64,000 bases of DNA from NCBI GenBank assembly GCA_003244105.1, contig QHBK01000006.1, positions 248,001 to 312,000 of the forward strand, read 5' to 3'. Of this stretch, positions 1-64,000 are shown piece after piece. The translations under genes were made by a program, and so were the position numbers. How positions within the stretch are numbered: the first letter of the stretch is position 1; each line of letters starts with the position of its first letter. The notes under the pieces were generated by a model. The model was not told the origin of the DNA, searched no databases, and was given only the letters and a program-made list of their open reading frames with translations. This stretch comes from Candidatus Eremiobacter antarcticus. GTDB lineage: Bacteria > Vulcanimicrobiota > Vulcanimicrobiia > Eremiobacterales > Eremiobacteraceae.

Positions 1-1
1 G

Positions 2-640
<639 letters not shown>

Positions 641-644
641 CGAG

Positions 645-3215
645 GTGAGCGCCGCCGCCTTTCCAGCGCTGTTCCGCGCTCTCGTCCTGCGCCACGTCGT
701 GGCCCATCGCGCGCGTACGCTCGTCACGGTGGCGAGCGTGGCCATCGGCGTGGCTGTGAGCGTCGCGATCGGGCTGGCAAATGCGAGCGCCATCGCGTCG
801 TTTTCGGGCTCCGCCGCCGCGCTTTCGCCTGGTACCACCGTCGAGGTCTTGCCGCTGGGCGTAGGCATTCCCGAAAAAGCCCTTCGCCAAGTGCAAGAGC
901 TGCCAGGCGTGCGCAGCGCCTCACCTGTCGTTGCAGGGACCGTCAGTGACGCTGCGGGCCAGTCCGCTTACGATTTGGTCGGCGTGGATCTCATCGGCGC
1001 GCTGGGACTTGCCAGCAGCACGGCGGGGCCCGGTGTGCCGTCGTCAGGCGAGATCGATGCGGACACTCGCATCTTGCGCCGCGGCGAGATCGTCATCTCC
1101 CGGCGTGTGGCCGCGCGCTTGCACGCACGGCTCGGCACGCCGTTGAAGTTCGTGGCGGGCGCGCGCGCCGTCACGTTGACGGTGGGCGCCGTCATCGATG
1201 ACGCTGCGTTGCCGTTCGGCTGGCGCTCCATCATCATCTGCGACATCAGCACCGCTCAGGAAGTGCTCGACCGCATCGGGCTCTTGGACCGCATGGACGT
1301 CGTGGGCGCACCGCAGGCCGACGACCAGACGCTGCGCCGTGAACTCGCGCGCGTGCTTCCCAACGTTCGCATCGCCGCTCCGGATGAGCGAGCCCGCCAG
1401 CTGACGAAGATGACGCAAGCGTTCCAGTTCAACCTGGCGGCGCTCGCGGCGATCGCGCTCCTGGTCGGCGCCTACTTGGTGTTCAACGCCGTCTCGATGT
1501 CGGTCGTGCAGCGCCGCAGCGAGATCGGTGTGGCGCGTGCATTGGGTGCCGCCCGCAGCACGGTTTTCGGCGTGTTCCTGTTGGAAGGCGTGCTTGTCGG
1601 AGTCGTCGGCAGCGCATTCGGGCTGGTCCTCGGACGACTGCTCGCACGCAAAGCGCTTGCGGTGGTCTCGTCGACCATTGATGCGCTCTACACGACTGAC
1701 AGCGCTTCGCAGATCGCGCCGACTCCGGAGCCGTATATCGCGGCAGCGGTGTTGGGCGTCGCGTTTTGTTTGATCGCTTCGCTTTTGCCCGCGCTCGAGG
1801 CGGCGTCCGTTCCGCCGACGCTCGCCATGCGCATCGGCTCGTGGGAAAGCAGCCAGCCACTGCCAGGTTTGCTGCTTGTGATGGCGGCGATCGCCGCCTT
1901 TGGCGCCGCGGTGCTGCTCGCCCAGCTCAAACCGCTCGACGGACGGCCCGTGTTCGGTTACGCATCCGCCATTGCCGTCATCGCCGGCTGCTCGCTTTTG
2001 GCTGCCCCGCTGCTGGCGCTGATCGCCAAAGTCGCGCGCACCTGCCTCCCTGCCACCGCCGGCGCCGCGCTGCGCCTGGTGCCCGCCAACGTGCAAGGGC
2101 GCGTCCGGCGCAACGCAGTGGCCATCGCATCGCTCATGGTCGGCATCGCCATGACGGTGAGCGTCGCCACCCTGATCGCATCGTTTCGCGAAACCGTCAA
2201 CACGTGGATCGACGAGACGTTGCGAGGGGATCTCTACATAGCGCCGGCCGGCGCTGTCAACGCAGCCGACGTGACCATGCCCGATGATGTGCTGTCTCGC
2301 TTGCGGGCGCTGCCCCAGGTGGCCGCGGCGGATGCCTTGCGTTCGCGGGCCATCGTCCTTCGGGGCCGCCCGACAAACCTCGCGGCGTCTGACATCGAAG
2401 TCACCTCCGCCTTCGGCAACCTGCCGCTCCTAGGCGGCGCGCGGTGGAGCAACGTAAGCCGGGAGCTGATCGATCAGCCGGCAGTGCTCGTCTCGGAACC
2501 GTTCGCGCGCAAGTTCGCGATGGCCACGGGCGCGCGCTTCGATTTGCAGACGCCGAACGGCGACGTGCGGCTGCGCGTCGCTGGCGTCTACCGCGACTAT
2601 GCGAGCGATCTGGGCTATATCCTGATGGATCGCACGCGCTACATCCGCTTGTTCGGCGACCGCCGCATCAACGCGGTCGCGTTGTACGCCAAGCCCGGCG
2701 CGAGCATCTCAGCCTTGCGGGCGGCGACGCTGCGCGTTTTCGGTCATAACGTAGTGCGGCTGACCGCAAATGGAGAGTTGCACGAAGAAGCGTTGGCGCA
2801 GTTCGATCGCACCTTCGCCGTCACGTACGCGTTGAACGGCATTGCACTCGTCATCTCCTTGCTCGGCATCGCGTCGGCATTGGGAGCCGTGGTCATCGAA
2901 CGGCGACACGAGATCGGCGTGTTGCGGTGCCTCGGCATGACGCGAAGACAAGTGGCGACGATGATTGTCGCGGAGGCCGCATTGCTCGGCGCTGTCGGCG
3001 CGGCCCTGGGGCTTGTCGCCGGCTACGCATTGGCGGTGATCTTGGTATTCGTCATCAACCGGCAGGCGTTCGGGTGGACCATCGCGTTCGTGGCGACGCC
3101 GCTGTACGATCTCAAGCTCTACCTCGTGGCCGTAGCGACGGCTGCGCTCGCGGGCGCATTGCCCGCGCGTGCGGCCGCGCGCCTGCCGCTCGCGGAGACG
3201 GTGCGCGCTGAGTGA
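645..3215 (+). CDS. FtsX-type ABC transporter permease, duplicated MacB-like architecture
   Basis: A protein of 856 residues from GTG 645. An upstream in-frame ATG at 579 would overlap the ATPase gene by 62 nt with low-complexity residues, so I reject it. It has a first membrane segment near residues 26-48, a large extracytoplasmic domain, three segments in 263-387, two linker segments near 408-460, another near 492-515, a second extracytoplasmic domain, and three closing segments in 725-845. This is two MacB_PCD plus FtsX units in one chain. The characteristic RRSEIGVARALG-type and RRHEIGVLRCLG loops each precede a membrane pair. It pairs with the ATPase just upstream. The cargo is unknown. 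Confidence 0.9.
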   Translation: MSAAAFPALFRALVLRHVVAHRARTLVTVASVAIGVAVSVAIGLANASAIASFSGSAAALSPGTTVEVLPLGVGIPEKALRQVQELPGVRSASPVVAGTVSDAAGQSAYDLVGVDLIGALGLASSTAGPGVPSSGEIDADTRILRRGEIVISRRVAARLHARLGTPLKFVAGARAVTLTVGAVIDDAALPFGWRSIIICDISTAQEVLDRIGLLDRMDVVGAPQADDQTLRRELARVLPNVRIAAPDERARQLTKMTQAFQFNLAALAAIALLVGAYLVFNAVSMSVVQRRSEIGVARALGAARSTVFGVFLLEGVLVGVVGSAFGLVLGRLLARKALAVVSSTIDALYTTDSASQIAPTPEPYIAAAVLGVAFCLIASLLPALEAASVPPTLAMRIGSWESSQPLPGLLLVMAAIAAFGAAVLLAQLKPLDGRPVFGYASAIAVIAGCSLLAAPLLALIAKVARTCLPATAGAALRLVPANVQGRVRRNAVAIASLMVGIAMTVSVATLIASFRETVNTWIDETLRGDLYIAPAGAVNAADVTMPDDVLSRLRALPQVAAADALRSRAIVLRGRPTNLAASDIEVTSAFGNLPLLGGARWSNVSRELIDQPAVLVSEPFARKFAMATGARFDLQTPNGDVRLRVAGVYRDYASDLGYILMDRTRYIRLFGDRRINAVALYAKPGASISALRAATLRVFGHNVVRLTANGELHEEALAQFDRTFAVTYALNGIALVISLLGIASALGAVVIERRHEIGVLRCLGMTRRQVATMIVAEAALLGAVGAALGLVAGYALAVILVFVINRQAFGWTIAFVATPLYDLKLYLVAVATAALAGALPARAAARLPLAETVRAE

Positions 3216-3327
3216 GAGCCGCTCGTTTTGGGTAAGGGTTTTCACACGGATGGCGCAAAGCCGTGCGGGGCCTCGATTCGCGCGAAACATTCGCACTATT
3301 CAATCCGGTACGATGAAAGGATGCACA

Positions 3328-3744
3328 ATGTCGCAAAAGCTCTGCGTTCGGTCGCTCGGGATGGCTGTGCTCGTCGCCTTTTCTCTGACGCTTGCGGCGT
3401 GCGGCAGCAAACAGTCGACCAACACGGAAAACGGGCCGGCCAAAGGTCCCACGACCATCGCCCAAGCCGAACGCAACGCGCTGCCCATGGAAAAGCCGGC
3501 GCCGGTCCCGCGCGGCTTGAACTGCAAAAGCCCGATTGTATGGGTGAATCTCAACCGCAAGACGTATCACGAATCGGATGATCCGTACTACGGCCGCACG
3601 CGGCATGGCGAATACATGTGTCAAGCCGCCGCGAACGCGGCCGGCTATCACATGGCCGGCTCTCATCGCCGCCACATGCAAGGAACCAGGGGTCGCTATA
3701 ACCAGAACTCGACGGACAACGCGAACGATAATAACCAGCCCTAG
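3328..3744 (+). CDS. small secreted lipoprotein with VWVN/YYG/GEYM pattern
   Basis: A 138-residue protein starting at ATG 3328, with GAAAGG placed 7 nt upstream; an earlier ATG at 3313 lacks a site. The N-terminus is a type II signal peptide ending in the lipobox LAAC, so Cys anchors the mature protein to a membrane. The middle carries VWVNLNRKTYH, then DDPYYGRTRHGEYMC and an A/G-rich stretch. The C-terminus is rich in Asn and polar residues and probably disordered. I recall similar VWVN...YYG.T..G.YM proteins from Eremiobacterota-type genomes, but no biochemical role. The distance from the permease (about 110 nt) suggests its own promoter, which I cannot define. Confidence 0.8.
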   Translation: MSQKLCVRSLGMAVLVAFSLTLAACGSKQSTNTENGPAKGPTTIAQAERNALPMEKPAPVPRGLNCKSPIVWVNLNRKTYHESDDPYYGRTRHGEYMCQAAANAAGYHMAGSHRRHMQGTRGRYNQNSTDNANDNNQP

Positions 3745-3783
3745 TCTGTCCGCTCGCCGGTTCGCTCACGAGGGCGGCTCGCC

Positions 3784-4899
3784 TTGAAGCGGGTCGCCTC
3801 TTCTTTTGCGATCTTCACGTGTTGTGTGCTTACGAGCGTTGCGCCGCAATCGGCGGGCGCTGCGCATGCGGCAGCGGCGCCGGCCTGGCAGGCCGCCTTG
3901 CCGGGATACCGCTTCACTTTCCCGGTCGACTACGGCGCCCACGAGCGGTTCCAAAACGAGTGGTGGTACTACACCGGGAATCTGGCCGCCGCCAACGGCG
4001 ACCGCTACGGCTTCGAGCTCACCTTCTTCCGAGTGGGCATCCAACGACCGCTGCAGCGCGGATCCGCCTGGGATGTGAACGACCTCTACCTTGCGCACCT
4101 CGCGGTCAGCGATGTCCGTGGGCGAAAGTTCTATTTCGATGAGCGCACGGGGCGTGCGGCTTTATCCCAGGCCGGTGCGACAACCGGCGACGAGCACGCG
4201 TGGATCGGCTCGTGGCGCGCTCGCCGGTTGCCGGATGGGCGGCACCTGCTCGACGCTGCGGGCAACGGCGTGTCGATACACCTCGCGTGCACATTCGCAA
4301 AACCGGCTGCGATCCACGGCCGCGACGGCGTCAGCCGCAAAGGCCGGTGCGCCAGTTGCGCATCGCACTATTATTCGTTCACGAGGCTGCGCACCACCGG
4401 CACGATCACCGTCGGTGGTTCCACGCTGGACGTTCGCGGCTTAGCTTGGAATGATCACGAGTGGGGATCGGATGAGGTCGAGAGCGGAGCCGCCGGGTGG
4501 AGCTGGTTCTCCATGCAATTGGACAATGGCGCTGATATCATGCTGTATCTGCTGCGGCGCACCGACGGCCGAATCGTTCCGCAAAGCAGCGGCACCATCG
4601 ATGACGCTGCGGGCCGCACGGAACATCTAATGTTGGACCAGCTCTCCGTCGAACCCCAGGCCTGGTGGACGAGTCCGCATGACGGCGCACGATATCCGGC
4701 CGGCTGGCGCGTGAACATCGCCGGTCATCGCATTGCGCTTGAGGTCGAGCCGCTGCTGGCGGATCAGGAACTGATCACAAAGCGCTCGACGCGCATCGCC
4801 TATTGGGAGGGCGCGTGCGCGGTGCGCGGCACGTACGACGGAAAACCGGTGCGGGGCTTCGGATACACAGAGCTGACCGGATACGCAGCACATCTCTGA
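3784..4899 (+). CDS. secreted lipocalin-like protein of the AttH/CrtC (COG5621) type
   Basis: A 371-residue protein with a TTG start and a cleavable-looking signal peptide (basic MKR, hydrophobic core, Ala-rich end). The mature part has the family hallmarks FQNEWWYYTGNL near residue 57, GFELTFFRVGI, the central LAWNDHEWGSDE, and GWSWFSMQLDNG. This family (predicted secreted hydrolase, or carotenoid 1,2-hydratase CrtC and AttH) has two lipocalin-like barrels. CrtC hydrates carotenoids, but most members have no assigned reaction, so I do not assign one. No other carotenoid gene is adjacent. Position after the ABC transporter and lipoprotein suggests an envelope role, which is inference. Confidence 0.85.
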   Translation: MKRVASSFAIFTCCVLTSVAPQSAGAAHAAAAPAWQAALPGYRFTFPVDYGAHERFQNEWWYYTGNLAAANGDRYGFELTFFRVGIQRPLQRGSAWDVNDLYLAHLAVSDVRGRKFYFDERTGRAALSQAGATTGDEHAWIGSWRARRLPDGRHLLDAAGNGVSIHLACTFAKPAAIHGRDGVSRKGRCASCASHYYSFTRLRTTGTITVGGSTLDVRGLAWNDHEWGSDEVESGAAGWSWFSMQLDNGADIMLYLLRRTDGRIVPQSSGTIDDAAGRTEHLMLDQLSVEPQAWWTSPHDGARYPAGWRVNIAGHRIALEVEPLLADQELITKRSTRIAYWEGACAVRGTYDGKPVRGFGYTELTGYAAHL

Positions 4900-4909
4900 G
4901 GCCGCGCGC

Positions 4910-5314
4910 TTAGTGCTCTTCGATGCGGGTCACGACGTACGAAGGAGCCCCGCAGGTCCCGTAGGAGAGCGGTTCCAGCCGGCCGCGCAAGACCACGGTA
5001 TCGCCATCGCTCAGCGAATCGTCTTGCAGCGGCGAAGCGACGACCGGTATGCGGCCCGCCCACGGCGTGCGCGCGGAAGGGCCGAACACGAGGTACGTGC
5101 AGGAGAAGTTGCGCTGCAAGCGGCCCGCCAGCCATGAGAAGTCGGCCGCGTGGCCATACGTCGGAAAGGTGCCGGTGGCTAACGGCAGCGGCTTGGGCGA
5201 AGGAGTGGTCAAGACGGCAGGCGAGGCGTTGCGCGCGCAGCCGGGCAACAGTGTGAATGCCCCGAGCGCGATGACCACGAGACATGCGGATGCAGCACTG
5301 TTGCCCATGGCCAT
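4910..5314 (-). CDS. small putative lipoprotein downstream of nuoN
   Basis: A 134-residue protein on the minus strand that begins 30 nt after nuoN and is likely read on the complex I transcript. The N-terminus is hydrophobic and ends in LLPGC, a lipobox, followed by a Ser/Pro-rich spacer. The C-terminal half (GDTVVLRGRLEPLSYGTCG, then YVVTRIEE) looks like a small beta-barrel of the OB or tRNA_anti-like kind, judged only by its strand pattern. Two ATGs, at 5314 and 5308, could both start it and neither has a strong ribosome site. I do not recognise a family. A complex I link is only positional. Confidence 0.7.
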   Translation of the reverse strand: MAMGNSAASACLVVIALGAFTLLPGCARNASPAVLTTPSPKPLPLATGTFPTYGHAADFSWLAGRLQRNFSCTYLVFGPSARTPWAGRIPVVASPLQDDSLSDGDTVVLRGRLEPLSYGTCGAPSYVVTRIEEH

Positions 5315-5344
5315 GGGCTCAGGCTTTCGGTCTTGGTCGATGCG

Positions 5345-6790
5345 TTACTTTGCCGCTGCGGCCAAAAATGGCTGGCTCGCGTAGAACGTCTGCGGCAAGA
5401 CGCCGAACACGATCGTCCCCAGCGCTCCGGCAGCCACCGCGATCCAAGGCGCGATGGCGTTGCCGGAGGCCGCGGGCGCTTCGCCTTCGACCGCCGCGAA
5501 CATGTTCCACACAACTTTGCCGTAGACGTAGAACGAGATGAGCGTGCCCAAGACCAGCGTCACCGCCATGGCAACGCCCCAAGCCGTGCCGTTGAAGGCC
5601 AGCTGCAGCAAGAGAATCTTGCCGTAGAAGCCGGCTGTCGCCGGAATGCCGGCAAGCGAGAAGAAGAACAGCGCCATCAGAGCGGCCGGCCATGGGCGCT
5701 TGAAGAACAGACCTCGGTACGCGTCGAGATCTGCGTATGACTCGCTGCCGTCACCAAGCAGCGCCATCACGCCGAACGCCCCCATCGTGGTGAACGCATA
5801 GGCGGCCAGATAGAAGAGCATAGCACTCAAGCCTTCGCGGTTGACGCCATTGAGAGCCACGACGATGTAACCGGCCTGCGCGATGCTCGAGAACGCCATC
5901 AGCCGCTTCAGGTTGCGCTGCCTGATGGCGCCGAAGTTGCCGACGAGCATCGACAAGATGGCGATCGCCCACAGAGCGACGAGCGCAGGCGAGTCATGAC
6001 CGAAAGCTGCATAGACGACGCGCGCCAAGACCGCAAAAGTCGCCACCTTCACGCCGACGGCCATGAACGCCGTGACGGCCAGAGGCGAGCCTTCGTAGAT
6101 GTCCGGCGCCCAGGTGTGAAAAGGGGCCAGTGCGAGCTTGAACCCGAGTCCCACCAAGAACAGCGCAAACCCTGCGACGAACAGCGGGCTGAGCGAAGCG
6201 GCTGCTTTTGCAAGCGCCGCGAGCGCCATGCTGCCGTCGGCGCCGTAGAGCAAGGCTGATCCGAAGATGAGGAAGCCTGAGGCAAGCGACCCGAGCAGCA
6301 CGTACTTGAGCGCGGCTTCTTGTGACGATTCGCGCGGAAAGCCCGTCCCCGCCAACACGTAGAGCGCGAGCGACAACTGCTCGATGCCCAAGAAGACGGC
6401 AATCAAGTTGTTGGCGCCGGCCATGACCATGCCGCCGATCGTGCAGAAGATCAACAGCGCCGCGTACGAGCCTGGGCTGCCGCCGTCGTCGGCCTTGCGC
6501 AGCGACGACAGCAAGAAGGTCAGCGCCAGCGTGAACAGCAGCAGCGCGTCAAAGGTCCACGAGAAACGGTCGGCGGCAAACGCTCCGTTGAGCGTGACGA
6601 TCGACCGGCCATAGAGAGGAAGCATTGCGGCGAACGCGGCGATGCAGCTGACCACGCCGATTCCATACAGCACGGCGCGGCTTGCGCTGCGGCTGAGAAG
6701 ATCGACAAGCATGACGACGAGGCCGCCACATGCGAGCACGACCATCGGCGCCAAGGCCGTCCAAGAGATCGCGACCGGCGCTATCGTCAT
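5345..6790 (-). CDS. nuoN: NADH-quinone oxidoreductase subunit N
   Basis: A 481-residue integral membrane protein of the Mrp-antiporter-like family, forming one of three proton-pumping modules in the membrane arm of complex I. It is hydrophobic throughout with about 14 segments. Family marks are GGMVMAGANNLIAVFLGIE, the helix with HTWAPDIYEGSP carrying the conserved discontinuous-helix residues, and LKRLMAFSSIAQAGY. Its ATG overlaps the nuoM stop by 4 nt (ATGA), so the two are translationally coupled. It is the last subunit gene in the operon, and its length is normal for the family. Confidence 0.97.
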   Translation of the reverse strand: MTIAPVAISWTALAPMVVLACGGLVVMLVDLLSRSASRAVLYGIGVVSCIAAFAAMLPLYGRSIVTLNGAFAADRFSWTFDALLLFTLALTFLLSSLRKADDGGSPGSYAALLIFCTIGGMVMAGANNLIAVFLGIEQLSLALYVLAGTGFPRESSQEAALKYVLLGSLASGFLIFGSALLYGADGSMALAALAKAAASLSPLFVAGFALFLVGLGFKLALAPFHTWAPDIYEGSPLAVTAFMAVGVKVATFAVLARVVYAAFGHDSPALVALWAIAILSMLVGNFGAIRQRNLKRLMAFSSIAQAGYIVVALNGVNREGLSAMLFYLAAYAFTTMGAFGVMALLGDGSESYADLDAYRGLFFKRPWPAALMALFFFSLAGIPATAGFYGKILLLQLAFNGTAWGVAMAVTLVLGTLISFYVYGKVVWNMFAAVEGEAPAASGNAIAPWIAVAAGALGTIVFGVLPQTFYASQPFLAAAAK

Positions 6791-8247
6791 CTGGGCGTCG
6801 CCTGTAAAGCGGTGGTGCCGGCGTTGGAGATCGCCATAGGCGTGCGGTCATTGAGCCAGCCGGGCCATAGTCCTAAGAAGAAGATCGCTGCCAACAGCGG
6901 AGCGACGAGCCAGATCTCGCGCGGCCGCAGCTCCAACTGGGCCTGAGCATCAGCTCGCAACGGTCGGTGCAGTATTCCTTGGAACAGCTGCAAGACATAG
7001 ACGGTGGCCAGCACGACCGCGAGCAAAGCGATGGCGGTATAAAGCGGCTGGGTCTGCCAGCTGCCGATCAAGATCAAGAACTCACCGGCGAAGCCGGAGA
7101 GGCCGGGCAACCCAAGCGCCCCCATCGCTGCGATGAGCATGAGCGCCTGCAGTCGCGGCGCGCGCAGCGCCAAACCGCCGAAGACGGCGAGATCGCGCGT
7201 GCCCACCCGCTCCTCGACGAACCCCATGAGCAAGAACAACGCTGCAGCGATCAAACCGTGACTCACCAGCATCAGAATGCTCGCCGAAACCGACGTGATG
7301 TCGAAGGCGAAGAGCGCAAGCCATACCAGACCCAGATGCGACAGCGAAGAGAAGGCGACCAGCGTCTTCATGTCTCGCTGCCCGAGCGCGGCCAAAGCGC
7401 CGTAGATGATGCTGCACACGGCTAGCACAAGCAGGATCGGTGCGAGCGCGCGAGTGGCGTGGGGAAACAACGGCAAGCCGAAGGCCAGGAGCGCGAACAG
7501 CCCCGCTTTGCTCTGCACGCCTGCCACCATCGCGACCACCGGCGTGGGCGCATGCGTGTACGTCGGCGGCATCCAGCTGTGGAACGGAAAGGCCGGCGTC
7601 TTGATCAAGAAGGCGAGCGCAAAGGAAAGGAAGATCCACCACTCCATGGCGCCGCTCAGCTGCGGCGCCCCGCTTGCGAGGACTTCGAAGCTGTGCGTGT
7701 GCGCCACGAGCGCGATGACGCCGAGCAGGAGCACCAGCCCCCCCGCGCCGTTGTAGATGAGATAGTACCAAGCCGCCCGCCTGGCTGCCGCAGAGTGCGC
7801 ATAGCCCACCAGCAGCAAGAACACCGGTATCAGCATCAGATCCCAGTACACATAGAACAGCAACAGGTCGGCCGCGGTGAACAGTCCGAGCAGCGTTGTC
7901 TCAAACGCGAGCAGCAAGAAGAGGTAACCGCGTAGACGCGCCTCGTCGGCATACGAAAAGGCCGCCCAAATGCAGGCGACGCTGACGAGCGTCGTGAGCA
8001 AGACGAAGAAGAGACGCAGGCTGTCGATGCGCACGTGGTACGAGGCAAGCCACGTGCCCGAGATCCATGCGACCGATTGGTCGGCGGCGCCGTTCTGGCT
8101 CGAGCCCAAAAACGTCAGGCTCAAGACGAAGGTGATCAGCGCGCCGGCAAGCGCGATGCCCTTGAGCGCGGCGCTCGCAGTTCGCGGGACGAACAGCAGG
8201 AGAACCGCCGTCAGCAGCGGCGCGAAGATGACTGCATTGATCAGCAT
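6787..8247 (-). CDS. nuoM: NADH-quinone oxidoreductase subunit M
   Basis: A 486-residue antiporter-like subunit of the complex I membrane arm. I start it at ATG 8247 (MLINAVIFAPLL), which has GGGGAG upstream, rather than at the in-frame codon at 8283, which would run into nuoL. Recognisable segments are FETTLLGLFTAADLLLFY, the conserved FLIKTPAFPFHSWMPPTYTH with its Lys and Pro residues in a proton-channel helix, and MKTLVAFSSLSHLGLV. It follows nuoL by 25 nt, one of the larger gaps inside the operon. Confidence 0.97.
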   Translation of the reverse strand: MLINAVIFAPLLTAVLLLFVPRTASAALKGIALAGALITFVLSLTFLGSSQNGAADQSVAWISGTWLASYHVRIDSLRLFFVLLTTLVSVACIWAAFSYADEARLRGYLFLLLAFETTLLGLFTAADLLLFYVYWDLMLIPVFLLLVGYAHSAAARRAAWYYLIYNGAGGLVLLLGVIALVAHTHSFEVLASGAPQLSGAMEWWIFLSFALAFLIKTPAFPFHSWMPPTYTHAPTPVVAMVAGVQSKAGLFALLAFGLPLFPHATRALAPILLVLAVCSIIYGALAALGQRDMKTLVAFSSLSHLGLVWLALFAFDITSVSASILMLVSHGLIAAALFLLMGFVEERVGTRDLAVFGGLALRAPRLQALMLIAAMGALGLPGLSGFAGEFLILIGSWQTQPLYTAIALLAVVLATVYVLQLFQGILHRPLRADAQAQLELRPREIWLVAPLLAAIFFLGLWPGWLNDRTPMAISNAGTTALQATPR

Positions 8248-8272
8248 GTGCGCTGCGCTCCCCGTCGCACGC

Positions 8273-10216
8273 TCATCGCGCACCCAACGCCGCGCCTTGG
8301 TGCGCGACGTACAAGTAGTACGCGAGTATCAGGACGACGCCGACCAGCATGCTCAATCCATAGCGGCGCAGATAGCCCGTCTCCCAGCCTCGCATCGTGT
8401 CCCCGAGGTGGACGGTGGTCCGCGCCAAGCCCGTCGTGACGCCTGCGATGCCTTCCGGATCGACGTAACGCGCGAAATCGCTCGCGACCGTATAGGCGGG
8501 GACTTCGAACAGCCAATGATAGATCGTGTCGAAGTAATACGCGTTCATGAGGAGCGCACGCACCGGCCGCAGCGTAGTGCGCAGTCGCTCGCGCATTTGC
8601 GGCGCCCGCTCGTACAGCGCATACGCCGCCAAGAAACCGACCACGGCGAGCGCGAGTGTGCCAAGCGACAGCGGCCAGTTGAAATCGGCCATGCTCTCCA
8701 GAGTAGAGCGGTCCGCGAAGGTAGAGGCGAGCGCGCTCGTCACGGCATCGTGGCCGGGCAGCACGAGCCAACCGCCCACGAGCGACAGAACCGCGAGCAA
8801 CACCGCCGGCAGCGCCATCGTTCCCGAGCGAGCGGCGTGCGGTTCGTGCTCGCCGCGGTACGCACCGCTGAAGAACGTCAGGAAGACCAAGCGAAACATG
8901 TAGAACGCGGTCAAGAGCGCCGTCAGCGTCGCGAAGAACCATAGCGCCGGGTGATGCAGCCGCAGCAACTGGTCCAAAATCGCGTCCTTGGAGAAAAAGC
9001 CGGCGAACGGAAAAATGCCGGTGATGGCAAGCGTGCCGGCAAGGAACGTCGAGAAAGCCAGCGGCATGCGTTTGGCGAGGCCGCCCATCTTGCGAGTGTC
9101 TTGCTCGCCCGAGAGATTATGGATCACGATCCCGGCCGCCATGAAGAGCAGCGCCTTGAAAAACGCATGCGTGACGAAGTGGAACGTGCCGGCGGCATAT
9201 GCACCGACCCCGACGGCCAGAACCATGTAGCCGATCTGACTCATGGTGGAATACGCGAGCACGCGCTTGATGTCGTATTGCACGCAGCCGATGGTGGCGG
9301 CGAACAACGCGGTGGCGCATCCCACAATGGCCACCGTCTGGGCGGCCAGCGGCGCGTGGTCGTAGATGGGATGGGCACGTGCGATCAGATAGACGCCCGC
9401 GGTCACCATAGTGGCCGCGTGGATCAACGCGCTGACGGGCGTCGGGCCCTCCATGGCGTCCGGCAGCCAGGTCTGGAGCGGCAGCTGAGCCGATTTCGCG
9501 ACCGCGCCAAGCAAAAGCCAAATACCGATCCAGTTCAAGGCGGCCGGTCCGGCGCTCGTGACGTTCGCGAACACTTCCTTATACGACAGGCTGCCAAAAT
9601 GCGCGTACATCAAAAACAACGCCAGCATGATGCCGACGTCCCCGATGACGTTGAGGATCAGCGCCTTGCGCGCCGCCGCCACCGCAGCCGGGCGATCGGT
9701 GTCGAAGCCGATGAGCAAGTAGGACGCCAAGCCAACGCCGCCCCACCCGACCAGCAGCCACAAGAAGTTGCCGGCCATAACGAGGACGAGCATCGTGAAC
9801 ACGAATAAGTTCATGTAGGCGAAGAACGTGCGGTAGTTCTTGGACTCCGCCATGTAGCCGATCGAGTACAGGTGGATGAGGAAGCCGACGCCGGTCACGA
9901 TGAGCATCCACACGAGCGCGAGCGGGTCGATGCGCAGCTCGAATGATATCGTGAGCGGCGGGATGTGCGCCCAAAATTGCGGATGAGCGGCCCACGCCGG
10001 CGGATATTTCACGGTGAAGGCTTGCGCTGCCGGCGGCAAACGCCAGACCGTCAGCGCCAAAATCACGGTCAGCAAGAAGGAGCCGAAGATCGCGAGGTTG
10101 GCGATGATCGCGGCGGCCACGCGGTGGAAGCGCGGGCACACGAACGCGATCACGATGGTGCCGAACAGAGGCAAAAACAGAATGGTGAAGGGGACGGTCG
10201 TCAGGGTGCCGCTCAT
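8273..10216 (-). CDS. nuoL: NADH-quinone oxidoreductase subunit L
   Basis: A 647-residue subunit, the distal proton-pumping module of complex I with the long lateral helix at its C-terminus. The start is ATG 10216 (MSGTLTTVPF), which shares one base with the nuoK stop (TGATG). The open frame upstream of it is only a shadow of nuoK. Conserved blocks are GWGGVGLASYLLIGF, KSAQLPLQTWLPDAMEGPT with the helix-breaking residues, and RVLAYSTMSQIGYM. The C-terminal section after about residue 500 carries the connecting amphipathic helix and a final membrane anchor (LSMLVGVVLILAYYLY). Confidence 0.97.
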   Translation of the reverse strand: MSGTLTTVPFTILFLPLFGTIVIAFVCPRFHRVAAAIIANLAIFGSFLLTVILALTVWRLPPAAQAFTVKYPPAWAAHPQFWAHIPPLTISFELRIDPLALVWMLIVTGVGFLIHLYSIGYMAESKNYRTFFAYMNLFVFTMLVLVMAGNFLWLLVGWGGVGLASYLLIGFDTDRPAAVAAARKALILNVIGDVGIMLALFLMYAHFGSLSYKEVFANVTSAGPAALNWIGIWLLLGAVAKSAQLPLQTWLPDAMEGPTPVSALIHAATMVTAGVYLIARAHPIYDHAPLAAQTVAIVGCATALFAATIGCVQYDIKRVLAYSTMSQIGYMVLAVGVGAYAAGTFHFVTHAFFKALLFMAAGIVIHNLSGEQDTRKMGGLAKRMPLAFSTFLAGTLAITGIFPFAGFFSKDAILDQLLRLHHPALWFFATLTALLTAFYMFRLVFLTFFSGAYRGEHEPHAARSGTMALPAVLLAVLSLVGGWLVLPGHDAVTSALASTFADRSTLESMADFNWPLSLGTLALAVVGFLAAYALYERAPQMRERLRTTLRPVRALLMNAYYFDTIYHWLFEVPAYTVASDFARYVDPEGIAGVTTGLARTTVHLGDTMRGWETGYLRRYGLSMLVGVVLILAYYLYVAHQGAALGAR

Positions 10217-10521
10217 CAGCCCCTCATGATCGAGATGTCGTCGACGTCGACGTGCGGTCGGCGCCGGAAGACCATAACGACGATGGCGAGCGCGATGGCC
10301 GCTTCCGCCGCCGCGACGGTGATGACGATGAAGACGAAGATCTGACCCGACATGTCGACGAAGCTGCGCGCGAATGCCGCGAACGCTATGTTGCCGGCGT
10401 TCCACATCAGCTCGATCGCCATCAGCATCGTGATGGGATTGCGGCGCAGCAGAAAGCCGACCGCGCCTGTGATGAAGAGCGCCGCCGAAACCGCCAGGTA
10501 ATCCCCCACCGGTATCTGCAT
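10216..10521 (-). CDS. nuoK: NADH-quinone oxidoreductase subunit K
   Basis: A 101-residue subunit with three transmembrane helices, the usual size for NuoK. It carries the two conserved membrane glutamates of the proton-translocation path: one in MLMAIELMWNAGN near residue 37 and one in ITVAAAEAAIALAI near residue 73. It sits between nuoJ (3 nt upstream) and nuoL (1-nt overlap). The extension RRRPHVDVDDISIM after the third helix is typical of the family. Confidence 0.96.
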   Translation of the reverse strand: MQIPVGDYLAVSAALFITGAVGFLLRRNPITMLMAIELMWNAGNIAFAAFARSFVDMSGQIFVFIVITVAAAEAAIALAIVVMVFRRRPHVDVDDISIMRG

Positions 10522-10524
10522 CGC

Positions 10525-11028
10525 CTAGAACCGCACCTCTTTGCGGCCCGCCATCAGCACGACGCCGATGACCGCCACCAGCAAGATGAATGCTGTGACT
10601 TCAAAGGCGAACAGATGCGTCGTCAAAAGCTGTAGCCCGAACGAGGCGACGCTGCCGAAGTCCGCGGGCAAAGCGATCCCGGCTGATGGCTGCGCGTTGC
10701 GGACTCCCAGCGCCAACAAGGCAAGCGCCGCCAGGCCCGCAGCGACCGAAGGCGCGGTTTGGAAACTCAGCCGGCTTGGGCCGCGCTCGACCGGCTCGTT
10801 GCCCACGGTCAGCAGCGTGATGACGAAAAGGAAGAGCACCAAGATGGCGCCGGCGTAGATGATGATCTGCATCATCGCCAAAAAGTCGGCCGAGAGCGTC
10901 AAGAACACGACGGCAAGGGCGGTGAAGTTCACGATCAGCCCGATGACCGAATGCACGGGCTGCCGGCTGGCGATCACGCCGATGCCCGTGAGCAACAGCA
11001 CGACCGTGCAGATCCAAAAGAGCACCAT
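10525..11028 (-). CDS. nuoJ: NADH-quinone oxidoreductase subunit J
   Basis: A 167-residue membrane subunit at the quinone-proximal end of the membrane arm. The start is ATG 11028 (MVLFWICTVVLLL), sharing one base with the nuoI stop. A much longer open frame upstream is basic and Arg-rich, opposite in character, and is just nuoI and nuoH read in another frame. Five hydrophobic segments are visible, including FLAMMQIIIYAGAILVLFLF, which holds the pi-bulge helix that rearranges during coupling in studied complexes. Confidence 0.95.
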   Translation of the reverse strand: MVLFWICTVVLLLTGIGVIASRQPVHSVIGLIVNFTALAVVFLTLSADFLAMMQIIIYAGAILVLFLFVITLLTVGNEPVERGPSRLSFQTAPSVAAGLAALALLALGVRNAQPSAGIALPADFGSVASFGLQLLTTHLFAFEVTAFILLVAVIGVVLMAGRKEVRF

Positions 11029-11549
11029 CAGGGAGCCGCCTGGGCCTGCGGCGGCAGCGGGCGCCCGGGCTCCGTTTCGGCGGCCGACTCGGTGTTGGCC
11101 AGGTGCTGCGTAAACGGATCCTTCACCAGCAGCTTGTCCTTGCCGTAGACGAGCCGTTCGCGGGTGAAATCGGCCAAGTCGAAGCGCGGCGTCAGCACGA
11201 TGGCGTCGGTCGGGCACGCTTCTTCGCACCAGCCGCAGAAGATGCAGCGCAACATGTCGATCTCGTAGCGATAGCCGTAGCGTTCGCCGGGCGACGTGGG
11301 ATGCGCCGGATCGTTCTCCGCCCCGATCACGGTGATGGCATTCGCGGGGCATGCGACCGCGCACAATTCGCAGCCGATGCAGCGCTCGAGGCCGTCCTCG
11401 TACTTTCTCAGCTCGTGCACGCCGCGAAAGCGCTCGGCGTGCGGAAAGGGCTTGTTCGGATAATCGATGGTGGACTTCTTGGTGAACAGATACTTGAGCG
11501 TCGTGCGCATGCCCAGCATGAGGCCAAGCATCACTTTGAATGGGTTCAT
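11028..11549 (-). CDS. nuoI: NADH-quinone oxidoreductase subunit I (2x[4Fe-4S])
   Basis: A 173-residue peripheral-arm subunit carrying clusters N6a and N6b, which pass electrons towards NuoB. Two complete ferredoxin motifs are seen: CIGCELCAVACP near residue 57 and CIFCGWCEEACP near residue 100. The N-terminal TLKYLFTKKSTIDYP forms the amphipathic membrane-contact segment. The start at ATG 11549 overlaps the nuoH stop by 4 nt. The C-terminal 25 residues (after FTQHLANTESA) are Ala/Pro/Glu-rich and probably disordered. Confidence 0.97.
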   Translation of the reverse strand: MNPFKVMLGLMLGMRTTLKYLFTKKSTIDYPNKPFPHAERFRGVHELRKYEDGLERCIGCELCAVACPANAITVIGAENDPAHPTSPGERYGYRYEIDMLRCIFCGWCEEACPTDAIVLTPRFDLADFTRERLVYGKDKLLVKDPFTQHLANTESAAETEPGRPLPPQAQAAP

Positions 11550-12553
11550 CTCGTCCCCAGCGCCGACACGACGCCCGCCACGATGAGCAGATTGCCGACC
11601 GCGGTCGGCAGCAGCACTTTCCATCCGAACGCCATGAGCCGGTCGTAGCGCAGCCGCGGCAAGGTGGCGCGCCACCAGATCATCATGAAGAGCAAGATGC
11701 CGACCTTGGCGAGGAACCAGACGACGCTCAGCAGCGGGAACTGGCGCACGAACGGGCCGTCGCCGCCGCCCAAGAACAACAGCGTGCGGATCGCGCATAC
11801 GGTGATCATGTTCACGTACTCGGCTACGAAGAACGTGCCGAAGCGCAGGCTGGAATATTCGGTGTGGAAGCCGGCGACGAGTTCGGTTTCCGCCTCGGGC
11901 AGGTCGAACGGCGCGCGGTTGGTCTCGGCGAGCGCCGTGATGCCGTAGATGAAGTACGGGATGAAGAGCGGGATCGCATACCACAGGTGATGAGCGGATT
12001 GCGCCGCCACGATGCCGCCGAGATCGGTGGTGCCGGCCAGCATGACCACCGGCACGATGGAAAGCCCCATCGCAAGCTCGTACGAGATCATCTGCGCGGT
12101 GCTGCGGACGGCGCCGAGCAAGGGCCACTTGGACTGCGATGACCAGCCGCCTAGCGCGATCCCGTAGACGCCGACGGACGCCACCGCGAGCAAGTACAGA
12201 ATGCCGACGTTGGGCGATGCGATGGCGATGGGCCGCCCGTCGGGCAGCCAGCCGAAGGGGATCACCGCATACGCGAGCAGCGCCGTCAGGACGGCCAGCG
12301 CCGGCGCAACTTTGTAGACGAACCAGTCGGCTTGGCCCGGCGTGAGGTCCTCTTTGAGCACAAGCTTCACGGCGTCGGCGGCCGGCTGCATCAAGCCCCA
12401 GGGCCCGCACCACGTGGGTCCGACGCGCATCTGGAACCAGCCGAGCATCTTGCGTTCCAGCAGCATGAGATACGCGAAGCAAGTCACGACGACGAAAATC
12501 AGCACGCCCGACTTGATGGCGACGATCAGAACCCAATCGGGAAGATGATTCAT
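11546..12553 (-). CDS. nuoH: NADH-quinone oxidoreductase subunit H
   Basis: A 335-residue membrane subunit forming the quinone chamber floor with NuoB and NuoD. Recognised by MLLERKMLGWFQMRVGP in the N-terminal third, the acidic loop segment TNRAPFDLPEAETELVAGF, and the closing MIWWRATLPRLRYDRLM. About eight to nine hydrophobic helices are present. ATG 12553 overlaps the nuoG stop by 4 nt and its own stop overlaps nuoI, so it is coupled on both sides. Confidence 0.97.
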   Translation of the reverse strand: MNHLPDWVLIVAIKSGVLIFVVVTCFAYLMLLERKMLGWFQMRVGPTWCGPWGLMQPAADAVKLVLKEDLTPGQADWFVYKVAPALAVLTALLAYAVIPFGWLPDGRPIAIASPNVGILYLLAVASVGVYGIALGGWSSQSKWPLLGAVRSTAQMISYELAMGLSIVPVVMLAGTTDLGGIVAAQSAHHLWYAIPLFIPYFIYGITALAETNRAPFDLPEAETELVAGFHTEYSSLRFGTFFVAEYVNMITVCAIRTLLFLGGGDGPFVRQFPLLSVVWFLAKVGILLFMMIWWRATLPRLRYDRLMAFGWKVLLPTAVGNLLIVAGVVSALGTR

Positions 12554-15020
12554 ACGCCTGCTCCGGCAGCTGCATAGCCGTCGCCGACGGCGACGCTGCT
12601 TGAGCCGAGTTCACCGCGAAGGCGTTCCTCAGCGCGAAGCTTTTGCGCAGTCGCGCTTCCGAAGCCGGACGCGTCGAGCAGCCGGTTCACCGGCGCTTGC
12701 GGCATGTCTGCCAGCACAAGCGCGACGCCCGGCGGTGCTTGGTCCGCGATTTTGGCTTCGACTTCGATCGAGCCCCCACGGCCGCTGAGCTGCACGCGGT
12801 CGCCCGAATCGAGGCCGAGGCGCACGGCGTCATCCGGATGAATCACGGCGAACGGCTCCGGGCGCATCGGCGCGACGCCCGGGTCGTATGCGGCCGCGCC
12901 GCCGCCTCCGTAGAGCCGAGGCACGGGGATGATAGCGAGCGTGTGATGCGTCGCATCCACTGCGTCGCCGGAATGCAGGTCAGAGACATCGTCCGTCTGC
13001 GGCCGCGGCAAGGACGTCTGGCCCCCGCGCGCCCTGCGGATCAGATCCTCTGCGGCGCGCAACTGCGCGAACGCAGCATCCGCGTCAGCGGCGATGACGC
13101 CTTCCCGGCCGAGCGCGCTCGCGAGCGCACTGAAGATCTGCAAGTCGCTGAACACGCCGACCGGCGGTTCCACGGCCGCTTTGAATGCTTGCCGGCGTCC
13201 CTCGAGGTTGGTTAGATGCCCGCTCTTCTCGGCGAAGGATGAAGCGGCGAACACGACGTCCGCCACTGCAGCGGTCTCCGTCATCAGCTGCTCGGCCACT
13301 GCCAAGAACGGCACGCTATCGAGCGCTCGACGCACGAGCAAGCCGTCGGGATATGTCAACGCAGGGTTGGCGCCCGCGATGAAGAGCGCATCCAGCTTCC
13401 CTTCCGCCGCCGCGGTCAGCATCTGGTGCGTCGTCATACCGGGGTCGTCGACCGGGATGTAGGCAGGCGAGAGATTGGGGATGCAGCCCGCAGCTTCCGC
13501 GCCGCGCGAGTTCGCCTGGCTGCCGACGACGAGAATCCCGACCGGGTGGTCGTATTGATGCAGCGTATCCATCAAGCGGTCGAGCGCGCCCGCTGCATCC
13601 GCATCGCGGCCGTTGTGTATGGCGATGATCTTCTCGGCGCCGACCAGCTCGTTTGCGATCTCAGAGACAAAGCCGTCGCCTTTCTCTTCCCGTCCGTGAT
13701 GAACGACGTCGCTGAGCTGGTTCATCAGGTCGCCGATCGCGCCCGGGGTGTATTCGATGTAGTTGCAAGGCACCGCGAACCACGGGCGGTAGGGTCCGAC
13801 GAAGAGCAGTTTCGCATGCCGCCTGGCCACGGCCCGGCGCAGCCGCAGGTCGAGGATGGGCGCCTGCTCGGGCGTCAGCGCGCCGAAAATGAGGATCAGC
13901 GATGCATCGTCGAGGTCTTCCAGCCGGGCCTGATAGCGCGCGGGCGAGGCCAAGCGCTGCGCGCCGGCGCGGTGATCGATGTTGTTCGTGTGCAGCACTT
14001 GGCGGGCGAAGCGCTGCAGGCTGAAGGCCTCTTCGTCAGACAGACGGCCGCCGCCGATGACGCCCACGCGGCCGGTTTGCGCCGCTGCTGCGAGCGGGCC
14101 GGCGCTCGCGGCGATGGCCTCGTCGAAGCTCGCAGCGACGAATTCGCCGCCGCGCCGCACCAAAGGCTGGCGCAACCGCGAAGGCTGGTACAAATAGTTG
14201 AACGTGTAGCGGCCGCGGTCGCAGATCCAGCCGTCGTCGACGCTCGTGTTCTCTCGCGTAAATGTGCGCATGATCCGGCCGAAGCGCGTGTCGATCCGAA
14301 AGTTACAGCCCACCGGGCATTGGTTGCAGATGGAGTCGGTGTGGCCCAAATCCCACGGTCGAGAGCGAAACCGATACGGCTTGCTGGTGAGCGCGCCGAC
14401 CGGACAGATCTCCGTCGTGTTGCCCGAGAAATAGGACGTGTATGCCCCGCCGTTCTCCGTGCCGATGAGCGAGCGGTGTCCGCGCTCCACGACGACCAAA
14501 TTCCGTTCTTGCGCTATCTCCGCATCGAAGCGCGTGCAGCGTCGGCATAGGATGCAGCGCTCCTCGTCCAGCACGATCGTCGGCCCAAGGTCGACAGCTT
14601 TGGGCTTGTGGAGCTTGGGCTCGTTGAGCCGGCTCGCACCCGGCCCGTAGGACATGGTGAAGTCCTGAAGGTCGCACTCGCCGCCCTTGTCACAGATCGG
14701 GCAGTCCAACGGGTGGTTGAGCAGCAAGAACTCTAAGACGCCGCGACGTGCTTCGGCGACGCGTTCCGACATGGTGTGCACGACCATGCCTTCCGAGACG
14801 CGCGTGCTGCATGCGATCTGCAGCTTGGGCATCTTCTCGATCTCTACCAAACAGATGCGGCACAGTCCGACGGGGTCCATCTTGGGATGGTAGCAATACA
14901 CCGGCACCGACGTGCCGAGCGCTTTGGCGGCTTCCACCACGAGCGTGCCCTCGGGCACCGAGACGGCGTTGCCGTCGATGATCACGTTCACGAGGCGATG
15001 GCTCGATGGCTGCAAGGGAC

Positions 15021-15024
<4 letters not shown>
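12550..15024 (-). CDS. nuoG: NADH-quinone oxidoreductase subunit G
   Basis: An 824-residue iron-sulfur subunit. I start it at GTG 15024, which overlaps the nuoF stop as GTGA; a codon at 15060 is in frame but inside nuoF. The N-terminal ferredoxin-type domain has YCYHPKMDPVGLCRICLVE, followed by CPICDKGGECDLQDF, the second cluster set CILCRRCTRF, and ICNQCPVGCNFRIDTRFGR at the start of the molybdopterin-oxidoreductase-like domain. That domain is degenerate in all complexes I and serves as a scaffold. A MopB-type dinucleotide-binding barrel (near residues 690-780) closes the protein. Confidence 0.96.
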
Positions 15025-16313
<1,289 letters not shown>

Positions 16314-16317
16314 CAGA

Positions 16318-16812
16318 TCATTCCGCCGGCATGGTCACGGCCGGTTCCTCGGCGCGCCAGCGTTCGAGCTGGCGGTCGAAGTCCTCGGGCGTGACATCGT
16401 AGTGGAACTCGAGGTTGTGCTGCAAGCACGGTGCGCGATCGCAAGCCGCCAGGCACTCGACCTCTTCGTAAGTGAAGCGGCCATCGGCGCTCGTTTCGCC
16501 GTTCGCGAGCCCCAGCCGCATGCGGGCGTGGTCGCGCAGCTCGTCGGCGCCACGCAACATGCACGACAGGGTGCGGCAGACCTGGATTACGTGCTTGCCG
16601 ACCGGCTCCTTGAAGAGCAAAGAGTAAAAGGAAGCGATCGACTCGACCTCCGCAGGCGTGATGCCCGTCAGCTCGGCGGCATCGCGGATGGCGTCGCCTG
16701 AGACGTAGCCGTCCTCTTCCTGGCACGCCTGCAAAAATGGGATCAACGCGGATTGAGCGTTCGGATATTTGGCCACAAGCTGCGCGCCGCGGCGTTCGCG
16801 TTCCGGCGTCAT
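16318..16812 (-). CDS. nuoE: NADH-quinone oxidoreductase subunit E ([2Fe-2S])
   Basis: A 164-residue thioredoxin-fold subunit holding the off-pathway [2Fe-2S] cluster N1a beside NuoF. The N-terminal helical part includes the family block ALIPFLQACQEEDGYVS, and the cluster ligands are the pairs VCRTLSCML and ECLAACDRAPC. Most homologues have CxxxxC then CxxxC, which matches here. It begins 19 nt after the nuoD stop and precedes nuoF by 4 nt, the usual order in bacteria. Confidence 0.96.
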   Translation of the reverse strand: MTPERERRGAQLVAKYPNAQSALIPFLQACQEEDGYVSGDAIRDAAELTGITPAEVESIASFYSLLFKEPVGKHVIQVCRTLSCMLRGADELRDHARMRLGLANGETSADGRFTYEEVECLAACDRAPCLQHNLEFHYDVTPEDFDRQLERWRAEEPAVTMPAE

Positions 16813-16831
16813 CTGCTCTCGCGTTCAGGCG

Positions 16832-18064
16832 TCATCGGTCGACATCCCCGAACACCGGGTCCATGCTGCCGATGATCGCGACGACGTCTGCGATCAAGTT
16901 GCCCGGCGCGAGCCGCATGAGCGCTTGGGTGTGGTAGAAGGAAGGCGGACGCCAGCGCACGCGCCACGGCTTGTTGCCCCCCGCGCTCGTGACGTACATG
17001 CCCATTTCACCGCGCGGGCTCTCCACGGCCTGATAGACGTGGCCTTCCGGCACGTTGAACCCCGACGAGACGAGCTTGAAGTGATGGATGAGCGCCTCCA
17101 TGGAGTGCTGGATCTCACGTTTCGGAGGCGGCACGATCTTGCGGTCGTCGACCGCGATCGGGCCGTCGGGAAAGCGGTCGCGCGCTTGTTTGATGATGCG
17201 CCAGCTCTCGTGCATCTCGTTCAGGCGCACGACGAAGCGCGAATAGCAGTCGCCGCCATCATGAGTCGGGACGTCGAAGTCGTACGTCTCGTAGTCCGCA
17301 TACGGGTGCGCGCGGCGCACGTCGTATGCAATGCCGGTTGCGCGCAGCGGCGGTCCAGTGAGGCCCCAGTCGATCGCTTCTTGCTGTCCGATCTTGCCGA
17401 CGCCCACCAAGCGGTCGACGATGATGACGTTTTTCTCGACGATGGCACGCATGTCGGTGAGGCGCTGCGGGAACCTCGCGAGTAGGTCGTCGATCTTCTC
17501 CAAAAATCCTACCGGGACGTCGAGGGCCACGCCGCCGATTCGGAACCACGACTGATGCATGCGCGCGCCGGTGACGAATTCCATGATCTCCAATATGCGC
17601 TCGCGCATGTCGAAGGCGTAGAAGAAGATGGACTGCGCTCCCAGGTCAAGGCAGTGGGTGCCCAGCCATACGAGATGGCTCGCGATGCGCGTGAGCTCGG
17701 TGAACATGACGCGCAGCACGCGTGCGCGCGGGGGCACGTTGTCGATCCCGAGCAATTGCTCCGCCGCCAGCACGTAGCAAAGGCTGTTGGAAAGCGGCGC
17801 GAGGTAGTCGGCGCGATCGACCACCGTGACGGCCTGCTGCCAAAAAAGATTTTCGGCTTGCTTTTCGATGCCGGTGTGCAAAAAGCCGATCTCGGGCTGC
17901 GCGCTCAGCACCGTCTCGCCGTCCAAGCGCAGCATGACGCGAAGGACGCCGTGCGTGCTCGGGTGTTGAGGGCCCATCGACAGGACGAGCGTGTCCTGCT
18001 CGTCGCCGGGAGCGAGCGTCAGGTCTGGATTGTTCTGGAAGACCGAGAGGTCGACCGCGCTCAC
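16832..18064 (-). CDS. nuoD: NADH-quinone oxidoreductase subunit D
   Basis: A 410-residue subunit derived from the [NiFe]-hydrogenase large subunit, lining the quinone site together with NuoB. Marks are LSMGPQHPSTHGVLR near residue 27, GFLHTGIEKQAEN, the conserved ITRIASHLVW-type helix seen here as LTRIASHLVWLGTHCLDLG, and ESPRGEMGMYVTS near the C-terminus. The hydrogenase metal-ligand cysteines are absent, as expected. The start is GTG, overlapping nuoC by 4 nt. NuoC and NuoD are separate here, unlike the fused form of enterobacteria. Confidence 0.97.
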   Translation of the reverse strand: MSAVDLSVFQNNPDLTLAPGDEQDTLVLSMGPQHPSTHGVLRVMLRLDGETVLSAQPEIGFLHTGIEKQAENLFWQQAVTVVDRADYLAPLSNSLCYVLAAEQLLGIDNVPPRARVLRVMFTELTRIASHLVWLGTHCLDLGAQSIFFYAFDMRERILEIMEFVTGARMHQSWFRIGGVALDVPVGFLEKIDDLLARFPQRLTDMRAIVEKNVIIVDRLVGVGKIGQQEAIDWGLTGPPLRATGIAYDVRRAHPYADYETYDFDVPTHDGGDCYSRFVVRLNEMHESWRIIKQARDRFPDGPIAVDDRKIVPPPKREIQHSMEALIHHFKLVSSGFNVPEGHVYQAVESPRGEMGMYVTSAGGNKPWRVRWRPPSFYHTQALMRLAPGNLIADVVAIIGSMDPVFGDVDR

Positions 18065-18654
18065 GATTCGTTCAGCGGCGGCACCGCACCCAGACGTCCG
18101 CCAGGAGTGAAGCGCCGCTCCAAGCCCCGCAGCGGGTAATCCTTGCGCAGCGGGTGCCCCTTCCAGTCGTCTGGGTTCAGCAAGCGCCGCAGATCGGGAT
18201 GACCTTCAAACCGCACTCCGAACAAGTCGAAGATCTCTCGCTCCGGCCAGTTGGCGCTGGGCCACAAATGGCTGAGCGTCGGCACGACCGGATCATCGTC
18301 GTCTGTGAAAACTCGGAGACGCAGGCGCGCCAGGTCCTTCATGCCCGAGGCCGCAGCGCTGCGTCGCCAATCGGCGCGCACGTCGTCCAGCGGGATCGCG
18401 GTGAAATGGTACGCGATCTCAAAGCGCGGCCTGAGCGGATGGTGGTCCACGCCGCCGATGTCCAGCAGATGGTTGAAGCCTTGGGCGCGCAATCGATCCA
18501 CCACCGGCAGCAGGCCGCCGGGATACAGCGCGATCTCGTCCATGTCGGCGGCGGCCACGGCCTCAAGCAGATGATCGCCCGCCGCGGCGACCAGCGTCTC
18601 GACGAATTGCGCCATCCCGGCTCGTGCGGTGTGGCCGTCGTGCGTCTCAGGCAT
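18061..18654 (-). CDS. nuoC: NADH-quinone oxidoreductase subunit C
   Basis: A 197-residue peripheral-arm subunit without cofactors. The family motif [19 protein letters not shown] near residue 137 and the following [18 protein letters not shown] are plain. The N-terminal half ([21 protein letters not shown]) matches the alpha/beta part of the family. It overlaps nuoB by 8 nt and nuoD by 4 nt. The extra charged residues at the start ([12 protein letters not shown]) are weakly conserved, so an internal ATG at MAQFVETL is also possible. Confidence 0.95.
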
Positions 18655-19129
18655 TCGCGGCGAGGACGTTCGCCTTTCCGCCGGCGCGGATCTCGCGCCG
18701 CAGCTGCATCAAGGAGTAGATGAGCGCATCCGGACTCGGCGGACAGCCGGGCACGTAGATGTCCACTGGCAAGATGGAATCGACCGGCAAGATCGCGTAG
18801 TTGTCGAAGACGCCACCGGTTGAGGCGCAAGCCCCCATCGAGATGACCCATTTCGGGTCGGGCATTTGCTCGTACAGCTGCTGCAGCACGGGCGCCATCT
18901 TGTTGGAAACGCGTCCCGATACGATCATCAGGTCAGCTTGACGCGGCGACGAACGGAAGACCTCGGCCCCGAAGCGCGCGGTGTCATAGCGCGGCGAAAC
19001 GATGCTCATCATCTCGATCGCGCAGCACGCCAGCCCCATCGTCATGGGCCAAATCGCCGATGACTGCGCCCACGTGAGAAACTCATCGAGCTTGGTGACC
19101 AAAAACGGCTGGTTTTCGCCTAACGACAT
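18647..19129 (-). CDS. nuoB: NADH-quinone oxidoreductase subunit B (cluster N2)
   Basis: A 160-residue subunit bearing the terminal [4Fe-4S] cluster N2, which reduces quinone. The tandem cysteines in [15 protein letters not shown] and the cysteines in [10 protein letters not shown] and [10 protein letters not shown] are all present. Two ATGs are possible: 19129 (MSLGENQPF, weak GATGGG upstream and no overlap with nuoA), used here, and 19177, which would add 16 residues and overlap nuoA by 35 nt. Family alignments begin near the shorter one. Confidence 0.96.
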
Positions 19130-19142
19130 GCGCGCGCGCCCA

Positions 19143-19502
19143 TCAACGCCACGAAAAGCCGCCTTTTTTCCAGACATAGGCGTAGCCGATGCCCAGCACC
19201 ACGATGAACGTCAGCATCTCCATGAAGCCGAACCATCCCAGAGCCTTGAGTTGCACAGCCCATGGGAAAAACGAGGCCGCTTCCACGTCGAAGACGACGA
19301 ACAGCATCGCCACCAAGAAGAATCGGACCGGAAAACGGCCGAGCAGCGCGGAGGTGGGCGGTACGCCGCATTCGTACGCCTCGAGCTTTTCCACGGTGGG
19401 ACGTTTGCGCGTGAAGATGCCCGGCACGATCGCGATGACGCACGCGACGACCAACGCGATGATGAAGTACACGGCGATGATGGTCCAGGGCGATGCGGGC
19501 AA
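19143..19502 (-). CDS. nuoA: NADH-quinone oxidoreductase subunit A
   Basis: The first gene of the operon, encoding a 119-residue, three-helix membrane subunit. Conserved features are [19 protein letters not shown], with the loop Cys that moves near the quinone site, and [21 protein letters not shown]. The start is TTG 19502, supported by a very strong GAGGAGG ribosome site centred about 8 nt upstream. A terminal FSWR is typical. The operon runs from here to nuoN without interruption. Confidence 0.96.
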
Positions 19503-19544
19503 ACGTCCTCCTCAGAGGTTCAAAGGCGGCGAGGCGCCGGCGGA

Positions 19545-19570
19545 AAGTTTGTGAAATTTATCCCAAACTT
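19545..19570. repeat. 7-bp perfect inverted repeat across the nuoA promoter region
   Basis: AAGTTTG at 19545-19551 and CAAACTT at 19564-19570 are perfect complements separated by 12 nt, centred on the candidate -10 box. An A/T-rich dyad in GC-rich DNA just upstream of an operon suggests an operator for a dimeric regulator. It is short, so chance cannot be excluded. Confidence 0.3.
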
Positions 19571-19585
19571 CGCTTTCGCGGGCAA
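19557..19585 (-). promoter_or_regulatory. possible sigma70-like promoter of the nuo operon
   Basis: On the minus strand TTGCCC (19580-19585) lies 17 nt before GATAAA (19557-19562), about 55 nt upstream of nuoA. Each hexamer departs from consensus at two positions. It is the best candidate in the 103-nt gap between the cysteine synthase gene and nuoA, but sigma specificity in this lineage is unknown. Confidence 0.3.
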
Positions 19586-19605
19586 ACGCGCAAAACCTAC
19601 ATCAT

Positions 19606-20643
19606 TCAGCCAGCCGTTCCGAGGAAGGTCAAATCGCGGCAGCGCGGAGTCAGATCGTTCTCCGCAAGCCAACGCTCGTTGAACAATCGCGACAAATATC
19701 GCGAGCCGCCGTCGCAGAGAATCGTCACCACGGTGCTGCCTTCGGGCAACGCAAGCGCGACGCGCGCCGCCGCGGCGACATTGAGCGCGGCCGATCCTCC
19801 CAGCAGCAGGCCCTCCTCGCGCAGCAAATAGTGCGCCATCTCCACCATGGTACGGTCGTCGATGCGAAGCGCGTCATCGGCGACGGCGTGACGGAAGTTC
19901 TCCGTGATGCGCTTGATTCCGATTCCTTCGGTCGTGGATTCGCCTTCCGCTTCCATGCTGCCGTGCTTCACGTACGCGAAAAGCGACGACCCCGTAGGGT
20001 CGGCCACGACCGTTCGTACAGCGGGCAGACGCGACTTGAGGTACGCCGAAACGCCGGCGAAGGTTCCTCCTGTGCCGCACGCCGCCACGAACGCGTCCAG
20101 CTGTCCGTCGCAGCCCTCGAGTATCTCGGGCCCGGTGGAACCGTAGTGGCCGCTGTAATTCGCTGGATTATCGAACTGGTCGGCGAAGACGGCGCCCGGC
20201 ACGTCGGCGGAGATGCGTTTCGCCACGTGATAGTAGTTGTTCGGATTGCTGAAAGGCACCGCCGGCACGATGCGCACCTCAGCGCCGTACAGTCGCAAGA
20301 GGTCGATCTTCTCCTGCGATTGGTCATCCGGCGTCACGAAGATGCTGCGGTAGCCGCGCACGTTGCCCAGGAGCGCCAGCGCGATGCCCGTATTGCCTGC
20401 CGTGCCCTCCACGATCACGCCGCCGGGGCTCAACCTGCCGGTCTGCTCCGCATCTTCGATGATGAACTTCGCCGCGCGATCTTTGACGGAGCCGCCAGGA
20501 TTCAAGTGTTCGCACTTGCCGGCAATCGTGCGGCCCAAGGCCGCCGACAGCTTTGAGATGCGCAGCAGCGGCGTGTTTCCCACGGCGTCGAAGAGGTCGG
20601 CTTTAAGCTGCCTGCTCGCAGGAGCGTCCTGCTGCGCTTTCAC
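19606..20643 (-). CDS. cysK: PLP-dependent cysteine synthase family protein
   Basis: A 345-residue fold-type II PLP enzyme, most likely joining O-acetylserine (or a related activated serine) with sulfide to give cysteine. It shows the PLP-lysine block NPGGSVKDRAAKFII near residue 50, the substrate loop EGTAGNTGIALAL, and the phosphate cup CGTGGTFAG. The loop reads GTAGNTG rather than the TSGNTG of enteric CysK, a variant I know from a broad cysteine-synthase-like subgroup, so the donor may differ. The C-terminus lacks CBS domains. It is divergent from trxB with only 45 nt between starts. Confidence 0.85.
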   Translation of the reverse strand: MKAQQDAPASRQLKADLFDAVGNTPLLRISKLSAALGRTIAGKCEHLNPGGSVKDRAAKFIIEDAEQTGRLSPGGVIVEGTAGNTGIALALLGNVRGYRSIFVTPDDQSQEKIDLLRLYGAEVRIVPAVPFSNPNNYYHVAKRISADVPGAVFADQFDNPANYSGHYGSTGPEILEGCDGQLDAFVAACGTGGTFAGVSAYLKSRLPAVRTVVADPTGSSLFAYVKHGSMEAEGESTTEGIGIKRITENFRHAVADDALRIDDRTMVEMAHYLLREEGLLLGGSAALNVAAAARVALALPEGSTVVTILCDGGSRYLSRLFNERWLAENDLTPRCRDLTFLGTAG

Positions 20644-20688
20644 AAGCGGGGGCTACCCGCTCGCGCGCGAGAATACCTGGAGCTTCTA

Positions 20689-21648
20689 ATGGAAGCAGAA
20701 GTGAATAGCGACATCCGAAAGATCATCATCATCGGCTCCGGGCCGGCGGGACTGACCGCGGCCATATACGCGGCGCGCGCGAACCTCGCGCCGTTGTTGT
20801 TCGCGGGCGGCGTCTATGGCGGTCAGCTCATGCTCACAACAGAGGTCGAGAACTACCCCGGTTTCCCCGAGGGCATCCAAGGGCCTGAGCTCATGGAGAA
20901 GTTCCGCGCCCAAGCGGAGCGCTTTGGGACGGAGATCTATAACGTCGACGTGACGCGAGTGGATTTTTCAGCCGTGCCGCTGCGGGTGTGGACCGACGAG
21001 GCGGAATATGCCGCTCGTGCGGTCGTGGTCGCGAGCGGTGCGTCGGCGATCTGGCTGGGACTTGACGGAGAGACGCGTCTGCGTGGTAGAGGGGTGTCCA
21101 GCTGCGCGACCTGCGACGGGGCGTTCTTCAAGGAGAAGGACATCACGGTCGTGGGCGGCGGTGACACGGCTATCGAGGAGGCGCTGTTCCTGACGCGCTT
21201 TGCCACCAATGTCACGGTCATCCACCGCCGGGATGCTTTGCGGGCGTCGAAGATCATGCAGCAGCGCGCGTTCGCGCATCCCAAAGTGTCGTTCGTGTGG
21301 GATTCGGCGGTCGAAGACATCGTTGGCGACAAACACGTCACCGGCATTCGTCTGCGCAACGTCAAGACGGGCGCATTCTCCGACCGCAAGACCGACGCCG
21401 TGTTCGTAGCCATCGGTCACAGGCCGAACACGGATGTCTTCGCAAACGAGCTGGAGCTTGACGAAAAGGGGTACATACGTTCGGAAGACGGAGTACATAC
21501 CAATAAGAGGGGCGTCTTCGTCGCTGGCGACGTGAACGATTTCCATTACCGGCAGGCAGTGACGGCGGCCGGCATGGGCTGCCGCGCAGCGATGGAAGCC
21601 GAACGCTACCTGGAAGCCATTGAATCGGAAGCAGCGTTGGCTTCATAG
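20689..21648 (+). CDS. trxB: thioredoxin reductase
   Basis: A 319-residue flavoprotein that transfers electrons from NADPH to thioredoxin. The FAD-binding IIIGSGPAGLTAAIYAARA starts near residue 12. The redox pair is in SSCATCDGAFF near residue 139, the NADPH-binding site is VVGGGDTAIEEALFL, and the closing FAD motif is GVFVAGDVND. Length and order match low-molecular-weight bacterial enzymes. A GGAG lies 8 nt before ATG 20689. It may supply reducing power for MsrB and the peroxiredoxin encoded elsewhere in the window, which is inference. Confidence 0.96.
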   Translation: MEAEVNSDIRKIIIIGSGPAGLTAAIYAARANLAPLLFAGGVYGGQLMLTTEVENYPGFPEGIQGPELMEKFRAQAERFGTEIYNVDVTRVDFSAVPLRVWTDEAEYAARAVVVASGASAIWLGLDGETRLRGRGVSSCATCDGAFFKEKDITVVGGGDTAIEEALFLTRFATNVTVIHRRDALRASKIMQQRAFAHPKVSFVWDSAVEDIVGDKHVTGIRLRNVKTGAFSDRKTDAVFVAIGHRPNTDVFANELELDEKGYIRSEDGVHTNKRGVFVAGDVNDFHYRQAVTAAGMGCRAAMEAERYLEAIESEAALAS

Positions 21649-21835
21649 TGAGCCGCCTCACCCTCCTCTCGTCCGATCCGGGACTGACCTCGAGCCTCTG
21701 ATCGAGACTCTTCCTTAACGCCGCGGTCGAAGCGACCGAATCTATAGTCAGGGCACCGCGCTTTTGATCGCAGGCGTTGGACGCTACGGTACCCGTTTGC
21801 TCCCCAACTACAGCGGTCCGTTCGAAGGTAACCAG

Positions 21836-24763
21836 ATGTCAACTGTCGGCAAGAACAGGCGCAACGACATGCCTGCGCCCACACCGGAGCCTGTCCATAG
21901 CTCGATTGCTCGTGCGCGCGAACAGTTGTCCAAAGGCGATGCCGATGGCGCTGCCCTGACGTTGCGACAAGTCAGCCGGCAAACCGATCTGCCATTGAGC
22001 GCGCGCATGGAGATCGCCAAGCTTTTGAACTTGAGCGGCGCGCAGACGGAAGCCATCAATCTGTATCTGGAGATTGGCCGCAAGTCGCTGGATGCGGGCG
22101 ACGTCACCGCCGCACGCGCGAGCCTGTCGGCGGGCCACGCCCTGGACCAAAAAAATTACGACGCGCTCTTCGAACTGGGCCGAGCCGATCTCGCCGACGG
22201 AAAAAAAGAAGAAGCGTTGGCGAAATTCGTTGAGGTGCTGCGCAAGTCGAACCTGCGGCATCTGCCGGCGCTCTACGAAGCGGCCGTGCTCTATGAAGCG
22301 GACGGACAAGCCGACCAAGCTATTCTCGCCTATAAGAAGATCGCAGAACGCGATCGCCACCACGTGCCCACGCTCACGAGACTCGCGGCGCTCTACACCA
22401 AGAAGGGCCAGCTGGGCGAAGCGCTCGGCTATTACTTGCAAGGAGCTCGCGGAGCGATCCAAGCTTCTCAATTCAGCGAAGCGCGCGCGTTGATAGCGTC
22501 AGCGTTGAAGATCGAAGACGATAACTGGGAGGCGAAGCGCTTGCTCGCGGAGGTGCAGTCCGCGGAACCGCAAGCCGCGCCAACGACTCAAATCCCTCAA
22601 AGCGCCCGGCCGAATCAGCCGGCGGCTGCGCCGAGCCAAGCACGTCCGGCGCCCACTGCAAACGAGCCGAAGCCTAGCGTTGCACCGCCTGCCGCTCGTC
22701 CGGCTGCACCCGCCGCTGCTCGCCCCGCCGTTGCCGCGCCCCCCGCGGCGGCCGCACAGCCTGTCGCGTCGCGCCCGAGCCCACCGCCGACACCTGCCGC
22801 CAATCCGAATATGACCAGCCACCTGGGTCCAGCGCAGACCGCAGCCTCGATGCCACGTACCGTCGCGCCGGCAACGCCTGCGGCGCCGGCCCAGGCAGTG
22901 TCCGCGCCGACCTCAGCGGCTCAAGCAACCTCCGCGCCGACGTCACCGCCGCAAATGGCCGCGCCCACGTCACCGCCGCAAATGGCCGCGCCCGCAAGAA
23001 CAGCACCACCCGCTGCAGCGCCCCCCGCTCAATCAACGGCTCCTCAGTCCCCCGCGCCCCCGAGCGTTTCGGGCCGGCCGCCGGTTTCAGCCGCCATTCC
23101 CCCCACGGCCCCGCCCAACGTGGTCCCCCCCGAACGCTCCACAAGAGAAAGCACGGCAAAAGCGATGGCTCCCGAACAAAGCGGTGCTGACGCGCCGAGC
23201 ATAGACCTTCCCGGTGAGGTTACGCTCCTCGAAAAGGAATACGAGGTCACCGCCAAGCTCGCCGAGATCAGCGTCGAGGTGGCGGAAGCCTACAAGAAGC
23301 GCGTTGCCATCGAGCGCGACATGAAAGTGGCCAAAGCTGCGCTCGACGCTCTCAACACGCAACGCTCGAGCATCGAAAGCAGCATCGGCTCTCTCAAGCA
23401 AGAGCTCGAATCAGTTTCCCAGGACAAGGCCGGAGAAGATCGCGCGCTCGAAGAGCTGCGCCTCAAGTTGGAAGCATCGCGGGCGGATCTCGAAAAACTC
23501 TCCGATCTTCCGGAGTTTCTGAAGAGCGTCGAGGCTAAATCTTCGGCCGCGGCGGATCTGGTCAGCAATGCGTCCACCACCTTGGAGGCCGCCCAGCTGC
23601 GCGTGCACGAGGCTCAGACCGTCTCGGCATCCGTTGAGAAGAGCGCCTCAGAGCTGACGAGCGCGATGGACATCGCGCGCCGCCAAGCCGAAGAAGCGCA
23701 AGACCAGTTGAAGGGCATGCTGGCAGACGCCCAAGCGGCTCAGGCCGAAGCCGCCAAAGCGGACTCGTCGCTCTCGGAGTTGCGCTCGGCGGTTGCCGGA
23801 TTGCAGCAGTTGAAAGATCAGGTCAATGCCGCGCGCGCGGATCTCAAGTCACTCTCACCGACGCTTGAGGCCAAGACGGCGCAGGCCACCGCGGCGATCT
23901 CACAGCTGGAGTCCAAACGCTCCGCGCGGGATAGCAGCTTCCAGGCCGCGTTGGCTGATATCGACGGGATCGTCTCCGACGGGTCGCAAGCGGTGGCGGC
24001 CATCAACGGGGGAACAGCACCGGCCGGAAACGGCGCGAGCGGGCGCGCGGCGAGCCAAAGCATTCCGGTGGAAACAACGGTTGCAGCGGCTCCATCCGCA
24101 GGCTCAGCCCCGGCCCAGCGGCCTTCAAAGGTTGATGCCGGTGCCGGCAACGTCGAGGCGCTCGTCGCCGCCGGACGGCTTGACGATGCGCTGCGCGCGT
24201 CCAGAGACGCGGATTCTGCTGATCCGCATCGGCGCATGATGGAAGCCGCGCGACGCCTCCGGGAGGGCGGCAATGGGGCCGCGGCCGCAAAAGCGTATGA
24301 GAAATTGACCGGCGGCGGCAACCAGACCGGTGGAGTGCGCAGTGGGTTAGCGCTCTGTTATGTGGAACTGCGCCGCTTCAAGGAATCCTTGGCACTGTTC
24401 GAAGGACTTAGTGACGACGCGTTTGCGGTCGTTCGAGAGAACGGCATCGGACAAAGCCTGCGCGGCCTCAACCGCATCGATGAAGCAGCACAGCACTTTT
24501 CCAAGGCGCTCGAGATCCCCGGCCATCCGGACAGCGAGTACCGCGAAGTCCTTTACAACCTGGCGGATCTCTACGAGAACCGAGGCGATGACGAGTCGCT
24601 GAACCTGGCGCAGTGGTCTTTCGAAGAGATCCAGGCCGGCGCTCCTGACTATAGGGATGTCTCGGCTCGCATCTCTTCATTGAAAGAACGACTGACCAAG
24701 GTCGCCGCCCCCGATTCGAAAGCGGCCCGCGAGTCGCAAGCTTCCCGTGACGGCCGCTTCTAA
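21836..24763 (+). CDS. large TPR / Pro-Ala-rich / coiled-coil protein
   Basis: A 975-residue protein starting at ATG 21836 with GAAGG upstream. Four regions are visible. Residues 20-230 hold TPR-like helices (ALFELGRADLADGKKEEAL; LAALYTKKGQLGEALGYYL). Residues about 235-435 are very rich in Pro and Ala, with short repeats. Residues about 450-745 form long heptad-rich coiled coils, with DUF-like smc character. Residues about 785-950 return to TPR. No signal peptide or membrane segment is seen, so it is probably cytoplasmic. It overlaps a second TPR gene by 17 nt. Function is unknown; the layout suggests a scaffold. Confidence 0.82.
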   Translation: MSTVGKNRRNDMPAPTPEPVHSSIARAREQLSKGDADGAALTLRQVSRQTDLPLSARMEIAKLLNLSGAQTEAINLYLEIGRKSLDAGDVTAARASLSAGHALDQKNYDALFELGRADLADGKKEEALAKFVEVLRKSNLRHLPALYEAAVLYEADGQADQAILAYKKIAERDRHHVPTLTRLAALYTKKGQLGEALGYYLQGARGAIQASQFSEARALIASALKIEDDNWEAKRLLAEVQSAEPQAAPTTQIPQSARPNQPAAAPSQARPAPTANEPKPSVAPPAARPAAPAAARPAVAAPPAAAAQPVASRPSPPPTPAANPNMTSHLGPAQTAASMPRTVAPATPAAPAQAVSAPTSAAQATSAPTSPPQMAAPTSPPQMAAPARTAPPAAAPPAQSTAPQSPAPPSVSGRPPVSAAIPPTAPPNVVPPERSTRESTAKAMAPEQSGADAPSIDLPGEVTLLEKEYEVTAKLAEISVEVAEAYKKRVAIERDMKVAKAALDALNTQRSSIESSIGSLKQELESVSQDKAGEDRALEELRLKLEASRADLEKLSDLPEFLKSVEAKSSAAADLVSNASTTLEAAQLRVHEAQTVSASVEKSASELTSAMDIARRQAEEAQDQLKGMLADAQAAQAEAAKADSSLSELRSAVAGLQQLKDQVNAARADLKSLSPTLEAKTAQATAAISQLESKRSARDSSFQAALADIDGIVSDGSQAVAAINGGTAPAGNGASGRAASQSIPVETTVAAAPSAGSAPAQRPSKVDAGAGNVEALVAAGRLDDALRASRDADSADPHRRMMEAARRLREGGNGAAAAKAYEKLTGGGNQTGGVRSGLALCYVELRRFKESLALFEGLSDDAFAVVRENGIGQSLRGLNRIDEAAQHFSKALEIPGHPDSEYREVLYNLADLYENRGDDESLNLAQWSFEEIQAGAPDYRDVSARISSLKERLTKVAAPDSKAARESQASRDGRF
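22940..22993 (+). repeat. 27-bp exact tandem duplication inside the TPR gene
   Basis: Two identical 27-bp units, 22940-22966 and 22967-22993, encode TSPPQMAAP twice within the Pro/Ala-rich linker. The unit length keeps the frame. Looser related units (SAPTSAAQ, TSAPTS) precede it, which suggests slippage expansion of a disordered spacer. Confidence 0.85.
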
Positions 24764-26303
24764 AGCGCTTGCCAAAGCGCAAGAAACCGCCGCCGCTCGA
24801 GGTCTGCGCGTAGCCGCTCCCCTTTTCGTCGAGGCCGCGGAGGCGCTCGCACGCGACCAGCAGTATGGCGCTGCGGTGCAGACGCTGGTTGACGTCTTGA
24901 ACGTGCGCGAGAAGAAACGCGGACTGTTCGGCACGAAAGAGGTCAACCCACTGGGACCCGATCGCAACGCCGTCGGCAAGCACTTCGCGAAGTGGACGCA
25001 TCAGGCTCCCGTCAACGACTCGATCTTGGAACTGCTGGGCGCGCTGTCGAGCGAGTTCCCCGATGACGCCGGCATCCGCTTTGCCAACGCCGAGGCATTG
25101 TACCGCGCCGCATATGTGGCGGATGCGATCGACGAATACCGCTACTGCGAGCGCCTCCGACCGGGCGACGGCGGCTTGGTCGCTCGTCTTGGCGAGCTGT
25201 ACGCATTGATGAGCCGCAACGATGAGGCCGAGCAAAATCTGAGACGCGGCCTCGGCATGCTTCGGCAAGCCAATCAGCATGATCTTGTCGCGCCTTTCAT
25301 CCTTAAACTCGTGGAAGTCAAGCCCCAGGCGGCCGCCGAGGCGATCGGATGGTTGGAAGCCGTACCGCAGGCAAGCTTCTCCGAACAGCGCGACGCGATC
25401 GTTCGGATCTGCGAAGCCGCGAGCCAAAGCGAGCCGCAACCTGCCGGCTTGGCCGCTGTGAGACAGCGGCTAGCGTCGCTCCCCCCACGAGCGCTCAGCG
25501 CTCCGATTTCCAAGACACCCTCAGTCTGGGAAGACTCAAGCGGTATGGCGCCCGCCAGCGAAGACGAGATGCGCATGATGCTGGGCCCGGACCTCGCGCC
25601 GGCCGATGCATCCGCAGCGCCAAACCGCTCCGCTCAGCCGGCTGCCGCGGCACAATTGAAAAGCGAAGAATCAAAAGCGCGGGCGCAAGCAGAGCAGACG
25701 TCCACTCCCGAACAGCAAGCAGCGCCGCAGCGCGTCCTCGCCGCCAAGCCGCAAATCCCGCCCAAGAAAGCCATGCCCGGGAAATCGGACTTGCCGATCA
25801 TGCAAGGAAGGCGCACGTCGACGGTCGTTCCGCACGTGGCCTCGGTGAAAAACGTCGCGGTCGTCGCGACTCCGGCGTCGCCACAACCGGGCAGCACCGC
25901 TGCGCCGGAAAGCTCGGCCAGTGCGCCGGCGGCCAACGCACCTGTTTTGAAGGCGCCTGAGGTTGAGAGCGCTCCCGCTTTACCACCGGGGCTCGCGGCG
26001 TACACGCGGCGAAAAGCCGCCGGCATGTTCAGCGCCGGCGACATCGAGGGCGCGAGGACATGCTACGAACGCCTGCTCAGAGGAGCTTTTGATTCGGGCG
26101 ATGCGGCTGCACTTTTGCGCTGTTACCTGAAGCTGGAGCTCTTCCCCGATGCATCGAAGCTCGGCTTGGAATTGTCAAGCGAACTTGCAAACGCCGGCGA
26201 TCTGGAGGCGGCGGTGCGAACGCTTACCGATGTGCTGGAGCGCGCGCCGGATGCGGCCTTGCTGCAGCGCCGCGCGGAGCTGCAGGCGGCAAGCGTCGTC
26301 TAG
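24747..26303 (+). CDS. TPR protein, partner of the preceding TPR gene
   Basis: A 518-residue protein starting at GTG 24747, inside the end of the previous gene. The N-terminal 230 residues are helical repeats (AVQTLVDVLNVREKKRGLFG; ANAEALYRAAYVADAIDEY; GELYALMSRNDEAEQNLRRG). A disordered Ala/Pro/Ser/Gln-rich middle runs from about 255 to 420, and a final TPR-like block (AGMFSAGDIEGARTCYERLL) closes it. The phrase GLFGTKEVNPLGPDRNAVGKH has no match I recognise. Shared architecture and overlap with the upstream gene imply that the two act together, possibly in one complex. Confidence 0.8.
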   Translation: MTAASKALAKAQETAAARGLRVAAPLFVEAAEALARDQQYGAAVQTLVDVLNVREKKRGLFGTKEVNPLGPDRNAVGKHFAKWTHQAPVNDSILELLGALSSEFPDDAGIRFANAEALYRAAYVADAIDEYRYCERLRPGDGGLVARLGELYALMSRNDEAEQNLRRGLGMLRQANQHDLVAPFILKLVEVKPQAAAEAIGWLEAVPQASFSEQRDAIVRICEAASQSEPQPAGLAAVRQRLASLPPRALSAPISKTPSVWEDSSGMAPASEDEMRMMLGPDLAPADASAAPNRSAQPAAAAQLKSEESKARAQAEQTSTPEQQAAPQRVLAAKPQIPPKKAMPGKSDLPIMQGRRTSTVVPHVASVKNVAVVATPASPQPGSTAAPESSASAPAANAPVLKAPEVESAPALPPGLAAYTRRKAAGMFSAGDIEGARTCYERLLRGAFDSGDAAALLRCYLKLELFPDASKLGLELSSELANAGDLEAAVRTLTDVLERAPDAALLQRRAELQAASVV

Positions 26304-26356
26304 CGCCCTCGCCTCTTGGACCTTCGAAGGCTTTAGAGATCGGCAGCCCTTGACGG

Positions 26357-27229
26357 CTACAGCGAGAAGGTGTAGACGAGCCGGTATGTCTCTGTGGCCG
26401 GCTTTCCGTTGATCTTAGGCGGTTCGAAACCGCTGGCGCGCGCAGCCGCGAGGGCGGCCCCGTCCAGCAAGCGGTTTCCGGTGGATTGATCCACATGCGC
26501 GGAGAGCACGTTGCCTTTTGGTCCGATCGTCGCCAAGACGACGGCGGTTCCTTGGGCGTTTTGTACCTTTGCGATTTCCGGATAATCCGGCTGGATCTGA
26601 CGAGTGAACTTCGCGTCTACCACCATCTCAGGCGCGTACACCGGCGCTGAGTCAGCAATAGGCTTTTGCAGGCCTGCGAGAGCTACTTGAGCGGGCGTGG
26701 CGGTCGGCGCGGGTGTGGGAGCCGGTGTGGCTGCCGGCGCGTGAGAGGCAGTCGCGCTTTGATTTTGGGACACAGCCGATGACGGCGTAAGCGATGACGC
26801 GCTCGCGTTCGTGCCGGGCACGGCCGCTGATGCTAAGCGCTGTTTGCGTGCGGCAGCAGCGCTTACGGCCTTTGCGTGAGCTCGGGCGAGGTGCGCGGCT
26901 TGAGCGTCAGTGGGCGCTTTGGTCACCGAAGGTTGGGGTGTGGGGCTGGGAAGCGGTGCGCTCGGGCCCGGGCTCGGCGAAACCGAGGCGACGGCCAGCA
27001 CTCGCGGAGCGATGACCGCTATCTTGATGTGCTTCACGTGCGCGGGCACGTGCTTTGCGATCTTCTTCACCGTGTTGGCGACGCTGGTGGGATGCATGGC
27101 CGTAAAGACCAGCACCGGCGCGACGACGGCAGCCGCTGCGATGCTCAGGATGATGAGCAGCCCGTGTTTACGGGGTGCGGGGTCCGCCTGCATGACTTTT
27201 CTGCGAAACCGGATGTCTTCGTCTGGCAC
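26357..27229 (-). CDS. TonB-like energy transducer protein
   Basis: A 290-residue protein starting at GTG 27229, with AGGGA 8 nt upstream. It has a short cytoplasmic N-terminus, one membrane anchor (LLIILSIAAAAVVAPVLVF, near residues 24-42), a Pro/Ala/Ser/Thr-rich span to about residue 190, then a C-terminal TonB domain with the core pattern QPDYPEIAKVQNAQGTAVV, GNVLSAHVDQSTGNRLLDGA and GFEPPKINGKP. This is the standard TonB layout, a protein that links proton motive force to outer-membrane receptors. No ExbB, ExbD or receptor gene is near, so it could instead be a TonB-domain protein of another role. Confidence 0.85.
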   Translation of the reverse strand: MPDEDIRFRRKVMQADPAPRKHGLLIILSIAAAAVVAPVLVFTAMHPTSVANTVKKIAKHVPAHVKHIKIAVIAPRVLAVASVSPSPGPSAPLPSPTPQPSVTKAPTDAQAAHLARAHAKAVSAAAARKQRLASAAVPGTNASASSLTPSSAVSQNQSATASHAPAATPAPTPAPTATPAQVALAGLQKPIADSAPVYAPEMVVDAKFTRQIQPDYPEIAKVQNAQGTAVVLATIGPKGNVLSAHVDQSTGNRLLDGAALAAARASGFEPPKINGKPATETYRLVYTFSL

Positions 27230-27329
27230 GGGGTTGTCCCTACGCTTTCCGCAGCCGCGCGAACGGTGCTATACATAGTATCGTCGCGCGCCGGAAACGG
27301 TTACACGCGAGGAAGCCCTGTGCGAACCA

Positions 27330-28502
27330 TCACAGCGCCTGAGCGAGACGCAGTCCAAGCGCGCGCAACAGCGCGACGCCGCTCGCGAGGGCATCCTCAT
27401 TGAGGCGGAACTCCGGCGAATGCGTCATCGCCGGTTCATCAACGCCGTTGGGCGCAACGCCCAGCCGCACATAACAGCCCGGCACCCGCTGCGCGAAGTA
27501 CGCAAAATCCTCAGCGCCCATGGTCGGCGACTTAATCTCCGTCACACCTACGACGCCGTCCGCCGACTCTGCGATGGCGCGGACGCGGTCGGTGAGGCCG
27601 GGATCGTTGACGACCACAGGATAGCCCATCTCGAAGACGACCTCGCCGCGCGCACGATGCGCGCTGCAGATGCCTTCGACGATGCGCTGGATGCGCGCCG
27701 GCACGGCGGCCCGCACCGACTCGTTCAGACAGCGAATGGTGCCGTGCAAATCCGTGCGATCGGCGATGATGTTGTGGCGATAACCACCCCTGATCACTCC
27801 GATGGACAGCACAACGTTCTCCATGGGGTCGACCTCGCGGCTGCTGATCCGTTGAAGCGCGGTCACGATCTCAGCGGCGATGGGGATGGTGTCGACGCCC
27901 TTGTGCGGATGGGCGGCGTGGCCGCCGCGCCCAAGCACTGCGATGTTCACGTCGTCGCAGGATGCGCTCATCGGCCCGCGGCGCCAGCCGATGACGCCTG
28001 CCTCCATCAGCGGGCTGACGTGGATCATGACGGCGGCATCCACGGACGGCGAGTCCAAAACGCCGTCCTCGATCATCGGCTTCGCGCCGCCCGGACCCTC
28101 CTCGGCAGGCTGGAAGATGAACTTCACGTTGCCTACGATGCGCTCGCGCTCACCCGCAAGCGTCACGGCTGCACCCAGCAGCATGGCGGTGTGCGCATCG
28201 TGGCCGCAGGCGTGCATCGCGCCGGGCGTAAGCGACGAGAAGGGTTCCCCGCTGCGCTCTTGGAGCGGCAGCGCGTCCATGTCCGCGCGCAGCGCGATCG
28301 TCTTGCCGGGCCGGCCGCCTTCGATCAGGCCGACGACGCCGGTGCCGGCACAGCGGCGCGTCGCGATGCCTGCCGCTCGCAACGCCGCCTCAACCAGCGC
28401 GCTGGTCCGCTGTTCCTCAAAACCGAGCTCAGGGTGCTGATGGATCTCCCGCCGCCAGGCGATGACGTGCGCGCCGACATCCGCGGCGGCGGGCGTCTTC
28501 AC
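27330..28502 (-). CDS. M20 family amidohydrolase/aminoacylase
   Basis: A 390-residue di-zinc amidohydrolase of the hippuricase/IAA-amino-acid hydrolase group. The metal and catalytic residues lie in MHACGHDAHTAMLLG near residue 98 and FQPAEEGPGGAKPMIEDG near residue 132; a C-terminal ligand sits in PTMGAEDFAYF. The dimerisation domain is inserted near residues 180-290. It likely cleaves N-acyl or peptide amide bonds in the cytoplasm. The start GTG overlaps the stop of the upstream aminopeptidase (GTGA), so the pair may act together in peptide turnover. Confidence 0.92.
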   Translation of the reverse strand: MKTPAAADVGAHVIAWRREIHQHPELGFEEQRTSALVEAALRAAGIATRRCAGTGVVGLIEGGRPGKTIALRADMDALPLQERSGEPFSSLTPGAMHACGHDAHTAMLLGAAVTLAGERERIVGNVKFIFQPAEEGPGGAKPMIEDGVLDSPSVDAAVMIHVSPLMEAGVIGWRRGPMSASCDDVNIAVLGRGGHAAHPHKGVDTIPIAAEIVTALQRISSREVDPMENVVLSIGVIRGGYRHNIIADRTDLHGTIRCLNESVRAAVPARIQRIVEGICSAHRARGEVVFEMGYPVVVNDPGLTDRVRAIAESADGVVGVTEIKSPTMGAEDFAYFAQRVPGCYVRLGVAPNGVDEPAMTHSPEFRLNEDALASGVALLRALGLRLAQAL

Positions 28503-29839
28503 GCGAACAGGGCGCTGCCTGAGGCGCGGCCTTGCGCTATCACTTCTTCGACATCCGGGATGCTCTTGGCGAGCCGCGCGGAGAGCACGTCGTGACCGGA
28601 CGGGGTGATCAAAACGTCGTCCTCGATGCGAACAGCGATGCCGCGAAAGCGTTCGTCAATGTCGGGCTCGGCGGGGATGTACAGCCCGGGCTCTATCGTG
28701 ACGACCATGCCTGGCTCGAGCGGCCGCCAATCTCCGTTCACGCGGTACGAACCGACGTCGTGCGTATCCATCCCCAGCCAATGGCCTATGCGATGGATCG
28801 TGAAGCGCTTGTGCGTTTCTTTTTCAAGGTGTTCCTGGGCGCTGCCCGCCAGCAGACCAAGATGAAGCAGTCCGTCGACGAGCACGCGTGCGGCTGCGTC
28901 GTTGACATCTGCATTGAACGTCTTGCCTGGCTTGCAGGTCTCGATCGCCTTGAGATTCGAGGCCAGCACGATCTCGTAGATGGCGCGCTGCTCCGGGCTG
29001 AACGTTCCTGAGATGGGGAACGTGCGCGTCAAGTCGCCGCAGTAGTAATCCACTTCTGCGCCCGCGTCCACGAGGACCAAAGAGCCGTTGGGCACGCGCT
29101 CGCGATTCGTGCTGTAGTGGATGGTCGTCAGGTTGGCGCCGCTCGCGACGATCGAAGGGTATGCCGGCGACTGCGCGCCGCGGCTGGTGAAGACGTACTC
29201 GACGATCGCCTCGATCTCGTACTCGCGCATGCCCGGCCGCGCGTAACGCATGGCGGCAAGATGGCCTTCGGCCGATACGTCCACGGCGCGCTTCATCCCC
29301 ACGACATCCGCCGGCGACTTCCTCAGGCGCAGTTCGTGGACGAGCGGGCCTGGGTCGAGGACGCCTCTCGGGCCGCGCCCGGAGCGCGCGCGCGAACGAC
29401 GGTAACGCATCAAGCGCGCGACGACCTGGTCGTTCAAGCTCTTGTCCGCGTCGAACGCGTAGTAGAGCAGGTCACCCGTTTCCAGGAACGAGTCGATACG
29501 TTGATCCAGCTCTTCGATGGGATAGGCCGCGTCCACGCCTGACAGCCGCTTGGCCTCCTTCAGACCCAAGCGCTGCCCGTTCCAAATCTCTTGTTGCTTG
29601 TCCTTACGACGCACGAACAGGCAGGAGCGTATCTCCGGATGACTCGGCGCTAGGATCAGGACGCTCTGAGGCTCGTCAAAGCCCGTCAAATAGTAAAAGT
29701 CGGTGTTCTGCCGGTAAGGATGCTCCGAATCATGCGTTCGGATCGTCTCCGGAGCGCTCGCGAAGAGCGCGACTCCATCGCCGATGCCGGTCATCACCAT
29801 GTCGCGGCGCCGCTGATGATCGCTCGTGCCGGAACTCAT
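28499..29839 (-). CDS. pepP: Xaa-Pro aminopeptidase (M24B)
   Basis: A 446-residue di-manganese exopeptidase that removes N-terminal residues preceding proline. It has the N-terminal creatinase-like domain (TDFYYLTGFDEPQSVLIL) and the pita-bread catalytic domain with ligands in LVDAGAEVDYYCGDLTRTF, HRIGHWLGMDTHDVG, TIEPGLYIP and RIEDDVLI. All five metal ligands expected are present. It lies 8 nt after a SirB1-type gene and overlaps the M20 gene, making a three-gene minus-strand run. Confidence 0.93.
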   Translation of the reverse strand: MSSGTSDHQRRRDMVMTGIGDGVALFASAPETIRTHDSEHPYRQNTDFYYLTGFDEPQSVLILAPSHPEIRSCLFVRRKDKQQEIWNGQRLGLKEAKRLSGVDAAYPIEELDQRIDSFLETGDLLYYAFDADKSLNDQVVARLMRYRRSRARSGRGPRGVLDPGPLVHELRLRKSPADVVGMKRAVDVSAEGHLAAMRYARPGMREYEIEAIVEYVFTSRGAQSPAYPSIVASGANLTTIHYSTNRERVPNGSLVLVDAGAEVDYYCGDLTRTFPISGTFSPEQRAIYEIVLASNLKAIETCKPGKTFNADVNDAAARVLVDGLLHLGLLAGSAQEHLEKETHKRFTIHRIGHWLGMDTHDVGSYRVNGDWRPLEPGMVVTIEPGLYIPAEPDIDERFRGIAVRIEDDVLITPSGHDVLSARLAKSIPDVEEVIAQGRASGSALFA

Positions 29840-29847
29840 GGCGGCAG

Positions 29848-30681
29848 TCAGAAGTTGCGCTCTTGGCGCAAGTACTGAACGGTGTTGCGGATGTGCTGGC
29901 TGTCGCCCGCGTCAGGCGACTCGCGCAGGTAGGCTTCCAGGTCTTCGATGGCGCGGTCGTAACGGCGCAGGCGAGCGAATAAGATGCCCCGATCCCGCAG
30001 TTCCGTGGCGTCGTTTGGATCCAATGTCATGCGCAGCTGGATCGCCGAGAGCGCTGCCGGGTAATCCTTCGCTTGACTCAAAGCGTTTTTCAGATTGAGC
30101 AGCACGCGTTTGACGATCGCGCGGTGGGAGACAGGCGCAAGATAGTCGTCACGCCACGTGAGCCTGCCGCGATACAGGCGCTCGACCAGCGCGACGCATT
30201 GCGAAACATCGAGAATCGTGCCGCCGTGGAACGGATCTATGTACAGCCGGCTCGTCGGATCGGGAAAACGGACGACGAAGTGTCCGGGCAGTCCGACGCC
30301 CTCCAACGGCAAGCCGACGCGGCGGCTCACTTCCATCAAGACGATCGACAGCGTGATGGGAATGCCGAGGCGCCGGTCAATGACAGATGCAAGCAGACTG
30401 TTGCCGGCTTCGTCATAACTTTTCTCGTTGCCCCGGAATTGTCCGGTCACGAACAGCGTGCGCAAGACGGAGCCCATCAGCGAATAGGGATCGGAAGCAG
30501 CCGCGCTTGCTTTTGCGCGGCCTGCAAAGGCGTCGAGTTGCGCCACGTAGCGGTCGATTTCGATGCTCGAGTCGTAGACAGCGCAGATCAGCAAGCACGC
30601 GCGGTCGAGCGGGAACTGATCGCTGTCGTCACGTTGGGCGATGAGTTTGGAAAACGCTGCGCTGGCTTGGGCCGAAGTCAT
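29848..30681 (-). CDS. SirB1-type transglutaminase-like protein with TPR tail
   Basis: A 277-residue protein started at ATG 30681 (MTSAQASAAFSKLI); the open frame upstream of it is Arg-rich and falls in the divergent promoter region. The N-terminal domain of the SirB1/transglutaminase-like type includes NSLLASVIDRRLGIPITLSI and GLPGHFVVRF, with His in the second motif. The usual catalytic Cys position in this family (N-S-hydrophobic here) appears as Ser-Leu, so it is likely non-catalytic. A C-terminal pair of TPR helices (RDRGILFARLRRYDRAIEDL) follows. Cellular role is not established for the family. Confidence 0.85.
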   Translation of the reverse strand: MTSAQASAAFSKLIAQRDDSDQFPLDRACLLICAVYDSSIEIDRYVAQLDAFAGRAKASAAASDPYSLMGSVLRTLFVTGQFRGNEKSYDEAGNSLLASVIDRRLGIPITLSIVLMEVSRRVGLPLEGVGLPGHFVVRFPDPTSRLYIDPFHGGTILDVSQCVALVERLYRGRLTWRDDYLAPVSHRAIVKRVLLNLKNALSQAKDYPAALSAIQLRMTLDPNDATELRDRGILFARLRRYDRAIEDLEAYLRESPDAGDSQHIRNTVQYLRQERNF

Positions 30682-30794
30682 GGCCCGCATCGTTCTTGCA
30701 ACCCCGGGCCGACCCCTCGACGCCACAGCCGATCGATGGATGGTCGAGCGCCCGCCGAGGGAGCGCTGCTGCCCGCGCACGAACGCAACGGCCG

Positions 30795-31949
30795 ATGATC
30801 GCATCGGATCGGCTGCTCGCCAGTCGCGGCCAGTTCCCCATTCTGTCGACCTGCACCTATCTCATCAGCAACTCGCTGGGAGCCATGCCGCAGCGTGCCC
30901 GAGACATGCTGACTCAGTATGCCGACGACTGGGCGACAAGGGGCGTGGAAGCGTGGGACGACTGGTTGGCTCTCGTCGATCGCGTTGCCAACGTCATAGC
31001 CGGCATCATCCATGCGCCTGCCGGCAGCATCATGATGCAGCCGAACGTCAGCGTTGCAGAGTCCATGCTCATCTCGTGTTTGGATTTTTCCGGCCCGCGC
31101 AATAAGATCGTCTACTCGGAGTTGGAATTTTCGACGGTTCATTATGTGTGGCAGGCGCAGCGAGCGAACGGCGCAAGGATCGAGGTCGTCAAATCGGATG
31201 ACGGCGTAAGCGTCGACACCCAGCGGGTATGCGACGCCATCGACGAGCACACCATCGCCGTTCCCATCTCGCACGTCATCTTCCGGTCGAGCTACCTGCA
31301 AGACGTCGGCCCGATCGTCGCCAAAGCGCACGCGGTCGGCGCGATGGTGTTCCTCGACGTGTATCAATCCATCGGCACCGTGCCCGTCGACGTCGGCAAA
31401 CTCGGGGTCGATGCCGCCGTGGGTGGAGCGCTGAAATGGCTGTGCGGAGGGCCGGGCGCCGCGTTCCTCTACGTGCGTCCGGATCTGTACGAGCGGCTGC
31501 AGCCCAGCATGGTGGGCTGGTTCTCGCACAAGCGGCCCTTCGATTTCGATATGTCCGGCATGGACTTGTCCGACAGCGCGTGGCGATACGCCGGCGGTAC
31601 ACCGAATCCGGCAGCGTTGTATGCCGCAAGCAGCGGACCCGAGATCGTTGCGGAGATGGGAGTCGAAGCCATTCGAAAGCGGAGCACGGAGCTGACGTCC
31701 TATGCGATCGAGCAGGCGCTCGCGAACGGACTCACGGTGAACACTCCGCTCGCGCCCGCCGCGCGCGGAGGGCACGTGACCGTGGATTTTCCTCTCGCGC
31801 AAGCCGTCAGCCGCGAGCTGATCCGCCGCAATTTCATGGTCGATTGCCGGCCGCGCGCGGGCATCCGGGTGGCGCCTCACTTCTATAACACGCACGCAGA
31901 AGTCGAGGCGGTCTTCGCGGAAATCCGGTCGATCCTTGACGGCCGCTGA
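30795..31949 (+). CDS. class V aminotransferase-fold protein, kynureninase-like
   Basis: A 384-residue PLP enzyme started at ATG 30795 (MIASDRLLASRG). The probable Schiff-base lysine is Lys214 in VGGALKWLCGGPGAAFLYVR, a motif typical of kynureninases. The C-terminal RPRAGIRVAPHFYNT also fits that group. Kynureninase splits kynurenine to anthranilate and alanine, but class V members include other lyases and epimerases, and no other tryptophan-catabolism gene is nearby. The stop overlaps the next gene by 14 nt. No clear ribosome site precedes the chosen start; the divergent gap to the SirB1-type gene is 113 nt. Confidence 0.82.
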   Translation: MIASDRLLASRGQFPILSTCTYLISNSLGAMPQRARDMLTQYADDWATRGVEAWDDWLALVDRVANVIAGIIHAPAGSIMMQPNVSVAESMLISCLDFSGPRNKIVYSELEFSTVHYVWQAQRANGARIEVVKSDDGVSVDTQRVCDAIDEHTIAVPISHVIFRSSYLQDVGPIVAKAHAVGAMVFLDVYQSIGTVPVDVGKLGVDAAVGGALKWLCGGPGAAFLYVRPDLYERLQPSMVGWFSHKRPFDFDMSGMDLSDSAWRYAGGTPNPAALYAASSGPEIVAEMGVEAIRKRSTELTSYAIEQALANGLTVNTPLAPAARGGHVTVDFPLAQAVSRELIRRNFMVDCRPRAGIRVAPHFYNTHAEVEAVFAEIRSILDGR

Positions 31950-33171
31950 CGTCGTGGTGGCAGGCGCGGGACCTGCGGGCTCGGCGGCTGCGCATGTTCT
32001 CGCGTCCGCCGGTCTGCAAGTGCTCGTGCTGGAACGGGCGCGCTTTCCGCGCGACAAGAGCTGCGGCGATGGGGTCACTGCTCACGCGGTCGACATCCTG
32101 ACCGGGATGGGGGTGTCATTCGACGCGTTCGGGCGACAAGCGGTCAAGACGTATGGCGGCCTTATCGGAGCGCCCAACGGCGATGCGTTCCTCGCTCAAG
32201 CGCCGCCCCACAATGGGAAGCCGCCTGAGTGCTGGGTCGTGCCCCGAATGGTCCTCGACGAACGCATTGCTCAGGCCGCTGTGCGCGCCGGCGCGCAGCT
32301 GCGGCAAGGAGCGCTCGTCACTGGCCTCGTGCGCAGGCGCGGCGCGGTGGAGGGCGTGGAGTGGAGCGACGGGGGCGGCGTCAACCGGACTGCGGCCCGG
32401 ATCGTCATCGGCGCTGACGGCGCGCATTCAGCCGTCGCCAAAGCGCTGCGCGTCAAGAACTCGCCGCCCCGCCACCTGGGCTATGCGCTGCGCGGCTATT
32501 TCGCCGATGTGCGGGAGCTGAGCGGCGAGCTTGAGATCTATTACTTCGACGCGGGGCTTTTGCCGGGTTATGGCTGGATCTTTCCGACCGGCCCCGACAC
32601 GGCCAACGTCGGCGTCGGCATCTATTCGGGAGAGCTCAAGCGCTCAAAACGCAAACTGCGCGATATCCTGTCGGCGTTTGTCACTTCTGTGCCGCGCGTG
32701 ACGCGGCAGCTGCAAAGCGCGAGACCTACCGGAAAGGCGGTGGGCTGGCCGCTGCCGGTCTCGAGCGCTCATCGCCGCACGACGTTCGACGGCGCCATGC
32801 TGTGCGGGGATGCAGCGTCGCTGGTGGACCCACTCACGGGCGAGGGCATCTATACCGCTCTCGTTTCGGGGCGTTCTGCCGCCCACGCCGCCATCGAAGC
32901 TTTGAAGAGCGGCGACACGTCGTCGTTCGCGCTGCGCGCGCACGATCGCGAGTGGCGCGCGATAGCCGGCGGCTATCTGTCGTCCGGGCGATTGCTCAAG
33001 AACTTGGCGAAGAGCCCAGTGTTGATGAACCTTATCGTGCGCCGCGGGCGCGAGAATGGCTACTACGCCAGCCGCGCGATCGGCTACGGCTTGGGGACGT
33101 TGGACCGTAGGCGCGCTTTGCGCTCGATCGTCATGCGAGCGCTTTTCAACCCGTCGTTTTTCAGGAACTGA
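31936..33171 (+). CDS. geranylgeranyl reductase family FAD protein
   Basis: A 411-residue flavoprotein starting at TTG 31936. The N-terminal dinucleotide fold is VVAGAGPAGSAAAHVLA, followed by LVLERARFPRDKSCGDGVT, where the Cys of the SCGDG motif is conserved in the family. A second FAD block is GAMLCGDAASLVDPLTGEGI near residue 285, and GWIFPTGPDTANVGVG precedes it. Members saturate isoprenoid chains of chlorophyll, menaquinone or lipids, or act on other substrates. Overlap with the kynureninase-like gene suggests co-translation, but I know of no pathway joining the two. Confidence 0.88.
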   Translation: MTAADVVVAGAGPAGSAAAHVLASAGLQVLVLERARFPRDKSCGDGVTAHAVDILTGMGVSFDAFGRQAVKTYGGLIGAPNGDAFLAQAPPHNGKPPECWVVPRMVLDERIAQAAVRAGAQLRQGALVTGLVRRRGAVEGVEWSDGGGVNRTAARIVIGADGAHSAVAKALRVKNSPPRHLGYALRGYFADVRELSGELEIYYFDAGLLPGYGWIFPTGPDTANVGVGIYSGELKRSKRKLRDILSAFVTSVPRVTRQLQSARPTGKAVGWPLPVSSAHRRTTFDGAMLCGDAASLVDPLTGEGIYTALVSGRSAAHAAIEALKSGDTSSFALRAHDREWRAIAGGYLSSGRLLKNLAKSPVLMNLIVRRGRENGYYASRAIGYGLGTLDRRRALRSIVMRALFNPSFFRN

Positions 33172-33191
33172 CCGCCGACAAAGGAGCGAGC

Positions 33192-33557
33192 ATGCCAAGA
33201 GTCGTCCACTTCGAGATCCACGCCGACGATCCGGAACGCGCGTCGAAGTTCTACTCAACCGTATTCGACTAGAAGATCGAGAGGTTCGACGGCCCGCAGG
33301 ACTACTGGCTCGCACAAACCGGCAGCGAGGAGGAGCCCGGCATCAACGGCGGCCTGCTGAAGCGGATGGCGCCCAGCTTGAGCGTCATCAATACGATAAA
33401 TGTCTCCTCATTGGATCAGTACATCGAGACGGTGACCAAGAACGGCGGCAAGCTTTTACGCAGGCAGACCGTACCGGGCGTGGGATACTTGGCCTATTGC
33501 ACGGACACCGAAGAGAACGCGTTCGGCATGCTGCAGCCCGACGTCAACGCACGATAG
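33192..33557 (+). pseudogene. VOC (glyoxalase-like) protein interrupted by an amber codon
   Basis: ATG 33192 has AGGAG upstream and opens a frame of 122 codons that reads as a normal VOC/glyoxalase-fold protein: VVHFEIHADDPERASKFY, then after the break KIERFDGPQDYWL, then GINGGLLKRM, and YLAYCTDTEENAFGMLQ. It is broken only by TAG at 33270-33272, codon 27. Related proteins have Trp there (VFGWKIE), so TGG to TAG by one base is the simplest reading. The rest of the frame is intact, which points to a recent mutation or a consensus error. Confidence 0.8.
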
Positions 33558-33577
33558 ATTGAAGTGACGCGGGAATG

Positions 33578-34861
33578 CTAGAAACGGTCGAGGATGAGCG
33601 GCCGCTGCCGTCGCTTCTCCCGGCCGATCTGCACGGCTTGCGTCAGGTCACGTACCTGTGAAGCTTCCGGGGCCCCGAAAATGTCGGCGACGATCTCGCC
33701 TCGCTCGACGTGATCGCCCGCTGCTTTGCGAAAGCGCAATCCGCCGCGGTGGACGTCGCCCTTTGGCGCGGCAGAGTTTGCCCGCACAAACTGACCGCAG
33801 GCGTGCGCATCGATCCACCCGATGACGCCGGTTGAGGCGGCTTGAATGGTACCGGATGGTTGCAACGTGCGGTTGAAGAGATCGAGGCGGCCGCCCTGAG
33901 CTGCGACCATCTCGGAAAACCTGCGCAAGCCCGCTCCTTGCTGCAACGCTTCCCGAACGCGCACGCGCGATGTCTCTGGTGCGGTGGCGCCGTCCGCTGC
34001 AAGGAGCGCCGCCGCAACTTCGATCGCAAGCTCCCGCAGCGATTCCGACGGCCAGCCATCATTTTCCAACACTGCCAGAGCCTCGTCCAGCTCGAGCGCA
34101 TCGCCGACGGAGCGGGCCAAAGGCTGATCCATGTCGGTGATGAGCACATCCACTCGGCGGCCAAGTCTGCGTCCGACGTGCGACATCATCTCTCCCAACG
34201 TCCGCGCTTCAGGGAGCGATCGCATGAACGCTCCGCAACCGCACGTGACGTCAAGCACCATGGCATCCGCTCCGCCCGCCATCTTCTTGCTCACCACCGA
34301 GGCGGCGATGAGCGGCGCGCTGCGGACCGTGCCGGTGCGATTGCGCAACGCATAAAGAAGTTTGTCTGCCGGCGCCAGCTCATCCGTAGCATGCGCGATC
34401 GCGCATCCCACCCGGGCCACTTGGCCGATGAACTCTTCGACCGTGAGGTCGCTGCGCAAGGCGGGAATGCACTCGAGCTTGTCGATGGTCCCTCCGGTAT
34501 GCCCGAGCGCGCGGCCGGCGAGCTTCGCGACTCGAGCTCCGCACGCCGCGGCCAGCGGCACCGCGATCAAGCTGACCGCATCGCCGACGCCGCCCGTGGA
34601 ATGCTTGTCGACGATCGGTCTGAACTCCGGAGGCCATTCGATGATGCGGCCGGACTTCGCCATCGCCTCCGTCAACGCAGTCGTCTCCTCGAACGACATG
34701 CCTCGATCGCATACCGCTTGCAGCCAAGCAGTCATCAGGCGATCGTCGATCTCGCCCGCCTGGTAGCCGCGGATCAGTTCGCGGATCTCGGGCGGGCTGT
34801 GCTCGCCTCCGGTCTGCTTCGTTTGTGCGAGCGTTTGAGCGAGCCGGCTTGATGACGTCAT
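33578..34861 (-). CDS. deoA: thymidine/pyrimidine-nucleoside phosphorylase
   Basis: A 427-residue enzyme that splits thymidine (or pyrimidine nucleosides) with phosphate to base plus deoxyribose-1-phosphate. I start it at ATG 34861, which overlaps the nth stop as ATGA. Marks are VDKHSTGGVGDAVSLI (phosphate loop) near residue 83, KLAGRALGHTGGTIDKLECI, and KMAGGADAMVLDVTCGCGAF. The C-terminal domain near residues 345-427 carries the biotinyl-like fold of the family (GDHVERGEIVADIFG). Sequence alone does not separate DeoA from Pdp specificity. Confidence 0.92.
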   Translation of the reverse strand: MTSSSRLAQTLAQTKQTGGEHSPPEIRELIRGYQAGEIDDRLMTAWLQAVCDRGMSFEETTALTEAMAKSGRIIEWPPEFRPIVDKHSTGGVGDAVSLIAVPLAAACGARVAKLAGRALGHTGGTIDKLECIPALRSDLTVEEFIGQVARVGCAIAHATDELAPADKLLYALRNRTGTVRSAPLIAASVVSKKMAGGADAMVLDVTCGCGAFMRSLPEARTLGEMMSHVGRRLGRRVDVLITDMDQPLARSVGDALELDEALAVLENDGWPSESLRELAIEVAAALLAADGATAPETSRVRVREALQQGAGLRRFSEMVAAQGGRLDLFNRTLQPSGTIQAASTGVIGWIDAHACGQFVRANSAAPKGDVHRGGLRFRKAAGDHVERGEIVADIFGAPEASQVRDLTQAVQIGREKRRQRPLILDRF

Positions 34862-35559
34862 GGGGGAGGCCGCCGGACCTTCGCTTTGGGCGCTCGAGAC
34901 GCACGCTGTGCGCGAGCGCGCAGGAAGTATTTCGCGCTCGGGCACAGATCGAGCAACGGACAACGCGGGCATTCAGGGATGCGCGCGTGGCAGATCTCGC
35001 GCCCGTGGTGGATGAGCCAGTGATGCGCCTGCGACCACTGAGCGCGGGGCACGACTTTCATGAGTTGGTGCTCGGCCTTCTCGGGCGTCTTGGCACGGAC
35101 CAGCCGCAAGCGATTGGCAACGCGGAAGACATGCGTGTCCACCGCGATGGCATCGCGCTCATACGCGACCGCCAGCACGACATTGGCAGTCTTTCGCCCG
35201 ACGCCCGGGAGCTCGAGCAGGTCCTCCATCGTGTCCGGAATGCGGCCCCCCAGCTCTGCGATCTTGCGCGAGGCGGCCACGATGTTCTTCGCCTTGGAGC
35301 GGTACAAGCCGCACGTCTTGATATACGGCTCTACATCTTTTGGCTCAGGCCTCGCCAACGCGGCAGCGTTGGGGTATGCGCGGAAGAGAGCCGGCGTCAC
35401 GAGATTGACGCGTGCGTCGGTGCACTGCGCCGATAAGATGACCGCGATGAGCAGCTCGAAGTCGTTGCGATAACGGAGAGCAGTGGTCGCGCCCGCATAG
35501 ACCGACGCGAGCCGCGAAAGGACTGCGCGACGCCGCTGGTCGCGCGCTACGGAAGCCAA
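34858..35559 (-). CDS. nth: endonuclease III
   Basis: A 233-residue DNA glycosylase/AP lyase removing oxidised pyrimidines. The helix-hairpin-helix LLELPGVGRKTANVVL holds the catalytic Lys, and VDTHVFRVANRL holds the catalytic Asp. The [4Fe-4S] ligands follow the standard C-X6-C-X2-C-X5-C in CHARIPECPRCPLLDLC. A basic tail (RAQRASRAPKAKVRR) follows the cluster. It overlaps mutY by 13 nt at its start and deoA at its stop. Confidence 0.96.
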   Translation of the reverse strand: MASVARDQRRRAVLSRLASVYAGATTALRYRNDFELLIAVILSAQCTDARVNLVTPALFRAYPNAAALARPEPKDVEPYIKTCGLYRSKAKNIVAASRKIAELGGRIPDTMEDLLELPGVGRKTANVVLAVAYERDAIAVDTHVFRVANRLRLVRAKTPEKAEHQLMKVVPRAQWSQAHHWLIHHGREICHARIPECPRCPLLDLCPSAKYFLRARAQRASRAPKAKVRRPPP

Positions 35560-36455
35560 ACGCGCCGCCGGCGCCGATCGATGCGCAGCAACCCTTCCCT
35601 TCGCAAGTCATCGACGAGAGAGGCGATGCGAGCGCCCTCCGCTTTGGGCGATCCGTCCTTCGCCTCGGACAGCAATCGCGCGACGGGCATGCTGCCTACG
35701 CCGCTGAGGATGCGGATGATGCGTCCGCGGAAAAAGCGCGGCGATCCCGCGAACGCGGCCTTGCGCGGAGCGGCGGATCCCGATGGCCTCCGCGGCAGCG
35801 CACGAGCGACCTTTGGCGCGAACCTGCAGGTCATCAACGCCGGACAACCTTCGCAGCGCGGAGACGAACGGCAATGGAGCGCGGCGACATCCATCAACGC
35901 CTGGCACCAGCGCCGAGCTGCTCGCGCGGGAAAAACCCGCGCTGCCGCGCGTCGCAACACGGCAGCGCTGACCGAGTCGCGGCCGAACAGCACGCGGCTC
36001 AAGACCCTGCGGACGTTGGTGTCGATGGCCGGATGCGGCTTCCCATATGCGAAGCTCGCGATGGCGCAGGCCGTGTACGTCCCGATCCCGGGCAGCGCGC
36101 GAAGCTGCTCCACGTCGTCTGGAACGACGCCGCCGTGCCGCTGGGCGATGATCTTGGCACAGCGCCACAGGCGCAGGCCCCGGCTGTTGTAGCCAAGCCC
36201 GATCCAAGCGCGCACGACGTCGCGCAGGCGCGCGGATGCGAGCACGTGCACGGTGGGGAAGCGCGCGAGAAACCGTTCGTATTTGGGGATGACGCGGTTC
36301 ACTTGCGTCTGCTGCAGCATCACTTCGGAGACGAGGATGTGATACGCGTCTTGCGAGCGGCGCCATGGCAGATCGCGACGATGACGGCTGTAAAATCTCA
36401 AGACCGCTGAGCGAAACAGTCGAACGTGCTCGTCTTGTTCATCCAGTGGCGTCAC
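35547..36455 (-). CDS. mutY: A/G-specific adenine glycosylase
   Basis: A 302-residue glycosylase that removes adenine opposite 8-oxoguanine. It has LPWRRSQDAYHILVSEVMLQ with the catalytic Glu, the hairpin RALPGIGTYTACAI, and PAIDTNVRRVLSR with the catalytic Asp. The cluster ligands read C-X5-C-X2-C-X5-C (CRSSPRCEGCPALMTC), one residue tighter in the first interval than the common X6. The C-terminus is a short winged-helix-like segment (LVDDLRREGLLRI) in place of the NUDIX-like MutT domain of enteric MutY, as I recall for actinobacterial forms. It forms a repair operon with nth. Confidence 0.92.
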   Translation of the reverse strand: MTPLDEQDEHVRLFRSAVLRFYSRHRRDLPWRRSQDAYHILVSEVMLQQTQVNRVIPKYERFLARFPTVHVLASARLRDVVRAWIGLGYNSRGLRLWRCAKIIAQRHGGVVPDDVEQLRALPGIGTYTACAIASFAYGKPHPAIDTNVRRVLSRVLFGRDSVSAAVLRRAAARVFPARAARRWCQALMDVAALHCRSSPRCEGCPALMTCRFAPKVARALPRRPSGSAAPRKAAFAGSPRFFRGRIIRILSGVGSMPVARLLSEAKDGSPKAEGARIASLVDDLRREGLLRIDRRRRRVWLP

Positions 36456-36552
36456 GCACGCGCGGTTTCTCGCGCACTTCAGCCGTCCCTGGCGGCGGCA
36501 CCACGCGGACCTTTGACAGTCTGCTTCCCGGTATGCCTTCTAAGGAGAGGGC

Positions 36553-37293
36553 GTGCACGGGGGCGAAGGCCGTCGTGCCATGCCCTCTCCCAACGGATCG
36601 TCCGAGCAGCGTTACCCCGGCCGCCTCTTCGTCGTCGAAGGAGTGGACGGCTCTGGGAAGAGCACGCAGATCGCGCTGCTGCACGAATGGCTCAAATCGG
36701 AAGGCTATGCGGTGAAGTTCTCCGAGTGGAACTCCTCGCCGCTCGTCAAGACGACCACCTCGCGCGGCAAGAAGCGCCACCTGCTGACCCCCACGACGTT
36801 CAGCCTCATCCACGCCACCGACTTCGCGGACCGCAGCGAGCACGAGATCGTCCCCTTTCTCAAAGCTGGGGCGATCGTGTTGTGCGACCGCTATGCGTAC
36901 ACGGCGTTCGCCCGCGACGTCGCGCGCGGGGTCACGAGACGCTGGGTGCGCTCCTTGTACCGTTTCGCCGCGCCGCCGACCGTGACGTTCTACTTCCGCT
37001 TGCCGCTCGAAGTGGCGCTCAATCGCATCGTCCAGGGAAGGCCCGACCTCAAGTACTACGAGGCCGGCTTGGACATCGGCCTTTCACGGGACCCTTTGGA
37101 GTCGTTCAAACTCTTCCAAGGGCGCATCGTCGAAGAGTACGAGAACATGACGAGTGAATTCAATTTCACCGTGATGGACGCGACGCGCACCATCGAAGAC
37201 CAGCAGCGCCAGATGCGCGCCATCGTCAAGAAGCACTTGCCGCGCAGACGGCGGCTCGTCGGGGTCGAGGAGAAAGCCGCGCTCAGCTCGTGA
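36553..37293 (+). CDS. thymidylate-kinase-like protein A
   Basis: A 246-residue P-loop nucleoside-monophosphate-kinase fold protein started at GTG 36553 with AAGGAG 6 nt upstream. The P-loop is intact (VEGVDGSGKST, Lys36), and VLCDRYAYTAFARDVARG matches the DRY block of Tmk. The loop that in classical dTMP kinases reads REPGGT, contacting the nucleotide, is replaced by SEWNSSPLVKTTTSRGKK, so the acceptor may not be dTMP. It overlaps the next, related gene by GTGA and heads a four-gene coupled cluster. Confidence 0.85.
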   Translation: MHGGEGRRAMPSPNGSSEQRYPGRLFVVEGVDGSGKSTQIALLHEWLKSEGYAVKFSEWNSSPLVKTTTSRGKKRHLLTPTTFSLIHATDFADRSEHEIVPFLKAGAIVLCDRYAYTAFARDVARGVTRRWVRSLYRFAAPPTVTFYFRLPLEVALNRIVQGRPDLKYYEAGLDIGLSRDPLESFKLFQGRIVEEYENMTSEFNFTVMDATRTIEDQQRQMRAIVKKHLPRRRRLVGVEEKAALSS

Positions 37294-37985
37294 AGACGCT
37301 GACGTTCTACGGCGACCGCCCGACCTATCTGGAGAACGTCGGCGACGTCCGGGGCAAGCTGATCGTCGTCGAAGGACCCGACAAAGTCGGGCGCTCAACG
37401 CAGGTCGCAGAGCTGCGCCGCTGGCTCGAGAGCCGCGGCAGCGCCGTCATTGAGACCGGATTCACCCGCTCGGAACTGGCCGGCAAAGGGATCAAACAGG
37501 CCAAGCAAGGCCACACGCTCGGCTCCAACACGCTGTTCTTGTACTACGCGACCGACTTCGCCGACATCGTCGAAGGGCAGATCATCCCGGGCTTGCGAGC
37601 CGGCTACATCATCCTCGCGGACCGCTACATCTATTCCGCGATCGCTCGCGCGGTCGTGCGAGGAGCCGACCCGCAATGGATCCGCGAGGTGTACGGCTTC
37701 GCTCCGGTGCCCGATGCGGTGCTGTATCTGAAGATCAGCGTCAGCGGGCTGATCGAACGCACCATCAACGCGGGCAAGGGCTTCAACTACTGGGAGTCAG
37801 GCATGGACCTGCGCTTGGGAAACGACATGTTCGACTCGTTCAAGGAGTATCAAGCGCGCATCTTGCGTCAGTTCGACAGCATGGTGACCGAGTACGGATT
37901 TCAGACGATCGATGCTAGCCGCCCGGCCGATGAGGTAGGCGATGATCTGCGAGCAGCGATCGACCGCATTCTCGTCCTTGCGTGA
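37290..37985 (+). CDS. thymidylate-kinase-like protein B with altered P-loop
   Basis: A 231-residue paralogue of the preceding protein, sharing the sequence ATDFAD and the block LADRYIYSAIARAVVRGA. Its Walker A reads VEGPDKVGRST, so the invariant Lys is Arg35; arginine there usually weakens or abolishes ATP hydrolysis. The REPGGT loop is again missing (ETGFTRSELAGKGIKQ). It could be a regulatory or heterodimer partner of protein A, or an enzyme with changed chemistry. Coupled by GTGA on both sides. Confidence 0.85.
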   Translation: MKTLTFYGDRPTYLENVGDVRGKLIVVEGPDKVGRSTQVAELRRWLESRGSAVIETGFTRSELAGKGIKQAKQGHTLGSNTLFLYYATDFADIVEGQIIPGLRAGYIILADRYIYSAIARAVVRGADPQWIREVYGFAPVPDAVLYLKISVSGLIERTINAGKGFNYWESGMDLRLGNDMFDSFKEYQARILRQFDSMVTEYGFQTIDASRPADEVGDDLRAAIDRILVLA

Positions 37986-38800
37986 CCGCGCGTCTGTGGT
38001 TTGGCGTTTCAAGCTGGAACTTCAAGGACTGGATCGGCCCTTTCTATGCGCCCGGCACCAAACCGCCAGACATGCTGGCCGACTATGCCCGCGTTTTTCC
38101 GACCGTTGAGGTCGATTCGTCCTTCTACGGCATTCCTCGCCAGACGACGATCGAGAAGTGGCGTCAGCGCGTGGGAAGCAGCTTTCGCTTCTCAGTAAAG
38201 ACGCCGTCGGCCGTCACGCACGAGCGCCGCTTCGTCGGCGCGGGCAAGCTGTTCTCGATCTTCTTGGAGCGCGTCAAGCTGTTCGGAGATAAACTCGGGC
38301 CAGTGCTGATCCAATGCCCCCCGGATTTCGCGCCCACGGCCGAAAACCGCCTTGCGCTCTTCGAGTTCTTGGAGACGGAGCTGCCGGCAGGCGTACGCGT
38401 GGCGCTCGAGTTGCGCGACACGCGCTGGTATGACGACGAGCTGTTCTCACAGTCGAAGCGAGTTGGTTGCACATTGGCGCTCACGGAAGGCGGCCATGCG
38501 GACGTCGCGCATGCCGCGCGCATCGCCGGCCGGCTCGCGAGCGACGCGCCTGCCGATTTCGCATACGTCCGCTGGCTTGGAACCCAGACCTTCGAGCGCT
38601 ACGACCGAGTGCAGGCCGACCGCAGCGCGTCGCTGGACGCATGGGAGCGCATGCTGCGGCCGTTGCAAGATAGACTCGACGACATCTTCGCTTACGCGAG
38701 CAACGATTACCAGGGCTACGCTCCCGGGACCGCACGCGCGATGCTGGCGCGTCTCGGACAGCCGCTGCCCGCTGAGACGGCGCAGCCGCGCCTGCTGTGA
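37982..38800 (+). CDS. DUF72 family protein
   Basis: A 272-residue TIM-barrel protein of the DUF72 (YecE-type) family, recognised by GVSSWNFKDWIGPFYAPGTK, FPTVEVDSSFYGIPR near residue 40, FSVKTPSAVTHERR, VALELRDTRWYDDEL near residue 140 and FAYASNDYQGYAPGTA near the end. No reaction is established; the fold resembles endonuclease IV and xylose isomerase barrels. The start is GTG in a GTGA overlap with kinase B, and its own stop overlaps the flavoprotein gene in the same way. Confidence 0.9.
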   Translation: MTARLWFGVSSWNFKDWIGPFYAPGTKPPDMLADYARVFPTVEVDSSFYGIPRQTTIEKWRQRVGSSFRFSVKTPSAVTHERRFVGAGKLFSIFLERVKLFGDKLGPVLIQCPPDFAPTAENRLALFEFLETELPAGVRVALELRDTRWYDDELFSQSKRVGCTLALTEGGHADVAHAARIAGRLASDAPADFAYVRWLGTQTFERYDRVQADRSASLDAWERMLRPLQDRLDDIFAYASNDYQGYAPGTARAMLARLGQPLPAETAQPRLL

Positions 38801-39357
38801 GCGAACAACGATACGCGGTCATCATCGCCGGCGGCGGCACGGCCGGACTTTCGTGCGCGCTGTTCTTGGCGCGTGCGGACGTGACGGTCGCGGTCTTCGA
38901 CACCGAGCGGTCGAGCCTGCGGCGCGTGTCGCGTCTCAACAACTATCTGGGTTTTCCCGAGGGCATATCCGGCAACGACTTGCTGGACCTATCCCGCCGG
39001 CAGGCCGAGCGCTTTGGCGCGCATGTGTACGCGTCGAACATCGAAACGGCGCAAAGACGTGACGGCCGCTTTGTCGTGACGACGGCCGAGGGCATCTGCA
39101 GCAGTGATTACTTGGTGATCGCTTCCAACAAGCGGACAGACTTGGCAACCGGCCTGGGGTTGCCGTTGGGAGGTTTCGGATCCAAGTTCGTGAGCGTGGA
39201 CGCTGAGGGGAAAACAGCAGTCGAGAATTGCTATGCGGCCGGACGCATCACGGGCTTGCCCAGCCAAGCCGTCATCTCAGCCGGCGACGGCGCCAAGGCG
39301 GCCATCGCCCTCATCCAAAAGATCCGAGGCGAGTACTACGTGGACCACGACACATAA
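38797..39357 (+). CDS. minimal TrxR-like flavoprotein lacking NADPH domain and CxxC
   Basis: A 186-residue protein with a TrxB-like FAD-binding core only: AVIIAGGGTAGLSCALFLA at the N-terminus, RLNNYLGFPEGISGNDLL (compare YPGFPEGIQGPEL in the real TrxB), SDYLVIASNKRTD, and a closing NCYAAGRITGLPSQAVISAG. The NADPH-binding domain and the redox CATC pair present in TrxB at 20689 are missing, with no sign of a frameshift. It may be a ferredoxin- or partner-dependent flavoenzyme, or an FAD-binding non-enzyme. GTGA-coupled to the DUF72 gene. Confidence 0.82.
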   Translation: MSEQRYAVIIAGGGTAGLSCALFLARADVTVAVFDTERSSLRRVSRLNNYLGFPEGISGNDLLDLSRRQAERFGAHVYASNIETAQRRDGRFVVTTAEGICSSDYLVIASNKRTDLATGLGLPLGGFGSKFVSVDAEGKTAVENCYAAGRITGLPSQAVISAGDGAKAAIALIQKIRGEYYVDHDT

Positions 39358-39478
39358 GCGAGCGATCGTCCCACTCGGGCCCGGCTAACGTGTCGAATGG
39401 CACACCCGCCGTAATCCAGGCAGCTTAAGAGCCCGTATGATATGATGAAGGCGTTGAAAAAGACGCTCAGGAGATCGC

Positions 39479-39976
39479 ATGAACCGCCGAACCATGCTCA
39501 CCGGAACTGCAGCCGCTGCTGCGGTGCTGATAGCGGGAAAAGATATGTTTTTCAAAACCAAGGCCGAAGCTAAGGCCTCCAAACACTTCGAAGTCGAACA
39601 CACTGACGCGGAATGGCGCGCGCGCCTGGCGCCCGAGCAGTTCAACGTGCTGCGGCGAGAGGGCACCGAGGCTCCCAGCAGCAGTGCTTTGGAGAACGAG
39701 CATCGCAAGGGAACGTACCTGTGCGCGGGCTGTGAACTTGCGCTGTACTCTTCTGACACAAAGTTCGAGAGCGGCACCGGTTGGCCCAGTTTTTGGGCCC
39801 CGCTGCCCAACGCGGTGGAGACATCCACCGATTTCAAACTGATCGCTCCGCGCACGGAAGTGCACTGCCGGCGCTGCGGCGGACATTTGGGTCACGTCTT
39901 TGACGACGGCCCGAAGCCGACCGGATTGCGCTACTGCATGAACGGCGTCGCCTTGGAGTTCAAGCCGAAAGCCTGA
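39479..39976 (+). CDS. msrB: peptide-methionine (R)-S-oxide reductase with Tat-type leader
   Basis: A 165-residue enzyme that reduces methionine-R-sulfoxide in proteins. Zinc ligands are the pairs in YLCAGCELAL and HCRRCGGHLGHVFDDG; the catalytic Cys is in GLRYCMNGVAL. SGTGWPSFW is also conserved. The N-terminus (MNRRTMLTGTAAAAAVLIAG) has twin arginines before a hydrophobic stretch, which predicts Tat export to the periplasm. A CAGGAGA site lies 5 nt before ATG 39479. Confidence 0.93.
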   Translation: MNRRTMLTGTAAAAAVLIAGKDMFFKTKAEAKASKHFEVEHTDAEWRARLAPEQFNVLRREGTEAPSSSALENEHRKGTYLCAGCELALYSSDTKFESGTGWPSFWAPLPNAVETSTDFKLIAPRTEVHCRRCGGHLGHVFDDGPKPTGLRYCMNGVALEFKPKA

Positions 39977-40015
39977 CCGCGAAAGCGGCATGAAGCGGGT
40001 GGCGGTTGTCCGAAA

Positions 40016-40372
40016 ATGACGGACATGCCGACACATCTGCTCCTGCTCGTGCGCCGGTTCAACGAAGCTGCGGGCCTATATTCCTTGGCTCGCCTTGAAC
40101 TCGCCATGCGCAACCCGCAAGCGCCCTTGGCCCCGCTTCTGCCGCGCCTGGGAACGCGCGGTTTGAACGCCGCCTCGAGACCGCTTGCATGGACGGATGC
40201 AGGCAAGCGCGTCTTGGCCATTCACCGCTATCGCCGCAATGCCCAAACGGGCCGCGTTCAAATCGCCCGTGATGCGGCATGGCTGTCGTTCCAGCGTACG
40301 GTGGATTCGCTGATGCAGATCACTCGCAGCATCGAAACGCTGCGCCGGCGACGCGGTGAGAAGAGCCGCTAG
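40016..40372 (+). CDS. hypothetical protein, 118 residues, basic
   Basis: A small Arg/Leu-rich frame between msrB and the dehydrogenase gene, ending 7 nt before the latter's start. Its predicted helices (LLLLVRRFNEAAGLYSLARL; FQRTVDSLMQITRSIETLRR) and even composition look coding, and no better gene covers this stretch on either strand. I do not recognise a family, and the ribosome site is weak (GGTGGCGG far upstream), so it could be spurious. Confidence 0.45.
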   Translation: MTDMPTHLLLLVRRFNEAAGLYSLARLELAMRNPQAPLAPLLPRLGTRGLNAASRPLAWTDAGKRVLAIHRYRRNAQTGRVQIARDAAWLSFQRTVDSLMQITRSIETLRRRRGEKSR

Positions 40373-40379
40373 GAAGCAT

Positions 40380-41245
40380 ATGCCGCACGATGTGGTCGCG
40401 GTCGTCGGTTCCGGCGTCATGGGCAACGGGATCGCCCACAGTTTAGCGGCCGGCGGATTCACAACGGTTCTGATCGACGCCGTTCCGCAAGCGTTGGAAC
40501 GCGCGCGCGCTACCATCGAGGCGAATCTCGCCGAGGGCGTCCGGCGCGGCAAGCTCCAGGCCAGTGAAGCGCTCGCCATCGGTGCGCGCATCTCGACGTC
40601 CGTGGATATGGCCGCCGCGCGTGAGGCGCAGCTGGTCATCGAAGCGGTGCCGGAAGAGATGCAGCTGAAACACGCCGTGTTCCGCAAACTGGAAGGCGTG
40701 TGCTCGGCTGACGCCGTGTTCGCCACCAACACATCGGCGCTCTCGATCACGGAGATCGCCGCAGCCGTTGGGAATCCCGCGCGCGTGCTGGGCATGCACT
40801 ACTTCAACCCGGCGCACATCATGAAGCTGATCGAGGTCGTGCGCGGCTTGCAGACAGGCGAGACTGCGGTGGCCATGGCGCTGGCCGTGGCGCAGCGCTG
40901 CGGCAAAGAAACCGTTGTGATCAACGAGGCGCCTGGATTTGCTACCAGCCGCATCAATGCCATGATCGGCAACGAGGCCTTCTACATGTTGATGGAGGGC
41001 GTGGCTTCCGCCCGCGACATCGACAAGGCCTTGAAGCTTGGACTCAACCACCCGATGGGTCCCTTCGAGAGATGATCGACATGGTCGGCTTGGACACGCG
41101 TCTGGCAGTGCTCGAGCATCTGCACGCCACGCTCGGTGAGAAGTTCAGGCCTTGTCCGCTGCTCCTCAAGTACGTCAAGGCGGGCCGGCTGGGCCGCAAA
41201 GTCGGCCGCGGCGTCTACGAGTATCCGGAATCAGCGCGTCGCTGA
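40380..41245 (+). pseudogene. 3-hydroxyacyl-CoA dehydrogenase (HBD type), frameshifted
   Basis: From ATG 40380 (AGGA 5 nt upstream) the frame encodes the NAD-binding domain (VAVVGSGVMGNGIAHSLAAG), AVPEEMQLKHAVF, the catalytic region LGMHYFNPAHIMKLIEVV and TSRINAMIGNEAF. After HPMGPFE it hits TGA at 41073. The expected continuation (MIDMVGLDTRLAVLEHL ... GRKVGRGVYEYP) follows in the -1 frame from ATG 41072 to 41245. One base is missing near 41068-41072. The break forms ATGA, so a coupled split protein is conceivable, but a frameshift mutation or assembly error is simpler. The product would convert 3-hydroxyacyl-CoA to 3-ketoacyl-CoA. Confidence 0.82.
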
Positions 41246-42121
41246 GGCGAAGAAGCGTTCGGCTGCGGGCGCGAGCATGCCATGGTAATCGTTGAAGAGC
41301 CGCCGAGCGACGGTCCCCGGCCAACCGCTGGGCAACAGCGCGTGGGGCAAGTCCGGATCGATGAAGGGGAATCTTCGAAAGTCGTGCGTCAGCGCAAAAC
41401 GCAAAGCAAACGCGTGGGCGTCTTTTAGACGCCCACGTTGGTGAAGGCGTGCGGCCCGGCGGCACAGCGGCCGGTAGTGCTCGATGAAGCGGCGGTACTC
41501 TTGTGCGATGCGGGGCAGATCCCAGCATTGCTCGACCACGTCATGGTCCGAACCGCTCGCGGTGCGCGCGTGAAACGTGCGAGCGAACTGCGCCGCGCCT
41601 TGAGTTTGCAGTAGTCGCTCGACGTCGTCTGCGACCGCGCGCGCAGCGATGTGAACGCCGCCGCCCATCGAGCCGAAGCCGAGGAACGCGAGCCGCTTGC
41701 GGATGCGATCGCGCTTGGTGCGCTCACCTTCGGGTATGGAATAGGTGAGCATGAACCACTGCCCGTCCCAGACTTCGCCGTCCGCTCGGTAGATGCGGCG
41801 GGTGCCTTCCTCGATGAGCGTCTGTCCCCGCGCGGAGAGGGCGTAATGCGAACGGTTGGCGCTTTTGCGCACGACCAGCCAACGCTCGCGCGCCAAGCGA
41901 GCCACCGCGGATCGGACGGCCACGGCGGTGATCCCGAGCACATCAGCTATGCGGACCAGACTCCCGAGCCAAACGTCCTGGCGGTGGGGAAATGCGTAGT
42001 CGCCGTAGAGCGTGAAGAGCATGGAGCGAGGCCGCAGTGGGGCCATGCTGGCAAACGGGCGGCCGGCCTTTGGCCGTTGCGCGACGCGGCGAGATTTGCT
42101 AAGATGTTGTGGCATATTCAT
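41231..42121 (-). CDS. paaX: PaaX-family transcriptional repressor
   Basis: A 296-residue regulator with the winged-helix N-terminal domain (RPRSMLFTLYGDYAFPHRQD; ITAVAVRSAVARLARERWL) and the central PaaX domain (WDGQWFMLTYSIPEGERTKRD; AFLGFGSMGGGVHIA). PaaX of E. coli represses phenylacetate genes and is released by phenylacetyl-CoA, so a CoA-thioester effector is likely here. It is transcribed away from the BoxB-like gene, with only 45 nt between starts and an inverted repeat there, the usual layout for a self-regulating local repressor. Its 3' end overlaps the dehydrogenase gene on the other strand by 15 nt. Confidence 0.9.
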   Translation of the reverse strand: MNMPQHLSKSRRVAQRPKAGRPFASMAPLRPRSMLFTLYGDYAFPHRQDVWLGSLVRIADVLGITAVAVRSAVARLARERWLVVRKSANRSHYALSARGQTLIEEGTRRIYRADGEVWDGQWFMLTYSIPEGERTKRDRIRKRLAFLGFGSMGGGVHIAARAVADDVERLLQTQGAAQFARTFHARTASGSDHDVVEQCWDLPRIAQEYRRFIEHYRPLCRRAARLHQRGRLKDAHAFALRFALTHDFRRFPFIDPDLPHALLPSGWPGTVARRLFNDYHGMLAPAAERFFASATR

Positions 42122-42146
42122 CGCGACCGTGCGGATTATACCACAA
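42107..42146. promoter_or_regulatory. putative PaaX operator, 10-bp inverted repeat
   Basis: TTGTGGCATA (42107-42116) and TATACCACAA (42137-42146) match as inverted arms at 9 of 10 positions, separated by 20 nt. The dyad covers the start of paaX and the space before the BoxB-like gene, so one bound dimer could block both. Arm spacing puts the half-sites three helical turns apart, on the same face. Confidence 0.55.
42135..42143 (-). promoter_or_regulatory. extended -10 promoter of paaX
   Basis: On the minus strand the sequence is TGGTATAAT, a perfect extended -10 element. No good -35 is seen 16-18 nt upstream, as is common with extended -10 promoters. Transcription would start only about 7 nt before the assigned ATG at 42121, giving a near-leaderless message unless a later ATG is used. 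The element is embedded in one arm of the inverted repeat. Confidence 0.5.
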
Positions 42147-42166
42147 ACTGACGGGGGCTGCTATAG

Positions 42167-43279
42167 ATGGCGCGCATCAAGACCTTTGACGACTGGGTCG
42201 AAATCCTGCGGATGTGGCAGAAAGACATCGACGTCGATCCGGAGATCTTCAAGCGGCTGCTCGGAGACTACACGCTCGAGGCCAAGTACGGCGATCTGCA
42301 CAGCGACGAGATCGAATTCGGCGAGTTCGCGGGGCAGCGCAAATGGGATAAAATCATGGACATCCCGGATCAGCGCATGCGCGACGCCGTGCTCAACATG
42401 ATCATTTATCAAGGCGACACAGAATTCGCCTCAAACGAGCAGCAGCGCATGCTCTTGCACAACGCCCCCAGCGAATATGACCTCTACTCCATCGCTCGAG
42501 TGTTCATCGAAGAGACGCGGCACGGCTACCAGATGTGCCACCTGCTCGTGAATCACTTCGGCAACGACGGCCGGATCGAAGCCGAGAAGATGCTGACGCG
42601 GCGCGCGGACGCGGGCACACGGCTGCTCAACGCCTTCAACACGCCGGTCACGCACTGGATGGATCTCTTCGCGTATCAGAATTACATGGACCGCGACGGC
42701 AAGTTCCAGCTGCAGATGCTCTCGCACAGCGGATTCGCGCCGCTCTCTCGCAGCATGGGCCCCATGTTGCGGGAGGAATCGTTTCACTTGGGCACGGGTG
42801 TGACCGGTCTGAAGCGCGTGGCCAAAGCCAACATCGTGCCGGTGAAGATCCAGCAGAAGTATCACAACAAGTGGCTGTCGGGATCGTTGGACTTGTTCGG
42901 CAACGACCATTCGTCGAGCGCCACCTGGGCCTACATCTGGGGCATCAAGGGACGGCCGGAAGAAGACAAGGAGCAGACCGATGCCGACAAGGAGCTGCTC
43001 AACGACCACGCCCGCCAGCAGTATTACAGTGAAGTCTCCAAGCTGGTGCAGCAACTGAACGCCTCGATTCCGGGGGATGAGAAGCTGTACGTCCCCGACA
43101 TCCGCTTCAACCGGCACATCGGCGAGTTCGCCGGCAAACCGTATGGCGTTGACGGATGCCTCATGGACCGCGACCTGTACGAAGAGCATCTGCGCGCAGT
43201 GCTGCCGAACGAAGACGATGAAGCAGCGCTCGCCGAGATCTTCAAGCGCGAGGACTGGCTCGCTCCCAAAGCGGCCTGA
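42167..43279 (+). CDS. BoxB/PaaA-family di-iron acyl-CoA oxygenase
   Basis: A 370-residue ferritin-like protein. Putative di-iron ligands follow the family order: Glu86 (QGDTEFASNEQ), Glu116 and His119 (FIEETRHGYQM), Asp in YMDRDGKFQLQ near 175-177, and Glu204 and His207 (LREESFHLGTG). The wording is closer to benzoyl-CoA 2,3-epoxidase BoxB than to PaaA, though BoxB is about 100 residues longer. These enzymes epoxidise aromatic-ring CoA esters. No PaaB/C/D/E, BoxA or other reductase gene lies nearby, so electron supply and substrate are unknown. GGGGG lies about 9 nt before ATG. Confidence 0.88.
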   Translation: MARIKTFDDWVEILRMWQKDIDVDPEIFKRLLGDYTLEAKYGDLHSDEIEFGEFAGQRKWDKIMDIPDQRMRDAVLNMIIYQGDTEFASNEQQRMLLHNAPSEYDLYSIARVFIEETRHGYQMCHLLVNHFGNDGRIEAEKMLTRRADAGTRLLNAFNTPVTHWMDLFAYQNYMDRDGKFQLQMLSHSGFAPLSRSMGPMLREESFHLGTGVTGLKRVAKANIVPVKIQQKYHNKWLSGSLDLFGNDHSSSATWAYIWGIKGRPEEDKEQTDADKELLNDHARQQYYSEVSKLVQQLNASIPGDEKLYVPDIRFNRHIGEFAGKPYGVDGCLMDRDLYEEHLRAVLPNEDDEAALAEIFKREDWLAPKAA

Positions 43280-43311
43280 ACAGCAACCAACAGCATAAGG
43301 AGACGTCCGGC

Positions 43312-44148
43312 ATGGCGATCAAAGCGGAAGAGGCACAGACGAAAAGCATCGACGGCAAGAAGCTCGTCAGCTATGGGAACGAAGGCGAGCACATCGCGCT
43401 CATCACGATGGACGATCCGCCGGCCAACACCTACACCCATGAGATGATGCGCCAGCTCGACGAAGCCATCCTGACGGCTCGGTTCGATACCTCGGTGCAG
43501 GTCATCGTGCTCACCGGCGCGGGCGACAAGTTCTTCTGCGCAGGCGCGAACATCGGCATGCTGCAGAAAGTCGATCCGACCTTCAAATATTATTTCTGCT
43601 TGCACGCCAACGAGACGCTGACACGCTTCGAGCAGACGCCCAAGCTCGTTATCGCCGCGTTGAACGGCCACACGGTCGGCGGTGGGCTCGAGATCGCCAT
43701 GGCATGCGACATCCGCTTGGCGCGGCGCAACGCCGGCAAGATCGGGCTGCCGGAAGTCGCGTTGGGGGTACTGCCGGGGACCGGCGGCACCCAGCGCATG
43801 ACGAGGATGTTGGGCAGGTCGAAAGCGATCGAGCTGATGGTCACCGGGCGCACCTTCTCATTCGAAGAAGCGCAAGAGATCGGCCTCGTCAACGATATCC
43901 TCGACGGGGATGCGCCCGCCTTTCTGCAAGAAGTCTTCAGCTACGCCAGGCAGTTCACGACGCCGAACAAGGCCGCCAAAGCGGTGGGCAACATCAAGCG
44001 GTCGGTCGTGTCCGGCGGGGAAGTGCCTTTCTCCGAGTCGCTCGCGATCGAGCGGGAGCTGCAGCAGCTGCTGTTCCAAAGCAAAGATGCCAAAGAAGGC
44101 CTGGACGCTTACGTCAACAAGCGCATGGCCAAGTTCACCGCTGAATAG
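43312..44148 (+). CDS. enoyl-CoA hydratase/isomerase family protein
   Basis: A 278-residue crotonase-fold protein. The oxyanion-hole and active-site blocks are FFCAGANIGML, NGHTVGGGLEIAMACDIRLA and IGLPEVALGVLPGTGGTQRM. Both glutamates that define true hydratases (in GLEIAMACD and LPEVALG) are present, so hydration of an enoyl-CoA is likely. AAGGAG sits 9 nt upstream. It follows the BoxB-like gene by 32 nt, and together with the adjacent dehydrogenase it could carry the product of ring or chain oxidation through beta-oxidation steps. Confidence 0.92.
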   Translation: MAIKAEEAQTKSIDGKKLVSYGNEGEHIALITMDDPPANTYTHEMMRQLDEAILTARFDTSVQVIVLTGAGDKFFCAGANIGMLQKVDPTFKYYFCLHANETLTRFEQTPKLVIAALNGHTVGGGLEIAMACDIRLARRNAGKIGLPEVALGVLPGTGGTQRMTRMLGRSKAIELMVTGRTFSFEEAQEIGLVNDILDGDAPAFLQEVFSYARQFTTPNKAAKAVGNIKRSVVSGGEVPFSESLAIERELQQLLFQSKDAKEGLDAYVNKRMAKFTAE

Positions 44149-44158
44149 GCGAGGCGCA

Positions 44159-45772
44159 TCAACGGCCCGGCGCGGCAGCGGGTGATGGCGACCGATTGTG
44201 CACGGGCCGTTTTCCCTCGATGAACAAGGCGCCGATTATGCCGCCCCCGGCCGTCAAAGCAGCCGCAACGATCATCGCGACGCGAAAGGCGGCGAGGTAG
44301 GAGTACAAGACCGCCTCCTTGAGCCGCGTTTGCAGCGCCGGCGACGCGTCGGACGGGATTGAAGCCGCCGCCAGTTTTGAGCGCTGCCCGTTCAGGGAGT
44401 CGACGATCGCAGCCGGCGCGTTGATGAGGGCCATGCGGCGGTCGAGATCGTTGTTGAAAACCGCGACCACGGCGATGCTCAGGAGCGCGACCGCGAGCAG
44501 GCCCGCGGTCCTGGCAACGGCGTTGTTCACGCCGGAAGCGATCCCGATGCGGTTTTCGTCGACCGAGCTCATCACGGTCGTCGTCAAGGGCGCGACCGTG
44601 ATCGCCATGCCCGCGCCGATGATGACGATGCCTGGAAAAAACGTCGTCCAGTACGATCCGCCGATACCCGGCATTGCCAGCGCTGCGAATCCGCAGCCGG
44701 CGACGACTGGACCGGCGACCAGCGGAGTCTTTGCTCCGATCCTCGCCACCAGGCTTCCGGAAATGGGCGACAGCAAGAAGATCAGAGCTATCAGAGGCAG
44801 CAACGCCGAGCCCGCCGCGGTCGGGCTATACTGTTGGACGAGGATCAGATCGAAGGGCAAGAAGAACAGAGCGCCGCCCAAGGCCGCGTACACACACAGC
44901 GTCAATGCGTTGACCGCGCTGAAATCCCGAGAGGCAAAGAGGCTCACTGGCATCATAGGATGCTGGGAACGAGCTTCTATGAAGATGAAGCAGGTCAAGC
45001 CCGCGGCGCCCGCGGCCAAGAAGGATATCACCGCCGGGGTGAAGCCGGCTGCGCCGCTCGCCGCGATGAGCCCGTAGATGAGCGCGCCCAGTCCCAACGT
45101 CGCCGTCAGCGCGCCCATCCAGTCAAGATGATGAACCACTTCATCGTCTCTGCTTTCTGAGATGAAGAGCGATCCCAAGAGCACGACGGCGATGGCGAGC
45201 GGCAGGTTCAGGAAGAAGATCCAACGCCAGGATGCGTGCTGGATGATCAATCCGCCGAGCGCAGGGCCGCCGGCGCCCGTGAGCGCGGTGAAGCTCGACC
45301 ACAATCCGATGGCGCGACCCCGCTCAGCTTCGCTGAACGACGCTCCGATGATGGCAAGACTGCCCGGCGTCAGCAAGGCGCTCGCGATTCCTTGCAAGCA
45401 GCGGGCAGCGATGAGCTGGCCGGCGGTTTGGGATGCGCCGCAGAGCGCGGAGGCGGCGGCAAAACCGATCACGCCGATCAAGAAGATGCGCCGCCGGCCC
45501 AGATGGTCTCCAAGCGATCCCCCAAACAGCAGCAGAGCGGAAAGAAAGAGCGCGTAGGATTCAACGAACCACTGCACCTGAGAGATCCCGGCGTGGAGGT
45601 CCTGTTGCAGGATGGGAAGCGCGACGTTGACGACGCTGCCGTCGATGAACACCATGCTCGAAGCCAAAATCGTCGCCGCTAGTATCCACGGCCCCGACCG
45701 GCGGGAGCGACTCCCGACGGCGGCACGCGCAAGCGCGGCAGCATCGCACGGGGGCTTGATGATGATGGCCAT
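44159..45772 (-). CDS. MFS exporter, DHA2 (EmrB/QacA) 14-helix type
   Basis: A 537-residue drug:H+ antiporter-like protein begun at ATG 45772 (MAIIIKPPCD), because the longer frame upstream is Arg-rich and crosses a divergent gene. Family marks are MVFIDGSVVNVALPILQQDL (motif D1), FGGSLGDHLGRRRIFLIGV (motif A) and LTGAGGPALGGLIIQHASWR (motif C, GPxxGG). Fourteen hydrophobic helices are countable. It ends 10 nt from the hydratase gene on the other strand. The substrate is unknown. Confidence 0.9.
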   Translation of the reverse strand: MAIIIKPPCDAAALARAAVGSRSRRSGPWILAATILASSMVFIDGSVVNVALPILQQDLHAGISQVQWFVESYALFLSALLLFGGSLGDHLGRRRIFLIGVIGFAAASALCGASQTAGQLIAARCLQGIASALLTPGSLAIIGASFSEAERGRAIGLWSSFTALTGAGGPALGGLIIQHASWRWIFFLNLPLAIAVVLLGSLFISESRDDEVVHHLDWMGALTATLGLGALIYGLIAASGAAGFTPAVISFLAAGAAGLTCFIFIEARSQHPMMPVSLFASRDFSAVNALTLCVYAALGGALFFLPFDLILVQQYSPTAAGSALLPLIALIFLLSPISGSLVARIGAKTPLVAGPVVAGCGFAALAMPGIGGSYWTTFFPGIVIIGAGMAITVAPLTTTVMSSVDENRIGIASGVNNAVARTAGLLAVALLSIAVVAVFNNDLDRRMALINAPAAIVDSLNGQRSKLAAASIPSDASPALQTRLKEAVLYSYLAAFRVAMIVAAALTAGGGIIGALFIEGKRPVHNRSPSPAAAPGR

Positions 45773-45886
45773 GACGGCGTCGTACGAGCGCGCTCGCGTG
45801 GCTTCCCGCTCCCGGAGTGGCAGCCGCTGTTCGCGCTGATCGCAGCGGCCGTATGCGGCGGCTATTGCGGCTCGGAACGCTGGGCC

Positions 45887-46378
45887 GTGAAGACGCTGAG
45901 CGATCGTGCGGCGTACTCGGTGTCGTATGCGCCGCATGCTGCGCGCGTCAGCGACCTCGTCCGGCTCGCGCCGGCGTATGCCGGCGCCGGGCGGGGCTCA
46001 GGCGCGGAGCGGAAGCTTTATGAAGTGCGCGCGTGCTTGTCGGCCTACAAGCGCGAAGCGGACCGCGACTACCATCTTGTGATTGCGGATCCCGCAACCC
46101 ATGAGACGATGATCGCGGAGATACCAAGCGCGCAAGAGTGCTCCGGCGCCTGTGCGTACCCGTGGAACGCGCGCAAGTATGTGGCCGCCCGGCAATTCGT
46201 CGAGACGCGCTTCGGCCAGGCGGGCCGCCGATTTCGCAACCTATATCCGCGGCCCCTGGTCGATGTCAGCGGCGTGGGATTCTTTGACACGCTGCACGGG
46301 CAGTGGGGCGTCGCGCGCAACGGCATCGAGCTGCATCCGGTCTTGCGGCTTCGTCGATTGGGCTGGTGCGCGCCCTAG
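45887..46378 (+). CDS. conserved hypothetical secreted protein, 5' end uncertain
   Basis: The 163 residues from GTG 45887 begin inside what looks like the conserved core ERWAVKTLSD of a family I know only as hypothetical secreted proteins, which ends with HGQWGVARNGIELHPVL. The frame is open upstream and there encodes PLFALIAAAVCGGYCGSERW, which looks like a signal peptide, but no ATG, GTG or TTG in frame precedes it. CTG at about 45827, after GGAG, is one possible start; a small frameshift is another. The core pattern RDYHLVIADPATHETMIAEI fits the same family. No function is known to me. Confidence 0.7.
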   Translation: MKTLSDRAAYSVSYAPHAARVSDLVRLAPAYAGAGRGSGAERKLYEVRACLSAYKREADRDYHLVIADPATHETMIAEIPSAQECSGACAYPWNARKYVAARQFVETRFGQAGRRFRNLYPRPLVDVSGVGFFDTLHGQWGVARNGIELHPVLRLRRLGWCAP

Positions 46379-46414
46379 GCCGCACACCCGGGATCGAAAA
46401 AAAACAAAAGGCGT

Positions 46415-47692
46415 TTGTGCGCAAGTTTACCGCTTGCGCGCCCAGAAGCGGCGCCTGTTTTGGAAGAAACGCAGAGCGATTATTCGGCGGGCATATTCGC
46501 CAACCGGAGCTTCCGGCTGTTCTACACCGGCCAGGCATTCAGCTACGTGGGGGACGGCCTGCGCAGCTTGGCCATTCCTCTGCTGGTCTTCCATCTGACA
46601 GGCTCGGCGCTCTCGCTCGGCGTGACGTACGCACTTGAGTTCTTGCCTTTTGCTTTGGCAGGTTTAGTGGGCGGTTCGTTGGCCGACCGCTTGGACCGCA
46701 AGCGCCTCATGATCGGCTGCGATTTCGTCCGCTGCGCCATCCTTTTGCTGTTCGTCGTCGCCTCGCTGCGAGGCTTTCTCTCGTTGCCGTTGATCTATGC
46801 GGGCATCACCATCATCGCGATTTGCGCTGCCATCTTTTTGGGCGGCCAGTCCACGAGCGTGCCGTTCCTCGTGGGCAAGCACCGCGCGAGCCAAGCGGTC
46901 TCGAGCCTGATAGCGACCGAACAGGCGACGAATTTGATCGCTCCGCCGATCGGCGGCGCTTTGTTTTCGATGGGCGGCGCCTTGCCCGCGCTCGTCGTGA
47001 ATGCGCTGACGTATCTGATATCGCAAGTGGCGATCGCAAACGTGAAGACGTTGGGTCCGGACAAACCCGCGACGTTGCCGACGCGCGCGGAATTCATCTC
47101 AGACATCGCAGAGGGCTTCCGTTTCTTGTCGGGCGACGCCGCTATGCGGGCAACGACGTTGCTGTCGCTCGCGCTGAACTTTTTCGGGATGATGGCGATG
47201 GCCGTCTACATCCCTTTTTACAAAGTCGCCCTGCACGCATCAGACGCCCAAGTCGGTGTGACGCTCGGCATCGTTGCGCTGGGAGCCATCGCCGGTTCGG
47301 CGCTTGCGGGCACGCTTGCGACTTCGTGGCCCTTCGGGATGTCGCTGTGCATCGCGTATGCGGTCGACGGAGTCATCTTCGTGCCGGTCATCTTCGCGCA
47401 GAATCTTTGGGTCGCAGCGACGTTTTGGGCCTTGGCGAGCGCCGGCGGCGCCTTCGAAGTCACGCAGATTATCAGCTGGCGCATGCGGGTGATCCCGCAG
47501 GAGAAGATCGGGCGCGTGTTCGGCGCCGTGCGCATGATCGCGTTGGGGGGCGTCGTTCCGGGAACGATCCTGGGCGGTTTTCTGGCCGACAGGCTGGGAG
47601 TGCGCTTCCCCATCGCGTTGTCGACGTGGGGATTCCTGATCGTGGCGCTCTACGCGTTCGCCATAGCGCCGCTGCGCCGCGATGCTCGCTGA
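46415..47692 (+). CDS. MFS transporter, MFS_3/enterobactin-exporter-like
   Basis: A 425-residue, 12-helix transporter. Motif A (GGSLADRLDRKRLMIGCD) and the repeat-two equivalent (GFLADRLGVRFPIAL) are clear, with GQAFSYVGDGLRSLAIPLLV at the first helix. This subgroup exports small molecules such as siderophores or macrolides; the cargo here is undefined. The TTG 46415 start has AAAAGG upstream; a TTG 15 codons later is an alternative. It follows the hypothetical secreted protein by 36 nt, which includes an A-rich stretch. Confidence 0.88.
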   Translation: MCASLPLARPEAAPVLEETQSDYSAGIFANRSFRLFYTGQAFSYVGDGLRSLAIPLLVFHLTGSALSLGVTYALEFLPFALAGLVGGSLADRLDRKRLMIGCDFVRCAILLLFVVASLRGFLSLPLIYAGITIIAICAAIFLGGQSTSVPFLVGKHRASQAVSSLIATEQATNLIAPPIGGALFSMGGALPALVVNALTYLISQVAIANVKTLGPDKPATLPTRAEFISDIAEGFRFLSGDAAMRATTLLSLALNFFGMMAMAVYIPFYKVALHASDAQVGVTLGIVALGAIAGSALAGTLATSWPFGMSLCIAYAVDGVIFVPVIFAQNLWVAATFWALASAGGAFEVTQIISWRMRVIPQEKIGRVFGAVRMIALGGVVPGTILGGFLADRLGVRFPIALSTWGFLIVALYAFAIAPLRRDAR

Positions 47693-47755
47693 CCGGCTAG
47701 GGGCCGAGCTGCTGGACAGCATCCGAGAGTCTGAACTGCGCGCGACAACCGGCCG

Positions 47756-48469
47756 ATGAGGATAGAACAGGTCTACTTCGACAAAGGCGGTCAGACAGTG
47801 AAACATGTAAACGCTCGAACCGGGCTCGACCGGCGGTACAACCGCAGTTGGCTGCTGCTCATCACCGTCGTATGCACGCTGGCCTTGATCGGACAAAGCC
47901 GTGGAGACGGGTTCGGGTTTTCGCCGCCGAGCGGATGGCGCGCCCAAAAAGCGCCGGCCGGCTTCGTAGGGCTTTGGACAAGACCTGATGCGCTCGAGGC
48001 GCTCAATCTGTCAACAGCTTCTTTCAACGGCAGCGTGTCCGCGTTCGCGAACGACATCCTCGCCATCCAACGATGGAAAACGCCGTCGCTGCACGTCTAC
48101 GCGAACCAGCCGTTCACGATCTGCGGCAACCACACCGGGCGATATCTGATCTGGACATCGATGTTTCGCGGGCGATCCTGGATCCACGAGCAAATGCTCG
48201 GTCTTTGGGGGACCAACGGCTACATATCGTCATACGTGCGGCCTTCGAATCACCCGCCAAGCGCCGCCGCACGCGCGTCGCTCGTGAGCGTCTGCGGCGT
48301 CGCGGGCGGAGGGGCGCCCAATCAATCCGCGCCTCAAGCGGCCCCCGCGCCCCAGAGCCAGCCGGCTGCGCCCGCAAACCAACCGCCCCCTGCGCCGAAC
48401 AGCGGCGTGCCGACGCCGTATGTCTACCCGAGCTTGGCGCCGCGCTACGTGCCCGTCATACCTATGTGA
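47756..48469 (+). CDS. hypothetical secreted protein with Pro/Ala/Gln-rich tail
   Basis: A 237-residue protein with a basic N-terminus followed by a hydrophobic segment (WLLLITVVCTLALIG) near residues 32-46, best read as a signal or anchor. The mature region is about 120 residues with Trp-rich text (SGWRAQKAPAGFVGLWTRPD; TGRYLIWTSMFRGRSWIHEQ), then a low-complexity Pro/Ala/Gln region. GTG at 47798 is another possible start and gives a more typical leader. I do not recognise a family. It ends 15 nt before phhB on the opposite strand. Confidence 0.65.
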   Translation: MRIEQVYFDKGGQTVKHVNARTGLDRRYNRSWLLLITVVCTLALIGQSRGDGFGFSPPSGWRAQKAPAGFVGLWTRPDALEALNLSTASFNGSVSAFANDILAIQRWKTPSLHVYANQPFTICGNHTGRYLIWTSMFRGRSWIHEQMLGLWGTNGYISSYVRPSNHPPSAAARASLVSVCGVAGGGAPNQSAPQAAPAPQSQPAAPANQPPPAPNSGVPTPYVYPSLAPRYVPVIPM

Positions 48470-48484
48470 CGCTCGACCAACCGG

Positions 48485-48829
48485 CTAGAGCCGAGCACCC
48501 TCATCTCGCGGCAGCGCGTCGCATTTGGCGGCGAAGATGAAGTCGCTCTCCGTCAGTCCGTCGATCTTGTGCGTGAGGATCTCGAGCACGACCTCGCCAT
48601 AGCTCAAGCGCACGTCCGGGTGATGCTTCTGCTCTTCCGCCAGCGCTCCCACTCGGTTCACAAAGTCCAGCGCCTTGACGAAATTCTTGAAACGGTACTC
48701 TTTGCGCAAGTGATGGTTGTCCACCGCCTGCCAGCCGGTCAGCTGTGGCAAAAGCTCCGCGATTTTGTCAGACTCGAGCGGCGGCACCCCTCCGCGGCAC
48801 GGCACGCAGGTCTGTTCAGCTAGTCCCAT
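48485..48829 (-). CDS. phhB: 4a-hydroxytetrahydrobiopterin dehydratase (PCD)
   Basis: A 114-residue protein started at ATG 48829, with AGAGG 5 nt upstream; GTG 48832 is adjacent and in frame. It is the pterin-4a-carbinolamine dehydratase fold, with the catalytic histidines in EEQKHHPDVRLSYGEVVLEI near residue 68 and YRFKNFVKALDFVNRV before it. The enzyme recycles tetrahydrobiopterin after aromatic amino acid hydroxylation, although in bacteria lacking such hydroxylases it may serve in folate or Moco-related roles. It is followed on the same strand by nothing for 15 nt, then a convergent gene. Confidence 0.93.
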   Translation of the reverse strand: MGLAEQTCVPCRGGVPPLESDKIAELLPQLTGWQAVDNHHLRKEYRFKNFVKALDFVNRVGALAEEQKHHPDVRLSYGEVVLEILTHKIDGLTESDFIFAAKCDALPRDEGARL

Positions 48830-48853
48830 CACAGCCTCTTTTCCGCCGGACGC

Positions 48854-49489
48854 TCACGCGTGGCCGAACCCGGCGCTCTTCAGCCCGTTGAGCATGAACT
48901 GCACCGCTAGCGCGGAGAGGATGATCCCGAGCAAGCGCGTGAGCACTCCGACGCCCGTCTTGCGCAATGCGTGGAGCACCAAGTCGGCGCCTCTCATGCA
49001 CAGCCACGTGACGAACAGCGCGAGCCCGTACGCCACGTAGATGATGACCAGACGCAGATGATGACCGGCGCTCAGATTCACGAGCAGCAGAACGGTGGCG
49101 ATCGTGCCCGGCCCCGAGATCATGGGAATGGCCAGCGGGAAGACCGCGACTGCGTCCAGATCGGCGGCGGCCTCAGCCTCGGTCTCCGGCGCCGTCTTGG
49201 CGCGCGACGGCCGCGCGAAAAGCATGTCGATGGAGATGAGCAGCAGCAAGATGCCGCCTGCGATGGAAAACGCAGGCAGCGTGATCCCCAAGTACTGCAA
49301 CAGATAGCGCCCGACCGCCGCCATGAAGACGATCACGGCGGCCGCCACCAACACCGCACGATTGACGATCTTGTTGCGGCTTTCCGGTGAGGCGTGAGCG
49401 GTCAGGGCGAGCGTCGTCGGGACCATGCCGACGGGATCGAGGATGGTGAACGCCGTCGCTATGGCGGTGATGGTGAAATGCAGGTCCAC
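48854..49489 (-). CDS. MarC family integral membrane protein
   Basis: A 211-residue protein with six hydrophobic segments. The family is recognised by the opening ITAIATAFTILDPVGMVP and the mid-protein FPLAIPMISGPGTIATVLLL, with the loop ASPESRNKIVNRAV between. Once thought linked to multiple antibiotic resistance, MarC proteins have no proven transport activity. The loop between helices 3 and 4 carries an acidic stretch (TEAEAAADLD). It is in line with phhB, 24 nt upstream of it. Confidence 0.9.
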   Translation of the reverse strand: MDLHFTITAIATAFTILDPVGMVPTTLALTAHASPESRNKIVNRAVLVAAAVIVFMAAVGRYLLQYLGITLPAFSIAGGILLLLISIDMLFARPSRAKTAPETEAEAAADLDAVAVFPLAIPMISGPGTIATVLLLVNLSAGHHLRLVIIYVAYGLALFVTWLCMRGADLVLHALRKTGVGVLTRLLGIILSALAVQFMLNGLKSAGFGHA

Positions 49490-49522
49490 GAAGGCGACGT
49501 TATGGGCGTTCCGAGCGCCTCC

Positions 49523-52219
49523 CTACGTTGGCGCGGGCAGGGCCTGAGCAGCGATCATGTGGGAGAACTGCTCCACAAGCGCGGGATCGAACTGGCTGCC
49601 GGCGCCTTTCTGCAGCTCTGCCAGCGCCTCGGGTTCGCTCATGCCCTTGTGATACGGCCGGTCCATGACCATCGCGGAGAACGCGTCGATCAGCATCAAG
49701 ATGCGCGACAACAAGGGGATATCGCCGGCTGAAAGCTTGGCCGGATAGCCGCGGCCGTCAAACCGCTCGTGGTGGTAAAGCACCGCATTGGCGGCGTCTT
49801 TGAAGCCCGGTATGTGCTCGATCAGCATCGCTCCGATGGCTGGATGACGCCGGATGAGATCGTACTCGTCGCGCGTCAGACGGCCGGGCTTGCGCAAGAC
49901 CTGATCGGGAATGGCGATCTTGCCGATGTCGTGCAGCACGCTCGACAGCAGAAGCGACCGGGTATCCGATTCCGAGAGGCTGAGCAGTTGGGCGAAGTCC
50001 TTACCAAGGCGGTTGACGTGTTCGAGATGATTGCGCGTCGCCGGATCGCGTGCCAAAAGCGCGGCCAAAAGCTCCGACACGGGCTCGAAGTTGCCTTCCA
50101 GTCGCAGCTGCGTCGTTCCGACGCGCTGCAGCCGCGCCATCGGCCGCCCTTGGCGTTTGCTCTGATATAACGCAGCGTCGGCCTTGATGATGATCTCGGC
50201 GGGGGTCCACCCGTCGGTGGGAACCGATGCCATGCCGATCGAGCAGCGCAATGGGATGGCGGCTCCGTCGTGAAGCATGAGCGCCCGGCTCGCGACGTCC
50301 AGCTCGATGCGTTCGGCTGTCAGCAAGCCATGCTCTGCATCCGTATCCGGCAGGATGATCATGAATTCGTCGCCGCCGTAACGGCCGATGATGTCCGAGG
50401 CCCGGCACGTCGTCTGCAGCACGGTCGTCAGCATGCGCAGCGCGTCATCGCCCACAGGATGGCCGTAGGTGTCGTTGACCAGCTTGAAGTTGTCGATGTC
50501 CATCATCAGCACGACGAGCGGCTCGCTCGTGAAACGCGACCGGGCGATCTCTTCTTCGAGTCGCGTCTTCAAGTAGCGGTGATGGAAAAGATTGGTCAGG
50601 GGATCGCGATCCGCTCGGTTGCGGGCTTCGCCGAACAGCTGGGCGTTCTGCACGGCAAGAGCAAGCTGTTCGCCGATGGCGGTCAGGATGCGCACGCTCG
50701 ACTCATCGAAGGCGTTCTCGTTATAGGACTGCGCCGACATCACACCGATGCAGCGGTCGCCCAAGCGTAGGGGCGCCATGGCCACGGATTTCACGGATTT
50801 GCTGTTGCTGTGGATGTGCTGATGAGGCTGGTCATTGATCTCGGCTTCGGTGTGCAGCACCATCGGCTGCCTGGTCTCCATGACCTTCTGCGCGAACGAA
50901 TTCTCCAAGGGCGTGACGTGCGGCGGGGTGATGTCGTTGCCCTCGATCGAGAACTCGGACCGCATGGCGGCCCCTTCGACGGGCAGCGCGACGTAGAAGA
51001 CCTTCGCATCCATCACGCGGCGCACTTCATCGCACACGGTCTGGCACAGCGCGCCGATCGACAGCTGCGCCGACAGCGCTTTCGAGACTTCCGCCAGCAG
51101 CTGCAGTTCGCGCGCTCGCTGCTCCGCCCGGCCCAAATGCTGTGAATTTTCGACCGCGATCGCGGTCTGTTCGGCGATCGCCACCAGCACATCGCGGTCG
51201 CGCTCGCTGTAGGCGTGCGTGCGCGTGCTCTGCGCACAGATCACTCCGATGGTCCGGCTGCCGGTCCTCATCGGAACCGCCAGTGCCGACAGCACGTCGT
51301 CGCCGTCGCCACGTTGGATGGAAGGATAGCGGCGGAAGTCCTCACCGGTGCGGACGATGACCGGCTGGCCCTCGCGGAAGACATAACCGGTGAGCGAACC
51401 CTCGAGCGGGATAGGATCGCCGTCCTCCACCATGCGGTAGCGATCGACGCAATACGGAAGCGTCATCTGGCCCTGCTCCCAGGTGCCCAGAGCGACGAAG
51501 AAGGTGCCGGCATCCATCACGTTGCCGACGAGGCGATGGAGGCGAGAAAACAGCCTGCGCAGATCGCGCTCGGCACTGAGCGCGCGCGCTGCTTCCAACA
51601 TCAGGCGCAGCTCGGTGCTGCGCGCGCGCGCTTCCTCGCCGACGAGCTTGCAGCGCACCACCACCGCCGCGAGGTCCGCTGCCGCGGTGACATACTCGAG
51701 TTCGGCCGGACCGTACACGCTCTCGCGCCGAGTGCGCACACCGATGTAGCCGAGCGTCTTGCCCTCGTACCGCATGGGCGCCATGATTACCGAGCCCGAT
51801 CCATCGCCCGTCGACTGCAAGAAGCCGCCGGTCGGGAGCTTGCGGATCTGTCCGAAAAGCATCGGCCTTCCGACGCGCAGAGTCTGCGTGACGAATTTCT
51901 TGTCGATGATGGGCAAGGAGTCGCGTTCGTCGATGTTGCGTTGATACTGTAGGCGGTAGCCGTCCGGCGCCATGACGTCGGCGGTGGCGGCCACCAAAAT
52001 AGGCGCCTCCATGACCTCTCGGACCAGGGCGTGCAGGTTCGCGAAGAAGTGGTCCTCGGCTTGCGACGAGCTCAAATCGAGCAGGCGCGCGTAGAAGTTG
52101 CCCGCAGAAGGTACGGCGACGGCGCTGTGATCTTTGTCAACGGCGGCTTGACCGACTGCGCTGCTCTTCTCGAGCGGAAGCGCAGATGAGCCCTGTATGA
52201 AGGGCCTGACTTGGGCCAT
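49523..52219 (-). CDS. cyclic-di-GMP signalling protein: three GAF domains, GGDEF, HD-GYP
   Basis: An 898-residue protein started at ATG 52219. An N-terminal GAF-like module (about 45-195) is followed by GAF modules at about 205-360 and 370-530. The GGDEF domain (about 540-700) has NLFHHRYLKTRLEEEI and an intact active loop RYGGDEFMIILPD. The HD-GYP domain (about 705-898) has VLHDIGKIAIPDQVL and YHHERFDGRGYPAKL, the conserved phosphodiesterase signature. It may thus both make and break c-di-GMP under control of small ligands. No membrane segment is evident, so it is probably cytoplasmic. Confidence 0.9.
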   Translation of the reverse strand: MAQVRPFIQGSSALPLEKSSAVGQAAVDKDHSAVAVPSAGNFYARLLDLSSSQAEDHFFANLHALVREVMEAPILVAATADVMAPDGYRLQYQRNIDERDSLPIIDKKFVTQTLRVGRPMLFGQIRKLPTGGFLQSTGDGSGSVIMAPMRYEGKTLGYIGVRTRRESVYGPAELEYVTAAADLAAVVVRCKLVGEEARARSTELRLMLEAARALSAERDLRRLFSRLHRLVGNVMDAGTFFVALGTWEQGQMTLPYCVDRYRMVEDGDPIPLEGSLTGYVFREGQPVIVRTGEDFRRYPSIQRGDGDDVLSALAVPMRTGSRTIGVICAQSTRTHAYSERDRDVLVAIAEQTAIAVENSQHLGRAEQRARELQLLAEVSKALSAQLSIGALCQTVCDEVRRVMDAKVFYVALPVEGAAMRSEFSIEGNDITPPHVTPLENSFAQKVMETRQPMVLHTEAEINDQPHQHIHSNSKSVKSVAMAPLRLGDRCIGVMSAQSYNENAFDESSVRILTAIGEQLALAVQNAQLFGEARNRADRDPLTNLFHHRYLKTRLEEEIARSRFTSEPLVVLMMDIDNFKLVNDTYGHPVGDDALRMLTTVLQTTCRASDIIGRYGGDEFMIILPDTDAEHGLLTAERIELDVASRALMLHDGAAIPLRCSIGMASVPTDGWTPAEIIIKADAALYQSKRQGRPMARLQRVGTTQLRLEGNFEPVSELLAALLARDPATRNHLEHVNRLGKDFAQLLSLSESDTRSLLLSSVLHDIGKIAIPDQVLRKPGRLTRDEYDLIRRHPAIGAMLIEHIPGFKDAANAVLYHHERFDGRGYPAKLSAGDIPLLSRILMLIDAFSAMVMDRPYHKGMSEPEALAELQKGAGSQFDPALVEQFSHMIAAQALPAPT

Positions 52220-52341
52220 TATTGTGTGCACATCCTGGTGACGTGACCAGCCGTGAAGGCGGCCTGTGACAGCGGCCGCAGGCCGTCGCCTGCAGCGGCA
52301 GCGCCCCGTGCCGAGCAAGGCAGCTGGATGAGGCTGCGGTT

Positions 52342-52370
52342 TGAGGCGCACATCGCGCTTTCGCGCCTCA
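52342..52370 (-). repeat. 8-bp perfect inverted repeat in the leader of the c-di-GMP gene
   Basis: TGAGGCGC (52342-52349) and GCGCCTCA (52363-52370) are perfect complements around a 13-nt loop. It lies about 120 nt before ATG 52219 and would form a stable hairpin in the transcript. No T-run follows in the transcribed direction, so it is not a plain terminator. Confidence 0.5.
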
Positions 52371-52429
52371 TAGCCTTGAACTCAAAGCGGTTTCGGCTCG
52401 ATCAGCCCGAGACCGAATTCGACCGTCTC

Positions 52430-52435
52430 ATTATA
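52430..52435 (-). promoter_or_regulatory. candidate -10 box for the c-di-GMP signalling gene
   Basis: Minus strand TATAAT, a perfect -10 hexamer, about 210 nt upstream of ATG 52219. No good -35 is found at 16-18 nt. If used, the message would have a leader of about 200 nt containing the hairpin at 52342-52370. Confidence 0.3.
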
Positions 52436-52527
52436 AGGCCGCGGCGTCTGTGGGAAGATTGCGCTGCGTCACAGAGGACGAGCGTCACTATTCCGGCCCC
52501 CAGGGGACTTGGCGCCGCTACGTTTGA

Positions 52528-53850
52528 TCAGCGCGAGCGCGCTGCGTACGCCTCATCCAATATCTCGACGACGTGCCGCACCCGCATGCGCGACCCGCGC
52601 TGCGCGAGGCCTGCCTGGAGTTGCATGGAGCAACCGGGATTCGCCGTGGCGACGACATCGGCGCTCGTCTCGAGCACGGCCTCAATCTTCTCGTCCAAAA
52701 TCGCTTGCGCAAGATGCGGATGGGTGAGGCTGTAGACGCCGGCAGCCCCGCAGCACTGGGAGGCGTTTCGCAACTCGATATAGCGCAAGCCCGGAATCGC
52801 TTGCAGCAGGGCCCGAGGCTGGTGTGAGATGCCCTGGCCGTGGACCAGGTGACAAGCATCCTGGTAGGTCACAGCGATCGGCAGCTTTGCAAAGCCGGAC
52901 ACAAGCGATGTCTCGGCGAGAAATTCCGTGACGTCTTTCACGCGCGCAGCGAACGCCAGCGCGGGCTGCGCATATTCGGAATCGTCCTTGAGCAGTTCCC
53001 CGTATTCTTTCATGACGGCGCCGCATCCGGCGGAGTTCACGATGATGGCGTCCAGCGGCGCGCGCCCAAAGGCGTCGATGTTCGCGCGCGCCAGGTCTTT
53101 GGCGATGGCGCGCTCGCCCGCGTGCACGTTCAGCGCCCCGCAGCACCACTGGCCCGTGGGCACGCGCACGTCGCACCCGTTGCGAGCCAACACGCGCACG
53201 GTGGCCTCGTGCGTATGGCGGAAGAGCGAGTCCATGACGCACCCGAGCAGTAAGCCGACGACCGCGCGGCGGCGACCGATGGCAGGCGTGACCGGAGGCA
53301 TGGCCGATGCCGACGGTTCAACGTGCTTGTCTCGGCGCGGCAGCATATCGACGAGGCGGCGCAGTCTGTTTCCCCGCGGCAAAGTGTCGAATGCGGCGGC
53401 GAAACCCGGTACAGACGCGATCGCGCGCGAGGGCCACATGAGCGCCCGGAAAAGCCACCGCCGCGGCAGGACGAGCCGAAACGCGAGTTGGCGGAAGATC
53501 ATCCATCCTTTGGAATGCGGCGCGAGATCGCGATGCTGCTCCACTTGGAAGCGGCCATACTCCAGCAGGCGCCCGAAGGGGACACCCGCGGGGCATACCG
53601 TTTCACATGCCCGGCAGCCCAAACAGCGATACAGGTGATCGGCCAAGTGCTGATTGATCTCCGCCTCTCCCAACGCCACTTGCTTCATCAAGAAGATGCG
53701 CCCGCGCGGAGAATCCGGCTCGAACCCCAACAAGCGGTATGTTGGACACGCCTGCTCGCACAATCCGCAGCGAGTACAGAGATCGAGGTCTGCAAGCGCA
53801 GGCCTTTCCGGTCCCGAGTAGCCCGGAGACACGCCAGGCACGCGCTTCAA
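52528..53850 (-). CDS. glcF: glycolate oxidase iron-sulfur subunit
   Basis: A 440-residue subunit with two ferredoxin motifs, LCTRCGLCEQACPTYRLLG near residue 25 and CLGCRACETVCPAGVPFG near residue 76, then two CCG domains: WCCGALNVHAG near residue 234 and SQCCGAAGVYSLT near residue 374, each preceded by a Cys-containing segment. It passes electrons from the flavin subunits to the quinone pool. TTG 53850 overlaps the glcE stop (TTGA). The C-terminal TANPGCSMQLQAGL is also typical. Confidence 0.94.
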   Translation of the reverse strand: MKRVPGVSPGYSGPERPALADLDLCTRCGLCEQACPTYRLLGFEPDSPRGRIFLMKQVALGEAEINQHLADHLYRCLGCRACETVCPAGVPFGRLLEYGRFQVEQHRDLAPHSKGWMIFRQLAFRLVLPRRWLFRALMWPSRAIASVPGFAAAFDTLPRGNRLRRLVDMLPRRDKHVEPSASAMPPVTPAIGRRRAVVGLLLGCVMDSLFRHTHEATVRVLARNGCDVRVPTGQWCCGALNVHAGERAIAKDLARANIDAFGRAPLDAIIVNSAGCGAVMKEYGELLKDDSEYAQPALAFAARVKDVTEFLAETSLVSGFAKLPIAVTYQDACHLVHGQGISHQPRALLQAIPGLRYIELRNASQCCGAAGVYSLTHPHLAQAILDEKIEAVLETSADVVATANPGCSMQLQAGLAQRGSRMRVRHVVEILDEAYAARSR

Positions 53851-55202
53851 ATGCCTCCCAGAAAACGGCCTGGATCGAACGTACCGCTGGGATCGAATGC
53901 CGCCTTGAGCTTGCGCATAAGGGCGATGGGAGCGCGCAGCGGCAATGCGGGCAACAGGTGCTCCCCGATCTGCGGGGGAGCGAACAGAAACTCAACGCTC
54001 CAGCCGTGCGCCTCACAGGCGTTTGCGAACGCTCGCAGCCCGCTTGGGGCAGCGGTCGACACATGAGCGTCGGCACGCACGTGCACGAACGTGAGACCGA
54101 CTGCCGGATGCGCCGTGCACTCGGTGTCAGGGCCCAGCGAAAGCGCCCGCGCCATAACCGCGGCCACGTGCGAAGGCTGGCTTATGACCTTCATGCCGGC
54201 GACCGTAGCGGGCGAATAGGCTGCGCCGCAGGCTAGCTCCGCGATATCGGCCCAGGCGTGCTGCACCTGAGCTTGCGCGACCATCTCTATGCGTACGCCG
54301 CTTGCGGCGGCGGCTGACGCGGCTTTGCATATACGGGTTATGCCATCGGCCTGACGCGCGATCGCTCCGCGCGTGCCGCCCAAGCGCAAGACGAGCATCC
54401 ACGCATGCCCGTCATGCAAGCCGCCGCCCAAGGAACGCACGCGATGAGCGGACCGAGCGTCGTGCAGAGTCGTCGCGGAAGGGAAGAGCGGCGAGCTGGC
54501 CACGTCCAAAGCGGCCTGGCACGCGGGCTCGAGGCGCTCAAAGGTCGCGACCAGCCCGGCCTCCGCTTGAGGGAGCGGCGCGACCTTGAGGGTGACATCG
54601 GCGATCGCCCCGAGCGTGCCGCGCGCGCCCACGAACAGCTTAGGAATGTCGTAGCCAGCCACGCTTTTGACGACCCGCGCTCCGCTGAAGGCGGTCGAAC
54701 CATCGGAGAGGCTCACATGCATGCCGAGAACGTTGTCGCGCAAAGCCCCAAAGCGCTGGCGCAGCGCTCCATCCCTTCGTCCTGAGAGGATCCCGCCGAT
54801 CGTTCCCTCGGCCGCATGGGAGGGATCGCACGGGAAGAACTGACCCTGCGCGCGCAGCGCGCTCTGCAAGTCTGAGAACTTGGTGCCGGCGCCGACGGTG
54901 ACGGTCAGATCCGCGGGCGCATACTCCACGATGCCGTCGCAGCGCGTCATGTCGAGCACCGCGTCGATCGAGACGGGGGGCGGCGGCCGCCACTGCGCCG
55001 TGCCGGCTCCCCGGATGATGACGGCGGCCCCTTCCTGTCTCAGAGCGCTCACGATCCTCGCAGCTTCGCGCGCGTTGTGCGGGGAGAAGACCAGCTTGGG
55101 CGTGCAGCCTCCCACCGAGTAGCGCGCGCACTCGTCGGGCCGGACCCGCGGCCGGCTGCCGGTATGCTTGCGCAGGTCTGCTGCGAAGGGCAGGTTCAGC
55201 AT
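53847..55202 (-). CDS. glcE: glycolate oxidase FAD-binding subunit
   Basis: A 451-residue FAD_binding_4 protein started at ATG 55202 (MLNLPFAADLRKHTG), 2 nt after the glcD stop. The frame upstream is Arg-rich and belongs to glcD. Flavin-binding blocks are AAVIIRGAGTAQWRPPPPV and HAAEGTIGGILSGRRDG, followed by VKSVAGYDIPKLFVGARGTLG. It is longer than E. coli GlcE (about 350 residues), with an extended middle. It works with GlcD and GlcF to oxidise glycolate to glyoxylate. Confidence 0.92.
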   Translation of the reverse strand: MLNLPFAADLRKHTGSRPRVRPDECARYSVGGCTPKLVFSPHNAREAARIVSALRQEGAAVIIRGAGTAQWRPPPPVSIDAVLDMTRCDGIVEYAPADLTVTVGAGTKFSDLQSALRAQGQFFPCDPSHAAEGTIGGILSGRRDGALRQRFGALRDNVLGMHVSLSDGSTAFSGARVVKSVAGYDIPKLFVGARGTLGAIADVTLKVAPLPQAEAGLVATFERLEPACQAALDVASSPLFPSATTLHDARSAHRVRSLGGGLHDGHAWMLVLRLGGTRGAIARQADGITRICKAASAAAASGVRIEMVAQAQVQHAWADIAELACGAAYSPATVAGMKVISQPSHVAAVMARALSLGPDTECTAHPAVGLTFVHVRADAHVSTAAPSGLRAFANACEAHGWSVEFLFAPPQIGEHLLPALPLRAPIALMRKLKAAFDPSGTFDPGRFLGGI

Positions 55203-55204
55203 CG

Positions 55205-56662
55205 TTAGAATGCGGGGCCGGCCGCAGGCGCGATGCCCTCCGGCAGATCGGCTCTTTGCAGCGTGCGCGCGCTCTCGCCGCAGCGCCTGGAAGTGGGGAA
55301 CATCTTGGCCGGGTTGCAGAGGCCGCCCGGGTTGAAGACCGCTTTCAGCTTTGCCATCAGCGCGAGGTCGCTTGGCGCGTACTGGACGTTCATGCAATCG
55401 CGCTTCTCGATGCCGATGCCGTGCTCGCCCGAGATGCTGCCGCCGCGAGCGACGCAAGCGCGCAAGATGTCGGCGCCCGCGGCGATGGCCGCATCCACCT
55501 GCGCCGGCACTTTCTCGTCAAAGGCGATGAGCGGATGTATGTTGCCGTCCCCCGCGTGGAAGACGTTTGCGATAAGCAATCCGTAGCGGCGGCCGATCGC
55601 CTCGACTTCGGCGAGCACTTCGGGCAGTTTGGTGCGCGGTATGACGCCGTCTTGGACGTAGTAGCTCGGGCTGAAGCGGCCCATGGCGCCGAAAGCGCTC
55701 TTGCGACCCCTCCAGATGCGTTCGCGTTCCGCTTCATCCTTGGCCAAACGGACTTCGCGCGCGCCGTCGCGGCGGCAGACGTCGCCGATGGCGGCTGCGG
55801 TCTCCCCGACCGATTCCTGCAGCCCGTCGACGTCTGCTATGAGGATGGCGCCGGCGTCCGTCGGGAAGCCCGCATGCACGTACGCCTCTATGGCTTGGGT
55901 GGAAAGCCGGTCCATCATCTCGAGCGCGGCCGGGATGATCCCGGCCGCGATGATGTCGGACACCGCTTTGGATGCGTCGTCGACCGAATCGAACACGGCC
56001 AGAAGGGTGCGAGTCGTCTCAGGCTGAGGCGTCAGCTTGACGGCGATCTTGGTCGCGATGCCGAGCGTGCCTTCGGACCCGATGAAGACGCCCAGCAGAT
56101 CGTATCCGGCCGTCTCATTCTCCCGGCCCCCCAGCCAGACGATCTCTCCCTGCGGCGTCACGATCTCGCAGCCGAGCACGTGGTTGGACGTGACGCCGTA
56201 GGCCAGGCAGTGCAGCCCGCCGGCGTTCTCGGCGACGTTGCCGCCGATCGTGCAAGCGCTTTGACTGGACGGGTCGGGCACGAAACGCAACCCCAGCGTC
56301 GCGACCGCCGCGCTGATGTGGGCGTTCACCACGCCCGGCTCGACGAGCGCCGTGCGGTTAGCGGCGTCGATATCGAGTATCCGCCGCATGCGGGCCGTCG
56401 AGATCAGGACGCCGCCGAACTCGGCGATGGCACCGCCCGACAGGCCCGTGCCTGCACCGCGTGCGACATAGGGGCAGCGCAATTCTTCACACGCTCGCAC
56501 GACTGCGGCGACTTGGGCCGCGTCCGCGGGAAAGACCACGGCCTCAGGAGCGGCTCGGTCGATCGAGCCGTCGTATGCGTAGTTGCGCAGATCGTCAGGC
56601 CGCGCGGTGACGTGCTCGTGACCAACGGCGGATCGCAGACGCTGAATCAGAGCTTCCTGCAT
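55205..56662 (-). CDS. glcD: glycolate oxidase / D-2-hydroxyacid dehydrogenase subunit
   Basis: A 485-residue flavoprotein started at ATG 56662 (MQEALIQRLRSAVG); the in-frame codon at 56752 would overlap a divergent gene. FAD-binding motifs are YVARGAGTGLSGGAIAEFGG near residue 67 and CTIGGNVAENAGGLHCLAYG, with the C-terminal NVFHAGDGNIHPLI and GSISGEHGIGIEKR holding conserved histidines. It catalyses the oxidation of glycolate, or of D-lactate in related enzymes. It is the first gene of the glcDEF operon. Confidence 0.94.
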   Translation of the reverse strand: MQEALIQRLRSAVGHEHVTARPDDLRNYAYDGSIDRAAPEAVVFPADAAQVAAVVRACEELRCPYVARGAGTGLSGGAIAEFGGVLISTARMRRILDIDAANRTALVEPGVVNAHISAAVATLGLRFVPDPSSQSACTIGGNVAENAGGLHCLAYGVTSNHVLGCEIVTPQGEIVWLGGRENETAGYDLLGVFIGSEGTLGIATKIAVKLTPQPETTRTLLAVFDSVDDASKAVSDIIAAGIIPAALEMMDRLSTQAIEAYVHAGFPTDAGAILIADVDGLQESVGETAAAIGDVCRRDGAREVRLAKDEAERERIWRGRKSAFGAMGRFSPSYYVQDGVIPRTKLPEVLAEVEAIGRRYGLLIANVFHAGDGNIHPLIAFDEKVPAQVDAAIAAGADILRACVARGGSISGEHGIGIEKRDCMNVQYAPSDLALMAKLKAVFNPGGLCNPAKMFPTSRRCGESARTLQRADLPEGIAPAAGPAF

Positions 56663-56724
56663 CAAGCCTGTGGCATTCGGGAGAGAATGTTCCCGGGCCC
56701 CCGGGCTCGAACGGACGGGCGCGT

Positions 56725-57048
56725 ATGCGGATCGAGCGGGTCGATTACTCACCGCGCAAAGAGGTCTATCACCCGGGTGAGGTGGTCAATGTCGCCATCC
56801 GCTTCGCCGAGCCGTTCGTGGGCCAGTGTGAGATCGGGTTCGTGCCGCAGGACCGCCCCGCCGGGGAAGACTTCCGCCGTTCGACGTGCGCTCGCAGCAG
56901 CGACAAGCTCTATGAAGGCCAATTGTACCTGCGAGATGGCCAAGTCGGACGGTGCGCGTTGCTGGTCCGGCTGGCGCCCGTCAAGGGCGCACCGCAAACG
57001 GTGCGGGCAGGCGAGCAGATCTTCGAAGTCCGCCCGTTGCGGCCCTAA
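56725..57048 (+). CDS. hypothetical protein upstream of the selenoperoxiredoxin
   Basis: A 107-residue protein with a strand-rich pattern (VYHPGEVVNVAIRFAEPF; GQCEIGFVPQD; VGRCALLVRLAP; GEQIFEVRPL) that suggests a small immunoglobulin-like or beta-sandwich fold. It has three cysteines. No signal peptide is seen. It ends 19 nt before the peroxiredoxin gene on the same strand and is likely co-transcribed with it. I do not recognise a family. Confidence 0.7.
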   Translation: MRIERVDYSPRKEVYHPGEVVNVAIRFAEPFVGQCEIGFVPQDRPAGEDFRRSTCARSSDKLYEGQLYLRDGQVGRCALLVRLAPVKGAPQTVRAGEQIFEVRPLRP

Positions 57049-57067
57049 AGCCGAAAAGAGGACAGAC

Positions 57068-57532
57068 ATGCCAGTGCGAGTTGGAGAACCGTTGCCCGAT
57101 ATCAGAGGCGAGTCGCCGCAAGGACCCGTCAAGCTTGCCGATTTTCGCGGGCTGAAATCCATCGTCTTGTGGGCCTACTCCAAAGATGGCACATCCGGCT
57201 GAACCAATGAAGCGCGTGACTTCAGTCAGCGGTCCGCTGACTTTGAACGGCTCGATACCATCTTAGTCGGGGTTTCCCGAGACACCGTAGAGTCGCACCG
57301 AACCTTCGCCGCCGATCACGCAATCACGGCGTACTTGCTGGCGGACCCAAGCGGGAGCATCTGCAGCGAGTTGGGAGTGCTTCCGGACCCCGCCGGCAAT
57401 GCCAAGCGCACGACGTTCGTCATCGACAAGCAAGGCGTCGTCCGCCGGATTTTCGAGAACGTAAAGGTCCCGGGGCACGCCGACGAGGTGCTCGCCTTCG
57501 TGTGCGATATGGCCGCCATGAAATTGCCGTAG
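57068..57532 (+). CDS. BCP-type peroxiredoxin with in-frame UGA at the catalytic Cys (probable selenoprotein)
   Basis: One frame of 155 codons from ATG 57068 (AGAGGA upstream) reads as a peroxiredoxin from end to end: LADFRGLKSIVLWAYSKDGT, SG-UGA-TNEARDFSQ, LVGVSRDTVESHRTFAADH, RTTFVIDKQGVVRRIFENV, then TAG. The only interruption is TGA at 57200-57202, codon 45. BCP/PrxQ proteins have the peroxidatic Cys at this place (TPGCTKEA; Cys45 in E. coli BCP). Selenocysteine is therefore the likely residue, giving a 154-residue enzyme that reduces peroxides. The resolving Cys five residues on is Arg here; other Cys lie in SICSELG and FVCDM. A nonsense mutation is the alternative. Confidence 0.82.
57224..57242 (+). 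promoter_or_regulatory. putative bacterial SECIS hairpin
   Basis: AGTCAGCG (57224-57231) and CGCTGACT (57235-57242) form a perfect 8-bp stem with loop GTC. The loop G is 30 nt after the UGA at 57200-57202. Bacterial SECIS elements are stem-loops in the coding sequence just after UGA, with a small loop led by G and placed roughly 16-37 nt downstream; this fits. TTC and GAA flanks may extend the stem past a bulge. Confidence 0.65.
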
Positions 57533-57564
57533 AGAAATCCTTTCTGTTGCAGGATACCGCTGGG

Positions 57565-57583
57565 CGCGCCGACAAACGGCGCG
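57565..57583. terminator. GC-rich hairpin after the peroxiredoxin gene
   Basis: CGCGCCG (57565-57571) and CGGCGCG (57577-57583) form a perfect 7-bp stem with loop ACAAA, about 33 nt after the peroxiredoxin stop. No T-run follows directly (a TTTTT occurs about 17 nt later), so it may be an imperfect terminator or an RNA-stabilising structure. Confidence 0.35.
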
Positions 57584-57653
57584 AAACTCGCAGCTCTACG
57601 TTTTTGGAATCACTAAAACGCGCCGCGGATGAGCGCAAAATTCGGAGGCTGAC

Positions 57654-58262
57654 ATGAGGCGCAAAACCACCAAGCGAACCGGTTCGAAGACATCGACCAC
57701 GAAGAAGTCCGGTCGCAAATCGAGCAAGGCTTCCCGCTCGAAGTCAACCGGCAAGAAATCGTCAACGAAGAGAACAAGCAAGAGATCATCCAGCCAGGCA
57801 ACAGGCCGCAAGACATCATCATCGGGACGCAAAGCATCATCGTCACGCGGGTCGGCGCGGAGCAGCTCGCGGCGTAAAACCTCAAGCGGCAGTTCGCAAT
57901 CCTCCGGCGGTACGCGTTCCGGTACGACGCAAGCGACCGGCGGAACGAAGAGTTCCACCGGCAAAGGCGGCCGCACCACTCGGACATCTGCACGATCGTC
58001 GGGCGCCAAGCGCAGCGGCCGCTCTTCGGGCAGCGCGACGAGCAACGGCTCAGCGTCACCGCGCGCTTCGCGCGGCGAGCGCGAGAGCAGAACTGAACGC
58101 TCGGGCAGCGAGCGCTATGGAAGCGAGCGCTCGGGAACGGAACGCGAACCCAGAGAAGGAGCGGTGAACGTCGACGATCTTGAAGACAGCGAGGAGCTCG
58201 AAGAGACGTACACTGAGGAAGAAGAAGACTACACGCCCGAGAACTCAGAAGAGGAATATTGA
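57654..58262 (+). CDS. histone-like, Ser/Lys/Arg-rich protein with acidic tail
   Basis: A 202-residue low-complexity protein with a strong GGAGG 5 nt before ATG 57654. Residues 1-165 are made almost only of Ser, Thr, Lys, Arg and Gly in short repeats (KKSGRKSSK; KKSSTKRTSKRSSS; GSERYGSERSGTERE). Residues about 168-202 are highly acidic (DDLEDSEELEETY; EEEEDY). Such basic tails resemble histone H1-like nucleoid proteins of bacteria; the acidic end could modulate DNA or RNA binding. It must be disordered. The exact role is unknown. Confidence 0.8.
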   Translation: MRRKTTKRTGSKTSTTKKSGRKSSKASRSKSTGKKSSTKRTSKRSSSQATGRKTSSSGRKASSSRGSARSSSRRKTSSGSSQSSGGTRSGTTQATGGTKSSTGKGGRTTRTSARSSGAKRSGRSSGSATSNGSASPRASRGERESRTERSGSERYGSERSGTEREPREGAVNVDDLEDSEELEETYTEEEEDYTPENSEEEY

Positions 58263-58296
58263 GGGCTGGTTGTGAGCCGCCGCTCGGCGGTTCGCG

Positions 58297-59499
58297 ATGA
58301 CGAGGCGAGGCGAGGCTTGGGGCCTCGCCTTCGCATTTATGGTCGAAGCCGGCTGTGCGGCCGTCTGGGCGTGGGCGGTGGCGACAGCCCTGCGCGACCG
58401 GCAGATCGCTCAAAGGCTCGCGCCCATTACGCCCGGCAGACGCTCGCAGCCTGAGAAGCAGCGGCTGCCGAGCGTTGCCGTGATCCTGCCGGCTCGCGAC
58501 GAAGCGTCCAACATCGCCGGATGGATAAGCAGCGTGCGCCGGCTGAACTACCCCGATCTTCACATCGTGATCGCAGACGACGAATCGGAGGATGGCACGA
58601 GCGACGTCGCGCGCCGTCACATAGCCGGCGACTCGCGCTTCGCAGTGCTGCGTTGCCCGCCGAAGCCGCACGGCTGGATCGGCAAGTCATGGGCTGCGCA
58701 CAGGGGCGCGCAAGGCAGTGACGCCCAGTGGCTGCTCTTCAGCGACGCCGATATGCGTATGGCCCCCGATACCCTGACGGCAGCTGTTGAAGCGGCGTTG
58801 CGCCTCGACACGGCGGCTCTCTCGCTGACCACGACGTTAGAGTGCGGAAGCACTGCCGAAGCGATCGTCATGCCGGTCGTCGCCGCTCTGATATTCGCGG
58901 CGTATCCGATCTGCCTCATACAGGACGAGCGCTTCGCGACAGCGCTGATGTGGGGTGGGTTCATGCTCGTCAGGCGAGATGCGTACGACAAGATAGGCGG
59001 GCACCGCGCGATTCGCGCGGAGATCGCCGAGGATCGGGCGATGGCGGAGCGGCTGAAGGCATTCGGTTATCGCGTGCGCCTGCTGGACGGAAGCAGGCTC
59101 GTGCGAGTGCGCATGTATGCGGGCCTTGCATCCATGTGGGAAGGTTGGCGCAAGAACATCTTCGAGGGAGTTCGGCGCAGCCCACTGCTGGCGGCGCTCT
59201 TCGTTGCCGGGAATTGCGGGCTGTTGATCGCGCCGATGCCGCTGTTGGCAGCGCTTGGAATTGCGCGCCTGCGCCGAAGGCTGAGCAAGCTGGAGGGGCG
59301 GTTGTCGGTGCTGTGCTGGGTCGGTGCTTTAAGCGCCGTTTTGGTCCGTCTTTTGCGAGACGAGCTGATAGGCGCTGACGCGCGCTCCGTCCTGGCGACG
59401 CCCTTCGCCGGCGCGTTCACATGTGCCGTGATGTCCGCCGCGGCCTGGAGGTCTATGACCGGACGAGGGCAGATCTGGAAGGGAAGAACAATTCACTAG
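58297..59499 (+). CDS. membrane-associated family 2 glycosyltransferase
   Basis: A 400-residue protein with an N-terminal membrane segment, a GT-A domain (VAVILPARDEASNI; VIADDESEDGTSDV; the metal-binding DAD in LLFSDADMRMAPD), the acceptor-side RAEIAEDRAMAERLK (ED motif), and two or three C-terminal helices. It resembles the enzymes that glycosylate hopanoids or carotenoids (HpnI, CruC and CrtQ type), so a lipid acceptor is plausible but not shown. Its last 47 nt overlap the convergent CPBP gene on the other strand. Confidence 0.87.
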   Translation: MTRRGEAWGLAFAFMVEAGCAAVWAWAVATALRDRQIAQRLAPITPGRRSQPEKQRLPSVAVILPARDEASNIAGWISSVRRLNYPDLHIVIADDESEDGTSDVARRHIAGDSRFAVLRCPPKPHGWIGKSWAAHRGAQGSDAQWLLFSDADMRMAPDTLTAAVEAALRLDTAALSLTTTLECGSTAEAIVMPVVAALIFAAYPICLIQDERFATALMWGGFMLVRRDAYDKIGGHRAIRAEIAEDRAMAERLKAFGYRVRLLDGSRLVRVRMYAGLASMWEGWRKNIFEGVRRSPLLAALFVAGNCGLLIAPMPLLAALGIARLRRRLSKLEGRLSVLCWVGALSAVLVRLLRDELIGADARSVLATPFAGAFTCAVMSAAAWRSMTGRGQIWKGRTIH

Positions 59500-60430
59500 C
59501 TTTCGCGTAGGACTCGCGAGTATCGGCGGCGTCGGAGAAAATGCCGGCGCGGTAGAAAGCGGCCAACACGGCGAAGCCCAGCGTCAACGCGAGCATCGAA
59601 CTGACGCCCGACTCCGGTCCGAACGCGCCGCCCGTGAACCACTCCGGGCCTGAGATGCGCTGCGTGACTGCGCTCGGCACGGGCATGGCAAGCCCGCTCA
59701 AGGGAAATCCGAAGATGGGGCCTTCAAACGTATTCCAAGCCGCATGGCAGCCGAGCACCAACCACAACGATTTCGTCCAAAGCAGACTGAAAGCGGCCCA
59801 GAGGGAGAAAAGCACCAGGCCGCCGGCTGTGAGTGCGGCTTTTTCATGCGCGTGGGGATTGCTGAAGTGCAACACCGCGAACAGCGACGACGTGACGACG
59901 GCAGCCGGCGCGAACCCCCACTCTTCCCACAGATTTTGCAGCAGGTAACCGCGCAACGAGATCTCCTCGAAGAGCGCGGCCACCAGGAAAACCACGAGCG
60001 CTGCGCCCACGACCTCGACGTCGCGGCCGGGAGCTGCGTATGCTACCACCTGCGAATAGCCGAGCATCCGGTGCATCAGGTAGACCAAGATCTGCATGGC
60101 GGCGCCGAAGGCGACGCCGATGAGGAACAGTCTCGACCAAGGGCCGCGCGCGGGTAAGCCCAGCGACTCAAGCGACCGGCGGTCGAGCCAACGGCGCATC
60201 ACCAATGCCACCGTCAGCGCGGCGGCTGCCAACAAGAACTCGCCCAGCACCGCGCCTGCATATCCTGCCGGCAACGAGCGCCGCCCGCCTGCGATCGCGC
60301 CGCCCGACAGGAAATAAACCGAGGACAAAAACCCTGCGAAGGCCGCTACCGCGAGCGGATACAGAAGAGCCCGCAGAAGCGGCCGAAGACGATGGTCCTT
60401 GCAGAAAATGCGCTCGAGCAGCGACGGCAT
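59453..60430 (-). CDS. CPBP family intramembrane metalloprotease (CAAX/Rce1 type)
   Basis: A 325-residue membrane protein with about eight hydrophobic segments. The ABI motifs are present: FEEISLRGYLLQNLWEEWG (EExxxR), SLFAVLHFSN (FxxxH) and LGCHAAWNTFEG (HxxxN). Members cut within membranes and take part in peptide maturation or bacteriocin immunity; the substrate is not inferable here. It is divergent from the ferritin-VIT1 gene, with 38 nt between starts, and converges on the glycosyltransferase gene. Confidence 0.9.
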   Translation of the reverse strand: MPSLLERIFCKDHRLRPLLRALLYPLAVAAFAGFLSSVYFLSGGAIAGGRRSLPAGYAGAVLGEFLLAAAALTVALVMRRWLDRRSLESLGLPARGPWSRLFLIGVAFGAAMQILVYLMHRMLGYSQVVAYAAPGRDVEVVGAALVVFLVAALFEEISLRGYLLQNLWEEWGFAPAAVVTSSLFAVLHFSNPHAHEKAALTAGGLVLFSLWAAFSLLWTKSLWLVLGCHAAWNTFEGPIFGFPLSGLAMPVPSAVTQRISGPEWFTGGAFGPESGVSSMLALTLGFAVLAAFYRAGIFSDAADTRESYAKASELFFPSRSALVRS

Positions 60431-60468
60431 TCGCCGGGGTTTAGGGTGCGGCCGCGGAACACCCTTGC

Positions 60469-61755
60469 ATGAACGCGTCGGTGTCCAAGACCGAACTCAA
60501 CCTATGGATGGCGTTCAGCGACGAAGCCAAGACGCAGCGGCTTTACGCCGCCTACGCGCTTGCCGCCATGAACGAGGGCTACCCGGAAGCAGCCGAGGCC
60601 TTTATGGAGGCGGCCGGGGCAGAAGTCATCCACGCCATGTCGCATCTGCAGGCGTTAGGCGCCGTGAAGAGCACCGCCGAAAATCTGAGGCACGTCGTGG
60701 AAGAGGAATCGCGCGAGAGCGAGCACACCTACCCGCGTTATATAGAAGAAGCTCGTCAAGACGGCCGCCAAGACGCGGTGCGCACCTTCACGCTTGCTCT
60801 CAACCGCGAGCGTCACCACATTGAGCTGTTTCAAAGGACGCTCGCGCAGCTGGCCTCGCGCGAGGTTGCAGACGGCGCTGTCGCCGCCGCGCCGCGCATT
60901 TCGGATGGGGACAAAAAACCGGGGCGCTCGTCCGGCGATGCGCGCGCACAAATCACGGAGGGGCCTTTGGCTTCCAGCGCCGAGGGCGAGCTTTCGCGCA
61001 CGGCGCGCGCAGGCGCCGAGAAAATGACCGGCCCTGCGGAGATCAGCGAAGAGCGAGCGCGCATCGCGAGCCGTTCGCGCATCCGGGAGCTGGTCTTCGG
61101 GGCGCAAGACGGCGTCCTCACGACCGTCGGAGTGGTCTCCGCTTTTTTCGGCGCGACGGCCCACAACAGCGTCATCCTGTTGGCGGGCCTTGCGTCGGGC
61201 TTTGCAGGCATGGTGGCGATGACCGCAGGCAGCTATCTGTCATCGAAAGCAGAAGCCGACGTCGAGCGCTCGGAGATCATCCGCGAGCGTCAAGAGCTCA
61301 CAGACCATCCTGCCGAGGAGCTCGCCGAACTTGTGGAGATCTACCGCCGGCAGGGGATGGGCCGCGAGCAAGCGCGCAACGCCGCGCTGCAAGTCGCAAA
61401 GGATCCCAAGCGCATGCTCGAGGTCATGGCGCGCCAGGAGCTGGGCCTCGAGCTGGAGCCGCAGCAGAACGCGATCAAAGATGCCGGCGTCATGGCGCTG
61501 TCGTTTTTGTCGGGGGCGGTTTTCCCCATCGTCCCATACGTGCTCATCAACGGCTTGCCGGCATTCGTCACTTCCATTCTGCTGGCGGCGGTCGTGTTGT
61601 TCGCAATCGGCGTCATCAAAGCGCGCGCTGCAGACACGAGCCAGCTTCGCTCGGGGGTCGAGTCGTTCGGCATCGGGGCTGCCGCCGGCTTACTCGGCTA
61701 CATCTTGGGGACGCTCATCCCCAAGGCTTTCGGGGTCAACTTCATCGGCGGCTGA
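60469..61755 (+). CDS. mbfA: ferritin-like (rubrerythrin) domain fused to VIT1/CCC1 transporter, MbfA-like
   Basis: A 428-residue fusion. Residues 10-140 form a rubrerythrin-like four-helix di-iron domain with ExxH pairs in AGAEVIHAMSHLQAL and RERHHIELFQRTLAQL. A 60-residue polar linker follows. Residues about 200-428 form the VIT1 domain (RIRELVFGAQDGVLTTVGVV; MTAGSYLSSKAEADVERSEI; GAVFPIVPYVLI). MbfA of rhizobia and agrobacteria has this order and exports iron, aiding peroxide resistance. Near sodA and the peroxiredoxin, an iron-detoxifying role is plausible. The linker is longer than I recall for MbfA. Confidence 0.9.
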   Translation: MNASVSKTELNLWMAFSDEAKTQRLYAAYALAAMNEGYPEAAEAFMEAAGAEVIHAMSHLQALGAVKSTAENLRHVVEEESRESEHTYPRYIEEARQDGRQDAVRTFTLALNRERHHIELFQRTLAQLASREVADGAVAAAPRISDGDKKPGRSSGDARAQITEGPLASSAEGELSRTARAGAEKMTGPAEISEERARIASRSRIRELVFGAQDGVLTTVGVVSAFFGATAHNSVILLAGLASGFAGMVAMTAGSYLSSKAEADVERSEIIRERQELTDHPAEELAELVEIYRRQGMGREQARNAALQVAKDPKRMLEVMARQELGLELEPQQNAIKDAGVMALSFLSGAVFPIVPYVLINGLPAFVTSILLAAVVLFAIGVIKARAADTSQLRSGVESFGIGAAAGLLGYILGTLIPKAFGVNFIGG

Positions 61756-61801
61756 ACGCCCCGGTGAACAGCTCCAGGGTATCCTGGGCTTGCGCCGTTC
61801 G

Positions 61802-62233
61802 TCAGGCGTGCTCTTCGATCCAGACCGCTCCGTTCTCGCCGTGCTCTTTCTTCCAAATGGGGGCACGCTGTTTGAGCTCGTCGATGGCGTACTCGCACGC
61901 GTCGAAGGCGGCGCCGCGGTGGACCGCCGATACCGCCACCACGACGCTCGTCTCGCCGATGGAAAGGCTGCCCGTCCGGTGGCCTATGGCGATCTCATGG
62001 ATCTCGAATTTAGCTTTGGCTTCCCGCCCGATGTCGGCAAAAACGCGTTCGACCATTGCCGGGTATGCCTCGTACTCCAAACGCACGATGCGCTGCCCGC
62101 GCGCGTGCGCGCGCACCTTGCCGACAAAGGTGACGATGCCGCCGGCCTCGGGCGAATCGACCGCCGCGACGAACGACTCTTCGTCGAGCGCATCCGGCGA
62201 GAGCACAAACGCAGCGGCTCTTCGCGCGCTCAT
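61802..62233 (-). CDS. moaE: molybdopterin synthase catalytic subunit
   Basis: A 143-residue protein started at ATG 62233, overlapping the moaD stop as ATGA. The MoaE pattern is plain: GGIVTFVGKVRAHARGQRIV near residue 33, RLEYEAYPAMVERVF, IAIGHRTGSLSIGETSVVV, and the C-terminal LKQRAPIWKKEHGENGAVWI with the catalytic Lys. It transfers sulfur from MoaD thiocarboxylate to precursor Z, making molybdopterin. The rest of the Moco pathway is not in this window. Confidence 0.95.
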   Translation of the reverse strand: MSARRAAAFVLSPDALDEESFVAAVDSPEAGGIVTFVGKVRAHARGQRIVRLEYEAYPAMVERVFADIGREAKAKFEIHEIAIGHRTGSLSIGETSVVVAVSAVHRGAAFDACEYAIDELKQRAPIWKKEHGENGAVWIEEHA

Positions 62234-62475
62234 CCACCTGCTACCGGCGGCAAGATGGCCAATTCGTCGCCGTTTTTCAGCACGGCCGCGGGCTTGACAT
62301 GCTGCTGGTTCACCGCGAAGGCGATGCCCGCGTGCTCCGGGCGCATCGACGGAAATTGACGGCAGATGCTCGCATACGCGTCGGCTGCCGTCGCGTTGTC
62401 GTTCAGCTGAAGGTCGACCCGGTCCCGGCCGATCGCCTCCCGGTGCGAGGCGAAGAATCTCACATGTACGAGCAC
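62230..62475 (-). CDS. moaD: molybdopterin synthase sulfur carrier subunit
   Basis: An 81-residue ubiquitin-fold protein ending in the diagnostic VAGG, whose terminal Gly is activated as a thiocarboxylate. The N-terminal strand VHVRFFASHREAIGRD and the closing KNGDELAILPPVAGG match MoaD. The frame stays open upstream, and GTG 62475 or GTG 62463 are the plausible starts; neither has a clear ribosome site, so the 5' end is uncertain. It is divergent from sodA with 168 nt between. Confidence 0.9.
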   Translation of the reverse strand: MLVHVRFFASHREAIGRDRVDLQLNDNATAADAYASICRQFPSMRPEHAGIAFAVNQQHVKPAAVLKNGDELAILPPVAGG

Positions 62476-62643
62476 AGAGGCCGTCGCTTGCAAGCATTGC
62501 GTTGCATGAATCGTTCCATTCGCAAACCGAACGGTGAACTCATACGTGAGCGCGAAACCGCTCGGCCGTCCGGCTAGGACTTGCCGGTCCGGCGTGCAAT
62601 TCGATACCTTCGCTTCACGACTGCACACGCCGGAGGACGCATC

Positions 62644-63258
62644 ATGGCCCACGAGTTGCCGCCGCTTCAATACGCATACGACTCCCTCGAGCCGTTCATC
62701 GATACGACGACCATGACGCTGCATCACGATAAGCACCATGCGACCTACGTGTCAAATCTCAACGCGGCGATCGAGAAACATCCGGAGCTGGGCGGCAAGA
62801 GCGCCGAAGATCTGATCCGCGACCTGAACGCAGTGCCCGAAGACATCCGCGCGGCGGTGCGCAACAACGGCGGCGGTCATGTGAACCACTCGATGTTCTG
62901 GACCATCATGAAGCCCAACGCCGGCGGAAATCCCAAAGGTGCGCTTGCGGATGCTCTGCGTGAGGCGTTCGGCGATCTGGAGTCGTTCAAGAAGCTGTTC
63001 AACGAAGCCGGCACCAAGCAGTTCGGCAGCGGCTGGGTGTGGCTCGTGCGTGGCAAAGACGGGAAGCTGCAGGTGACCAGCACCCCCAACCAAGACAATC
63101 CGCTCTCTCAAGGCCTCTATCCCATCATGGGCAACGACGTATGGGAGCACGCCTACTATCTGAAGTACCAGAACCGGCGCGCCGACTATTTGACGGCGTG
63201 GTGGAACGTCGTGGATTGGGATGCCCTCCACCGGCGCTTTGACTCCGCTTCTCGCTGA
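62644..63258 (+). CDS. sodA: superoxide dismutase, Mn type
   Basis: A 204-residue enzyme starting at ATG 62644 with GGAGGA upstream. Metal ligands are in [26 protein letters not shown] and [12 protein letters not shown]. The choice of Mn rests on Gly in NNGGGHVNH and on Gln in [10 protein letters not shown], the positions that usually separate Mn from Fe enzymes, though some are cambialistic. It has no signal peptide, so it acts in the cytoplasm. fabI begins 8 nt after its stop. Confidence 0.95.
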
Positions 63259-63266
63259 CGGCTGCG

Positions 63267-64000
63267 GTGGCACTGCTCGACGGAAAGATGGCATGCGTCT
63301 TAGGCGTCGCCAACCGCTGGAGCATCGCGACAGCCATCGCCAGAGCGCTGCACCAGCACGGGGCCTCTCTCATCCTGACCTACGAGGGCGAGCGCACGCA
63401 GGGCGAAGTTGAGAAGCTGGCCCGCGAGTTGGGCGACGCACCCACAACCGCCTGCGAGGTGAGCAAGGACGAGAGCATCGGGAGCTTGCGAGAATTCATC
63501 GCAGGACGAGGCCTTGCGGTCGATGCGCTGGTGCATAGCTTGGCATTCGCGCGCAAGGAAGAGCTGTCGGGCAAGTACTTCGCGACCAGCAGGTCTGGGT
63601 TCTCGCTCGCGCTCGACATCAGCGCTTATTCCCTAGCTGCGCTGTGCCGCGAACTGCAGCCGGTTTTCGCGCCTCAGGCTTCCGTGATGGCGATGACGTA
63701 TTTGGGTTCGGTGCGCGCCGTGACCAACTACAACGTCATGGGCGTCGCCAAAGCCGCGCTCGAGTCTTCCATCCGATATCTTGCAAACGACATGGGCGAA
63801 CTCAACGGCGTGCGCGTCAATGCGATTTCCGCGGGGCCGATCAAAACTGCTTCGGCTCGCGCCGTCGGCGACTTCACCCGCATCCTTGCCCAAGTGGCTG
63901 AAAAGGCGCCGCTGCGCCGAAATGCGGTCGCGGAAGATGTCGGAAACGCGGCCGTCTTTCTGGCAAGCGGCCTCTCGAGCGCGATCACGGGCCAAATATT
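63267..64000 (+). CDS. fabI: enoyl-[acyl-carrier-protein] reductase FabI (3' partial)
   Basis: The frame opens at GTG 63267 and runs off the window end, giving about 244 residues of the usual 255-265. It is a short-chain-dehydrogenase-fold enzyme reducing enoyl-ACP with NADH in fatty acid synthesis. Marks are the FabI-specific N-terminus ACVLGVANRWSIATAIARAL, LVHSLAFARKEELSG, and the catalytic Tyr and Lys spaced YX6K in YNVMGVAKAALESS. RVNAISAGPIKTASA follows. It is close behind sodA and may share its transcript. Confidence 0.93.
   Translation, partial: MALLDGKMACVLGVANRWSIATAIARALHQHGASLILTYEGERTQGEVEKLARELGDAPTTACEVSKDESIGSLREFIAGRGLAVDALVHSLAFARKEELSGKYFATSRSGFSLALDISAYSLAALCRELQPVFAPQASVMAMTYLGSVRAVTNYNVMGVAKAALESSIRYLANDMGELNGVRVNAISAGPIKTASARAVGDFTRILAQVAEKAPLRRNAVAEDVGNAAVFLASGLSSAITGQI

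Follow-up and report, generated by a model that had tools for sequence, protein, structure and literature searches.

Bacterial peroxiredoxins carrying selenocysteine (Sec) in a T/SxxU motif are a catalogued family, listed as COG1225 (Bcp) with the motif TxxU (PMC9312934 Table 1; also PMC1794560 Table 1), and the initial annotation of the locus described here was right in treating selenoprotein peroxiredoxins of bacteria as known. A survey from 2006 recorded 12 Sec peroxiredoxins and five Cys-to-Sec events (PMC1794560). In PrxU of Eubacterium acidaminophilum the Sec is the peroxidatic residue (Sohling et al. 2001, cited in PMC9312934). A Sec peroxiredoxin with a T/SxxU site is thus an established kind of enzyme, and since such proteins have already been catalogued, the peroxiredoxin reported below adds a member to the family, not a phenomenon. 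Its gene lies in the window, i.e. the whole stretch of 64,000 nucleotides that was analysed, and is made up of the following features:

57068..57532, forward strand: selenocysteine peroxiredoxin gene (translation with TGA as U, Pfam AhpC-TSA, AlphaFold fold match)
57200..57202, forward strand: UGA of codon 45, in place of the peroxidatic Cys and read as Sec (TGA in nine of nine clade members; aligned with the catalytic Cys of Cys homologues)
57056..57062, forward strand: likely ribosome-binding site AAGAGGA (purine-rich and 5' of the ATG, as seen directly; the role is presumed)

Translation of 57068-57532 with TGA as Sec (U) resulted in 154 residues followed by a terminal TAG, with Sec as residue 45 and the TGA at 57200-57202 as the sole internal stop. 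The Pfam family AhpC-TSA was matched over residues 5-127 (E=1.4e-28, 99.8 bits against a cut-off of 26), and the sequence also matched BCP/PrxQ chains in the PDB, among them 5enu (phmmer 2.3e-23). The AlphaFold model (pLDDT 94) superimposed on BCP/PrxQ structures with TM values up to 0.91. Translation, Pfam and PDB matches all bear out the proposal of a peroxiredoxin frame broken only by a TGA at codon 45. This codon aligns with the peroxidatic cysteine of the Cys homologues, both among the PDB chains and among the PrxQ proteins of the same class of bacteria, so that the active-site motif reads T42-S43-G44-U45 (TxxU). Ordinary gene calling is predicted to split such a gene and thereby to conceal a functional antioxidant enzyme.

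The window's protein forms one clade with eight others, which share 49-66% identity with it; all members of this clade have Sec, and its support is 100/100 and 100/98 in two trees. The relatives that are named in the GTDB contigs are mostly metagenome-assembled genomes (MAGs) of Candidatus Eremiobacterota, so that the window presumably belongs to this phylum as well; among the 117 genomes of the class, the all-Sec clade occurs only in one family, where the gene together with the hairpin described below was found in nine of 14 genomes. All nine members carry TGA at codon 45, the aligned protein being otherwise free of stops, and the position of the UGA at the catalytic cysteine, as initially annotated, is therefore not due to chance. 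Downstream of the UGA, the differences from the relative L019 are distributed 25/19/56 over codon positions 1/2/3, and this excess at third positions indicates that the downstream frame is under protein-level selection. A pseudogene or an assembly error, with a nonsense mutation or a wrong base call at the codon of the catalytic cysteine, would need a single base, TGA being one base off TGC and TGT, and the genome is a draft (2.64 Mb, 95.8% complete, 19 contigs); the identical TGA in nine independent genomes nevertheless refutes this explanation, and the selection on the frame after the TGA, the complete Sec system of the genome and the conserved hairpin speak against it as well, which leaves it with practically no probability.

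The genes necessary for Sec decoding, for which a search had been proposed, are all present in the window's assembly, on contigs other than that of the window. The tRNA-Sec with the anticodon UCA (TCA in DNA; 75.7 bits, cut-off 47) was found on contig C16, as were selA and, directly following it, selB; both SelA (511 bits) and SelB (320 bits) exceed the curated cut-offs. The gene selD is located on contig C3 (358 bits). Within the 64-kb window itself no tRNA was found, and an Rfam scan of it yielded no match. The SelD frame (C3:378019-378987, reverse strand) is itself interrupted by a single UGA, within the motif SSCAGU, and SelD is very likely a selenoprotein. In-frame UGA was seen in two of the ten AhpC-TSA matches of the genome; the second of these peroxiredoxins (L002, C1:7933-8319, reverse strand) carries one such codon in FTQGUTIEA, followed at a similar distance by a hairpin with the loop AGGUU, and is likely to be a second selenoprotein. 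With the window's peroxiredoxin, L002 and SelD, there are at least three genes in which UGA occupies the position of a catalytic cysteine, be it known or likely. The single AhpD-like match (PF02627) of the genome contains no in-frame stop, and scanning of the window for further frames with TGA readthrough, judged by eye, revealed no convincing additional selenoprotein.

A different decoding of the UGA, either by genome-wide reassignment (e.g. to Trp, Gly or Cys) or by leaky readthrough with a near-cognate tRNA, may be considered as well, since readthrough likewise yields a full-length product. However, UGA otherwise acts as a stop in this genome, for example at the end of the gene at 57654-58262; the codon sits exactly in the column of the catalytic cysteine in the window's peroxiredoxin, with matching sites in the second peroxiredoxin and SelD; and both SelB and a tRNA-Sec with the anticodon UCA are present. 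A decoding of this kind is accordingly very improbable.

Among the PrxQ homologues from the class, both Sec and Cys forms were observed in the column of codon 45, so that the proposed alignment across relatives gave TGA in all close orthologues and an exchange of U and C in the wider homologues. The tRNA-Sec was detected in the genomes of 17 of the 19 Sec forms vs four of the 11 Cys forms (Fisher p=0.004, a value that is indicative, the counts having been made by hand on related sequences). In the other PrxQ clade, the Cys forms are nested among the Sec forms under midpoint rooting, with weak branch support, which suggests that Sec may have been replaced by Cys there. Since the class contains both Sec and Cys forms, and most of the Cys forms belong to genomes in which no tRNA-Sec was detected, Sec-to-Cys replacement can be tested there. 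Two genomes that possess the window-type gene, G001 and G010, gave no tRNA-Sec match above the cut-off; both assemblies are fragmented. Three further genomes of the class (G016, G024 and G034) have SelB above the cut-off and no tRNA-Sec above it, which may be due to gaps in the assembly, to a tRNA-Sec that has diverged or to a Sec trait in decay. Sec forms of PrxQ were also found in MAGs of Acidobacteriota, Gemmatimonadota, Planctomycetota and Myxococcota.

The members of the clade share, downstream of the UGA, the sequence TTCAGYCRGCGGTCNGCYGACTT, which can form a hairpin within the coding sequence:

57224-57230 paired with 57236-57242, loop GGUCC at 57231-57235, forward strand: putative bacterial SECIS hairpin (pairing, synonymous constraint)

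In the clade the hairpin consists of a 7-bp stem, with seven of seven pairs formed in the window, and a loop GGUCN. It begins 21 nt and its loop 28 nt after the UGA, which falls inside the 16-37 nt quoted for the apical loop of bacterial SECIS elements (PMC10778597). A SECIS-like hairpin that is conserved in the clade is present at the site for which a SECIS search had been proposed. Over the nine sequences, 98.4% of the pair cells hold standard pairs, vs 13-52% when the partner strand is slid. One pair, the only covarying one, is A-U in some members and G-C in others, a double change that probably arose in one event. For invariant residues, the codons within the hairpin are identical between members at a rate of 0.73 vs 0.41 elsewhere (p about 0.002 in a stratified permutation test). 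When single sequences were folded, the z-score for the hairpin region in the window was weak (-1.27), and such scores did not distinguish the Sec forms (mean -0.92) from the Cys forms (mean -1.19); since they do not discriminate, conservation tests were used instead. The hairpin sequence was absent from the 103 other genomes of the class, and a search for the motif in viral contigs found no exact match. The Sec forms among the class-level PrxQ proteins have a different hairpin, located nearer to the UGA and fully paired in seven of ten Sec forms but in no Cys form out of 11 (Fisher p=0.001, a comparison biased towards this structure, which was picked from the same sequences). Three class-level Sec forms (L027, L032 and L036) are devoid of the hairpin common to the other seven, so that any SECIS in them must differ in shape or location. 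The window-type clade offers a natural alignment of putative SECIS hairpins that may be under joint constraint on protein and RNA.

With the sel genes, the orthologues, the exchange of Sec and Cys and the SECIS-like hairpin, the initially proposed reading of the UGA as Sec is strongly supported, and we regard it as nearly certain that codon 45 specifies Sec in a working peroxiredoxin of the PrxQ/BCP type. Upon arrival of the ribosome at codon 45 of the mRNA, the hairpin with its GGUCN loop would recruit SelB carrying Sec-tRNA-Sec, and insertion of Sec, to judge from the conserved anatomy and the full set of Sec genes, would result in the enzyme of 154 residues.

As for catalysis, T42 of the TxxU motif and Arg114, which are established active-site residues of peroxiredoxins, are conserved in the clade. 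Atypical 2-Cys PrxQ enzymes have their resolving cysteine either in helix 2, at column 50, or in helix 3, at column 81. None of the nine clade sequences has a cysteine in either column, and position 50 of the window's protein is indeed the arginine noted in the initial annotation, which had also proposed that the reducing mechanism may differ; the first part of that proposal, the missing canonical resolving cysteine, holds for nine of nine members, and the altered mechanism is plausible from the sequences. The selenol of U45 would attack H2O2 or an organic peroxide, and the selenenic acid so formed would be reduced directly by an external thiol. Such a 1-Sec mechanism is probable, because no canonical resolving cysteine is present, and we consider it with fair though not full confidence as the reduction step. 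It is less likely, at perhaps one chance among several, that the enzyme with its Sec inserted works in a 2-Cys-like (Sec/Cys) manner with C99 as the resolving residue, a variant that differs from the preferred one only in the reduction. C99 occurs in seven of the nine members and is widespread among class-level PrxQ proteins; on the other hand, it is missing from L021 and L023 and lies outside both canonical PrxQ positions (columns 50 and 81).

The surroundings of the peroxiredoxin gene are conserved and contain the following genes upstream:

56725..57048, forward strand: conserved 107-aa protein without an assigned function (beside the peroxiredoxin gene in all eight relatives)
55205..56752, reverse strand: GlcD-like glycolate oxidase subunit, divergent (NCBIfam GlcD models at 540 and 504 bits, neither of which reaches its equivalog cut-off)
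52528..55457, reverse strand: GlcE-like and GlcF-like subunits (NCBIfam GlcE 160 and GlcF 288 bits, both below the cut-off; Pfam domains)

In all eight relatives the gene for the 107-aa protein precedes the peroxiredoxin gene and the GlcD-like gene is divergent. GlcE is also encoded at the five loci with longer flanks, and at four of these five a glycosyltransferase gene followed by that of a membrane protein is found downstream. The gap between the 107-aa gene and the peroxiredoxin gene is 19 bp, and the two are likely to be co-transcribed. The 107-aa protein, a predicted beta sandwich, has no match in Pfam or NCBIfam, and neither a sequence search of the PDB nor a fold search found a meaningful or close relative. 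The gene order suggests a role in the removal of peroxide tied to the GlcD-like flavoenzyme or to general aerobic metabolism. That this lineage-specific, always-Sec 1-Sec peroxiredoxin could be a dedicated scavenger for the glycolate-oxidase-like complex, with the 107-aa protein as its partner, in an uncultured phylum that is probably aerobic, is a speculative extension that we hold to be rather unlikely. Directly after the peroxiredoxin gene, 57654-58262 encodes a low-complexity protein of 202 aa that is rich in Lys, Ser, Arg and Thr, ends in an acidic tail and has no Pfam match. Further downstream, a single protein fusing rubrerythrin-like and VIT-family domains is encoded at 60469-61755, and near it, at 62641-63258, an Fe/Mn superoxide dismutase.

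Eremiobacterota, an uncultured phylum, thus joins the lineages with well-supported Sec peroxiredoxins. In a literature search that missed most subscription journals, no paper joining Eremiobacter* with selenocysteine was found, and on this weak evidence the use of Sec in the phylum appears to be unreported. The SECIS of E. coli fdhF has a short stem and an apical loop containing GGUC downstream of the UGA, and the hairpin of the clade is alike in its short stem and its GGUC-containing loop 3' of the UGA, whereas its stem sequence and exact spacing differ and its binding of SelB is putative. The fold is like that of the PrxQ/BCP proteins 5enu of Burkholderia ambifaria and Bcp1 of Sulfolobus (3drn), with TM values of 0.88-0.91; 5enu, however, has Cys at the position aligned with the Sec of the window's protein. 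With PrxU of Eubacterium acidaminophilum the protein has in common the Sec at the peroxidatic residue, but it scores only 40.2 bits with the PrxU model NF040737 (peroxi_PrxU; cut-off 270), and this model is longer, with 233 positions vs 154 aa. What is characteristic of the bacterial Sec peroxiredoxin family was found here too, namely the AhpC-TSA/BCP domain with its thioredoxin fold over the whole protein, Sec in T/SxxU (here TxxU), Sec-decoding genes and Cys homologues. The window type differs from the family in forming a separate all-Sec clade with no canonical resolving cysteine and with its own GGUCN hairpin, and the new details are this lineage-restricted clade, its hairpin and its conserved neighbourhood.

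Follow-up and report, generated by a model that had tools for sequence, protein, structure and literature searches.

A conserved hairpin as the putative bSECIS of a selenocysteine peroxiredoxin clade in Candidatus Eremiobacter antarcticus and its relatives

The SECIS of E. coli fdhF, one of the closest described counterparts of the RNA element discussed here, carries the loop AGGUCU. Within this element G23, U24 and the bulged U17 are critical (PMC8659212); E. coli SelB attaches to the SECIS by its C-terminal domain and supplies the ribosome with Sec-tRNA at the UGA (PMC4513850). In the more general bSECIS model (PMC13188914, Fig. 2 therein), a stem of 4-16 bp carries a loop of 3-9 nt, with at least one G among the two leading loop nucleotides, usually followed by G/U, a spacing of 16-37 nt between UGA and loop, and an MFE at or below -7.5 kcal/mol. 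Sec-containing peroxiredoxins with a TxxU motif (Prx) are known in several other phyla (PMC1794560, PMC13188914). Our search of the literature for Sec use in Eremiobacterota/WPS-2 returned nothing relevant.

The stretch of DNA that was analysed here (the window) comprises 64,000 nt, positions 248001-312000 of contig 6, in the 2.6-Mb genome of Candidatus Eremiobacter antarcticus, which is assembled in 19 contigs. It contains a peroxiredoxin gene, hereafter Prx1, that is open through an in-frame UGA followed by a hairpin. In window coordinates, the features are:

56725..57048, + strand: upstream ORF of 107 aa, used as orthology marker; beside Prx1 in all nine orthologous loci, with 38-57% identity
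57057..57062, + strand: Shine-Dalgarno-like AGAGGA, read from the sequence, with 5 nt between it and the ATG of Prx1
57068..57532, + strand: predicted peroxiredoxin selenoprotein gene (BCP/PrxQ-like, AhpC/TSA; Prx1), open through the UGA, with ATG at 57068 and TAG at 57530-57532
57200..57202, + strand: in-frame UGA, predicted to encode Sec45 where the peroxidatic Cys is expected (motif T-S-G-U); aligned with the Cys of Cys homologues
57203..57230, + strand: 28-nt spacer from UGA to apical loop, 5' arm included; same length in 9/9 orthologues
57224..57230, + strand: 5' arm of the putative bSECIS upper stem, AGUCAGC, conserved and pairing with the 3' arm
57231..57235, + strand: apical pentaloop, GGUCC here and GGUCN among the orthologues, where SelB is predicted to make contact; GGUC invariant in 9/9
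57236..57242, + strand: 3' arm of the putative bSECIS upper stem, GCUGACU, conserved and pairing with the 5' arm

While the standard ORF of Prx1 stops at the UGA, reading this codon as Sec gives a product of 154 aa. Its domain matches Pfam PF00578 (AhpC-TSA, E 1.4e-28), with the UGA at the catalytic Cys and within a TxxU motif (TSGU), as in Sec-peroxiredoxins, and a profile of the Prx1 clade matches BCP/PrxQ structures, with 5enu as the best (E 1.3e-33). Thr42 and Arg114 are invariant across the clade. With the Sec-containing Prx (TxxU) and PrxU proteins, Prx1 has in common the AhpC/TSA fold, the TxxU motif and the predicted peroxidatic Sec, but it forms a separate clade and lacks a resolving Cys at the fifth residue past Sec; in seven of the nine Prx1 orthologues, position 99 is a Cys. 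Assignment to PrxU (NCBIfam NF040737) was rejected, as Prx1 scores 40.2 bits, far below the cut-off of 270. At codon 38 (57179-57181), Prx1 has a Ser (YSKDGTSGU) in place of the Pro of PxxxTxxU, where all eight other orthologues read YPKD; either the substitution is genuine or the assembly contains an error here. The 107-aa ORF, for which no Pfam or NCBIfam family was matched, sits between Prx1 and a divergent FAD-linked oxidase-like gene.

The original prediction described a perfect 8-bp stem with the loop GTC, starting 22 nt after the UGA and placing its loop G at 30 nt, and this is indeed what the sequence holds: AGTCAGCG at 57224-57231, GTC at 57232-57234 and CGCTGACT at 57235-57242. The GUC loop results from pairing of the first and last bases of GGUCC, which is possible in this genome. 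However, the innermost G-C of this 8-bp stem is not a conserved pair, the last loop base being C, T or G in relatives, and the conserved form is therefore a 7-bp stem with the pentaloop GGUCN, located at +29 to +33 from the UGA. In this form, or in the form found in this genome, none of the constraints of the bSECIS consensus model (PMC13188914) is violated: the loop measures 5 (or 3) nt and the stem 7 (or 8) bp, GGUCN provides the early G in 9/9 orthologues, the spacing is 28-29 nt, and the MFE is about -11.5 kcal/mol (-11.4 to -11.5 kcal/mol for the 31-nt hairpin element alone). Folding of positions 57200-57250, proposed as a check along with the original prediction, does yield the stem (-13.8 kcal/mol), but the z-score is only -0.77, since the 51-mer as a whole is not unusual. 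A scan of the hairpin region against Rfam returned no family.

How does this hairpin compare to that of E. coli fdhF? Both have GGUC within the loop, but the Prx1 hairpin has no equivalent of the bulged U17, its stem being continuous over 7 bp, and the E. coli loop lies ~10 nt nearer to the UGA. A second point of comparison is provided by the UGA-containing fdhA of nine genomes of the family, whose hairpin has the loop GGUCU on a stem of 7 bp (6 bp in a single genome), within a coding sequence whose peptide is unrelated to that of Prx1. The fdhA loop is found at +19 from the UGA, nearly the same distance as in E. coli, but here too the stem is continuous. A continuous 7-bp stem is thus found in 8/9 copies of Prx1 and in 8/9 copies of fdhA. 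With the loop G and U present in both genes, and the bulged U absent from both, recognition in this lineage probably involves a stem without the bulge. That two unrelated genes of one genome share a continuous 7-bp stem and GGUC(N) is the strongest single argument for one common reader, SelB.

Judged from one sequence alone, the Prx1 hairpin is only moderately improbable (about 0.4-0.9%), which is suggestive, not conclusive. A Watson-Crick hairpin of 8 bp and bSECIS geometry follows 7 of the 1675 TGA trinucleotides in the window (~0.4%), and synonymous recodings that preserve the peptide at this place reach 8 bp in 0.88% of cases. A 7-bp stem together with a GGUC pentaloop is reached by 0.0125% of these recodings, and requiring the GGUC pentaloop leaves two qualifying sites among the 1675 TGA, both of which appear to be the one Prx1 hairpin, counted from TGA 57200 and from TGA 57208. 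It is the comparison of orthologues that takes the case beyond this single-sequence suggestion and makes it convincing.

A search of 148 related genomes yielded, besides Prx1 itself, eight close peroxiredoxins that are 48-66% identical to it and belong to the same family-level group (L009-L017 for the nine). The same 107-aa upstream ORF and the same FAD-oxidase-like gene adjoin the peroxiredoxin in all nine genomes, and this shared local gene order identifies the nine as orthologues. Every one of them (9/9) carries the UGA in the column of codon 45. The 7-bp stem is perfect in eight; the ninth, L017, has a single C-A mismatch within it. Covariation of the two arms had been put forward as a test of the hairpin, and in these UGA-containing orthologues 98.4% of the stem cells are paired, with one pair changed on both sides. 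Displacing the 3' arm by 1-3 columns lowers the paired fraction to 52% or less. The compensatory change, from A-U to G-C at pair A29-U39 (alignment columns), occurs in three sequences of one genus, where Gln CAG has become Arg CGG and is matched by the synonymous change of GCT to GCC. The covariation score was reached by 9 of 500 shuffles. The support from covariation is modest, since the change happened once, in a single genus, and near-pairs make up four of the nine orthologues.

The nine Prx1 sequences group into a single clade (SH-aLRT 90) in a tree built from 91 peroxiredoxins, and every member of this clade has UGA, none Cys. Homologues with Cys were expected to lack the stem, and they do: in 35/35 Cys homologues the stem at the same position reaches at most 3 bp, and none carries the palindrome. 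A second peroxiredoxin of the same genome, Prx2 (L109; contig 1, 7624-8625), has its own in-frame UGA in the motif FTQGU and the putative SECIS CCGCC-AGGUU-GGCGG. Across eight genomes, the UGA copies of Prx2 follow the pattern CCGCC-AGNNU-GGCGG, with AGGUU, AGUCU, AGGCU or AGUUU as the loop, at nearly the same distance from the UGA as in Prx1; the only Cys copy of Prx2 (L117, genome G009) has neither the stem nor the loop. For both Prx1 (UGA in 9/9, with Cys homologues from outside its clade) and Prx2, the hairpin is accordingly present with UGA and absent with Cys, the co-inheritance expected of a bSECIS. L109 is directly adjoined by another AhpC/TSA gene.

The genome also encodes what such an element would need. 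A tRNA-Sec was found (75.7 bits), as were SelA (E 1.4e-153) with an adjacent SelB (E 4.8e-86) that carries a SelB-wing_3 domain (E 1.1e-19), and SelD (E 2.6e-107), which has an in-frame UGA of its own. As predicted from these matches, the Sec apparatus of the genome (SelA, SelB, SelD and tRNA-Sec) is complete. Further Sec genes in the genome were sought by family only; two molybdopterin oxidoreductases have an in-frame UGA, both in a formate-dehydrogenase-like context, and the first of them is the fdhA with the GGUCU loop described above. On contigs 3 and 2, the selD gene and the two formate-dehydrogenase-like genes with in-frame UGA (L120, L132, L134) each have, ~20-23 nt downstream of the UGA, a hairpin whose loop contains GU or borders on it.

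We consider it very probable (about 95%) that the Prx1 hairpin is a bSECIS that directs insertion of Sec, via SelB, at UGA 57200 of the 154-aa peroxiredoxin. The C-terminal winged-helix domain of SelB would bind the 7-bp stem and the GGUCN loop in the Prx1 mRNA, and SelB, loaded with Sec-tRNA-Sec and GTP, would meet the ribosome where it pauses, at the UGA that precedes the loop by 28 nt. Through this delivery at the paused codon, UGA would be read as selenocysteine, and the resulting product of 154 residues, with its peroxidatic Sec45, would presumably act as a peroxidase. The original prediction regarded the hairpin as support for active Sec insertion as opposed to an accidental mutation, a view that the orthologues, their codons, the Sec machinery and the Cys homologues all favour.

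The same prediction also held that no protein-level constraint would require a palindrome in the stretch encoding the stem. This detail was wrong in that such constraint is not absent: the peptide DFS(Q/R)RSADF is nearly invariant in the clade, with variation in the nine orthologues limited to Q/R and one D/E, and part of the conservation could therefore be at the protein level. Could the palindrome then be kept only for this peptide, with the UGA recoded by another signal? That just 0.0125% of recodings combine 7 bp with the GGUC pentaloop speaks against it, and so does codon usage: the stem-loop codons have an identity of 0.72 where 0.34 is expected, compared to 0.45 where 0.41 is expected elsewhere, with other codons of invariant residues as the baseline (column permutation p about 0.0015). 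Arg55 is CGG and Asp58 is GAC in 9/9 orthologues, within the loop and stem, whereas the third base of Ser56, at the loop edge, varies freely. These synonymous positions point to an RNA-level constraint on the hairpin. Moreover, the CAG to CGG change is matched by the synonymous GCT to GCC, and the same loop recurs in fdhA over another peptide, which makes conservation of the peptide as the sole cause very unlikely.

An ordinary nonsense mutation, in a pseudogene or through an assembly error, with a palindrome that arose by chance, is less probable still. Hairpins of this geometry do follow about 0.4% of the TGA in the window, and the z-score of the 51-nt fold is unremarkable, but this explanation is already refuted by the orthologues, all nine of which, in nine genomes, have UGA in the one codon that aligns exactly with the catalytic Cys, and the hairpin too, with one mismatch in one. 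The frame downstream of the UGA is intact as well, with a dN of 0.04-0.39 versus a dS of 0.34-1.72 and dN the lower in 7/7 orthologue pairs tested; dN being so far below dS indicates that this region is translated and its frame under purifying selection. A near-perfect inverted repeat might equally be a DNA operator or a transcription terminator. Yet the palindrome is unique in the genome, near-matches (with up to two mismatches) are no commoner than those of a reversed control pattern (10 versus 8), no long T-run follows the hairpin, and a terminator scan does not select it, on which grounds both readings were rejected; conservation of the asymmetric GGUC loop, and of a position fixed relative to the UGA, leaves them scarcely any probability. 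Finally, a frame that continues past the UGA would also be seen if the codon stood for Trp or some other standard amino acid, whether through general reassignment or by read-through. We deem this extremely improbable, considering that the UGA falls exactly at the catalytic Cys, that the predicted Sec apparatus is complete, and that in 14/16 genomes of the class with a clear Prx match and no detected selA, UGA is absent from Prx. The two exceptions that keep UGA, G001 and G113, are both fragmented assemblies; in G001, an assembly of 370 contigs, we found no selA and no selB above the cut-off. Both peroxiredoxins of G001 (L010, L112) keep the UGA and intact hairpins, a point against the bSECIS reading, as are the mismatch in L017 and the missing bulged U17.

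With the bSECIS reading of the Prx1 hairpin favoured, its spacing can be compared to that of other peroxiredoxins in the class. The type A Sec-peroxiredoxins (e.g. L028, L029, L066, L026) belong to the same enzyme family and likewise have UGA in this codon, with a hairpin immediately downstream, but this hairpin, GCGUCGC-AGUUCC-GCGACGC, has its loop at +17, 12 nt nearer to the UGA than in Prx1. Such +17 loops occur in four genomes of Prx1's own family among others, with stems of 7-9 bp in many, whereas the loops of the Prx1 clade (type B) and of Prx2 are at +28 to +29. In one type A gene with UGA, L074 (genome G080), the +17 stem is lost and TCGCGC-AGTTC-GCGCGA is found with its loop at +38; another, L035 (genome G031), has no usual +17 hairpin and a weaker GCCTC-GTTT-GAGGC at ~+38. 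Relocation of the SECIS is possible in these two. Because types A and B are different clades in the tree of 91 peroxiredoxins, and the upstream neighbour of type B (the 107-aa ORF) is absent from the three type A loci of the family that were checked, these spacings do not show movement within one gene, with the possible exception of L074. Each loop distance falls close to or inside the known range of 16-37 nt. In the type A sequences compared, stems are longer with UGA than with Cys (Mann-Whitney p 0.008, uncorrected for relatedness), but a test on independent pairs had one usable pair, and we draw no conclusion from this difference. Six further UGA peroxiredoxins of the class (L019, L031, L038, L065, L067, L024) yielded no good hairpin that fits the bSECIS geometry and may use a different class of SECIS.

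These spacings raise the idea that in the Sec-peroxiredoxins of this class the SECIS was re-made at distinct positions, namely +17, +28/29 and ~+38 (L074, perhaps L035), having repeatedly shifted along, or originated within, the coding sequence, in which case a single SelB would serve loop distances 10-12 nt apart. To this scenario we would give even odds. That related peroxiredoxins of one class differ clearly in how far their SECIS lies from the UGA is in itself mildly new.

While the bSECIS mechanism itself is well understood, Prx1 represents a new clade of Sec-peroxiredoxins, and the present comparison secures its UGA as a Sec codon. Gene callers would otherwise split or drop this gene, since its standard ORF ends at the UGA and its score against the PrxU model is far below the cut-off. 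Furthermore, it brings in a lineage with no fewer than five genes with in-frame UGA in one genome, i.e. two peroxiredoxins, two formate dehydrogenase-like genes and selD, and these five genes provide a clean internal comparison of the SECIS loops and spacings for one SelB.
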